DNA of 39,927 nucleotides from Candidatus Hodarchaeum mangrovi (GTDB lineage: Archaea; Asgardarchaeota; Heimdallarchaeia; Hodarchaeales; Hodarchaeaceae): contig JAEOUE010000134.1 of NCBI GenBank assembly GCA_016839515.1, forward strand, positions 1-39,927. Direction: 5' to 3'. Shown piece by piece: positions 1-39,927 of the stretch (positions are counted from its first letter, which is position 1; each line of letters opens with the position of its first letter). The position numbers were made by a program, and so were the translations under genes. The notes under the pieces were generated by a model, which searched no databases, was not told the DNA's origin, and worked only from the letters and a program-made list of their open reading frames with translations.

Positions 1-1013
1 AAAAATGTGAAAAATAAAAGAGATAATGAAATAAAATTAGTCGTTTCATTTGTTGTCTCTCGAATTGTTTCAGATGGTTTTGAAATATCATTACTGCTAG
101 TAATTGTTAAAGAAGAAGTTGTCGAATGATTTTCTTCTCCAGAACGAAAATCGATTTTTATATTTTCACCTATAGTTGATACATCAATATATTTAGTTAT
201 TGATGTTGATAAGTCACCACCAGATACAGTAAGAGTAATAGTTCCATTTAGGGTGATGGGAATAGCATATCCACCAGAGCTACTAGTTAATGTCCAATAA
301 TCACCTTTATCTGGCATGATTTGTACTCCCCCTAATCCTTCCCCTATATCATAAAAATCATTTTCATTTGTATCATTATATATTACTCCTAAAAGATAAA
401 GAGTATTAGATCTCCCATATAGTATATCACAATAGTAATTTTGATAATTTCCAATTCCAATCTCATTTCCTCTAGTGTTCGATGTTACTCCTAAAATAAA
501 TTCACGATGATACGGCTCTCCAAATGTTTCCCAACCTGCATCTTCCATTAACATTCTGAAAAGTAAAACGGGATTAAAAAAGCTAGCAACTGATTCTCCA
601 AAAACAAATCCAGTATAATTAAAAAATGATGCTCTATCCTGAAAATTAGATCCATCAACGGAATGCCCAAGCATACCTAATTCATACATAATAGCAGAAT
701 AATTATCAGCAGTTTCACAAAGATTTTTCTGCATTGCTAAAGGCGGTTGAGGAGTTATATTAACTGGAATCCCATCTTGAAGATCTAATTCTAAACGGAG
801 CGCTTCAGCATTTGGATCTTTTCTTGCACGATTATGGAGCTCGAGCATATACTGTTCTTCTGCTGTTGGGTTTCCATGATCATAAAAAATAGTGGGTGTA
901 TTTTCAAATAATTTATTTGTTCTTCTAATCGAAATTGAATTAGTCTGTGGAGAATAAAATCTCAGACAGATAGAAACAACCAGAACCATACAGAAAAATA
1001 AATTTCTTTTCAT
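1..1013 (-). CDS. Secreted CAP-domain (SCP/PR-1-like) protein with SdrD-like repeat, C-terminus cut by window edge
   Basis: The reading frame starts at an ATG whose first base is 1013 and stays open to base 1, giving about 337 visible residues. Residues 4-17 are a hydrophobic signal or anchor segment. A CAP domain spans about residues 50-200: the helix motif LHNRARKDP (59-67), GHSVDG with His117, GESVA with Glu140, and HREFILG with His169. These fit the His/Glu cavity residues of the family. About residues 208-265 read as a Ca-binding SdrD B-like or carboxypeptidase-regulatory-like beta domain (GVIYNDTNEND, then DIGEGLGGV). A Thr/Ser-rich linker follows, then the start of a hydrophobic stretch that is probably a C-terminal anchor. 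It is likely a cell-surface protein. The CAP function in archaea is unknown. Family assignment is fairly sure; substrate or role is not. Confidence 0.75.
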   Translation of the reverse strand, partial: MKRNLFFCMVLVVSICLRFYSPQTNSISIRRTNKLFENTPTIFYDHGNPTAEEQYMLELHNRARKDPNAEALRLELDLQDGIPVNITPQPPLAMQKNLCETADNYSAIMYELGMLGHSVDGSNFQDRASFFNYTGFVFGESVASFFNPVLLFRMLMEDAGWETFGEPYHREFILGVTSNTRGNEIGIGNYQNYYCDILYGRSNTLYLLGVIYNDTNENDFYDIGEGLGGVQIMPDKGDYWTLTSSSGGYAIPITLNGTITLTVSGGDLSTSITKYIDVSTIGENIKIDFRSGEENHSTTSSLTITSSNDISKPSETIRETTNETTNFISLSLLFFTF

Positions 1014-1541
1014 TTAATCTCAACCAGAATAATTTTCATGTTTGAGGATATTCTTTGGATGTGATTCATATCCCTTAAATTAAAAAACTTTGCATATTAT
1101 TGTTGCTTTATTAAAAAAGAAGATCCTTTTATTACATTTAATTATTAAATTTATTTTATGAAGCATAAACGAATTAATTTTGTGAAACTAAATGTAAAAT
1201 CATGAATTTGGGTTCATATAATACCATGACTACTAAAAGAAATATAAAAAATGTTAAAAAGTGATAATAAATTTCAAAAAATATTCTACAAATTCAAAAT
1301 CTTTAGGAAAAGAATATGCTTTCTAGAAATCCTTCACATCAATGATATATTTTAAAAGGTAAATAAAATTACGAGTTCAATAAAATTGTGCTACTTGTCA
1401 ATAATCTATCATAATCAGTAACCTTGTTTATTATTTTGCTTGTTTTCAAGCTTACATTAAGCAAAAGATCAGCTTAACATATTTAAACAAATTTTCCAAA
1501 TTAAACAAACATCTTCTTCATAAAAAATAGGGATATTTAAT
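1014..1541. other. 528-base intergenic region between divergent genes
   Basis: AT-rich region with no open frame that looks coding and no RNA gene that I can fold. It must hold the divergent promoters of the CAP protein (leftward) and the adenine methylase (rightward). The only element I would name is the TATA-like site near the methylase, listed separately. Confidence 0.6.
1473..1487 (+). promoter_or_regulatory. Candidate BRE/TATA promoter of the adenine methylase
   Basis: CTTAAC followed by ATATTTAAA lies 55-69 bases before the ATG at 1542. That would place a start of transcription near 1508-1512 and leave a leader of about 30 bases containing the AGGGA Shine-Dalgarno-like site. Judged by eye; in such AT-rich DNA chance matches are common. 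Confidence 0.3.
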
Positions 1542-3284
1542 ATGAATTTAACTAGACAACAAAGAAGGAATCTAGGTGAATTTTATACTCCTAAATCAAT
1601 ATCCAACAAATTAACGAAAAGAACAATAATTCAATATATTCTCTCACAGTTAAATCAGACTTTATATGATTATAATAACTTAGATCAAGTGATTTATCAC
1701 ACATTAGAAGAATCACCAGAAATTATGGAAAATATAATCACAAATCTAAAGATTTTAGATTGTTCAACTGGAAATGGCAGGTTTTTGCAGAGTTCTCTTG
1801 AAATTTTAGCAGATCTATTAACACATTCCCACAAAAAATCAGTCTCTAATAAAAAAAACTTTAAGGAGTCTATTTCTTTCCAAATTTTGAAAAATAATTT
1901 GTATGGTATTGACATCAATCAAAAAGCTGTTTCTGAATGTATAATTAATCTCCTAAAAAATATTAATCAAAATTATCGGGTTGAATTAAAGAAAATATTA
2001 AGTCGTAATATTCTTATAGGTAATTTTCTAGATCTTTCTCTTCAGGATTTTGAAACTTTATATTCTGATGATAAGTTTCAAATAATTTTGGGTAATCCTC
2101 CTTGGGGAAGTAAGTTGAGTTATCAGGATAAGATTAAATATCACCAAATTTTCCCTCTTCAGAGCTCTAAACGGAATCTGAATATATTTGAACTATTTAT
2201 CTATCAAAGTACTAAATTAATTGATAGTAAAAATAGAGGAATGTTAGCTCTTCTTCTTCCTAAAAATTTTGCTAGATCAAACCAATATACTCATGTAAGG
2301 AAATTCCTCTTGGATAATTACCAAATTTTAAATATAAATTTTTATGGGCTCTTTGAAAATGTTACTCAAGAATTTATTTCTTTAACAGCTCGTTATGGAC
2401 ACAGCGTGAACCAAGAGCATAAAATTTTGGTAGATAACAAGAATAAGATTGATCAATCAATTTATTATGAAAATTATGATTATATATTTACCCAGAACTA
2501 TAATTCTAACGTTCAACAGACTTTAACTAGAATCAAAGAAAATTCCAGTCCATTGAGTAAATATATGACTATAAAGAGAGGAGAAGAGTTATCAAAACGG
2601 GGAGAAGTGATGTACTGTCCTAATTGTCAAAGCTGGGTTCAAAAATCAAGTCGAAAGAGAAGAATTATTTGTCCAGCGTGTCAGGTAGTAATAGAAGAAA
2701 AAAATCTTGAAATACAATTTCTGATAAAAAATACATTTAATGAGATCCAAAACCAACCTATTTTAACAGGTGACGACTTTGAGGCATTTTTTATTAGGAA
2801 CTCTCACTTTATTGATCCCTCTGTGCATTTTAGAAGTAAGAAAGATCCTAAGATATACTTCTCCCCAAAATTAGTTCTTCAGAAAATTAAAAGATATCCT
2901 TGTGCAGCTTTAGACATGAAAAGTGTTTGGACAACCCAAAATGTCTACATTTTACGATTGAAACCAGAATATGAGGTTAATACTGATTTGCTCTTTTATA
3001 TCCTATCAATACTTAATTCAATCCTATATAAATGGTTTTATGAGACACAATTTAACCTTGGCTCTAATTTTACAAATGCTATCTCGATTTCAAATCTAAA
3101 AAGACTTCCAATTAAGAATCCAGACCCTGAAAATAAAATATATAGATCAATAGTTTTTAAAACAAAATTATTCCTTCAAAATATTTCAGCTGATAAAAGA
3201 CACATCCTAGATGAGATAAATAAACATATCTTAGAGTATTATGACTGTAAAACTTTTCCTCCTATAGGGAATCTGCATTATTGA
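1542..3284 (+). CDS. Eco57I/type IIG-like N6-adenine DNA methyltransferase
   Basis: 580 residues. It begins with the N-terminal signature RRNLGEFYTP (8-17) found in Eco57I-type methylases. SAM-binding motif I is DCSTGNGR (73-80) and catalytic motif IV is NPPW (185-188), the adenine-methylase type. A CxxC...CxxC Zn ribbon (about 360-380) sits in the probable target-recognition half. The C-terminal part (about 440-560) has the usual TRD-like pattern of hydrophobic helices. Intact type IIG enzymes carry a PD-(D/E)XK nuclease before the methylase. Here the methylase signature starts at residue 8, so no nuclease is present and it is probably methylation-only. The ATG at 1542 has a GGGA site eight bases upstream. 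No restriction partner is adjacent; the next gene is a convergent cupin. Confidence 0.85.
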   Translation: MNLTRQQRRNLGEFYTPKSISNKLTKRTIIQYILSQLNQTLYDYNNLDQVIYHTLEESPEIMENIITNLKILDCSTGNGRFLQSSLEILADLLTHSHKKSVSNKKNFKESISFQILKNNLYGIDINQKAVSECIINLLKNINQNYRVELKKILSRNILIGNFLDLSLQDFETLYSDDKFQIILGNPPWGSKLSYQDKIKYHQIFPLQSSKRNLNIFELFIYQSTKLIDSKNRGMLALLLPKNFARSNQYTHVRKFLLDNYQILNINFYGLFENVTQEFISLTARYGHSVNQEHKILVDNKNKIDQSIYYENYDYIFTQNYNSNVQQTLTRIKENSSPLSKYMTIKRGEELSKRGEVMYCPNCQSWVQKSSRKRRIICPACQVVIEEKNLEIQFLIKNTFNEIQNQPILTGDDFEAFFIRNSHFIDPSVHFRSKKDPKIYFSPKLVLQKIKRYPCAALDMKSVWTTQNVYILRLKPEYEVNTDLLFYILSILNSILYKWFYETQFNLGSNFTNAISISNLKRLPIKNPDPENKIYRSIVFKTKLFLQNISADKRHILDEINKHILEYYDCKTFPPIGNLHY

Positions 3285-3288
3285 CTTT

Positions 3289-3627
3289 TTATTTTCTAAT
3301 TTTGTATCGTTTCGCATCATCAAAGAAATCCATTGCCAAAACTCTTGTATGAAATTCCGCTTGGTGAATTTTACCCTCAGGAATGAAATAAGTCTCTCCC
3401 TTTGAATAATTTTTCTTTTTGCCGTCAACTGTTAATGACATTTCTCCTTCTAAAACCAAACCAAACTGTGTTGAATGACTATGTGGAGGTATCTTTCCAG
3501 TGGAATTTATTTCGAAAAATACAATTTGAAAATTCTCACCTTGGGCAACCCATCCTTTAATTCCATGAATTGGGATATCCGCCTCTGGTAATCTTGTTAT
3601 TACCTCAGGAAAATGCGTTTTATTCAT
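3289..3627 (-). CDS. Small cupin-domain protein
   Basis: About 112 residues forming a single cupin barrel. The metal-site motif 1 is seen as IPPHSHSTQFGLVLEGE, and motif 2 as ETYFIPEGKIHQAEF. The two His of motif 1, an acidic residue and the His of motif 2 are kept, so it can probably bind a metal. Substrate cannot be told; small cupins range from isomerases to ligand sensors. The ATG at 3627 has AGTGA seven bases upstream and is preferred to an in-frame GTG nine bases earlier. It is the last gene of a leftward run with two DNA methylases and a HAD phosphatase, only about 25 bases after the preceding methylase, so it is probably co-transcribed with them. Confidence 0.75.
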   Translation of the reverse strand: MNKTHFPEVITRLPEADIPIHGIKGWVAQGENFQIVFFEINSTGKIPPHSHSTQFGLVLEGEMSLTVDGKKKNYSKGETYFIPEGKIHQAEFHTRVLAMDFFDDAKRYKIRK

Positions 3628-3652
3628 ATAATTCACTTCTATTCAATATTTA

Positions 3653-4414
3653 TTATAAATAATCATCTAGAGAACTTTGATTGACCATAAATTCAATTGA
3701 TTTCCCGAATCGGGCTTTATGATGTATAATTGATACATATTCTTTCCTTATTTCAAATCCAACCACGTCTCGTCCAGCTATTCGTGCAGCTAGAATTGTT
3801 CCTCCACTTCCTGAAAAAACATCACCTATTAAATCTGATGGTTTACTTGAGGTTCTAATTAATTTGTCTAAAAGTACAATAGGAAGTTGACATGGATGTC
3901 CTTTAATTCGATGTGGATCATTCCCACGATTGTATTCAGGCCAAAAAAAAACATCTTCATCATAATGTTTTTGCTTGAAGAAGGTATATTTTTTTCTATT
4001 CTTCACTAAAAGAAGAATATGATAATGACTTGTCGTAAATCTTCGCTTTGTATAAACTCCCCATGAAAAATGCCAAATGGCATGATTTAGTAGATGAAAA
4101 TCGGTTGTTTTTATAGCATTTAGTATGAATTGTAAATTTGTCCAACCAGAGATTATATAGAGACTTCCATCATCTGTTAGAGCTTCATAACAGACATTTA
4201 TCCATTCCTTTGAAAACTGAAAATAAGATTCTGGAGTAAAATTGTCCTCATAAAGATCGTAATCAATTGATCCATATTCATGACTGGATTTATTGAAAGA
4301 AATCCCAAAGGGAGGGTCAGCAATTATAAGATTAAATCTTCTTTCTAGGGCTTTTTTGGGAAGTGTTTCTATTACATTACCAATGATTAATTCATATGAT
4401 GATTGTCTTACCAT
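3653..4414 (-). CDS. Beta-class DNA methyltransferase (N6-adenine/N4-cytosine, PF01555-like)
   Basis: 253 residues from the ATG at 4414; an in-frame GTG at 4423 is an alternative start. Motif IV, ADPPFG, is near the N-terminus (about 32-37) and motif I, DVFSGSGGT, is near residue 200. This IV-then-I order defines the beta class. DPPF usually points to adenine N6 methylation, with m4C possible. Between them is the typical GSLYIISGW strand (motif V) and a recognition region around residues 100-160 with many aromatic and basic residues. At 253 residues it is short but complete. It follows the DUF1156-type methylase by about 20 bases and precedes the cupin, all leftward, which suggests one operon. 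No nuclease gene is adjacent. Confidence 0.85.
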   Translation of the reverse strand: MVRQSSYELIIGNVIETLPKKALERRFNLIIADPPFGISFNKSSHEYGSIDYDLYEDNFTPESYFQFSKEWINVCYEALTDDGSLYIISGWTNLQFILNAIKTTDFHLLNHAIWHFSWGVYTKRRFTTSHYHILLLVKNRKKYTFFKQKHYDEDVFFWPEYNRGNDPHRIKGHPCQLPIVLLDKLIRTSSKPSDLIGDVFSGSGGTILAARIAGRDVVGFEIRKEYVSIIHHKARFGKSIEFMVNQSSLDDYL

Positions 4415-4435
4415 GGAAAACACGAATGGAAATTA

Positions 4436-6562
4436 TTAATTTTGGGGAATATTGTTGTAACTAATTTCCCATATTTGAGTATGGGATAAGTTTTCTCCAG
4501 AGGGAGCCTTTATAATATATTTAAACTCTAATTCCATTAAAACACCGGCAAAGATTGCCAAATAATCCAAATCTTTGATTGTTATATTTGCTTTTTCTAA
4601 CTCCTTCCTCCTTAGGATGTATAATTCTTGAAATTGTTTTATAAATTCTGAACAAGCTATCTCAGAATAGTTGTCCAAACTCTGAATTTTACATACAATA
4701 ATCAAGTCAAAGCTAATAGATTTTTTATTACGGATATTAAGTACATTCCTAGCTTCACTTGGGATTGTATGAGTTTTTATAACTCTAAAACCTGAAAGTA
4801 AGATAATATCTGCTATTTGAACCCAAAAATCACGGTCTGAGTGATGAAAAGTAAAAATAAAGAGTCCACTTGGTTTCATTAATCTTTTAACGTTATTAAA
4901 AATGTTTAAAAGCTTTTTGAAATAATTTAATTCCCTATTTTTACTTGCTATTGCTTCTTCTCCTTTTGGAGTTTCCTTCAATTTAAACCATTGATATTTA
5001 TCTGCTAAAACCAGTCTAATCCAGACATATAAAAAATCAGATAGTTCAGAATAATTTATATTGTCTACATAAGGTGGGTCTGTTATAATGAGATCAAAAG
5101 GAGCTATCTCGTCTATTCTCTCTCCAGAATCATGACAAAAGAGTTTAAGATTATTTGTGGATCTTAGAATCGATTTTTTAGGAATTTTTTCTAATTTTCC
5201 CTCTATTTTTCCAGAAAATATCTTTTTCGCAACTTTTTTTCCTTTTTTAATCTCATATCTCGAGTTATATGGAGAAATATTATATTTCTTACCTAAATAA
5301 AGTCTTTTAAGACATTTAATCCAAGTTCCTCTCCCAAATTTAGTTCCCCAGACATTATTTTCAGCAAAAGAAGAAAGAGGATGAAAATCATGGCGTGCGA
5401 ATATACCTTCAACTTTCTGACCATTCAAAGAATATCTCGTAAAAGTATTGTTATGGTTTAATAAATTAATAAATGTAGCAAGGAACATTTCTTGGATGAT
5501 ATCGTTACTGATGTCTGAAATATAACCAAGAATTTTGGATAAGGCTAGTAATTGCCTTTCATTAAAGAGATCACTCCAATAGAGATACTGGTGATTTAAT
5601 AGTACTTTAGTCACCTCACCATCTGGAATTTTTTCCTTTGGCCACGGAAGAAAAGAAGATTCTATTTTCCATTGTTCTTTTGCATGTTCATATCTAATTA
5701 AATCATCTCTATCTGTAGCTTTAAAGAATCGTAATCCTGAGGATAATTTCTTTTTATTTGAATTACTAAAACAAGAATGACAGAAACCTTCAATTGCATA
5801 CATTTCTGAAGAAATTTCAATGGAATTCGATTTAATTACTTTTAAGAGATTAAAATGGGTATTACATTGATAACATTTAACTTTTTGCCGTCCAATCCTA
5901 TTTCCCGAACGAGGATTAAATTTGTAAAAACACTTAGGACATTCAATCGTTGTTGAGGGGAGTTTTTCACTTTCAAATATAAAAGAGCATTTTGGACACA
6001 ATAAAAACCATTTCTGAAGAATTTTTCCCACAATAAAATTCCTAAAAATTGGAATTTGTGTCTTGCATCTTACACATGACACAGTTTTTATCCAATGTGC
6101 ATAAATTATATCAGCAATTCCTTGACATATTGGACATGTTGTTTGATAATAATTCTTGATTTCATCTTCAATTTGATTCACGCATTCAGAAATTGCTCTT
6201 CCTAATTCATGTATATCAACTAGTTCTGCTTCAGTTTTAGTTATAAACCATGCTATAGGATTTATATCAACTCCTACGCATTTTATTCCTAATCTTAATC
6301 CTTCTATAATAGATGTCCCACCCCCCATGAAGGGATCTAATAGGATTAGATCCTTAAAATTATGTTCAACGTAAAAACTATCCATTAAATTATCATTTGA
6401 GGATAGGACACAACCTAAGATAATAGCTCTAAACATAGATGAAGATCGACGAGCAAACCATTTAGAGATCTGATAAATTGGTTTATAACTACTTCGTTCA
6501 GGGACAGCTAATTGGCTAATTTCTTTGATAGGAAATGTCTCTTCAATTAGCTTAGGGGTCAT
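4436..6562 (-). CDS. DUF1156/COG1743-type adenine-specific DNA methylase with multiple Zn ribbons
   Basis: 708 residues. The N-terminus has the DUF1156 pattern (FPIKEIS, then ISKWFARRSS with the RA helix after it). Motif I is LLDPFMGGGTS (75-84), followed by VGVDINPIA for the SAM ribose. A long insert (about 140-275) carries a series of CxxC pairs (CPIC, CVRC, CPKC, CPKC, CYQC, CHSC) that would build at least three Zn ribbons. Catalytic motif IV is TDPPYVDNINYSEL, near residue 495, and FTFHHSD is the following strand. In archaea COG1743 proteins are often next to a DUF499 ATPase as a putative defence pair; none is seen here. AAAGGT lies upstream of the ATG. It begins 12 bases after the HAD gene, so the two are probably co-transcribed. 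Confidence 0.85.
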   Translation of the reverse strand: MTPKLIEETFPIKEISQLAVPERSSYKPIYQISKWFARRSSSMFRAIILGCVLSSNDNLMDSFYVEHNFKDLILLDPFMGGGTSIIEGLRLGIKCVGVDINPIAWFITKTEAELVDIHELGRAISECVNQIEDEIKNYYQTTCPICQGIADIIYAHWIKTVSCVRCKTQIPIFRNFIVGKILQKWFLLCPKCSFIFESEKLPSTTIECPKCFYKFNPRSGNRIGRQKVKCYQCNTHFNLLKVIKSNSIEISSEMYAIEGFCHSCFSNSNKKKLSSGLRFFKATDRDDLIRYEHAKEQWKIESSFLPWPKEKIPDGEVTKVLLNHQYLYWSDLFNERQLLALSKILGYISDISNDIIQEMFLATFINLLNHNNTFTRYSLNGQKVEGIFARHDFHPLSSFAENNVWGTKFGRGTWIKCLKRLYLGKKYNISPYNSRYEIKKGKKVAKKIFSGKIEGKLEKIPKKSILRSTNNLKLFCHDSGERIDEIAPFDLIITDPPYVDNINYSELSDFLYVWIRLVLADKYQWFKLKETPKGEEAIASKNRELNYFKKLLNIFNNVKRLMKPSGLFIFTFHHSDRDFWVQIADIILLSGFRVIKTHTIPSEARNVLNIRNKKSISFDLIIVCKIQSLDNYSEIACSEFIKQFQELYILRRKELEKANITIKDLDYLAIFAGVLMELEFKYIIKAPSGENLSHTQIWEISYNNIPQN

Positions 6563-6574
6563 TTAACTATACCT

Positions 6575-7210
6575 TTATTTATTTAAGATGAATTCTAAGA
6601 AATCATTTGGATTAGAAAACAAATAATCTGGATTTGAACTTAATAATTTCTCAGATTCCACTGAACCCCATAAAGCTGCAGCGGTTTTAATACCAGCAGC
6701 TTTTCCTGCAATTATATCTAGATGACTATCTCCTAAAAACATCACTTCCTCTTTATTAAGATTTAAAATTGATATAATTTGAAATAAGGCATCTGGATAT
6801 GGTTTTGACCTTTCAACATCATTTCCAGTCATAACCAAGTGAAATAAATCAGCAAATCCAAGTTTTTCTATAGTAATTTCGTAAGTTGTTCTACTTTTAC
6901 CAGTGAATATAACTAAAAATTTTAGGTGATCTTTTAGCCTTTGAAGTTCATCACGAGAAAAAAATCCTTTTGAGGGGGAAGAAGCGCGATATTTGTTTAG
7001 AAATTTATTCCAAGCTTCGACAAATAATGAATCTGGAAAAATTTTTCTGAATATTTCATCTCCAGGAGGACCCCACAGGGATAAAACTTCAGAATCACTC
7101 ATGTTTTGTCCCAAATATTCGGATACGACATCTTGAAAGAGTTTAATGATGATCTGTGTATTTTCCACTAATGTTCCATCGACATCAAAGATAACTGTTG
7201 AGATTGGCAT
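6575..7210 (-). CDS. HAD-superfamily hydrolase (phosphoglycolate-phosphatase-like)
   Basis: 211 residues, the usual length for the Gph/beta-PGM branch. HAD motif I is FDVDGTLVE (8-16), with the Asp nucleophile. A helical cap follows. Motif II is in LVIFTGKS, motif III is the Lys of ERSKPYPDAL, and motif IV is FLGDSHLDI. All catalytic residues are present, so it should be an active Mg-dependent phosphatase or phosphomutase. The substrate cannot be told. AGGAG lies about six bases before the ATG. It is the first gene of a leftward run that continues with two DNA methylases and a cupin, which is an unusual setting for a housekeeping phosphatase. Confidence 0.85.
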   Translation of the reverse strand: MPISTVIFDVDGTLVENTQIIIKLFQDVVSEYLGQNMSDSEVLSLWGPPGDEIFRKIFPDSLFVEAWNKFLNKYRASSPSKGFFSRDELQRLKDHLKFLVIFTGKSRTTYEITIEKLGFADLFHLVMTGNDVERSKPYPDALFQIISILNLNKEEVMFLGDSHLDIIAGKAAGIKTAAALWGSVESEKLLSSNPDYLFSNPNDFLEFILNK

Positions 7211-7291
7211 TGGAATTCTCCTAATTTAAATATACTCCTTATCCTTAAATATTTTTAAAAACGAAATGGTTATTTCTTTAAATGGGATAAA

Positions 7292-8092
7292 ATGAGTGAT
7301 AAAGAAACGGTTGATAAACGCAATAAGTTAAATGAATTAACAGGCCGTGAATGGATTCGTTTTACTAAATCGTGGTTTATTGCTGATGGAAAATCTACTG
7401 AAATTACCCATGAAATTGATTCACATCCCGCTTCTTTTCCTCCAACAATGATTAAAGAGTTTATTGAATTCTTCACAAAACCAGGAGAAAAAGTTCTTGA
7501 CCCCTTTGTAGGAACTGGATCAACTCTTGTTGCTTGTAACGAATGTGGTAGAGAAGGAGTAGGGATTGAACTGTATGAAAAATATGCACAAACTGCAATG
7601 AAGAGAACAAACTTACCTGTTTTAATTGGTGATATTAGAAAGGTCATAAAAACAGAATTACCTCAATTTGGTAAATTTTCACTTTGTATTACATCTCCTC
7701 CATATTGGAGGATATTAAAGAAATTTAAAGACTATAATCAACAAGAAAGATCAAAAAAAGGATTAGATTTAAAATATGGGGAAGACCCGAAGGATTTTGG
7801 AATGATTGAAACTAAAGAAAAATTTCTAGCTGAATTAGGCGATTTATTCATCAACATTATTGATCTTCTTGAAGAAAGGGGACATCTAGTTATATTCATA
7901 CAAAATATCAGAGACAAAGGAGAAACAATCCCAATTGCATATGAGCTTACAGTTCAACTACGTAAGAGATATAAGTTTCTTGGTGAACGAATCTGGTTGC
8001 AGAATCAAAAAATATTACGTCCTTATGGATATCCCTATGGTTTTGTCCCTAATATTCATCATCATTATGCTCTTATTTTTCAAAAAAAGTAA
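7292..8092 (+). CDS. DNA methyltransferase with TSPPYW motif (probable N4-cytosine type)
   Basis: 266 residues. Motif X-like HPASFPP (about 49-55) comes first, then motif I DPFVGTGST (about 70-78), then GVGIELYEKY, and motif IV TSPPYW (about 133-138). SPPY is characteristic of N4-cytosine methylases such as PvuII and BamHI types, so m4C is the first guess. GHLVIFIQNIRDKG fits the later core strands. The protein is compact with little room for a large recognition domain; the segment between SPPYW and GHLVIF (about 140-195) is the candidate. It is divergent from the HAD-methylase operon, sharing an upstream region of about 80 bases, so coordinated control is possible. It converges with the membrane glycosyltransferase downstream. 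Confidence 0.85.
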   Translation: MSDKETVDKRNKLNELTGREWIRFTKSWFIADGKSTEITHEIDSHPASFPPTMIKEFIEFFTKPGEKVLDPFVGTGSTLVACNECGREGVGIELYEKYAQTAMKRTNLPVLIGDIRKVIKTELPQFGKFSLCITSPPYWRILKKFKDYNQQERSKKGLDLKYGEDPKDFGMIETKEKFLAELGDLFINIIDLLEERGHLVIFIQNIRDKGETIPIAYELTVQLRKRYKFLGERIWLQNQKILRPYGYPYGFVPNIHHHYALIFQKK

Positions 8093-8134
8093 ATTATCAA
8101 CTTATCAGGAAAACAAGATTAAAAACATCATAAC

Positions 8135-9322
8135 CTAGATTATTAATCTAAAAAAATTCCCAAGACCCACAGTTATATCGATAAAATCAATAAGGCCTAT
8201 AGCAAAGGTTATTAATAATAAAATAAAGAATTTTTTTCTTTCCATTCTAGGCAATATGGTTAAACACGGAAAAAACCACATCCAATACCAAGGAAAAGCA
8301 GTTGGATATACTTTTAAGAAGCTTAGGAGTAATACGAAGGGAATCCAATAGCTATGATCAAATATTCCATTTATTTGACGGAATTTAAAGATAATCCCTT
8401 CTCTAGATATTTTCCCACCTAACCAGTAAAATATTGCGAAAATCAAAACAATTGTTGACAATATAGAAGAAATAGATAGATGTGTAATTAATAGAGGGTT
8501 TGAAATGGTCTGTCCAGAATATTCACCTAGTTTTCCGAAAAATCCAAAGTATCTTAATACAAATAATGATACTATTAAAGGAGGAATTGACAACAGGAAA
8601 ATTGATATAACTAAAACGAAGACTCCAACAATTATTGTCTTATATTCATTCCTATCTTTGCATAAAAGATAAGGAAGTATTAAGACTGATACATACTTCC
8701 AATGAAATCCGATTCCAATACTGAAATAGGATAGACCAACATTTTTTTTATGAATAATCATTGGAAGTAATAAAAAAAAGATAGTAATAGAGGTTCCCTG
8801 TCCTTCAATAGCAGAGAAGGGAATGGATGTTAACAAATAGGAAAATATAAAATATTTTTCAAATTTAGGAATGTTTAAATTCTTCTTTTGGCACTGAAGC
8901 ATTATTAAAATCATGAAATTAATGTTAATTATATCAAAAATCGATAAAACCCACTTCACAAGGATTTCAGGATATGGTAGAAGAGACATAACAGCCCAGA
9001 ACATTAATTGAATAGTAGGATAATCAAATGTAGTGTTTGGGTAAGAAAGAAGTCCTGTTAATGGATCAGTAATATTATATTCTGTTCCAGTAATATTTAT
9101 TGGTCTCATGTCATATACTTCAAATCCATATTTCCAAAATGCTTTGCCATAGAATAAATTTCTTTTAAAATCGCTGGTCAATAACGGAGGAATAAATGCT
9201 CCAAGTAAGAAGTGTAGAAGAATTAAAACAACAAATATTATCCTCCAATTTCCTAACGAACGAAAAAACTCTTTTAGAGGCTGGATCCAGTTAAAAAGAA
9301 TTTTCCCTTTATCTAGGGGCAT
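8135..9322 (-). CDS. Polytopic membrane protein, probable GT-C/GT87-like glycosyltransferase
   Basis: 395 residues with about nine to eleven hydrophobic segments. After the first membrane segment there is an acidic extracytoplasmic loop (SDFKRNLFYGKAFWK, then FEVYD) that matches the Asp-containing first loop of GT-C enzymes acting on polyprenyl-phosphate sugars. A loop with FDYPTIQLMFW, and an EGQGTS motif followed by helices ending in FHWKYVSVLILPYLL, resemble GT87/mannosyltransferase proteins. It probably adds hexoses to a lipid or protein outside the cytoplasm. Fold assignment is moderately sure; donor and acceptor are not known. ATG start at 9322. It converges with the m4C-type methylase. 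Confidence 0.6.
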   Translation of the reverse strand: MPLDKGKILFNWIQPLKEFFRSLGNWRIIFVVLILLHFLLGAFIPPLLTSDFKRNLFYGKAFWKYGFEVYDMRPINITGTEYNITDPLTGLLSYPNTTFDYPTIQLMFWAVMSLLPYPEILVKWVLSIFDIININFMILIMLQCQKKNLNIPKFEKYFIFSYLLTSIPFSAIEGQGTSITIFFLLLPMIIHKKNVGLSYFSIGIGFHWKYVSVLILPYLLCKDRNEYKTIIVGVFVLVISIFLLSIPPLIVSLFVLRYFGFFGKLGEYSGQTISNPLLITHLSISSILSTIVLIFAIFYWLGGKISREGIIFKFRQINGIFDHSYWIPFVLLLSFLKVYPTAFPWYWMWFFPCLTILPRMERKKFFILLLITFAIGLIDFIDITVGLGNFFRLII

Positions 9323-9759
9323 TATTTATTATATCGTCCTTTTATTTAACAATTAATATAAATAATTACTTTTCTTCATTAAATTTTTTAAGAATCAGCT
9401 TTAACATTTTGGTGAGTATAGATTGGATTCTATAGTTCAAATATCTCATTTATTAGTTTTTTTATCCTTTTTATAATATTAGAACTACATTTTACGATTG
9501 TTATGGCTGTAAAGCCTTATTATAATCATTTAGATCAATAATTTTAATTTTTTTATTAATCAACGAAATATTTTTGTCTTATTCATTATTGAAAGAAATA
9601 TTTTCAAATTACAATCCGACATCTTGAGATATCTTCTCATATTATGTAGAACTAGAATTATGTCGGATATTTCAAATTTCAAATAATTTAAAAACTTCAA
9701 ATTTTTGATATCTAGTATCTAGTTGAGTTTTCTTCTTGAGAATAATAAAGGTTAGAATT
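9323..9759. other. 437-base AT-rich intergenic region with an inverted repeat
   Basis: No open frame here looks coding and no tRNA fold is visible. It holds a perfect 9-base inverted repeat (listed separately), a short direct repeat TATCTAG near 9710-9722, and several A/T runs just before the AAA+ ATPase gene. It must contain the divergent promoters of the glycosyltransferase and the ATPase. Confidence 0.5.
9614..9668. repeat. Perfect 9-base inverted repeat upstream of the AAA+ ATPase
   Basis: ATCCGACAT at 9614-9622 is mirrored by ATGTCGGAT at 9660-9668, separated by 37 bases. Inside is a smaller inverted pair, TGAGA and TCTCA, near 9625-9639. The arms contain CCGAC/GTCGG, GC-rich relative to the surrounding DNA, so a chance match is less likely than for an A/T repeat. 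It lies about 90 bases before the ATPase start and could be a protein-binding site or a structured leader. Confidence 0.45.
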
Positions 9760-10962
9760 ATGCCTACTCTCTTTGATTCATTTCAAAAAGGCCAAAAGGA
9801 ATCAAAGGACTGGAAATTACAATTTGAAACAAGTCGATCATTATCTAACTTTTTTGCAGACGAATTTCTTGATAATTACCCTTCTCTATTTGTAACGACT
9901 ACAGAAGCTCTTCGATTGAGTCAACTCCTAGGGCAAATAACTGAAGCTTCAAAAAATATTAATGAAACCCCACAAATTAATGTTATTGGCCCACATAGGA
10001 GTGGTAAAACCGCAACAGTTAAAGAAATAATGAGAGAACTCAATAAAAATCAACATTCTAATTATGTGAAATATCTCAGTTATACTGATAATTTTTGGAG
10101 TCATTGGGAAGAAGAAAACTTCACATCAACTCAAATTGTCTTTTTAGATCATATTTACCCTATTTGGAATCACTTTACTCCTTACTCTCTCACAGATCTT
10201 AAAGACCGTTCTTCTAATGAACACATTATAGTTGTGGCATTATTAAGCTCATTAGAACATCATTGGCTACGAATTGCACAGAATTCCCCAATCATAAAAC
10301 TTTTCGAGAAAGAACCTTATGAATATCTTTATAAAAGGCCATTAATTCAAGAAACTGGTCAAATAATTCAAAAACGTCTTCAAAATGCAGGAAAACCAGA
10401 ATTATTATCTCAGGATGTTTTAAAAACAATATCAATTATATCTTTGGGCCTTCCTGGTCTAGCACTCTGGATTACACGAAATCTACTCTCTCAACCTGAA
10501 GAAAAAACAAAAACTCAAGAGATCAATCCAACTTACATTCATGATTTAGCTGCCTATTTAGGGTTTAAACCAGCATTAAAAATTGTATTGGAATCTAATT
10601 CCGAAATCTCAGGAGTAAATGAGGCACTTTCGAATTATAATTTCTGGCCTTTATTAGAACCTTTAAAAAAAATTCAAAAGCAAGGGTCTTCATCTCTCCT
10701 CTCTGAATTGGAAAATTTTAAACTCGCTACTAAGACTTCAAAATCTATACTAGAAGAAATCCTCATACTTGCTCGTGATAATGGAGAAATTAAAAGATCT
10801 GAACTTTTAGAAAGGACAGGGATTAAAGAATCTTCTTTAACTTATCAATGTCAAAAACTGGTTAAGGAGAGGATTGTTTCATATTCCAAAGCTGGTCGTG
10901 ACGTATATTACCATATTGAATCACCAGTTAAAGAAGCATTAGAATTAATCCTTTTAAACTAA
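9760..10962 (+). CDS. AAA+ (ORC/Cdc6-like or archaeal-type) ATPase with C-terminal winged helix
   Basis: About 400 residues from the ATG at 9760, which has AAGGTT at proper spacing; an in-frame TTG eight codons earlier is less likely. Walker A is GPHRSGKTAT (near residue 85) and a Walker-B-like strand is QIVFLDH. The segment with SLGLPGLALWITRNLL resembles the lid/sensor-2 helices of ORC/Cdc6-like ATPases. About residues 330-390 form a winged-helix domain (EILILARDNGEIKRSELLE, then a recognition helix ESSLTYQCQKLV and a wing SKAGRDVYYH). Such proteins bind DNA. It is not a canonical Cdc6: Walker A lacks the usual GxPGTGKT form. It could be a replication initiator relative, a defence or plasmid-type ATPase, or a regulator. 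Confidence 0.65.
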   Translation: MPTLFDSFQKGQKESKDWKLQFETSRSLSNFFADEFLDNYPSLFVTTTEALRLSQLLGQITEASKNINETPQINVIGPHRSGKTATVKEIMRELNKNQHSNYVKYLSYTDNFWSHWEEENFTSTQIVFLDHIYPIWNHFTPYSLTDLKDRSSNEHIIVVALLSSLEHHWLRIAQNSPIIKLFEKEPYEYLYKRPLIQETGQIIQKRLQNAGKPELLSQDVLKTISIISLGLPGLALWITRNLLSQPEEKTKTQEINPTYIHDLAAYLGFKPALKIVLESNSEISGVNEALSNYNFWPLLEPLKKIQKQGSSSLLSELENFKLATKTSKSILEEILILARDNGEIKRSELLERTGIKESSLTYQCQKLVKERIVSYSKAGRDVYYHIESPVKEALELILLN

Positions 10963-10978
10963 CGAATTTTTATGAATT

Positions 10979-11965
10979 TTAATGATTTGAATTTCCAATT
11001 TTAATAAAGTGCTTTTTATGTGCCTTAGGGATCGCATCTAAAACCCAGAGGGTTCCTTTTTCATCAAAAACAAACTCTATATCATAATTTATCTCAAAAT
11101 CTTTTCTTATCTTTTTAGCAAGCTGAACTAAAGTTGTAATATTTTCTTGAGTTAAAACGGGTTGATTTTTTCTTTCAGGAAGATTTTCAACAGTAATTGC
11201 ATATCGATGATCAGGGGGGATTTCTGCTACTTTATCTTTGAATGAAACAAAAATTTCAGTTGGTTCTCCTATCTCTGAGTTTCTGACATTAACCAGATCG
11301 CAACTTATCCCCTCAGAACTTTCAAATACCCGAGAACCCCAGTTTGCATTAATAAAGACACCCCCATCCTTTTCAGAATCAAAGGAGAATGATCCACTTA
11401 CTTTTGGAGTTATCATTTCTGCAATAATCACAGCTATACGGACTGTATCTGGAGGTAATCCAAGATTTAGTAAATCACTTAGAACATCAACGGAGAAAGC
11501 TGATGCCCAACAAAACTTTACCAAATTAATAATTTCTCTTGTTTCCTTTAGATGAAAATATGTCCCTCTTCCCCAGCAAATGTGGCGAGCGGTATCTTCT
11601 ACATGTGCTGACGTTCTTACTACAACAGTTTCTGAATTTATACGATCCCATAACTTGTAGATTTCTTCCGCTATTTGATTTGCAATAGACATCGGTAAAG
11701 GAGAATACTTGATAATTTCTTGGATTTCTTCTGCAGTCTTTTCTAGGTTACTCTTATTTAAGTGATTTATTAAATAATCGATTCTCTTTGCCCCTGGGGT
11801 CACATTTAGAAATTTTTTAAAGACCTTAGTGGAAACAACGACTCCGAATGGTACATTATATCCTTTGGATAATAATCGTGACAGAGCACATGCTCTCTCT
11901 CCAAATGTATCACTACGTGAGTAATCAACATCAGCTAATTTCAAAATAGGGTCAGCTACATACAT
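10979..11965 (-). CDS. Stand-alone PPDK/PEP-synthase N-terminal ATP-grasp domain protein
   Basis: 328 residues covering only the PEP/pyruvate-binding ATP-grasp domain (PF01326-like) of pyruvate phosphate dikinase or PEP synthase. The core VVVRTSAHVEDTARH matches the family VRSSAxxED motif, and the helix with FCWASAFSVDVLSDL matches the cWASLft segment. DIEFVFDEKGTLWVLDAIP matches the C-terminal DIEW...LQxRP strand. The phosphohistidine swivel domain and the PEP-binding barrel are absent. Two ATP-site features are altered: the GGKGA loop reads FGERA, and the QxRP end reads DAIP. It may therefore bind a nucleotide weakly or have a regulatory or other transfer role. It is a complete frame with an ATG start, not an obvious truncation. 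Isolated gene, convergent with the AAA+ ATPase. Confidence 0.7.
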   Translation of the reverse strand: MYVADPILKLADVDYSRSDTFGERACALSRLLSKGYNVPFGVVVSTKVFKKFLNVTPGAKRIDYLINHLNKSNLEKTAEEIQEIIKYSPLPMSIANQIAEEIYKLWDRINSETVVVRTSAHVEDTARHICWGRGTYFHLKETREIINLVKFCWASAFSVDVLSDLLNLGLPPDTVRIAVIIAEMITPKVSGSFSFDSEKDGGVFINANWGSRVFESSEGISCDLVNVRNSEIGEPTEIFVSFKDKVAEIPPDHRYAITVENLPERKNQPVLTQENITTLVQLAKKIRKDFEINYDIEFVFDEKGTLWVLDAIPKAHKKHFIKIGNSNH

Positions 11966-12211
11966 CTGTGAATCATCCTATTTCTAAAAGGAGACTAACT
12001 GAAATTACTCCAGATTAATCCTTCTTCACCCAGATCTGTTAAGAAAGTTGGTTGAAAGCTTAATCTCAAAGTCAGTGTGTATCAAGATCTTCTAGCATTT
12101 TTGTAGCTTAAATTTCTATCGTTTATTTAATATTGATTTATAAATTTTCAATAAATGGAAAAAAATGCGATTAGAGTTTAGATCTATTAGTTAACGTAAA
12201 GATTCCGTTTT

Positions 12212-12240
12212 ATAAAAAAAGAGGAGGAACTCTCCTCTTT
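12212..12240 (-). terminator. Hairpin plus T-run terminator after copA
   Basis: On the leftward strand a perfect 9-base stem (AAAGAGGAG, five-base loop, CTCCTCTTT) is followed directly by more T residues. It begins seven bases after the copA stop codon. The form is that of an intrinsic terminator; many archaeal terminators need only the T-run, but the hairpin is unmistakable here. Confidence 0.7.
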
Positions 12241-12247
12241 ACGAATT

Positions 12248-15067
12248 TTATTTTGTAGGAGATATTTTCTGAATTTCGGGGGTATATAATCTAAGAAGAA
12301 GACTATTAGTAACTACAGAAACTGAACTAAAAGCCATTGCTAGCGCTGCAATCTCAGGTACTAATGTGATGCCGAAAGGAATAAAAAGGATGCCAGCAGC
12401 TATAGGTATTCCAATTACATTATAAAAGAATGCCCAAAATAAATTTTGTTTAATCTTACTGAGTGTTTTTCTGCTCAACTGAATCGCTGCAACTACATCT
12501 TTAAGATCTTCTCTAATCAATACAATATCTCCAGTCTCGATAGCAATGTCAGTTCCACTTCCAATTGCAAATCCTACATTTGCTTGAGCAAGAGCAGGAG
12601 CATCATTAATCCCATCACCAACCATAGCTACAAAATTACCTTTTGCTTGAAGATTTTCAATGACTTGAGCTTTATCTTGAGGAAGGACTTCAGCAATCAC
12701 TTCAGTAATACCTACTTGAGCTGCTACTGCTTCGGCAGTTCTTTTATTATCACCTGTTACAAGTATAGTTTGAATTTTTAGATCATTTAATTGTTTTATC
12801 GTTTCACGACTGAATTTTTTCAACGGATCAGATATAGCAAGTATTCCGATTAATTTTTTATTCCTTGCTGCAATGACTGCTGTTTTACCTTGGTTTTCCA
12901 ACTCAACAATTTGATTTTCAAATGCTTGAATAGAAATATCTTCTTTTATAAAGAGCTGTCTATTCCCAACAAAAATAATATCTCCATTAATTCTTGCGCG
13001 AATTCCCTTTCCTGGAATTGCTTCAAAATCTTTAGGATCATTTAAAGCTATTCCTTTGTTCTTTGCTGATTCGATTATTGCATATGCTAAGGGATGTTCA
13101 GATCCTTTCTCTGCAGAGGCAACTACTTGTAAGAGAGTGTCAGGGTCTTCATTTGAGATACTTTTGATATCTGTAACAAGTGGCTTCCCTTGAGTTAGCG
13201 TTCCTGTTTTATCAAACACTATTGTATTAATTTTATGCGCTGCTTCTAATGCCTCAGCACTTTTAATGAGAATACCTCTTTCTGCTCCTTTTCCAGTACC
13301 CACCATTATAGCTGTTGGAGTGGCTAATCCTAGAGCACAAGGACAAGCAATCACTAAGACAGCAATCATCAATTTAAATGAGAAAGTAAAGGAACTAAGA
13401 TTTGGTGAGTTTATCAAAGACGGAGGAAAAATTTTAAATGTAAATCCTCCATACCAGATAATAAATGTAAGTAATGCTATTATAATTACAGTAGGAACGA
13501 ATTTGGCTGAAACTAAATCAGCAAATCGTTGTATTGGGGCCTTAGACCCTTGTGCTTCTTCTACTAATTTAATGATTTGAGCTAAGGCTGTATCAGATCC
13601 TACCTTAGTTGCTTTAATCTTTAATAATCCATTTTTGTTGATTGTTGCCCCGATGACATTATCATTAACCTTCTTTTTAACTGGCATAGATTCTCCAGTG
13701 ATCATCGATTCATCAACATAAGACTTCCCTTCAATTACATAACCATCAACAGGTATCTTTATTCCTGGTCGTACCATTACCTCCATACCCACTTGAACCT
13801 CTTCAACAGGAATGTTCATTTCTTTTCCATTTATAAGAACAATTGCCTCCTTTGCCTGTAATTCAACAAGTTTACGGATTGCTTGGGATGTCTGTCCTTT
13901 TGCACGTGCTTCTAAATACTTTCCTAGTAACAGAAAAGTGATTAGAAGAGCTGCAGTTTCAAAAAAAACAACTCCTTCACGAATAATAAATAAAGTTAAA
14001 ACAGAATACCAAAATGCAGCATTAGTTCCCATGAAGATTAAAACATCCATATTAAATTTTCCATGCCTTAGTGCCTTAACCGCACCTTTATGAAATTGCC
14101 ATCCTGAATATAGCATAACTGGAATAGTTAAAACCATTATAATAATTTCTTTTGCATTGTAACCAAAAATTGTCTCTTCAGAAATAGGTAAAGGTATTTC
14201 TAATCCTATTGCTTGTCCCATGCTATACAAAATTATTGGGATACTAAGTAAAATAGCTGTAATTAACCTAAACTTTAATGTACGTTGTTCTGAAGCACGT
14301 TCTCGCTTTTCACGATCATCCCGATTTTGAAGAGAGCTAATACGATAACCATCATATCCAACACCCTTGATTACGTTAATTATCTCCTTACTATTAATCA
14401 AAGTAGGATTATATTCAATTTGAGCTTTTTCAGTAGCAAGATTTACTGAAACATTAGCAATTCCTTGTTTTTTCTGAAGCGCGCTTTCAATTGTATTAAC
14501 ACAGCTAGCACATGTCATACCTGAGATTTTAAAGGTTGCATTTATCAATTCTGATTTGTCTTCGATCTGAAATGCATCGTAGCCTGATTCCCGTACACTT
14601 TCTATTAATTGTTGAATTGATGTTTGAGAGGTATCATATTCCACTGATGCTTTTTCTGTTATTAGATTAACTGTAACATTCTGAACTCCATTGACTTTTC
14701 TAAGTGAATTTTCTACTGAAACAGAACAAGATGCACAAGTCATTCCTTTTATTCCTAGTGTCATCTTAGTAGAGTCTCCCAAAAGTTTTGGTTCAGATTG
14801 GTTTTTATCCTCAATGATATTTAATGCCTGATCTTCATTATTACTTTTTTCTACAGGATTAATAGTGGTCGAACTTTCTGTAGGATTAAGTATTAGTTCC
14901 ATACTAAGATTATGATGTATAGGTATCTCTTTAACTCCACATTCCGGCCCCATCCAGCAGACTAACATTTCTTTTCCTTCAACATGTTCCAAATGCATTG
15001 GTTGTTTACAATGATTAGGAACTGGTTGCGTATAATCGCATATTCTACACTTTAACAATGAATTCAA
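12248..15067 (-). CDS. copA: Copper-translocating P1B-type ATPase (CopA)
   Basis: 939 residues. An unusual N-terminal Cys/His-rich segment (about 7-50: CRICDY, then HCKQPMH, then CWMGPECG, then HH) probably binds metal. Two heavy-metal-associated domains follow, with GMTCASC near residue 109 and again near 183. Then comes the P1B ATPase core: the ion-channel motif [10 protein letters not shown], the DKTGTLT phosphorylation site, the TGES actuator loop, HP of SEHPLAYA, and [11 protein letters not shown]. The CPC motif and the late membrane-helix residues fit Cu(I) export. The frame begins with TTG, AGTGA lying eight bases upstream; this start keeps the Cys-rich segment. It is divergent from a TRASH-domain regulator, the standard archaeal copper arrangement. 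A hairpin terminator follows the stop. Confidence 0.93.
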
Positions 15068-15113
15068 CTTTTTTCACTATAAACTTCTAATTATTCATTA
15101 CCTTAGTAGATTT

Positions 15114-15168
15114 GTACTTAAAAATTAAAGAAAAATATTAGCTGGGATTCCGTACTTTAAAAGTAAAG
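15114..15168. promoter_or_regulatory. Two 17-base direct repeats, candidate copper-regulator operators
   Basis: GTACTTAAAAATTAAAG at 15114-15130 and GTACTTTAAAAGTAAAG at 15152-15168 differ at two positions and are 38 bases apart start to start. The second copy contains the perfect palindrome TACTTT-A-AAAGTA (15153-15165). They lie 47 and 85 bases before the copA start. The inner copy covers the place where the copA TATA box should be. An Lrp-type dimer binding here could block or assist copA transcription. Confidence 0.5.
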
Positions 15169-15380
15169 AGAATAAGAAAAACTATAAAACTATTTTTTCA
15201 GCATAAATAATCTTTATTTTAACTTTTTTTAAAAAAAAACAATTATTAGAATTTTATTTGAATTAATGAAAAGAATTTAGTCTTAAATTCCAAAATTTAA
15301 TCCCGAGGATTTATTAAGTTGTTAATAATAGCAATAAAAGACTATAATTTTAATAATAAGCAAAATTGTCCTAAAATCGA

Positions 15381-15400
15381 ACCTTTAAATTTTTAAATTT
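15381..15400 (+). promoter_or_regulatory. Candidate promoter of the TRASH-domain regulator
   Basis: ACCTTTAAATTTTTAAATTT gives a TATA-like core (about 15384-15391). Transcription would begin near 15412, leaving a leader of about 25 bases with AAAGGTGA just before the TTG at 15438. Position fits an archaeal promoter; the low-complexity sequence keeps confidence modest. Confidence 0.35.
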
Positions 15401-15437
15401 TTACACAAAACATCGTAATAAACGAAAAGGTGATAAA

Positions 15438-16046
15438 TTGAGTATTGAACTAGATGAAATCGATATAACACTTCTTACACGATTAAATGAAGATGGAAGA
15501 GCAACTTATTCGAGTTTATCAGCTGAATTGGGAATAACAGTTCCAACTGTAAAATCTAGAATTGATAAATTATTGAAGATAGGAGTTATAGATCATATTG
15601 GTATCTATTTAAATCCTCACTCGCTTACTCAAGAAAGTTCAGCAGTTATTATGGTAAGAGTGAATAAAAAGAATATGTCTATCTTCTTGGAGTATATCAA
15701 AAATATTGAAGAAATCAAAGATGTATATGAAGTATTGGATGAATATAATATCTTGATTATAACACAACACCTTCCATTAAATATTCAACGAATGGTTTTT
15801 GAAGATTTAAGAGACCAAGAAATAGTAGAAAAGTCCCAAATTAAGGTTTTAACCAAAGAGATCCAATCTCACCCTCATATTGTACCCAAACACAGTATTT
15901 TACTAAATATTAGATGTGAATATTGTGGAAAAACCTTGTCAGAGAGTTATGAAACTGAAAAACTTGCAGATGTTCGACATTTCTTTTGTTGTCGAAGTTG
16001 TCTAACAAATTATAAAAAATGGTGGGAAAAACAGTTAAACATCTAA
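15438..16046 (+). CDS. Lrp/AsnC-type copper-responsive regulator with C-terminal TRASH domain (CopR-like)
   Basis: 202 residues. Residues 1-60 are an Lrp-type winged helix (LDEIDITLLTRLNEDGRATY, then LGITVPTVKSRIDKLLKIG). About residues 65-140 form a RAM-like ligand-binding or dimer region. Residues about 158-195 are a TRASH metal-binding domain: CEYCGK, then FFCCRSC. This architecture is known from archaeal copper regulators such as CopR/CopT of Sulfolobus. Together with the divergent copA it points to a Cu(I) sensor controlling the exporter. It starts at TTG, supported by a strong AAAGGTGA site eight bases upstream. The stop lies four bases from the convergent metK stop. Confidence 0.88.
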   Translation: MSIELDEIDITLLTRLNEDGRATYSSLSAELGITVPTVKSRIDKLLKIGVIDHIGIYLNPHSLTQESSAVIMVRVNKKNMSIFLEYIKNIEEIKDVYEVLDEYNILIITQHLPLNIQRMVFEDLRDQEIVEKSQIKVLTKEIQSHPHIVPKHSILLNIRCEYCGKTLSESYETEKLADVRHFFCCRSCLTNYKKWWEKQLNI

Positions 16047-16050
16047 ATAC

Positions 16051-17214
16051 TTAAATTCCTGCGTCTTCACGAAGAATAGCAGCCATATCAGTCTTTTCCC
16101 ATGTAAAGTCAGGATCATCTCTACCAAAATGACCATAAGCAGCTGTTTTTCTATAAATAGGTCGTTTTAAATTTAATCGAGTAATGATATTACCAGGCCT
16201 GAAATCAAAGTGTTTCTTTATTAAATGTACAATATCTATCTCTGGTATTTTATTCGTGTTCATCGTATCTAAATTTATACAAAGTGGTTTTGAAACTCCG
16301 ATAGCATAAGCAATTTGCAACTCACATTCATCAGCCAATCCTGCTGCAACAACATTTTTCGCTACCCACCGTGCAGCATAAGATCCAGATCGATCCACTT
16401 TAGAAGGATCTTTACCAGAAAAACAACCCCCTCCATGAGATCCCACTCCTCCATATGTATCAACAATAATTTTTCTTCCAGTTAACCCGGTATCTCCATG
16501 AGGTCCTCCAATAACAAAACGTCCAGTTTCATTAATAAAGTATTCCGTTTCTTCAACGATAAGCTCCTCTGGAATTGTTTTTAAGATGACTTTCTCAATT
16601 AACTCCTCCTTAATTTCTTTGTGTGTTACATCTTCTGTATGCTGTGCTGCGAGTACAACAGTAGCTACACGAGTTGGAATCCCATTATCATAATCGACAG
16701 TTACTTGTGATTTCCCATCAGGACGTAACCAAGTAATCTCATTTGATTTTCTTACTTGAGCTAATTTCATTGTTAATCCGTGAGCAAGAACAATTGGAAG
16801 AGGCATCAGAGATGGGGTCTCAGTGGTCGCATATCCAAACATAATACCTTGATCTCCTGCTCCTTGATCCTCTATTCGCTCCCGTTCAACACCTTGTGCG
16901 ATATCTGTACTTTGTTCATGAATGGTATTCAATACAGCCACGGATTGATAATCAAAACCCATCTTTGAATTCGTATAGCCGATTTCTTTTATAGTTTTTC
17001 GAACAATATCTTGAATATCTACATAGGTATTTGTAGTAATTTCTCCCCCGACTAGAACCATTCCTGTGGTAAGATAGGTTTCACACGCTACATGAGAATT
17101 AGGATCCTTCTCAAGAATAGCATCTAAAATCGCATCTGAAATTTGATCGGCCATCTTATCTGGATGACCTTCGGTTACAGATTCAGAGGTAAATAAGTGT
17201 CTAGCTGTTACCAT
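16051..17214 (-). CDS. metK: S-adenosylmethionine synthetase, bacterial/eukaryotic class
   Basis: 387 residues, full length for the bacterial enzyme. It makes SAM from ATP and methionine. Signatures include [19 protein letters not shown] at the N-terminus, [16 protein letters not shown] in the middle (GAGDQG catalytic loop), and [20 protein letters not shown] with the P-loop-like segment. [16 protein letters not shown] completes the active site. Most archaea instead have the distinct archaeal MAT family, so a bacterial-class enzyme here suggests transfer or a lineage-specific replacement. It has an ATG start with its own upstream region (126 bases to the phosphorylase stop). A product of SAM use, methylthioadenosine, links it to the phosphorylase gene just upstream on the same strand. 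The DNA methylases of the window also consume SAM. Confidence 0.95.
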
Positions 17215-17340
17215 TCTCTTAATTCCGTCCTTTGAGGATTCATTTAATCAATATTATTGACTGTTTTAAGTGACTTTTTCTTTCAAAACATGAATATATT
17301 TATGGATTAAAAAATAAATCTTGAAAGAATTTCCCATTAT

Positions 17341-18144
17341 CTAATTTTTAATATGCCTAGCACAGTTACAGCCATGTTCAACTGGTAAATTCTTTATTAT
17401 ATCAAAAAATAAGATTTTTAATTCTTTCAATCGAGAATTAAAAATGTCTAGTACCTCTTGATGACTCAATTCTTTTTGTAGACCTGCAGCATAATTAGTA
17501 ACGACAGCTATGGTGGCATAGCAGATCCCCAATTCACGAGATAAAATTGCTTCAGATGGATTTGTCATTCCAACTACATCAGCACCCCATCGCTTTATAG
17601 CTAAAATTTCTGCTTTAGTTTCAAATCGAGGCCCCATAGTTCTAGCATAAGAACCATTTGGATGACTATTTTTTGTTTCAATTGTTTTTAGTATTGAATT
17701 TCTAACTTCAGGGCAATAAGGTTCACTCATATCTAAATGAATTACCCCTGAAAGTTTTTTACCAGAATTAAAGGTTATTTCAAATCCATCCTCAAAAAAT
17801 GTTATTGGAAAGGCAAAATCAATAAAATCATTTAAAATTACATAATCACCAGGTTTCATTGCTTCATTGAGACTACCAACTGCATTAGTTGATAAAACTC
17901 TTTTAACACCTAATTTATAGAGGGCAAAAATATTAGCTTTGTAATTTATTTTATGTGGAGGGATGGAATGTTTACCTCCATGCCTTGGAAGAAAAAAAAT
18001 TCTCCTTCCATTGATATCCTGCTCTAGAACATGTACTGGAATTTTATCAAAAGGAGTTGTTACCATAACTTCTTTTGGTGAGGGTAAAAGGTCATAAAAA
18101 CCGGAACCACCTATAACACAAACCTTATCAAGAGGTTGATTCAA
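17341..18144 (-). CDS. Methylthioadenosine-phosphorylase-family enzyme, probably 6-oxopurine (methylthioinosine) type
   Basis: 267 residues, PNP/MTAP family. The phosphate loop is GGSGF (12-16), PRHG is at 53-56, STNAVGSL is at 85-92, and MGPRFETKAEI is at 170-180. The base-binding segment is GMTNPSEAILSRE, then TNYAAG (216-221). Adenine-specific MTAPs read T-D-Y-D here; Asn217 in place of the Asp is the change seen in archaeal 6-oxopurine phosphorylases and bacterial methylthioinosine phosphorylase. I therefore expect cleavage of methylthioinosine, inosine or guanosine rather than methylthioadenosine. TTG start with GGAAGTGA upstream. The Shine-Dalgarno site lies inside the last codons of the BMP-family gene, so the two are translationally coupled. 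Confidence 0.85.
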   Translation of the reverse strand: MNQPLDKVCVIGGSGFYDLLPSPKEVMVTTPFDKIPVHVLEQDINGRRIFFLPRHGGKHSIPPHKINYKANIFALYKLGVKRVLSTNAVGSLNEAMKPGDYVILNDFIDFAFPITFFEDGFEITFNSGKKLSGVIHLDMSEPYCPEVRNSILKTIETKNSHPNGSYARTMGPRFETKAEILAIKRWGADVVGMTNPSEAILSRELGICYATIAVVTNYAAGLQKELSHQEVLDIFNSRLKELKILFFDIIKNLPVEHGCNCARHIKN

Positions 18145-18148
18145 GTAG

Positions 18149-19327
18149 TCACTTCCGTCTCTTTCTAGTAAATATATTTAAAGTTATAATACAGAATATA
18201 GCGGAAAACAAGGGAAGTACTTCAAATCCAGAAGTATTTTTTGCATAAATCAATGCTGTTGGGATAAGGATACCTTTTTCGACAATATCAATATAGAGAT
18301 CTGTAAGAGTTTCATTAATAATATTTTCATCAGATAACCAATCAGTGATCTCGTAGACGTCATCCGCAAATCTATATGTATAATAACCTGCGGGAAAATC
18401 GGATGATTTATTGATTGTTTGAAAAACTGAAAATAATGTCATGGAATTATTTTTATAAACGTTTCTTATCCTACTTGAGTCAGTACCAATAATCATATGT
18501 CCTGGAAGTCCACTTATAACGCCTTTTGTTTGATTATTTTGAAGAGCTGTAAAAATCATTCCATAATCTGCTGTTGAATAAGAAGCTGCAAGATTTTTTG
18601 CCAAAGTATAATTTCCAAGATGTTCCCAAAATGAATCAATATAATCTATTGTAATAAGAACATCAGGTTGGTTCCGTAAAATTGCACTTTGAAATCCAGC
18701 AATTAAATTTTGAGTTCTAGGATCACGCCATGTTCCTTCTGGGGTTTGATAATGGTATGTTCCGATCATTAAAACCTTTTGAGGAAACGGAGAAATAGTA
18801 GCGACTGCAAGAGTCCCAGCTATAAATCCAATTTCGTTTTCTCCAAAACTGACAATAATAACATTGTTGGGTATTTTGTCAAAACTTGATATTGTCTCCG
18901 GAAGATCGCCTGCAAGATCATAATATAGGAACTTTGTATTAGGATAATTATTTGGATCAAATTCTCCACGACGTAATTCATAACCAATAAAAGCAACCAT
19001 ATCATAATTATTGACTAATGATTTGGCAAGTGTTGTATGATTAGTTAAAGAGTTATTGAATGTATAGGTTGCATTATATGGATATAGCCGTGTTGTTCTA
19101 TAATTCTCCAATTGATAAATATCATAATTAATACCGTATGTATTATTTATCATTTCAAGACCTTTTAGGATATCATCATAAGATTGCTCATCATAGAACT
19201 CAGCAGCGTCAATTATTACGGCTACACTTTGAATTATCTCATTCGGTTTTCCTGTACTAATTTCAGATGAACTTAAACTTAAAAAAATCAAGATCAAGAT
19301 TAAATATTTATAGAATGAAGATTTCAC
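18149..19327 (-). CDS. BMP/PnrA-family nucleoside-binding surface protein
   Basis: 392 residues. An N-terminal hydrophobic signal (about 7-20) and a C-terminal membrane helix ending in RKRRK (about 368-392) suggest a surface-anchored protein. The middle is a basic-membrane-protein/PnrA-type periplasmic-binding fold (PF02608): SVAVIIDAAEFYDEQSYDDI at the start, DMVAFIGYE, then SFGENEIGFIAGTLA, which matches the F.D...GYLAG motif, and later MIIGTDSS. PnrA proteins bind purine nucleosides for ABC import. The gene is immediately upstream of, and coupled to, the purine nucleoside phosphorylase, which supports a nucleoside-salvage role. No ABC ATPase or permease is adjacent. GTG start, GGGGT upstream. 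The anchor at the C-terminus replaces the bacterial N-terminal lipid. Confidence 0.75.
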   Translation of the reverse strand: MKSSFYKYLILILIFLSLSSSEISTGKPNEIIQSVAVIIDAAEFYDEQSYDDILKGLEMINNTYGINYDIYQLENYRTTRLYPYNATYTFNNSLTNHTTLAKSLVNNYDMVAFIGYELRRGEFDPNNYPNTKFLYYDLAGDLPETISSFDKIPNNVIIVSFGENEIGFIAGTLAVATISPFPQKVLMIGTYHYQTPEGTWRDPRTQNLIAGFQSAILRNQPDVLITIDYIDSFWEHLGNYTLAKNLAASYSTADYGMIFTALQNNQTKGVISGLPGHMIIGTDSSRIRNVYKNNSMTLFSVFQTINKSSDFPAGYYTYRFADDVYEITDWLSDENIINETLTDLYIDIVEKGILIPTALIYAKNTSGFEVLPLFSAIFCIITLNIFTRKRRK

Positions 19328-19391
19328 ATTAATACCCCAGATTTAAATAATTATATTTGGATTATACTTTCTTTTGATATAAATATCATTT

Positions 19392-20681
19392 CTAATTATT
19401 CTTATGCAAAATATTTATCACTATTTGCTTTGCCCCATAAGCAACTCCTTCCGTCATTATCCATCCAGCTTTCCCTTTAAAACCGTCACCTACAAAATAG
19501 AGATTGGATATCTCAGTTGAATGATTAGGTAAATCGTGTCCTTGAACCGCAAAATTTACAGGCCATGTTTTATGAAAGGTATGGATACAAATTTCATTTT
19601 TTTCTTCTAGATCGGGAAAAGCCTGAAATATTTCTTCACGAGCTTTCTGTGTTTCCTTAACTATATTATCAGTATGAAAAACTTGATGGGTAATAAACAT
19701 TGTCTTTCCATTAGGGGCTAGTCCTGAAGAATTTAATGTTGGTTCAACAGCTCCTTTCACGTAATCAAGAGTGGGAAATTGAGCAACTGTTGATCTTTTG
19801 AGCAAAGAGGCATCTGTCTGAAATATAAATCCTCCTCCGCGAGCAACAGGAGTACTGGGTAATCGAAAAGGAAGGTTACTCCTTTCTAATATTTTGTTAA
19901 TTTGAGGATGTCCTAAATTAAGAATATATTGTTTTGCACAAAAATCAAATTCCTCGCCATTTCTTCGATCCACACATGCTACAGAAGAAATCTCCGAACC
20001 ATCTATCTCTAACTTTATAAGTTCAGTATTGAGATTTAGATTTACATTATTTTTTTCACTATATTGAACTAAAGCATTTATAACTGTTTTACATCCACCT
20101 TGAGGTACCCCAGGTCTTCCTCGCTCATATAACCGCTTTAAGAACCTAAACATTTCTGCTGTAGGTATCTCACTAATATCCAGACTCAAAGCAAATCCTG
20201 TGATTGCATTAAAAAATTGGAAGATTTCAGGATCAGCATTATTTTCCTCTAAAAATTCATGAAAGGTGTTGGAAAACTGATCGGATTTTCGAGCTTTGAG
20301 AAGAAGCTTACGTATAACAAAGTAATATTGCTGAAATCTTGTTAAGGCTCTAAAAATCCCCCAAAAATGCTTATGCTTAATTAAATCTTTCTTCGGAGGC
20401 CAATACCAAGTTGTAAAGTATTCATTTTCAATGATAGGAACAGGGAGATTGAGCTCTCTTAAAAGTATTTGACCTAGGGGACCTTTCTTTCCATGAGGGA
20501 TCATATGAACAGCCCCTGTAGGGATTTGAAAACCTTCATAATCCATCGCAGTAAAACGCCCTCCGAAGAAAGGTAGTCGTTCGGCAAGAAAGATTGATTT
20601 TTTTTCTTTAGAAAGAAGAGTGGAACACAAAAGTCCTCCTAAACCACCTCCAGCAATGAATAGATCATATTCCTTTGTCAA
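19392..20681 (-). CDS. CrtI/phytoene-desaturase-like FAD-dependent oxidoreductase
   Basis: 429 residues. The FAD Rossmann motif is AGGGLGGLLCSTLLS (10-24), followed by FFGGRF. The C-terminal FAD signature is YFVGDGFKGKAGWIMTEGVAYGAK. This is the COG1233 group that desaturates, saturates or isomerises carotenoids and other isoprenoids. The RYxGRPxGVPQGG-like segment GRPGVPQGGCKTVINALV is typical. The substrate is unknown; an isoprenoid lipid or quinone-like compound is plausible in an archaeon. It starts at TTG behind GGGAGG, which lies in the final codons of the ferredoxin gene. The two are therefore translationally coupled and the ferredoxin is the probable electron partner. Confidence 0.8.
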   Translation of the reverse strand: MTKEYDLFIAGGGLGGLLCSTLLSKEKKSIFLAERLPFFGGRFTAMDYEGFQIPTGAVHMIPHGKKGPLGQILLRELNLPVPIIENEYFTTWYWPPKKDLIKHKHFWGIFRALTRFQQYYFVIRKLLLKARKSDQFSNTFHEFLEENNADPEIFQFFNAITGFALSLDISEIPTAEMFRFLKRLYERGRPGVPQGGCKTVINALVQYSEKNNVNLNLNTELIKLEIDGSEISSVACVDRRNGEEFDFCAKQYILNLGHPQINKILERSNLPFRLPSTPVARGGGFIFQTDASLLKRSTVAQFPTLDYVKGAVEPTLNSSGLAPNGKTMFITHQVFHTDNIVKETQKAREEIFQAFPDLEEKNEICIHTFHKTWPVNFAVQGHDLPNHSTEISNLYFVGDGFKGKAGWIMTEGVAYGAKQIVINILHKNN

Positions 20682-20684
20682 TTG

Positions 20685-20849
20685 CTATTCCTCCCAATTA
20701 GATTTAATTGCGGATACGGGACAACTTCTGATACACTTTTTACATTTTATACACACATTTCGTGTGTATTTTGATACAGTTTCTACTATAAAGCAATTTA
20801 CTGGGCAAAGCATTTCACAATAAGCACATCCAACACAAATATTTTCCAT
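20685..20849 (-). CDS. 2[4Fe-4S] ferredoxin
   Basis: 54 residues with two classical clusters: CVGCAYCEMLCP near the N-terminus and CIKCKKCIRSCP near the C-terminus, eight Cys in all. This is the bacterial/clostridial-type size and pattern and it carries electrons in the cytoplasm. The ATG at 20849 gives the usual length; an in-frame GTG seven codons earlier is possible. It ends three bases before the start of the CrtI-like flavoenzyme, whose ribosome site overlaps it. So it probably supplies electrons to that enzyme. Confidence 0.88.
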   Translation of the reverse strand: MENICVGCAYCEMLCPVNCFIVETVSKYTRNVCIKCKKCIRSCPVSAIKSNWEE

Positions 20850-21046
20850 AATCTCTATAATTGCAAACACCTACTTACTTGGGAATATTTTTCACCTTTT
20901 GGAACAGCATATAAGTAAATTATTTTCTTTCTAGTTCTGATAATCGAAATCTTTAAGAGACCATTAAAAGATAATCATATGAAATTGCAATAACATTCCC
21001 TATTAGAATTGAGATTTCCTATAGAATAAGATATTTGGGTTTAAAA

Positions 21047-21874
21047 ATGGCACCAAGAGCTTTAGTGATCGGAATTCCATTATTGTTAATCGGAATTACC
21101 TTATTTGGTCTTTTTGCGGTAGCAGGAATTGATATTACACCATTTAGTGGTACGACTGGGACTTTTCCTGAGATGGGTGTTCTGGGTCAGGTAAATGCTT
21201 TCGATACTAGTGATTTATTGATATTGAGTAACCCACCAACTCATCCATTTTATGTAGCAGTAAAAGTTCAATTTATTATTGATCCTGTCTCTACAATAGA
21301 TTGTGATGTTTCCCTTTATTATCAGTCTTCAGGCGACACTCTGTATTTCATCCCAGGATCCCTAGAAACAATTATTTCTGAGACCTCTGGGGCATTAACC
21401 AAAGGTGTGATAACAACACAGATTCCCCCCTCTTCTGCAGCAAAGGGATATAAACTTTATTTACGAGTTAATAACAAAGAAGCTGGGGCAATAACAATAA
21501 CACAAGCTCGACTCGACCTGCAATTCACACTCTTTTCACATGTCATACCTGTTCTTTTAACTCTTATTGGTGGAATAGTGAGTATTTTAGCTTTTATACG
21601 GGGTAAAAAAGGTCCAAGAAAAGCTGAAAGACCAGTCGCTACTGGTTGGGAACCAACACTACAATGGGGGACAGCAAGTGGAACAACAAAAGTGAAATCA
21701 AGTGCAAATAAACCAAAATTAGCTGTAAAATCAACAAAAATACCCAAAACAGAAAAGAAAGTTGTTAAAAAGACTGTACCAGCTGGAGGAGCCCAAACAG
21801 CTTGTAAATTCTGTGGAAAACAGGTTTCAGCAAGTGCATTCTTTTGTCCCCATTGTTATGGAAAATTACGATAA
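21047..21874 (+). CDS. Membrane-anchored protein with C-terminal zinc ribbon, function unknown
   Basis: 275 residues from the ATG at 21047; an in-frame TTG four codons earlier is possible. One membrane helix is near the N-terminus (about 5-27) and another is near 165-185 (VIPVLLTLIGGIVSILAFI). Between them is a probable extracytoplasmic beta-rich domain of about 130 residues. After the second helix comes a basic Lys/Pro/Ala-rich linker (about 187-245), then a Zn ribbon CKFCGKQVSASAFFCPHC ending the protein. The topology places the ribbon in the cytoplasm. Zinc-ribbon membrane proteins of this type are common in archaea and have no known role. I do not recognise the middle domain. Confidence 0.65.
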   Translation: MAPRALVIGIPLLLIGITLFGLFAVAGIDITPFSGTTGTFPEMGVLGQVNAFDTSDLLILSNPPTHPFYVAVKVQFIIDPVSTIDCDVSLYYQSSGDTLYFIPGSLETIISETSGALTKGVITTQIPPSSAAKGYKLYLRVNNKEAGAITITQARLDLQFTLFSHVIPVLLTLIGGIVSILAFIRGKKGPRKAERPVATGWEPTLQWGTASGTTKVKSSANKPKLAVKSTKIPKTEKKVVKKTVPAGGAQTACKFCGKQVSASAFFCPHCYGKLR

Positions 21875-22032
21875 TAGAACAATATGAGGAGGGTAAAATT
21901 ATACTTTTTGTTTCGTCTTACCTGAAATTTAACTTATGCTATGGTTGAGGTCACACTTTTTTATTCACCTGTAAAAAGGAATGTTGTTTAGAAACAGAGG
22001 TAATCATGGTTATAATTAAAAGGTGAAAGTCA

Positions 22033-23211
22033 ATGGGTATAAGAATAGGTGTTCTTACAGGTGGTGGTGATTGTCCTGGTCTTAATAGCGTTTTATATGG
22101 AATTTTATTGATGGCAAACGAAAAAACTGAAATAGCAGAAATCATTGGGATTGAGAAGGGATGGACTGGGTTTTTAACAAATAAGACAAGGAAGCTGGAC
22201 ATTTCATCTTTGGATGATCTCCATACAATTGGAGGTACTCTTCTCTACACTTCAAGAACAAATCCCTTTAAAGACATCATGAAGGAAAAAAATTTAGAAG
22301 AAAGAGAAAAAAAAATAAAAAAGATCGCTGAGGAGATGAGTCTTCAATTTGAAACACTTGGTATTGATGTATTAATTGCAATTGGAGGAGATGATACATT
22401 AGGCGTAGCTGAAGCTATGTATAAATATACAAAAGCAAAAGTCATAGGTGTACCCAAGACAATTGACAATGATCTTGCAAGCACAGATTATACTTTCGGA
22501 TTCTGGTCTGCAGTTCAACTTGCTTCAAATTCTATGGATAATATAACTACAACTGCTCGATCTCATCAAAGAATTTTTGTGATTCAAGTCATGGGTAGAG
22601 ATGCAGGATGGTTAACCCTTGTTAGTGGCATTTCAACTGGTGCAGATATAATTCTTATCCCTGAAAGACCATTCGACTTTGAAAATGAGATTATTAATGT
22701 TCTTAAAGAACGAGTAAAAGCTGGAAGAAAATACCACATTATTGCCTGTAGTGAAGGTGCTATTCCAACATTTGAATCCCTTAAAAGAGATTTTAAAACA
22801 CTAACCCAAGATTCAATAGAAAAATTACCAAAAGATGATTTCGGAAATCCTCTTTTGTCAAAACTGAACATGTCACAAATTATTGTTGAAGAATTAAACC
22901 TTAGAAAAGATTTAAAGGAATTTTTTAATTCAAACGATGTAGAATATGATATTCGTGATGTTATTTTAGGCCATACGATGAGAGCTGGAACCCCCAATTC
23001 ATTCGATCGTATTCTTGGACTTAGATTAGGTGTTCATGCTGTTAAACTCGCTATTGAAGGAAAATTTGGATTTATGACATGCCTTCATGGAGATAAGATT
23101 GATATAGTTCCACTTTCTAAAGGAACACAAAAGAAAATTGTTCCAAAAGATTCAGATCTAATTGAACTTTGTGATCTTATAACTCGTGTAAAATACCACA
23201 AGAACCATTAA
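22033..23211 (+). CDS. 6-phosphofructokinase, PfkA family, probable PPi-dependent type
   Basis: 392 residues. It makes fructose 1,6-bisphosphate from fructose 6-phosphate. The N-terminal nucleotide or PPi loop is TGGGDCPGLN (9-18), GGDDT is at 118-122, PKTIDNDL at 141-148, MGRDAGW near 190, and a substrate segment includes PERPF. In ATP-PFKs the second motif is GGDGS and the third PGTIDND. Asp after GGD together with Lys before TIDND is the residue pair of PPi-dependent enzymes, so PPi is the likely donor. Strong AAAAGGTGA Shine-Dalgarno site before the ATG. PfkA-type enzymes are uncommon in archaea. The gene stands alone, convergent with the subtilase. Confidence 0.88.
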   Translation: MGIRIGVLTGGGDCPGLNSVLYGILLMANEKTEIAEIIGIEKGWTGFLTNKTRKLDISSLDDLHTIGGTLLYTSRTNPFKDIMKEKNLEEREKKIKKIAEEMSLQFETLGIDVLIAIGGDDTLGVAEAMYKYTKAKVIGVPKTIDNDLASTDYTFGFWSAVQLASNSMDNITTTARSHQRIFVIQVMGRDAGWLTLVSGISTGADIILIPERPFDFENEIINVLKERVKAGRKYHIIACSEGAIPTFESLKRDFKTLTQDSIEKLPKDDFGNPLLSKLNMSQIIVEELNLRKDLKEFFNSNDVEYDIRDVILGHTMRAGTPNSFDRILGLRLGVHAVKLAIEGKFGFMTCLHGDKIDIVPLSKGTQKKIVPKDSDLIELCDLITRVKYHKNH

Positions 23212-23244
23212 CATCAAAACTGGAGGGATAGTTCCTAATGTTAC

Positions 23245-24405
23245 TTAGGTTAATTTCTCTTTATCAGCTTTTCTTAGCTTAAAAACCGAAATAATTACTA
23301 TAGTTAATACTAATGTTGGAGAATCATAAATAATAAATTTAACTTGAGTCGTGGTTTGGGTAGAAAAAGTAGTGGTTGAGATGTTATAATTAGTATATGG
23401 AACTTCTTCTAACGCCTTACAAGCATTCAACAGACCATAACCAAAAATTGGATCCTTTCCCACTTCTCCTAAGTCAGTAGAAGTATTATGTAGTATTTCT
23501 CTTATTTTATCAGTTGATAAATCTTTGTTTAAAGATTTCATTAATCCAATAGTTCCAGAAACTAAAGGAGCAGCAAATGAGGTTCCTGACCCTATTCTAA
23601 GAGACAAAGTGCCTGGTTCAATAGAATAAACATCAGCTCCTGGAGCACAAATTTCATTTTGATCACCAGGTGAGGAAAATGAGGCAATGGATTGAGATTG
23701 AGTCGTTGCTGATACTGCAATGACTTCAGAATAATTTCCTGGATAAGTAACATGATCTTGATTATTTCCTGTTACACTTACTATTGTTACCCCTTGCTCA
23801 TAGGCTGATTTAAGAGAATTATAAAAATCAGAAGGTGGAATGCCATTTGCTTGAATAGACATATGAATGATGTCAGCTCCATTCTCTACAGCATAATTTA
23901 CTGCTTCAGTAAACATTCCCCAGTCAGATCCTGAAAATGAGTTTGAATCATCTAAAAAGCGGATGTTCATAATTTTTATCCCAGGAGCTATTCCAACCAT
24001 TAAATGACCATCATCATCTGCAACTATCAATCCTGCAACAAATGTGCCATGTTCATGACCTGGAGACGGATCATTATCTCCATCACGGAAATCCCAACCT
24101 GAAACATCATCTATATATCCATTACTATCATCGTCCTTACCATTTCCCGAGAGCTCATCCTTATTAATCCAACTTTGGTTGACTAAATCAGGATGAGTGA
24201 AATCTATTCCACTATCGATTATTGCAATCGTAATATCAGAGGTTCCTTGTGTAAAATTCCAAGCCTCTTCAGTATTAACGTTTATTAAATTCCATTGTGT
24301 AGAAGGATTAATAAATCCATTAACAATTAAATATGGTCTTTTCAACGAAAAAAAAATTACTAGGAAGAAAAAACAGAAGAATAATTTCCCGAAAAATCGT
24401 TTCAA
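23245..24405 (-). CDS. Secreted, membrane-anchored subtilisin-like serine protease (S8)
   Basis: 386 residues. A hydrophobic signal (about 6-22) precedes a short linker and the catalytic domain. The triad is Asp64 in IDSGIDFTHPDL, His119 in HEHGTFVAGL, and Ser in GSGTSFAAPLVSG (about 280). DDSNGYIDDVSGWDF is a Ca-binding-type loop, and the oxyanion Asn is in TGNNQDH. There is no large inhibitor pro-domain; the catalytic domain starts at about residue 35. A Thr-rich linker and a C-terminal helix (about 355-375) followed by Lys/Arg would hold it on the cell surface. It starts at TTG directly after the HflX stop codon (no gap), so the two are probably translationally coupled. Confidence 0.9.
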   Translation of the reverse strand: MKRFFGKLFFCFFFLVIFFSLKRPYLIVNGFINPSTQWNLINVNTEEAWNFTQGTSDITIAIIDSGIDFTHPDLVNQSWINKDELSGNGKDDDSNGYIDDVSGWDFRDGDNDPSPGHEHGTFVAGLIVADDDGHLMVGIAPGIKIMNIRFLDDSNSFSGSDWGMFTEAVNYAVENGADIIHMSIQANGIPPSDFYNSLKSAYEQGVTIVSVTGNNQDHVTYPGNYSEVIAVSATTQSQSIASFSSPGDQNEICAPGADVYSIEPGTLSLRIGSGTSFAAPLVSGTIGLMKSLNKDLSTDKIREILHNTSTDLGEVGKDPIFGYGLLNACKALEEVPYTNYNISTTTFSTQTTTQVKFIIYDSPTLVLTIVIISVFKLRKADKEKLT

Positions 24406-25734
24406 TCAAATTACTTCCAAGTTTATTTCAATATTTAATAAGGAGGCTTCACGTTTAAGCACTTCCAATCCGATTTTGGGTTGTCTTAAATAAAATTCAA
24501 TTTGCCAATAATTATTATGAAATATTTCATCAGTAATCGACGTAAAATTATAAAAAAAAGCTCGAAATTTTGAATTTGGAGGATATTTACAACGATACTT
24601 GATTTGAGGCTTGAATTCGTTAAACACTTCAAATAATGGATTTATGTTCGTTAATGCCGATATTGGAATTGTTCTTAATTCTGGAAACTTTTCTGTTAAC
24701 GCAGTTACTCTTAAATCAACCTCATACTTATCTAATAAATCAATTTTGTTTAAAATAATCAGCTGATGATTTTGAAGATTCAAGTTACTGATTGTTTGAA
24801 CAGTTATCTCTGCTTTTTGGAGCACTAAGGGTAAAGGATCACTAGCATCGATAATCAAAAGAACAATATCAGCAGCGACGCTTTCTTCCAAAGTTGAACG
24901 AAATGAATCGATTAAAAATGTTGGTAAATCTTCAATAAATCCCACTGTATCTGTTACAAAGACTTTCATGTCATCAAGCTGAAAACTTCTGACTTTTGTA
25001 TCCAAAGTTTCAAATAATCTGGAGCTTACTTGGGAAGCTTCTTGTTGGATTAATGTATTCAATAAAGTAGACTTTCCAGCTGAAGTGTAACCAACAAGAC
25101 TAATGTATAAACTTTCATGATAACGTCTTTTCCGGAAAGATCGTTTATAATCTCGCTGCTTTTTAATTTTATTTAACTTTTCGCGAATTCTGGACTCATT
25201 TTTTGTCATAATTGCTTCTAAAACGTTTAAAGGAGTCTCTCCTGTTCCCCAAAATCCTGAACGTTCCGTATGCCATGCACCCTCGATCCCAAGTTGGTGT
25301 AGTAACCGTACTTTTTCACGGGGTTGTTGGTACATTAATTGTGCTAGTTTTATCTGAAGCTGAGATTCCTCAGTCATAGCACGAGATTGAAATATTTCTA
25401 AAACCAACTCGAATTTATCAATAATTTCCCTATTAAAAAAATTTTCAAGATTAATGTGTTGTTTAGCTGATAAATGTCCCCCAATAATTACTGGTATGGA
25501 TTCTGGATAGTTAGCTAATATAACTCTGACTTCTTCAAGATAAGATCTGTTAAAAAAGAGATTTGATTCATTAGAAGGGAGTTTAAAATCTTTGGAAACT
25601 AAATACTTCGCTGAATGTATTAATTGTTTCATTTCTTCATTCAAGAATCTTTGGCGATTCCCTTCACCACTTAGAAATATAGCAATACATTCTCGTGATG
25701 TTACCAATGTGTGATCTGTCGCTAATTCATGCAC
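24406..25734 (-). CDS. hflX: HflX-family ribosome-associated GTPase
   Basis: About 442 residues. The N-terminal HflX domain spans about 1-190, a helical coiled region about 150-195 (with the REKLNKIKKQRDYKRSFRKR basic helix), then the TRAFAC GTPase: G1 GYTSAGKST, G2 Thr within the next loop, G3 DTVGFIEDLPTFLIDSFRST, G4 NKID, and G5 SALT. This matches HflX, which binds the 50S subunit and splits stalled ribosomes. Start: GTG at 25734 has GAGGT six bases upstream; the in-frame TTG at 25740 is too close to that site. It is head-to-head with the HTH regulator and precedes the subtilase without a gap, an odd partner for a ribosome factor. Confidence 0.9.
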   Translation of the reverse strand: MHELATDHTLVTSRECIAIFLSGEGNRQRFLNEEMKQLIHSAKYLVSKDFKLPSNESNLFFNRSYLEEVRVILANYPESIPVIIGGHLSAKQHINLENFFNREIIDKFELVLEIFQSRAMTEESQLQIKLAQLMYQQPREKVRLLHQLGIEGAWHTERSGFWGTGETPLNVLEAIMTKNESRIREKLNKIKKQRDYKRSFRKRRYHESLYISLVGYTSAGKSTLLNTLIQQEASQVSSRLFETLDTKVRSFQLDDMKVFVTDTVGFIEDLPTFLIDSFRSTLEESVAADIVLLIIDASDPLPLVLQKAEITVQTISNLNLQNHQLIILNKIDLLDKYEVDLRVTALTEKFPELRTIPISALTNINPLFEVFNEFKPQIKYRCKYPPNSKFRAFFYNFTSITDEIFHNNYWQIEFYLRQPKIGLEVLKREASLLNIEINLEVI

Positions 25735-25945
25735 AATCAAACCTCAACATTAGATAATCGAATCTTCTGCTTACTAGTGCTACTCTTTATTTTCTTTTTA
25801 AAAATTTGGAAATTAACGTAAGAGCATGAAATATTGAACCATCATATATTATGTACGATTTAAAATTCGTTAATGTCATTATATATGCCAAAAAACACCG
25901 TATCTCGAAAAAGAATGTTTAAATAAAGCCATAACTATTGTGAAG

Positions 25946-25975
25946 ATGGCAAGAGAATGGGTTAAAGAACAATGA
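25946..25975 (+). other. Possible nine-codon upstream reading frame overlapping the HTH start
   Basis: ATG at 25946 opens a frame of nine codons (MAREWVKEQ) that ends in TGA at 25973-25975, overlapping the ATG of the regulator as ATGA. A TATA-like TTTAAATA at about 25918-25925 would put transcription start close to this ATG. It may be a translated leader that feeds ribosomes to the regulator, or chance. Confidence 0.25.
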
Positions 25976-26379
25976 GCGCCTCTGAAGAGAAGAATCCAAG
26001 ACGTAAGAAATTAATTCAACCACAAGAAGTAATAGTTTGGTATATTTTGCCTGCAATCAGACGAGAAATTACAAATATTCTTATTAATGAATATCAAATG
26101 GCTCAAAAGGACATTGCAAAACGTTTTGGTCTTACTGAACCAGCAATTACTCAATATAAATACAGTAAACGAGGTGCAATTGATTTTAATCCAAAAGTTC
26201 AAGAAAAAATTAAAGAGGCTGCGTTGAAAGTTAAAAATGCTGATCCTGATGATGAGAGTTTTGCACCAAGAGAAGTTCAACGAATCCTGAAATTTATACA
26301 GAATGGGGGCTATCTCTGTGAATTTCACAAAAAGTATGGTCTTGTTCATGAAAATTGTGGAATTTGTAATGCTAAATAA
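25972..26379 (+). CDS. Archaeal helix-turn-helix regulator with C-terminal Cys cluster (COG2522-like)
   Basis: 135 residues. Residues about 15-70 form a HTH: VWYILPAIRREITNILI, then QKDIAKRFGLTEPAITQYKY, matching the archaeal COG2522 family of predicted transcription regulators. The last part (about 105-135) has CEFH and CGIC, a possible Zn or Fe-S site; the family often carries such a cluster. It lacks a strong Shine-Dalgarno site but its ATG overlaps the stop of a nine-codon frame. It is divergent from hflX with 230 bases between. Targets unknown. Confidence 0.75.
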   Translation: MSASEEKNPRRKKLIQPQEVIVWYILPAIRREITNILINEYQMAQKDIAKRFGLTEPAITQYKYSKRGAIDFNPKVQEKIKEAALKVKNADPDDESFAPREVQRILKFIQNGGYLCEFHKKYGLVHENCGICNAK

Positions 26380-26527
26380 ATGGAGAAAATTTCGTTTCTA
26401 ATCCTATATTCCTATAATTCTCTATTTTTAAACTAGTGTATAATAGACAGCATAAAATTTTTTGAAGTAGATTCTAAATTCCATTAATCTGTAGCCTTGA
26501 TCTAGTCTAGCAAATAAGGTGAATTTA

Positions 26528-29344
26528 ATGGATGATAAAATCTCACAGAGCCAAGTGATTGTAGTACCTCATACACACTGGGATAGAGAATGGTACTTGC
26601 CTTTTCAAGTTTTTAGAAACCGTATTGTCCACCTGGTTGACTATCTTTTGAAGATACTTGAGACTCAACCTGAATATTACTTTATGCTTGATGGCCAAAC
26701 TATAATAATAAAAGATTATTTAGAATTGAGGCCGAAAAATTCCGAAAAATTATTTAGCTTAATTAAATCTGGTCAAATTGATGTTGGTCCCCTATTTATT
26801 CTTCCAGATGAATGGTTAGTCTCTGGTGAAAGTATTATACGAAATTATGAGTATAGCTTTCAATTAGGAAAGAAATATAATATTCCAATCATGTCGATAG
26901 CTTATTTGCCTGATATGTTTGGTCATTCACAAGCAATTCCACAAATTCTTTATGATACTACTAATATTAGAACAGCAGTTCTATGGAGAGGTGTTGGAGC
27001 TGAAATTTCTATGGTACCATTCATATGGAAAACAAGTTCAGAGAGTCAGGCATCTATTTTCACCATATATCTACCTCAGGGATATGGAAATGCATCACGA
27101 CTTCCTGAAGACAAAGAAAATCTAAAAAAAGCGATTCAAGAAAAACTATTACTACTAAAACCGTATTCTCCAGTTCCAATTTATCTTCTCATGAATGGTA
27201 CAGACCATACTTTTCCCCAACCTAAACTTCAAAAATTATTGAATGAATTGTCTGATAATTTTCAAGTAATCAAGATTGGTACGATAGCTGAATTTATTGA
27301 GCTTCTCAGAAAAGGACTTGTCGAAGAAGATATACAAATATATCATTATTTTGGAGAATTTAGATCATCACTCCGAGCACCTCTCTTACAAGATACATAT
27401 AGTAGTAGAATGTGGATAAAACAATTATCACAAAAGATTAATGATTTATTAGTTCATTATGCAGAACCCCTAAATACCTATCTTAATGAATTAACCCAAG
27501 ATTATCCCTCAGATACTTTTTTAACAGCTTGGAAGTGGTATTTAGAGAACCAACCACATGATTCAATCTGCGGATGTTCAATAGATCAGGTTCACAAGGA
27601 GATGAAAACACGGTTCGATTGGAGTAAACAAATTGGAGAGAATCTGATTGAGGACTTCTATGACAAATTGAATGTATTTGTTCAAAAAAATGATAATAGA
27701 ACTCAATTAACTCATGGGAATACTTTAATCGTATTTAATCCAACAAATATGAGAGATGAGATGATAATAGAAACTTCTTTTCCTAAAGATTTCGCTGTTA
27801 CTTATGTTGAAGCTCAAAATGGCAATAAATATCCAGTTCAACAAGTTTTTGAGCAAGAAGACATTCTATTTCAATCTAATGTTAATACTATAATTTTTAA
27901 ATCATTATTATCGAAAGTAAGTAGTGGGAAAGTCTATAATTACTATATAAATGATGTGGCTACCTTTACCAAGGATCCTCAAACTTTACAGATAATAGTC
28001 AAGTGTAGCGAAGTGAAATTATATAATAATCTAGAAGAAAAGTATGGATTTATCAAAGATATATTAAAAGAGAATCAATATAAGAGATTTCACATTTTAG
28101 TAATAAAAGGAGGGGCTAATAAGCTAATTTTTACCGCACCCTTGAAACCATGGGCATTTACAGTATTTACTGCAATGTCCTTTAAGGAGAAATTAAATAA
28201 TTCTTCAGAGTTTATTGTGACGAATAAGAACGTTGAAAATAAATTCTATAAATTAGAAATCAAGAAAAATGGATCATTTGATTTATATGACAAACAAACA
28301 GAAATTTTATTCCAAAATCTTCATCAATTTGAAGATTGGGGGGATAAAGGTGATGAATATACATTTGGAAGAATAGGTCCAGTAATAAATACAATATCTA
28401 TTGAAAAGAAAAGCATCACACAAACAGGTAATGTGTTTGCTGAAATTTTATTATCAGGATCAATGTTACTTCCTAAAGAGCTCTCTAAAACTAGGGATAA
28501 AAGACAAGATAAAGTAAAAATACCTCTCAAAATTGTATTAAGAATTTATAAGAATTTACCAAGAATTGATTTCGAAACTACCCTAACAAATGTTGCTAAA
28601 GATCATAGACTTAGAATAAACTTTCTTTTACCATTCAAATCTGATAATACATTAACAAGTACTCATTTTGGCGTAGTTAAGAGAAAAACGATACTCCCTG
28701 ATTCAAAAGAATATATTGAGAAGCCTTCTGGTATACAACCTCAAAAGAGATTTATTAGAATTGAAAACCTGTATGGTAAAGAAGCTTTGACATTAGTCAA
28801 TGATGGTTTACCTGAAGTTGAATTAATTGACCAAAAAATACTTTCTCTAACTTTACTACGAGCAATTGGCTATCTTTCAAGAGATGATTTTGAAGAGAGA
28901 CCTCTACATGCAGGACCTTTTCTGGAAACAAAAGAGGCCCAAGAACAAAAAACATATACCTTTCAATACTCTTTAATCGTACACCCAAAAACATTCCCAC
29001 TTTCTTGGAGTGCTGATCAAGCAGAAAGTGCTACATTAGCTCCTTGGGTGCGATCTGTTAATTCGGCTGTCCAAAGCATTGAAAAATTAAATCCTCTTTG
29101 TGAAATTCATGATAATGATATTCGGTTCTCTTCAATTAGAGTGAGGAATAAAACACCCTTAATTACTCTGTTTAACTTAACAAATGAAAAAAAATCAGTA
29201 AAAGCAATTTTTCCAATGTATTATAAAAATCTAATCCAAACAACGGTTGAAGAAGTTCAAAAAGAGAAATTTAAGCTTGAATCTGGTCAAATAACCTTAG
29301 AATTTTTTCCACATGAAATAAAAATGCTTGAACTCTTAAAATAA
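26528..29344 (+). CDS. Alpha-mannosidase, glycoside hydrolase family 38
   Basis: 938 residues from the ATG at 26528, which has AAGGTGA at proper spacing; an in-frame GTG three codons earlier lies inside that site. The GH38 catalytic domain begins with VVPHTHWDREWYLPF (Zn-binding His and Asp) and includes AYLPDMFGHSQAIPQIL, whose Asp is the expected nucleophile. The helical middle domain contains NQPHDSICGCSIDQVH, and the Zn-site set is complete. The C-terminal beta domains contain GDKGDEYTFG. It removes alpha-linked mannose with retention. No signal peptide or membrane segment is visible, so it is cytoplasmic and may recycle glycans or mannosyl-glycerate-type solutes. It stands alone between the HTH regulator and TFB. 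Confidence 0.93.
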   Translation: MDDKISQSQVIVVPHTHWDREWYLPFQVFRNRIVHLVDYLLKILETQPEYYFMLDGQTIIIKDYLELRPKNSEKLFSLIKSGQIDVGPLFILPDEWLVSGESIIRNYEYSFQLGKKYNIPIMSIAYLPDMFGHSQAIPQILYDTTNIRTAVLWRGVGAEISMVPFIWKTSSESQASIFTIYLPQGYGNASRLPEDKENLKKAIQEKLLLLKPYSPVPIYLLMNGTDHTFPQPKLQKLLNELSDNFQVIKIGTIAEFIELLRKGLVEEDIQIYHYFGEFRSSLRAPLLQDTYSSRMWIKQLSQKINDLLVHYAEPLNTYLNELTQDYPSDTFLTAWKWYLENQPHDSICGCSIDQVHKEMKTRFDWSKQIGENLIEDFYDKLNVFVQKNDNRTQLTHGNTLIVFNPTNMRDEMIIETSFPKDFAVTYVEAQNGNKYPVQQVFEQEDILFQSNVNTIIFKSLLSKVSSGKVYNYYINDVATFTKDPQTLQIIVKCSEVKLYNNLEEKYGFIKDILKENQYKRFHILVIKGGANKLIFTAPLKPWAFTVFTAMSFKEKLNNSSEFIVTNKNVENKFYKLEIKKNGSFDLYDKQTEILFQNLHQFEDWGDKGDEYTFGRIGPVINTISIEKKSITQTGNVFAEILLSGSMLLPKELSKTRDKRQDKVKIPLKIVLRIYKNLPRIDFETTLTNVAKDHRLRINFLLPFKSDNTLTSTHFGVVKRKTILPDSKEYIEKPSGIQPQKRFIRIENLYGKEALTLVNDGLPEVELIDQKILSLTLLRAIGYLSRDDFEERPLHAGPFLETKEAQEQKTYTFQYSLIVHPKTFPLSWSADQAESATLAPWVRSVNSAVQSIEKLNPLCEIHDNDIRFSSIRVRNKTPLITLFNLTNEKKSVKAIFPMYYKNLIQTTVEEVQKEKFKLESGQITLEFFPHEIKMLELLK

Positions 29345-29538
29345 TACCCTTTTCATTTTTCCTTTAACAAAGGATAATTTTTTTTATTAGTAATTATATT
29401 TAAGCAAGATTTGAATTAAGAATTGGTAATAAGAGTTTATTATATTTTTATTTATATACCTAAATAATACCTATATATTTTACATATATCTAGATAATGT
29501 GTTCTGAAAAAGATTTATAAATATTCAAGTTTTGGTTA

Positions 29539-29562
29539 GTTTTAACTTTATAAAATTAAAAC
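29539..29562 (+). promoter_or_regulatory. TFB promoter: TATA box inside an inverted repeat
   Basis: TTTATAAAA (about 29547-29555) is flanked by GTTTTAA (29539-29545) and TTAAAAC (29556-29562), a perfect 7-base inverted repeat. Transcription would start near 29577-29580, about 25 bases before the ATG, leaving room for the GGAGAG site at 29591. A second TATA-like sequence, ATTTATAAATA, is 35 bases further upstream. The palindrome over the TATA box suggests a repressor site or autoregulation. Confidence 0.4.
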
Positions 29563-29603
29563 CCTGGACTACTTACAATGAAAATTTAGTGGAGAGACAT
29601 TAA

Positions 29604-30593
29604 ATGCTTAGTGAGAAATGTAGTGAATGTGGTAGCAATTCTATACTGTACGATGATATGAGAGGAGAGCTAATATGTGAAGATTGTGGTTTAGTAGCTA
29701 ATAGCATAATTTTCAGTCGTGAACCAGAGTGGCGAGCCTATAACGCAGAGGAAGAAAAGTCAAAGATTCGAGTAGGTTTACCTGTAACTGCATTAAATAA
29801 TCGTGAAATGAGAACTGTGATCGGAGGAAATACAAAAGACTCTTATGGTAAAACATTGGATAATACTACTCAGGCGAAATTTGCTCGTTTATCGCAGATG
29901 GATGAACGGATTCAAGATAGAACCACACGGAATCTAAAAAGTGCTTTAGTTGAACTGAAAAGGATAAAATCTCACCTAAATATTGCTGATGATGTTGCTG
30001 AAACAGCTGTTTTATTTTATAAGAAGGCATTAAAACAAGATCTAATAAAAGGACGTTCTGTCATTGGAATGATGAGTGCAGCAACATATCTTGCATGCCG
30101 AAAAAAAGGCACATCAATCACACTGAAAGATACTGCTGAAGTAGCAAATATTAGCTCAAAAGAACTCGGGAGATGTATAAGAATTTATCTTCAGAATGTG
30201 AATATGAATAAAGAAACATCTCCAGATCCAACTACACTAATAAATCGTCTCGGAGAAAATCTTGGATTAACTATGTACACACAGAAAATCGCTATTGACA
30301 TTCTCATAGAGGCTAAAGAGAAAAAGTTAACAATTGGAAAGATACCAATGTCTTTAGCAGCTGCAGCAATCTATATTGCATCCATACAAACTGGAGAAAG
30401 AAGAACACAGCAACAAATTGCTGAACCAGCAAAAACAACACCAGTCACAATTCGTAACCGATTTAAGGAGCTTGCCAAAGGATTAGGCTTAAAAAATTTT
30501 GAAGTAAAACGTGGAGCAGCAGCAAAGCCAGTAATAATTGAAAATCCAACCCAATGGGTTAGAAAAAAACGAAAAGCTGCTAGAAATGATTAG
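29604..30593 (+). CDS. tfb: Transcription initiation factor B (TFIIB homologue)
   Basis: 329 residues. The N-terminal Zn ribbon is CSECGSN...CEDCG (about 6-32). The B-reader/linker contains EPEWRAYNAEE. Two cyclin folds follow: about 115-205 (VAETAVLFYKKAL, then SVIGMMSAATYLACRKKG) and about 210-310 (GLTMYTQKIAIDILIEAKEK, then SLAAAAIYIASIQTGERRTQ, ending with a helix-turn-helix that binds the BRE). The protein recruits RNA polymerase with TBP. In the linker the usual HDxGLxTxIG segment reads NNREMRTVIGG, a departure that may mark one of several TFB paralogues. GGAGAG lies eight bases before the ATG. The 3' end overlaps the convergent downstream gene by 14 bases. Confidence 0.95.
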   Translation: MLSEKCSECGSNSILYDDMRGELICEDCGLVANSIIFSREPEWRAYNAEEEKSKIRVGLPVTALNNREMRTVIGGNTKDSYGKTLDNTTQAKFARLSQMDERIQDRTTRNLKSALVELKRIKSHLNIADDVAETAVLFYKKALKQDLIKGRSVIGMMSAATYLACRKKGTSITLKDTAEVANISSKELGRCIRIYLQNVNMNKETSPDPTTLINRLGENLGLTMYTQKIAIDILIEAKEKKLTIGKIPMSLAAAAIYIASIQTGERRTQQQIAEPAKTTPVTIRNRFKELAKGLGLKNFEVKRGAAAKPVIIENPTQWVRKKRKAARND

Positions 30594-31035
30594 ATCCTTT
30601 CTTCTTTTTTATCAATTCTTGTATGTCTTGTATGAAAAACTGTGCATCATTAATAAAATCCTTTATATTAATAATTAAAAGCGAACGTAAGCCAAAATGA
30701 CCATAAGCTATCTTAAGTGTGTCAATTGCTCTTCTTAAGCGTCTAGAACACTCAAAAGCAGGATTTATTTTGAACGTTTCCTCTAAAAAAATTAAATCAT
30801 TCACTCGTTGTTCATAAGCTTCTATCGGAAGGAAGAAACTCGATTCTTCAATATAACCTTGGAATCTTGCTTCAGGGAAATCTCTATAGTGTGTTAATAA
30901 GTTATCAGTTGCAATTATCATACTAATGACAATAGTTTTTAATGCAAACAGCTTATGCATCGTGTTTGTAGCATTGACATATGTACGAATAGATAAGTTG
31001 AGATAATCCCAAGCATCATCAACAATATCTACCAA
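30580..31035 (-). CDS. Helical hypothetical protein convergent with TFB
   Basis: 151 residues, almost all predicted helix, with no Cys cluster, membrane segment or signal. The layout of long amphipathic helices (TMHKLFALKTIVISMIIATD, then YEQRVNDLIFLEETF, then RRLRRAIDTLKIAYGHFG) recalls HEPN-like or other four-helix proteins, but the HEPN RxxxxH motif is not evident. It begins at TTG with only a weak upstream GGGA. Its last codons overlap the TFB 3' end by 14 bases in convergent orientation. Coding is supported by length and amino-acid composition. I do not recognise the family. Confidence 0.5.
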   Translation of the reverse strand: MVDIVDDAWDYLNLSIRTYVNATNTMHKLFALKTIVISMIIATDNLLTHYRDFPEARFQGYIEESSFFLPIEAYEQRVNDLIFLEETFKINPAFECSRRLRRAIDTLKIAYGHFGLRSLLIINIKDFINDAQFFIQDIQELIKKKKGSNHF

Positions 31036-31125
31036 TAGTAAAATCCCAGATCGATCTTTTTCTGTGTAGGTAATTTGTATGAATTTAGTTTTTAAGGATG
31101 TTCAAAACTTTATCTTTCTAGAAAC

Positions 31126-31545
31126 TTATTCTCCTAAAATTGTAACCATGAGATTTCTATTTCGAGATTTTATATCTAGTTCGATAAATGCTATTTGTTG
31201 CCATGTTCCATGAACGATCCGTCCATTTTCAATAGGAAGAGTTAAGGAAGGACCAAGTAAAGAAGCTCTAACATGTGAATGTCCATTTTTATCATGCCAC
31301 GTCTGTTCATGAGCATAATTAATTTTTTTAGGTATAATTCGCTCCAAAAAGTTAGGAATATCCTTTAAAAGTCCAGGTTCATATTCTAATGTTATAATCG
31401 ATCCTGTTGATCCGGCATTGAATACATTTAAGATTCCTGTTGATATGCCAGATTCCATCACGAGTTTTTCCAAATTTGGAGTAATATTGATGATATCATT
31501 TTCGTTTGTCTTTAGTAAAGGCAATTTTGTCTGTATAACACTCAT
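31126..31545 (-). CDS. UPF0047/YjbQ-family protein
   Basis: 139 residues, the usual family length. The conserved blocks are present: GILNVFNAGSTGSIITLEYEP at the start of the core, NYAHEQTWHDKNGHSHVRASLLGPS in the middle, and the final GRIVHGTWQQIAFIELD with SRNRNLMVTI. The HTT segment of bacterial members is GSTGS here, as in other archaeal members. YjbQ proteins form homotrimers and complement thiamine-phosphate synthase mutants weakly; their true role is not settled. ATG start with GATGGA upstream. It lies between the helical protein and the tandem methylase, all leftward. Confidence 0.85.
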   Translation of the reverse strand: MSVIQTKLPLLKTNENDIINITPNLEKLVMESGISTGILNVFNAGSTGSIITLEYEPGLLKDIPNFLERIIPKKINYAHEQTWHDKNGHSHVRASLLGPSLTLPIENGRIVHGTWQQIAFIELDIKSRNRNLMVTILGE

Positions 31546-31606
31546 TTTTCCATCAAATTATATGGATTTTAATAAAGTCTTAATTTTTACTAATTAAAAA
31601 AATCTC

Positions 31607-34057
31607 CTAACGAGCTAAATGGACTAAGATTTGACCTTTTAGTATATTTCCTATTACATCTACAATCATAAAAGTAATCAGATATTTGTCTAAGGTGTGA
31701 TATTTATGATGTGATTTTAATTTAGGGACTTGAATTATCTTTTTACCTCTGAATTCCCGCCAAGATAAAAAAGAATAATCATTAAACTTATTTTTTGAAT
31801 ACCAGTCGACACTCCAGTAATCAACTAATGAATTAAATTCTAAATTTGGTTGAATATCATTATCCAACAGATTTAGCTGAAAGTCCTTTAAAGTAAGATT
31901 AACCTCTGTTGTTTTGATTTCTACATAGAAAATTGCCTTTATGTGAACAGGTTTCCTATTATACTCTCCCTCAAAAGAAAATTCAATAGAATCAGAAGGT
32001 AGAACTACTTTAGAACATTTTAATGGTGTTTTGACATCATTCTTATTTGTTAAATACAATAAATTAAACGGGGAAAAATTAGAATTTTTAAAAATTCGCT
32101 TTTTGATTTCTTGAATTGAATACGAACTTATATCAGCTCCTATCCACCCTCTTTTCATCTTTTCTGCTACTGCAAGAGTTGTTCCTGATCCTGCAAAAAA
32201 ATCTCCTATAAAATCCTTTTCAGAGGTTGAAATTTCTAGAATCCTTCTTAATAACACTTCAGAGTTTTCTGTAGGGTACCACGTTTTCTTTACTTTTTCA
32301 TAACCTGCAATATCAACCCAAATATTATCATTTGGGTATTCAATCTCAGCAAAATCTTGGAATTTACGTTTTTTCTTATTAATTTTAATTAAATTTAATT
32401 TCGAATCCTTTGAAACACGATAAACATAAATACTATCTGAATGAACAATTAAATGCTTTTGATGATATGCCTGTTTGTTTGAAAGATTCTTCTTCATCCG
32501 ACGGACAATTAATTCGACAACGAAATTTTTTTGGCCAAAAACCATATCCAATAATTCTTGCGCATAATGACCAAAATGATAATCAAATCTTACGAAAATA
32601 AATCCATCATCACAAAGAAGATGTTTCATTATTCTAATCCGAAAATAAAACCAATTTCGAAAAAAATCTATCGCATTAAATGATGGAGGAGTATTTTTGT
32701 AAGCTATTTCTTCAAAGAATTGTTCTGAATGATTCTTAGATCCCTTAAGTGGAATTATTATTTTTTCTGGAACTCCGGTAAAGAAAGGAGGATCAATATA
32801 AATCGCTTTTAACCGTTTTTCCCATTCTTTACGGAGTAAATGACATGAATGGAGATTATCACCACTGATTAAGAAATTTTCAATAGTATTATTGAAAATA
32901 AAACGTGAATCAGGAGAGAATCTTTCAGTATGAACCAATTTATATTCAGGATCGTGAATTGAATCTTTTTTTTGTTTAAAAAAAGAAAGAGATGATCTAA
33001 AAGGGATTTTTCGCTCGCAAAAATTCTTATCAGATACTTTAAAGTATTTTAATGCTGAACTCTGAGGAAAAATTGATATCAAATGCCCTATTCTTTCATT
33101 AGAAGGTTGAATTCCAATCCAAATTAACCTATGAGAGTTGCATATATCTTGATATAACGAAGGGTTTGGTGAAATTAAAATGAACTGATCTTGAGCTTCA
33201 TTATACATCTCAATTAACCGATTTAAGACCTTTTTTGAGAGGACCAATGATCCATTAGAGAATGAATAACTTTCCAGGTCTAACCAATTTGTATCAATAA
33301 TTTGTCCTTTTTTCTCTGTAACCCAGTATTCAGGTGATCCTTTACTATTCAATCTAATTTTTTTCTCTTTACATAATTCTAAAATCCTTTTTTGATTTAA
33401 TTTCCAATGCGTTCCTGTAGGAGGAGTTAAAATCATATGTTTCCCAGCAATTATGAAAGATTTTGGTTTTCCCTGCCCCTTAGAAACGAAAGAATGCCAA
33501 TAGCCTCCACTACTTTTTGTATTATATATCGGCTTTAAAGGATAAGGGAATTCCTTTGAATAAAGAAGAATATAATTAGTTCGTTCGAAAATTTCTGTAG
33601 TAGATCCATAAAAAACCTTAAATGGACTATCAATTATAATTTCGTTGATAAAATTTTCAATTCCAAAGATTTCATCTAAAAGAATTTTTATTTTTGATTT
33701 AACACTGCCATTAAGAGCAATAGCAAGGATTCCTTTATCAGATAGCAATTCGTATGTACTTTTAAATGATAAGTATATTTCATCCATGAACCCTTGAAAC
33801 TTTTTTGATTCTAATTTTATTAAAAATTGTTTAACATCTCTTAAACTTAAATTAGAATATTTTTCACGTAAAATGGGATTAGCTCTAAAGAAATAAAACG
33901 AAATATCTTGAAAAATATAATTAAATCTCTTTTTACTTGAAATTAACTGATTTAATACCTCTTCACGATTTCCTATTAGGATTGTTTGAGTTTCAATATT
34001 AGATAGTGATCCCTTATATTCACGGAGCTCATCAAACGTTCCAGTTGACTTTTCCAT
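31607..34057 (-). CDS. Tandem beta-class (type III Mod-like) DNA methyltransferase with a degenerate N-terminal copy
   Basis: 816 residues containing the same methylase fold twice. The C-terminal copy (about 410-650) is intact: AIYIDPPFF (motif IV), then GFIFVRFDYHFGHYAQELLD, ending DNIWVDIAGYE and motif I GDFFAGSGTTLAVAEKM with WIGADIS. The N-terminal copy (about 45-330) lines up block by block but has lost catalysis. DPPFF reads QDISFYF. GILAIALNGSVKSKIKILLD matches the strand and helix after motif IV. DTNWLDLESY matches the WVDIAGY block. The motif I position reads ISPNPSLY. A last domain of about 130 residues is beta-rich. Type III Mod proteins pair with a Res helicase-nuclease; none is here. 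ATG at 34057. Confidence 0.8.
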   Translation of the reverse strand: MEKSTGTFDELREYKGSLSNIETQTILIGNREEVLNQLISSKKRFNYIFQDISFYFFRANPILREKYSNLSLRDVKQFLIKLESKKFQGFMDEIYLSFKSTYELLSDKGILAIALNGSVKSKIKILLDEIFGIENFINEIIIDSPFKVFYGSTTEIFERTNYILLYSKEFPYPLKPIYNTKSSGGYWHSFVSKGQGKPKSFIIAGKHMILTPPTGTHWKLNQKRILELCKEKKIRLNSKGSPEYWVTEKKGQIIDTNWLDLESYSFSNGSLVLSKKVLNRLIEMYNEAQDQFILISPNPSLYQDICNSHRLIWIGIQPSNERIGHLISIFPQSSALKYFKVSDKNFCERKIPFRSSLSFFKQKKDSIHDPEYKLVHTERFSPDSRFIFNNTIENFLISGDNLHSCHLLRKEWEKRLKAIYIDPPFFTGVPEKIIIPLKGSKNHSEQFFEEIAYKNTPPSFNAIDFFRNWFYFRIRIMKHLLCDDGFIFVRFDYHFGHYAQELLDMVFGQKNFVVELIVRRMKKNLSNKQAYHQKHLIVHSDSIYVYRVSKDSKLNLIKINKKKRKFQDFAEIEYPNDNIWVDIAGYEKVKKTWYPTENSEVLLRRILEISTSEKDFIGDFFAGSGTTLAVAEKMKRGWIGADISSYSIQEIKKRIFKNSNFSPFNLLYLTNKNDVKTPLKCSKVVLPSDSIEFSFEGEYNRKPVHIKAIFYVEIKTTEVNLTLKDFQLNLLDNDIQPNLEFNSLVDYWSVDWYSKNKFNDYSFLSWREFRGKKIIQVPKLKSHHKYHTLDKYLITFMIVDVIGNILKGQILVHLAR

Positions 34058-34113
34058 TGGAATTAACCCATTATATAAGTATCCATTTTCAATTACATAT
34101 AGGAATCTTAATT

Positions 34114-35121
34114 TTATCCCTTAAATGACAAAGCAACCCAGAAATTAAATAATAAGCGGAGATTTCCAGAAGAACGAAAAAGATACTCAAGATCTTTTGG
34201 AGAGATTTTGTCTTGATTCTTACGTAATTTATCTAATAATTCACCAATAGTAGGCAATTTCATCTCATAGTCAGCTTCAATTGCTTTAACAGACTTACTA
34301 GGATTTAAATTGTTGTCTAGTAACTCTAAACCATTAGAATTTTGATCTATCATCAATAATGTTCTTATAATACCTTCTTTTTCTTCACCTTCGGAAATTC
34401 GATTATGGGTTCCTCTCCATTTAGTTTTTTTCCCAACACCTCTTTCACCACCTCCTGGTAATAAAATCATATTTGATCCTGTTATTCTCCACCTAGCGGA
34501 ATCGCATCCATCAACTAAATATTGAAGATCTTGCATTAAGCTTGGAGCTCCAACGCCTAAAGCCCAAATTTTGGTATTTTTTAAATTTTTTTCGGAGAAA
34601 AAATCTCTAATTTCTTCAATAATGGGAAAAAGCTTATTTCCATGTCCACCACCACTTCGCATTAAAGATACTAATCTTCCGATAAAAATCCACTTTAAAT
34701 TTGATTCAATATCAGTTATTGAATTAATTAAATCTAATTGATTATAAGGAAGGACTGGATATACTTCTAATGAGTGTAGTTTGTTATAATTCGATATTAT
34801 TTTATCATCAGGATAATCTAATGTGATTTTGAATATGTTTGGATCTTGATTATTTAGTTCAATATATAAATCTTTTAAATCTTCTAATTCTATTGTGATT
34901 TTATTTTTCCGATTTAACGCGGAAAAAGCTCCAGAATCACAAATTAATAATCCATCCCAATCTAGAATTTCTCTAATTCCCTTTTTTTCTAATTGTTTAA
35001 ACGCACGAGGACTAGTTAAGAAGTCAATAGCAGAAACCATAAGGGCATCTGGCTTTATAGTCCAGTCAAAAATCCATGGTTTAAACCGTGAAAAAATTGG
35101 TGTTCCCATAGCAAAAATCAA
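34114..35121 (-). CDS. tRNA-guanine-transglycosylase-fold protein, DpdA-like (copy 1)
   Basis: 335 residues. It has TGT-barrel landmarks: LLICDSGAFSAL with Asp62 (TGT general acid/base in DSGG), IFIGRLVSL at the GGLAVGE position, IWALGVGAPSLMQDL at the MGVGTPEDL position, and DGCDSARWR with Asp207 where the TGT nucleophile (DCV.PTR) lies. The TGT Zn site (CxCxxC...H) is absent and the DSGG/Q pair is DSGA. These differences fit DpdA-type enzymes, which exchange guanine in DNA for a 7-deazaguanine, more than tRNA TGTs. A Gly-rich loop GGGERGVGKK follows the nucleophile. TTG start with AAGGGA six bases upstream; it overlaps the stop of the DUF6884 gene as TTGA, so the two are coupled. Confidence 0.7.
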   Translation of the reverse strand: MIFAMGTPIFSRFKPWIFDWTIKPDALMVSAIDFLTSPRAFKQLEKKGIREILDWDGLLICDSGAFSALNRKNKITIELEDLKDLYIELNNQDPNIFKITLDYPDDKIISNYNKLHSLEVYPVLPYNQLDLINSITDIESNLKWIFIGRLVSLMRSGGGHGNKLFPIIEEIRDFFSEKNLKNTKIWALGVGAPSLMQDLQYLVDGCDSARWRITGSNMILLPGGGERGVGKKTKWRGTHNRISEGEEKEGIIRTLLMIDQNSNGLELLDNNLNPSKSVKAIEADYEMKLPTIGELLDKLRKNQDKISPKDLEYLFRSSGNLRLLFNFWVALSFKG

Positions 35122-35621
35122 TTGAATTCCCTTAATACCATTTGATACCTTTTAGGATTTTTGAAATATTTTTCTAAAAATCTTACTAACTTTTGTTGTC
35201 CAACTCCTAGTCCACCCATTGAATCTATTTCAATAGTGGTCGGAATGAAGTCTTGAATCCCCTCAACACTCAATAAATATACTTTTCCCATGAGAATATA
35301 AATCAAATCAAAATATTCTTTCTTATTCCACTCTTGAACGGATGAAATGACACTTAAACGATGTTTCTGTGCAATTTTGGGTGTCATTTTTAAATCATAA
35401 TATTCAATTAAATCAAAACTATGAAGAAATCCATATTTTGCTGATATTATTCCCAGAAATAGATTTTCAGGCCAGTATGGTAATCTTTTTCGTAAGACCT
35501 GATACATTGGTCCTAAATAAGCATCAATCGCTTTCACGGGTTTAACTTTGAGATCTGGGTTCTTTTTCTTACCACAAGACAATATTAAGAGAATTTTTGA
35601 GTCTTTCAAAGTATGTATCAA
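35118..35621 (-). CDS. DUF6884-type protein coupled to the TGT-like enzyme
   Basis: 167 residues. The N-terminus is LLILSCGKKKNPD (11-23), followed by AIDAYLGPMYQ, FLGIISAKYGFLHS and IEYYDLKMTP, the conserved blocks of DUF6884, a YaaA-related family frequent in phages and defence regions. The SCGKKK loop recalls the PCxxxKPY loop of archaeosine synthase ArcS; this is resemblance only. The C-terminal part has a Gly-rich GGLGVGQQK segment. It starts at TTG (a second TTG four codons on is also possible) and its stop overlaps the start of TGT-like copy 1, so it is the first gene of a two-gene operon. The gene start is about 60 bases from the divergent TGT-like copy 2. Confidence 0.75.
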   Translation of the reverse strand: MIHTLKDSKILLILSCGKKKNPDLKVKPVKAIDAYLGPMYQVLRKRLPYWPENLFLGIISAKYGFLHSFDLIEYYDLKMTPKIAQKHRLSVISSVQEWNKKEYFDLIYILMGKVYLLSVEGIQDFIPTTIEIDSMGGLGVGQQKLVRFLEKYFKNPKRYQMVLREFN

Positions 35622-35678
35622 CTCTTAAAAACAACTAAAAAGGATGAAATATTACTCTGTATAATTGGATTCTTTATC

Positions 35679-36626
35679 ATGATTTTATATTTAGGGATTG
35701 TGCCTGGTTTCTTCCCTCACATTGAAGAGGCATTGATCTTAAAAAAGATGAAAGAAATAAACGCAGGATTGATGTTTTCTTATTGGACATTTCGAAAATT
35801 CATACCTAAGATTATATCTAAAGGAATACATGATTTTTTTTCATATGAAGGACCGATCATGATTGACTCAGGAGCTTACAGTGCTTTCAATATGGGCATT
35901 TCTATTTCCTGTGAGGATTATGCAAATTTTCTAAAGAAAATTGACTTAAAATTAAAAGATAAAATTGTTAATCTTGACCTGATAGGAGATTATCAAAAAT
36001 CATTTTCCAATTGGAAATATCTTTCCAAAATGATAGATACTTCTATCATCCCAGTCATTCATTTTCCAGAAATAAATTCTAATTATCCGAATTGTAAAAT
36101 TATTGGATTAGGAGGTATGGTTCCATCCTTAAAAATAAATCAACCTGGAAGTATTTATAATGTAGGAAAATGGGTCGTATTAATTAGCTCCAAAAATCCT
36201 GGTAAAGAATATCATGGATTTGGAATAGGAAGTCCATTTAATCAAATCATTTTTTGGAATTATTTATCCTCTTTAGATTGGATTGGTTGGCGAAGAAATG
36301 CTGCAGTATGTGAATGTTATACCCCTGAAGGGTCAAAAACTGTAACAGAGGCAAGAAAAAAACCAACCAAAAGATCTTCATTAAGTCAATCCTTATTCGA
36401 TCAATATAAACCACCTTTTATTGAAAGCTTCAATTTACTTAGCTTACCAGGAACAAAAGGGTGGAAATACAGAGCATTATGGAATGTTTGGTGGTTTTTA
36501 AATTGTCAGAATTGGCAAGTAGTAATAGATCAGTCCAAATATGTAAGAAGCATGAAAGAAAGAATGAGAAAGATAATTTCTAATACAAATAATAAATTTT
36601 TAAGGAATACACAAAATTATTCCTAG
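35679..36626 (+). CDS. tRNA-guanine-transglycosylase-fold protein, DpdA-like (copy 2)
   Basis: 315 residues from the ATG at 35679. The frame is open to an ATG at 35613, but that adds a hydrophobic 22-residue stretch and overlaps the divergent gene. With 35679 the acid/base Asp is residue 63 (IMIDSGAYSAF), matching Asp62 of copy 1. Further landmarks are LDLIGDYQKS, IIGLGGMVPS (TGT GGLAVGE), YHGFGIGSP (MGVGTP) and LDWIGWRRNAAVCECYT, whose Asp (about 200) is the expected nucleophile. CEC is a remnant of the TGT CxCxxC Zn site, the third Cys being gone. The C-terminal 80 residues are Trp- and Lys-rich. The two copies are clearly related but far diverged. Sir2 follows after 22 bases, probably in the same transcript. 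Confidence 0.65.
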   Translation: MILYLGIVPGFFPHIEEALILKKMKEINAGLMFSYWTFRKFIPKIISKGIHDFFSYEGPIMIDSGAYSAFNMGISISCEDYANFLKKIDLKLKDKIVNLDLIGDYQKSFSNWKYLSKMIDTSIIPVIHFPEINSNYPNCKIIGLGGMVPSLKINQPGSIYNVGKWVVLISSKNPGKEYHGFGIGSPFNQIIFWNYLSSLDWIGWRRNAAVCECYTPEGSKTVTEARKKPTKRSSLSQSLFDQYKPPFIESFNLLSLPGTKGWKYRALWNVWWFLNCQNWQVVIDQSKYVRSMKERMRKIISNTNNKFLRNTQNYS

Positions 36627-36648
36627 TGTTTATTTTGGAGAAAGAAAA

Positions 36649-37401
36649 TTGGAAATTCTAGATCAAATTGTTGAAATAATAAAAAAGTCTAAATATCTAG
36701 TCATTTTCACAGGAGCGGGTATTTCAACTGAATCAGGATTACCAGATTATAGAGGTCCAGAAGGGGTATGGACATTACGAGCTAAAGGATTAAAGCCAAA
36801 AATGCCCGATAAGCCATATTCAGCGATTAATCCTAACGTGGGGCATTATGTTTTAGTTCGTTTATACAAGCATGGGTTTCTAAAATATTTGATTTCTCAA
36901 AATGTTGACAACCTGCATATAAAATCAGGTATTCCAGAAAAAATTATTGCAGAACTTCATGGAAATTCTAATAAGATGAAGTGTTTAATCTGTGATAAAG
37001 GATTCACAAAGAATGAAATTGGGTGGAATGATGCGATCCACGGGAGGGGTTATCGCACACAAAAACCGTTAGAAAATCAACCAAAATGCTCTTCTTGCTC
37101 TGGTAGATTAATTTCGTCAGTTGTGAACTTTAATGACCCAATGCCTGAAAAAGAAATGGCTGAAGCGGAAATAAATTCTAAACGTGCAGATGTTATGATT
37201 GTAATAGGATCTACTTTAAGTGTTTTCCCAGCAGCTAATTTTCCAATCATTGCTAAAAATAATGGAGCAACTTTAATTATCATTAATTTGGGACCAACAG
37301 AATTAGATCATCTCGCAGATTTTCGAGTTTCTGGAAAATCTGGTGAAGTCTTATCTAATATATTAAAGAGATTAGAACAGCAATTAGACCTTGAAAGCTA
37401 G
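36649..37401 (+). CDS. Sir2-family NAD-dependent protein deacylase
   Basis: 250 residues, the size of a minimal sirtuin. NAD-binding GAGIS is at 22-26, LPDYRGPEGVW at 31-41, QNVDNLH at 84-90, the catalytic His is 104 in ELHGN, four Zn Cys are present (112, 115, 147, 150), and IGSTLSVFPAANFP closes the nucleotide site. RGPEGVW resembles the RGPxGVWT segment of SIRT6/7-like sirtuins. All catalytic residues are present, so it should be active; defence-type Sir2 domains that only cleave NAD often lack the Zn ribbon. It begins at TTG behind GGAG and follows TGT-like copy 2 by 22 bases. The genome context is DNA modification, so a chromatin or island-linked role is possible, but a general deacetylase is equally so. 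Confidence 0.88.
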   Translation: MEILDQIVEIIKKSKYLVIFTGAGISTESGLPDYRGPEGVWTLRAKGLKPKMPDKPYSAINPNVGHYVLVRLYKHGFLKYLISQNVDNLHIKSGIPEKIIAELHGNSNKMKCLICDKGFTKNEIGWNDAIHGRGYRTQKPLENQPKCSSCSGRLISSVVNFNDPMPEKEMAEAEINSKRADVMIVIGSTLSVFPAANFPIIAKNNGATLIIINLGPTELDHLADFRVSGKSGEVLSNILKRLEQQLDLES

Positions 37402-37491
37402 TATAAATATTTCGGAAGACTCATTCATTTAATGTACAAATTAAAAAAGGGTTTAAGAAACATCTATTTGAGTTAAAAATTATTTGAAATG

Positions 37492-39927
37492 CTAAATAAT
37501 TGGGTAATCAAAAAAATAATCCTCTATTAACGATTGAATTATAAAATCAGTCAAGACTTTTTTATATACCTCTAAAATTCTTGAATAATTGAACTTTCGA
37601 AGGCTAGAATATTTCTTTAGATTAATTTCATTTCCGATTTTAAAATTATAATACATCTTTTCCCATTCATCAAATTGAATTGGTTTTATCAATAATCTTA
37701 ATTTATCAGATAGAAATACAGATCTGTTTTTTCCTTTTATTTGATATAATTCATTGATCAGAGCACCAATTAATTTTTCCTCGAAATATGTTTGAATGGG
37801 AATTCCTAATTCTAAGGCGGACTTTTCCTCTGTAAGGAATATTAGATATTCAGCGAGTTGTGCGAAAAGGATACTGTACTTTAGAAAATCTTTGTGAATA
37901 GGAAAGAACTCAAGAGGTTCCCCAAAAAATTCGAGTTGATTTCCCTTTTTTTTACCCATCCAATAAAACCAAAAATAGGCCAACTGGGAGTTAAGAATTA
38001 ATGATAACCCTTTAAGTAATCTTGAACCTTCAGATAAACTCATTGATGATATAAAATAAACGTCCTGAGCAGCAAACCATGGATATGAATTATACGCAAA
38101 TGAATTAATCATCCTTCTCTGAGGTGTAATAATTTTTGGGGATAAAAAAATATCAATTTTTCGAGGTCTATTGAGATAAGGAAATTTATCTAAAGAGCGT
38201 TGAAGGACAGATTCAAAGGTGTCCAAATGTCTTTTTATATTAGGAAGTGATTCAATATCAGATATATTCTTATCAAGATATATTATCATTTTATTCGTTG
38301 AAATAGAGGAGTGAAATCTTGAAATATCTGAACTTTTGTAAAAAAATTTTACAAGCTCTACTTCTTGAAGAAGGAATGTCATTAAAAGGTTTTTATCTCT
38401 AGGGTGATTTAGATTCAGTATAAAGACTCCTGAATTTATGTGTTTTTCATCAATTTTATATTTATTCACTTGAATCCTAGAAATCTTATTCATTCCTGTT
38501 ATAATTCCCTCTCTTACCTTAAATCCTGATAAACGTAACTGTTTAGAAGATGAGATTATCTTTTTGACTAATTCTGAAACATTTTGAGGAATAAAATGAA
38601 AGTATGGAGTAAAACCATTAAAACGAATTTGGCCTTTTGGAATATTATAATGAGTTTGAAGATCTATCTTCTTAACTAAATCAGTACCTACAGGATATTT
38701 TTTCGTAAATTGAGTACATTTAATAAGAATATCTTCTTTTTGAGTCTTTTTAAGAGTAAAGGAATTTACATGGATTCCAAGTGCTGAATTAAAGACTGAA
38801 TTATCTCCAAAATTAATATATTTATCAATTTCTGTTTCTCTAAAGATTCTTTCTCTAAGGGTTTTTCCTCCTGAAGCTGTTATCCAATAATTTGAAGTTA
38901 AAAAGGTCATATACCCATTTTCTTGAAGTAGGTCTATCGCACGGTGAACAAAAAGATACCATAAATCCATCTTACCTTCATAATAATTAGGAAAAACTCG
39001 CGAGAGAACTCTGAAAAATTCTTTATTACCACTTTCTCCCTTATAAGGAGGATTACATAGAATAACACTAAATCCTTTAGAAAAATTAAGAATAAGAGGA
39101 TATCTTAAGGGCCAATGAAATAATTGCCTAAAATAATAATCTGGAACATCTTTTGAATTATTATACAAGGAAGTGAAAGAATCTGATATTCTTGTATTTA
39201 AAGAATCTAAAAGATGATCTAATTCTCTAAAAACCAGATTTTTTCCAGAAAGAAGCCAAATTTTTTTAAGAATGTTTGATAATGTGTATAATTCCTTAAA
39301 ATTCCTTAAAATAATTAATTTATCGGAACTTTTAAGCTTCTGTATTAAATGACAATTATTACTTGGGATAATATGTTCTACGGATTGAATGGCATGAAGG
39401 AGATAAACTTGAAGGGATTTACTAATTTGAATATTCTCCTCAAGAGGAAATAGATGCTTTTTTTCACTTATTTGATCTAAAATTTTAAAATTAAAGACAT
39501 TAGAAACTAATCCTAAAATCGAATTTCCCTCTTTTATGTTATCAAATATAATATCAAAATTATAAGCATCAAAGTCGAATTCTTTCTCAATAGTGTTAAT
39601 CGCTGATAGGAATAATCTTAATTTAATGATTTTAACTGCAATTGGATCTAATTCGACACCAAAAAGATTGTTCGGACAAATAAGCTTTGTTATTATTTTA
39701 AATTTGAAATGGTTTAAAGAGGTCGATCCATCAAGGATTTTTTGTTTTAAATCACCATACTCGTCAAGTTCATAATAATAGAAAATAGGAACATTAGCGG
39801 AGTTGATTGCAGCAATTTTCCTCCTCAAAGACAAATAAATTTCAATTAGAAATATTAAGCTTGATTCTAAAAAATTTCCTGTTCCTGCTGTTGGATCTAG
39901 AACTTTTAAATGCTGTAGAATATCAAA
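37492..39927 (-). CDS. Large Eco57I/type IIG-like adenine DNA methyltransferase, N-terminus beyond the window
   Basis: The frame runs from the stop at 37492 to the window end with no stop, giving 811 visible residues. SAM motif I, VLDPTAGTGNFLESSL, lies at about 39861-39903, upstream of a TTG at 39834 that could be mistaken for the start. FGVELDPIAVKI follows, and NPPYKGESGNKEFF is motif IV for adenine methylation. LTSNYWITASGGKTLR matches the core strand after it. The rest (about 400-780) is a target-recognition region with NSQLAYFW near the end, typical of Eco57I/PglX-like enzymes. The missing N-terminus could carry a nuclease; this cannot be judged here. Leftward, convergent with Sir2, which ends 90 bases away. 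Confidence 0.85.
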   Translation of the reverse strand, partial: FDILQHLKVLDPTAGTGNFLESSLIFLIEIYLSLRRKIAAINSANVPIFYYYELDEYGDLKQKILDGSTSLNHFKFKIITKLICPNNLFGVELDPIAVKIIKLRLFLSAINTIEKEFDFDAYNFDIIFDNIKEGNSILGLVSNVFNFKILDQISEKKHLFPLEENIQISKSLQVYLLHAIQSVEHIIPSNNCHLIQKLKSSDKLIILRNFKELYTLSNILKKIWLLSGKNLVFRELDHLLDSLNTRISDSFTSLYNNSKDVPDYYFRQLFHWPLRYPLILNFSKGFSVILCNPPYKGESGNKEFFRVLSRVFPNYYEGKMDLWYLFVHRAIDLLQENGYMTFLTSNYWITASGGKTLRERIFRETEIDKYINFGDNSVFNSALGIHVNSFTLKKTQKEDILIKCTQFTKKYPVGTDLVKKIDLQTHYNIPKGQIRFNGFTPYFHFIPQNVSELVKKIISSSKQLRLSGFKVREGIITGMNKISRIQVNKYKIDEKHINSGVFILNLNHPRDKNLLMTFLLQEVELVKFFYKSSDISRFHSSISTNKMIIYLDKNISDIESLPNIKRHLDTFESVLQRSLDKFPYLNRPRKIDIFLSPKIITPQRRMINSFAYNSYPWFAAQDVYFISSMSLSEGSRLLKGLSLILNSQLAYFWFYWMGKKKGNQLEFFGEPLEFFPIHKDFLKYSILFAQLAEYLIFLTEEKSALELGIPIQTYFEEKLIGALINELYQIKGKNRSVFLSDKLRLLIKPIQFDEWEKMYYNFKIGNEINLKKYSSLRKFNYSRILEVYKKVLTDFIIQSLIEDYFFDYPII

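Follow-up and report, generated by a model that had tools for sequence, protein, structure and literature searches.

Two genes for TGT-fold proteins, TGT1 and TGT2, and the gene for a DUF6884 protein that lies between them probably form a DNA-modification module in the chromosome of Hodarchaeales-type Asgard archaea, one that exchanges guanine for 7-deazaguanine. The block is likely a modification-only relative of the Dpd systems. It is located in a contig of Candidatus Hodarchaeum mangrovi (JAEOUE010000134.1), of which the 39,927 nucleotides analysed here are referred to as the window. Hodarchaeales belong to the known archaea that are most closely related to eukaryotes, and most reports of DNA marks based on 7-deazaguanine have so far come from phages and from defence islands of bacteria. 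If our interpretation is true, a hypermodified base would be stably established in the chromosomes of an Asgard lineage near eukaryotes, archaea would employ preQ0 for DNA besides tRNA, and DUF6884, a family of unknown function, would gain a concrete, testable chemistry. We found no description of this locus in the literature searched, which excludes most subscription papers.

The coordinates and strands of the three genes given in a preliminary description of the window proved correct on re-checking. TGT1 (34114..35121, minus strand) encodes 335 amino acids and begins with a TTG codon that shares four bases with the stop of the DUF6884 gene (35118..35621, minus strand; 167 amino acids), which is the TTGA overlap described earlier. 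The DUF6884 protein has a second possible start, a TTG at 35609. TGT2 is divergent from this pair: its open reading frame was listed from 35613, but the alignment of homologues begins at the ATG at 35679. Read from this codon, TGT2 (35679..36626, plus strand) has 315 amino acids and is separated from the DUF6884 gene by 57 bases (35622..35678); thus, the earlier figure of about 60 bases was right. A sigma-70 promoter scan is inapplicable to this interval because the host is an archaeon. The gene next to TGT1, c6 (31607..34057, minus strand), encodes a predicted N6/N4 DNA methyltransferase (PF01555) of 816 amino acids with DPPF and DFFAGSGT motifs. On the other side, c8 (37492..39927, minus strand), which is cut by the window end, encodes a predicted Eco57I/PglX-like DNA methyltransferase with DPTAGTG and NPPY motifs, and a Sir2-family gene (36649..37401, plus strand) occupies the interval between TGT2 and c8.

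The TGT pattern claimed for both proteins (DSGA, a GRL or GGM loop, GxGxP and a second Asp) is indeed present: TGT1 has D62 (in DSGA), D102, a GRL loop (IGRL at 147), GVGAP (188) and D207, and TGT2 has D63, D100, H128, a GGM loop (LGGM at 144), GIGSP (181) and D200. Also as described, neither protein has an intact Zn site, the CxCxxC ligands of arcTGT being missing from both. In a 36-row alignment, the Asp residues of TGT1 and TGT2 fall in the same columns as their counterparts in arcTGT and phage DpdA; judged by this alignment, the two predicted catalytic Asp residues are kept in the correct columns in both proteins. Among 68 TGT2-family sequences, including the window copy, DSGA, PVxH and DWxGW are present in all and NLD in 64; among 68 TGT1-family sequences, DSGA is present in 65, and LD[YF]P and DSxRWR in 67 each, those missing DSGA or DSxRWR being short proteins (191-275 amino acids). 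This family-wide retention indicates that the motifs exceed chance. The TGT fold proposed for both proteins is supported by structure models and structural matches, which give a predicted TGT barrel. The best structural match of both models is the archaeosine tRNA TGT (arcTGT, 1iq8), and their strongest VIA matches are tRNA enzymes; DpdA 7ui4 is not among the VIA matches listed for TGT2, which is no argument against kinship.

Profile comparison of TGT1 with TGT2 gave an hhalign match of 98.2% (E = 5e-14). Pfam, NCBIfam and PADLOC by themselves fail to identify either protein as a TGT: TGT2 matches the Pfam TGT model at 16.5 bits, below the cut-off of 26.3, and TGT1 has no match to this model and only sub-cut-off matches to TGT models of NCBIfam. 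Searching the PDB by hmmsearch returned weak TGT rows mixed with others for the TGT2 alignment and chance-level rows only for the TGT1 alignment. TGT1 has Pro and Trp in place of two His residues that all other rows of the 36-row alignment keep, so it may use a different base and may not share that of its relatives. In our reading, which equates the column with His196, the conserved His of 9g-type DpdA would correspond to His in TGT2 and to Pro in TGT1. According to the available text of PMC6884629, this residue is missing from DpdA2.

Phylogenetic trees bore out the relationship to phage DpdA that had been suggested, in the case of TGT2: the two are sisters in a single clade (support 99/98 and 99/97), and a grouping of TGT2 with arcTGT is rejected (p = 0.005). 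For TGT1, placement with arcTGT (p = 0.08) and placement with TGT2 (p = 0.075) are both unrejected. The term paralogues, used in the preliminary description, holds only in a deep sense, as TGT1 and TGT2 are not sisters in the trees, although the AU test does not reject such a pairing. A recent duplication was considered as the origin of the pair; the trees do not recover it, and the same AU value leaves it unrejected. Curated bacterial DpdA models (PADLOC, NF041059) match neither protein at E ≤ 1. A plasmid search with TGT2 gave no match, and a single scan of viral contigs, for which TGT2 was the sole query, gave three stretches that fit a pattern, none of which is a relative.

The middle gene had been correctly assigned to DUF6884: its product matches PF21818 at 35.5 bits, above the Pfam cut-off of 30. 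It carries an SAKYG motif and a CxxxK motif, whose Cys (C16) and Lys (K20) are invariant. The available text of PMC11888242 names DUF6884 as a DpdC domain; the earlier suggestion that this protein alters the inserted base can be specified as a putative conversion of nitrile to amide. Models of DpdC match 13 of 14 DUF6884 members at E ≤ 0.1, all partially (E = 0.0072 for the window copy), and are outscored by PADLOC PDC-M57A, an uncharacterised family that matches all 14 members (best E = 1e-13). DpdC is placed in PF03883 in the accessible portions of PMC12839542, and the match of the DUF6884 protein to PF03883 is just under the cut-off. The PDB search with the DUF6884 alignment returned YaaA alone (E = 0.4). 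A link between DUF6884 and DUF5591 is no more than suggestive (hhalign gives a probability of 33% and E = 4.5e-4); one plasmid DUF6884 protein matches DUF5591 at 0.0019, below the cut-off.

Our genus sample comprised 12 genomes with Hodarchaeales-type names, and 11 loci were compared. TGT1 and DUF6884 were each found in 11 genomes and TGT2 in 10, with gene order fixed. The place of the block next to predicted DNA methyltransferases, which had been taken to favour a DNA role, is conserved across the genus: c6 flanks TGT1 in 10 of the 11 loci, and c8 is found on the TGT2 side in eight. The Sir2-family gene is within the cluster in three of the 11 loci and is thus peripheral to the block. Divergence of the block is in step with that of TFIIB and housekeeping neighbours, and such linked divergence appears unlike that of a mobile island. 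Two other genomes of the order contain no orthologues of TGT1 or TGT2.

A full arcTGT gene separate from the block is present in 11 of the 12 genus genomes, as is a gene for a YhhQ-family transporter; the ArcS-core gene is also separate. For QueC, Pfam PF06508 was over its cut-off in all 12 genomes, but at no more than 34 bits and mostly with partial model coverage, and strict NCBIfam TIGR00364 was over its cut-off in none of them versus nine of 14 controls; the Pfam matches leave it unproved that the genus has lost the synthesis of preQ0. One QueC candidate in genome G000 (C90) was rejected as ThiI-like (160 versus 31.6 bits). C81 is a further Pfam QueC match in that genome.

In the module that we envisage, preQ0 would be taken up by the YhhQ-family transporter. 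D200 of TGT2 would attack guanosine in DNA with the assistance of D63, guanine leaving and preQ0 entering, and TGT1, co-encoded with DUF6884, would perform the same exchange either at a different site or using a different base. Cys16 and Lys20 of the DUF6884 protein could then turn dPreQ0 into dADG, the nitrile being hydrated to 7-amido-7-deazaguanine, and the flanking methyltransferases would put methyl marks on the same genome. None of the six window proteins scanned with PADLOC (the methyltransferases being judged by their best 25 families) is a separate nuclease or the product of a Dpd restriction gene, and the mark would accordingly label or protect the cell's own DNA. A broader version, in which Hodarchaeales DNA carries two constitutive 7-deazaguanine marks (one from TGT2 and one from TGT1 with DUF6884) plus methylation as a vertical, restriction-free epigenetic system, is possible but on the unlikely side.

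Several known systems resemble the block in part. DpdA of preQ0-cluster phages is like TGT2 in its Asp and His columns, its lack of Zn cysteines and its similar length; however, TGT2 is cellular, chromosomal and of its own lineage, it is accompanied by a second TGT-fold protein and DUF6884, and the block contains no phage-style preQ0 cluster. Bacterial Dpd systems (DpdA, DpdB and DpdC, with or without DpdD-K) share the pairing of a TGT-fold protein with DUF6884, and islands of this kind without restriction genes exist, according to the sections of PMC11888242 available. In contrast to these systems, the Asgard block is unmatched by DpdA models, neither DpdB nor DpdD-K is among the PADLOC matches listed for the six proteins, its DUF6884 protein is small and stand-alone (167 amino acids versus about 300 for bacterial DpdC profiles), and it has two TGTs, adjoining methyltransferases and linked divergence of a vertical type. 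For BREX-related capture (BRC) systems, the available part of PMC12839542 proposes a TGT homologue as a DNA marker beside other self-marking genes and reports no DpdC homologue; the Asgard block has DUF6884, and PglZ is missing from G000. The eukaryotic QTRT1/QTRT2 pair, in which QTRT2 is the non-catalytic partner of QTRT1, likewise consists of two TGT-fold proteins that might cooperate. The preliminary description had invoked this heterodimer, an analogy that is unsupported in its strict sense because both TGT1 and TGT2 retain the catalytic Asp residues; other parts of its interpretation are supported by the TGT fold, the methyltransferase context, the kinship of TGT2 with phage DpdA and the DUF6884 domain reported for DpdC, while the DNA substrate is a prediction.

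An RNA target is unlikely. Under this alternative, TGT1 and TGT2 would put preQ0 at a tRNA or rRNA site other than G15, and DUF6884 or ArcS would complete the base. The structural matches to tRNA TGTs, the preQ0-RNA chemistry indicated by arcTGT and ArcS-core genes and the unrejected grouping of TGT1 with arcTGT are consistent with such a role, but these genomes nearly all encode a full, separate arcTGT. In addition, TGT2 clades with phage DpdA, the block adjoins predicted DNA methyltransferases, DUF6884 is found beside DpdA-type genes in other genomes, and Pfam matches no RNA-binding domain in TGT1 or TGT2. We consider it similarly improbable that the block is the modification arm of a restriction-modification, BREX or Dpd defence system with its effector in c8 or elsewhere in the genome. 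This alternative draws on the likeness of c8 to BREX PglX (NCBIfam, 3.9e-20, under the cut-off) and to IIG restriction-methylases (PADLOC, 1.6e-27), on BrxL or PglZ genes that adjoin Lokiarchaeal-type DUF6884-TGT pairs, and on DpdJ-like and DpdK-like genes in a haloarchaeal island. However, three of the 12 genus genomes have PglZ and G000 is not one of them, neither a separate nuclease nor a Dpd restriction protein is listed for the six window proteins scanned, and the divergence parallels that of TFIIB.

It is rather doubtful that DUF6884 is a DNA-lesion or base-flipping binding protein instead of a nitrile hydratase, in which case the module would end at dPreQ0. DNA binding and base flipping are proposed for the DUF6884 protein YfjM in the available text of PMC11701544, PDC-M57A is a better PADLOC match than DpdC, and most phage copies of DUF6884 examined have no TGT nearby (none in the examined stretches of seven of nine phages, nor in those of two of three plasmids). 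On the other hand, DpdC carries this domain, as far as the available text of PMC11888242 goes, and the invariant Cys and Lys together with repeated adjacency to TGT genes fit an enzyme that acts on the inserted base, as in the DNA-modification module that we favour.

DpdA-type genes have DUF6884 as a neighbour in two phages, in three further Asgard genomes and on one haloarchaeal plasmid. Among 55 Asgard genomes outside the genus that contain DUF6884, at least three have a phrog_887 match within 1 kb of it and at least one has such a match at 4 kb. One arrangement recurs: a TGT-fold protein has a small DUF6884 or ArcS-core (DUF5591) protein as its fusion partner or as the product of an adjacent gene. 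It is seen in an archaeal virus and on a haloarchaeal plasmid as well as in Asgard archaea.

The three genes lie where the preliminary description had placed them, in coordinates, strand and arrangement: TGT1 (34114-35121, minus strand) begins at the TTGA that closes the DUF6884 gene (35118-35621, minus strand), and TGT2 is divergent on the plus strand, called as an ORF from 35613, with homologues aligning from the ATG at 35679. The catalytic pattern it had claimed was borne out (D62, D102 and D207 in TGT1; D63, D100 and D200 in TGT2), and both proteins lack the zinc cysteines of archaeosine tRNA TGT (arcTGT), as its reading of no intact Zn site implied. When 36 TGT-type proteins were aligned, the first and second Asp columns held Asp in all rows and the third in 34, with Glu in two near-identical Asgard rows; these nucleophile-column Glu residues belong to the TGT-like genes of loci L154 and L155. 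The column of TGT2 H128 is His in all rows but TGT1 (Pro) and arcTGT, and TGT1 has Trp at a column that is His in the 31 other rows. In our reading, H128 would be the His mentioned for 9g-type DpdA in PMC6884629.

Both proteins matched the profile of phage DpdA, a TGT relative that inserts 7-deazaguanine into DNA: TGT2 at 99.5% (E 8.7e-23) and TGT1 at 95.4% (E 1.9e-8). Two maximum-likelihood trees, of 35 and 36 rows, unite TGT2, phage DpdA and two DpdA-like proteins from Asgard assemblies in a starred clade (99/98 and 99/97); the alternative that TGT2 groups with arcTGT was rejected (AU p 0.005). TGT1 falls near this clade (88/79 in the second tree) in trees with long branches, and the AU test keeps both its grouping with TGT2 (p 0.075) and that with arcTGT (p 0.08). 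A TGT2 search of the phage collection matched 54 records at E ≤ 1, and three of the four phage or virus loci examined adjoin QueE-, QueC-, QueD- and GTP-cyclohydrolase-type genes. In the fourth, from STSV2 (L165 3935-5345), a DUF5591 (ArcS-core) gene comes after the TGT-like gene and a DNA methyltransferase is encoded some 2.6 kb upstream; this locus is a candidate for viral archaeosine-type DNA modification. TGT1 matched five records in the same collection, all STSV viruses. TGT-like genes adjoining small DUF5591 genes were also seen in other Asgard genomes (L143, L150, L153, L154 and L155).

The neighbourhood comparison that the preliminary description had proposed revealed a gene order kept within the genus, beside predicted DNA methyltransferases. 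All 11 loci have DUF6884 and TGT1 on the same strand, spaced from a 4-base overlap to 39 bases apart, and TGT2 is divergent in all 10 loci that have it. Its distance is 57-148 bases in eight of them; in the remaining two the gap is about 1 kb and contains a DUF362 gene. On the TGT1 side, methyltransferase c6 is present in 10 of 11 loci (with two genes intervening in G005 and one in G007), and all 10 copies carry the motifs DPPF/Y and DFFxGSGT. On the TGT2 side, 8 of 10 loci have the Eco57I/PglX-like c8 (NPPY in 8/8 copies, DPxxGTG in 7/8) and the other two the N6_N4-type c13, one copy of which was tested by Pfam and the second, split into two ORFs, placed by clustering. TGT1 averages 63% pairwise identity, DUF6884 60%, TGT2 57% and each methyltransferase 47%, compared with 83% for TFIIB and 71% for UPF0047. 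These identities track those of TFIIB (correlation 0.88 for TGT1, 0.87 for TGT2 and 0.76 for DUF6884), and the correlation of the TGTs with the two methyltransferases is 0.93-0.95, a pattern that would fit linked vertical descent. Pfam found two PF01555 stretches in the window's c6 (31607-34057), the N-terminal half of which could represent a second, degenerate methyltransferase domain. The DUF362 gene (L058, L059, L064) separates TGT2 from DUF6884 in G005 and G009; in G007 it is upstream of DUF6884, at the contig end.

The genome search covered the 12 members of the genus, 2 further genomes of the order and 42 further genomes of the class, 56 in total. Close orthologues within the genus occur in 11/12 genomes for DUF6884 and TGT1 and 10/12 for TGT2; G004 (1.4 Mb) is without all three, and the G007 contig stops short of the expected TGT2 position. 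Outside the genus but within the order, neither G012 nor G013 has TGT1 or TGT2 orthologues; G012 is without DUF6884, and the DUF6884 of G013 is 44% identical to the window's protein. Protein searches returned 68 TGT2 sequences including the window's own, followed by one weak row at 1.7e-5, as well as 68 TGT1 and 143 DUF6884 sequences (120 of the latter among the matches listed). Of the named homologues among the matches listed, most are labelled Candidatus Hodarchaeota, Hodarchaeales or Heimdallarchaeota and a few Promethearchaeota or Thorarchaeota, and the 10 loci from the named genome collection are all Hodarchaeota or Heimdallarchaeota.

A genome-mining preprint gives DUF6884 as the DpdC domain (PMC11888242), a BREX study assigns DpdC to PF03883/DUF328 instead (PMC12839542), and Pfam's authors consider PF21818 (DUF6884) and PF03883 distantly related (PMC11701544). 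The window's protein scores above the PF21818 cut-off and just below that of PF03883. A PADLOC DpdC model matched 13 of 14 aligned DUF6884 members at E ≤ 0.1 over part of the profile only (0.0072 for the window's own), and PDC-M57A, an uncharacterised PADLOC family, matched all 14 better.

DUF6884 adjoins TGT genes elsewhere, too. Phage phiFN37 (L166 4191-6018) has consecutive genes for a TGT, a DUF6884 protein and a queuosine-precursor transporter, and phage HD01 (L167 3986-8014) for DUF6884, QueE, QueC, QueD, GTP cyclohydrolase and TGT. DUF6884-TGT pairs are adjacent in Asgard genomes G086, G139 and G156; near the G139 pair (L151) are an N6_N4 methyltransferase, BrxL and a radical-SAM protein with weak similarity to QueE, and PglZ is near the G156 pair (L152), so that these two might be BREX-like settings for a putative deazaguanine mark. 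Haladaptatus plasmid NZ_CP119784.1 (47138-65655; L171, L194, L195) carries DUF6884 and TGT beside DpdJ-like, DpdK-like and ATPase genes, with two of its three TGT genes fused to DUF5591, and is a candidate archaeal dpd-type island. The tie is not exclusive, because no TGT was found in the examined stretch of 7/9 phages and 2/3 plasmids with DUF6884 (22 plasmids matched). In uncultured-archaeon plasmid LC711081.1, DUF6884 (28730-29218; L193) directly follows three DNA methyltransferase genes, with no TGT annotation within the 33 kb viewed. The G013 gene (L068 4692-7825) sits between GTP cyclohydrolase II and carbon-nitrogen hydrolase genes; the next gene along encodes a pterin-binding enzyme, and the contig's ORF clusters include no TGT.

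The earlier proposal of a DNA role gained independent support, although we infer each catalytic step; we consider the DNA-modification reading as a whole moderately probable. preQ0 would be imported into the cell, and TGT2 would swap guanine in DNA for it, with D200 as nucleophile and D63 as acid-base, roles that we presume by analogy with other TGTs. TGT1 would perform a like exchange at another site or with another base, DUF6884 would hydrate the nitrile via Cys16 and Lys20, and the flanking methyltransferases would mark other bases. The proposed chemistry resembles that of DpdA/DpdC systems; the module has two TGTs and a small stand-alone DUF6884, is fixed in the chromosomes of one genus, and comes with no separate restriction gene among the window proteins scanned.

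Within the genus, arcTGT is present in 11/12 genomes, DUF5591 in 12/12 and the YhhQ family in 11/12. By the NCBIfam cut-off, QueC passes in 0/12 genus genomes and 9/14 control genomes; by that of Pfam it passes in 12/12, with weak and mostly partial matches. We infer that the genus obtains preQ0 by salvage. In the window's own genome, one Pfam QueC match (G000:C90) is ThiI-like, with a PTPS/QueD-type gene close by.
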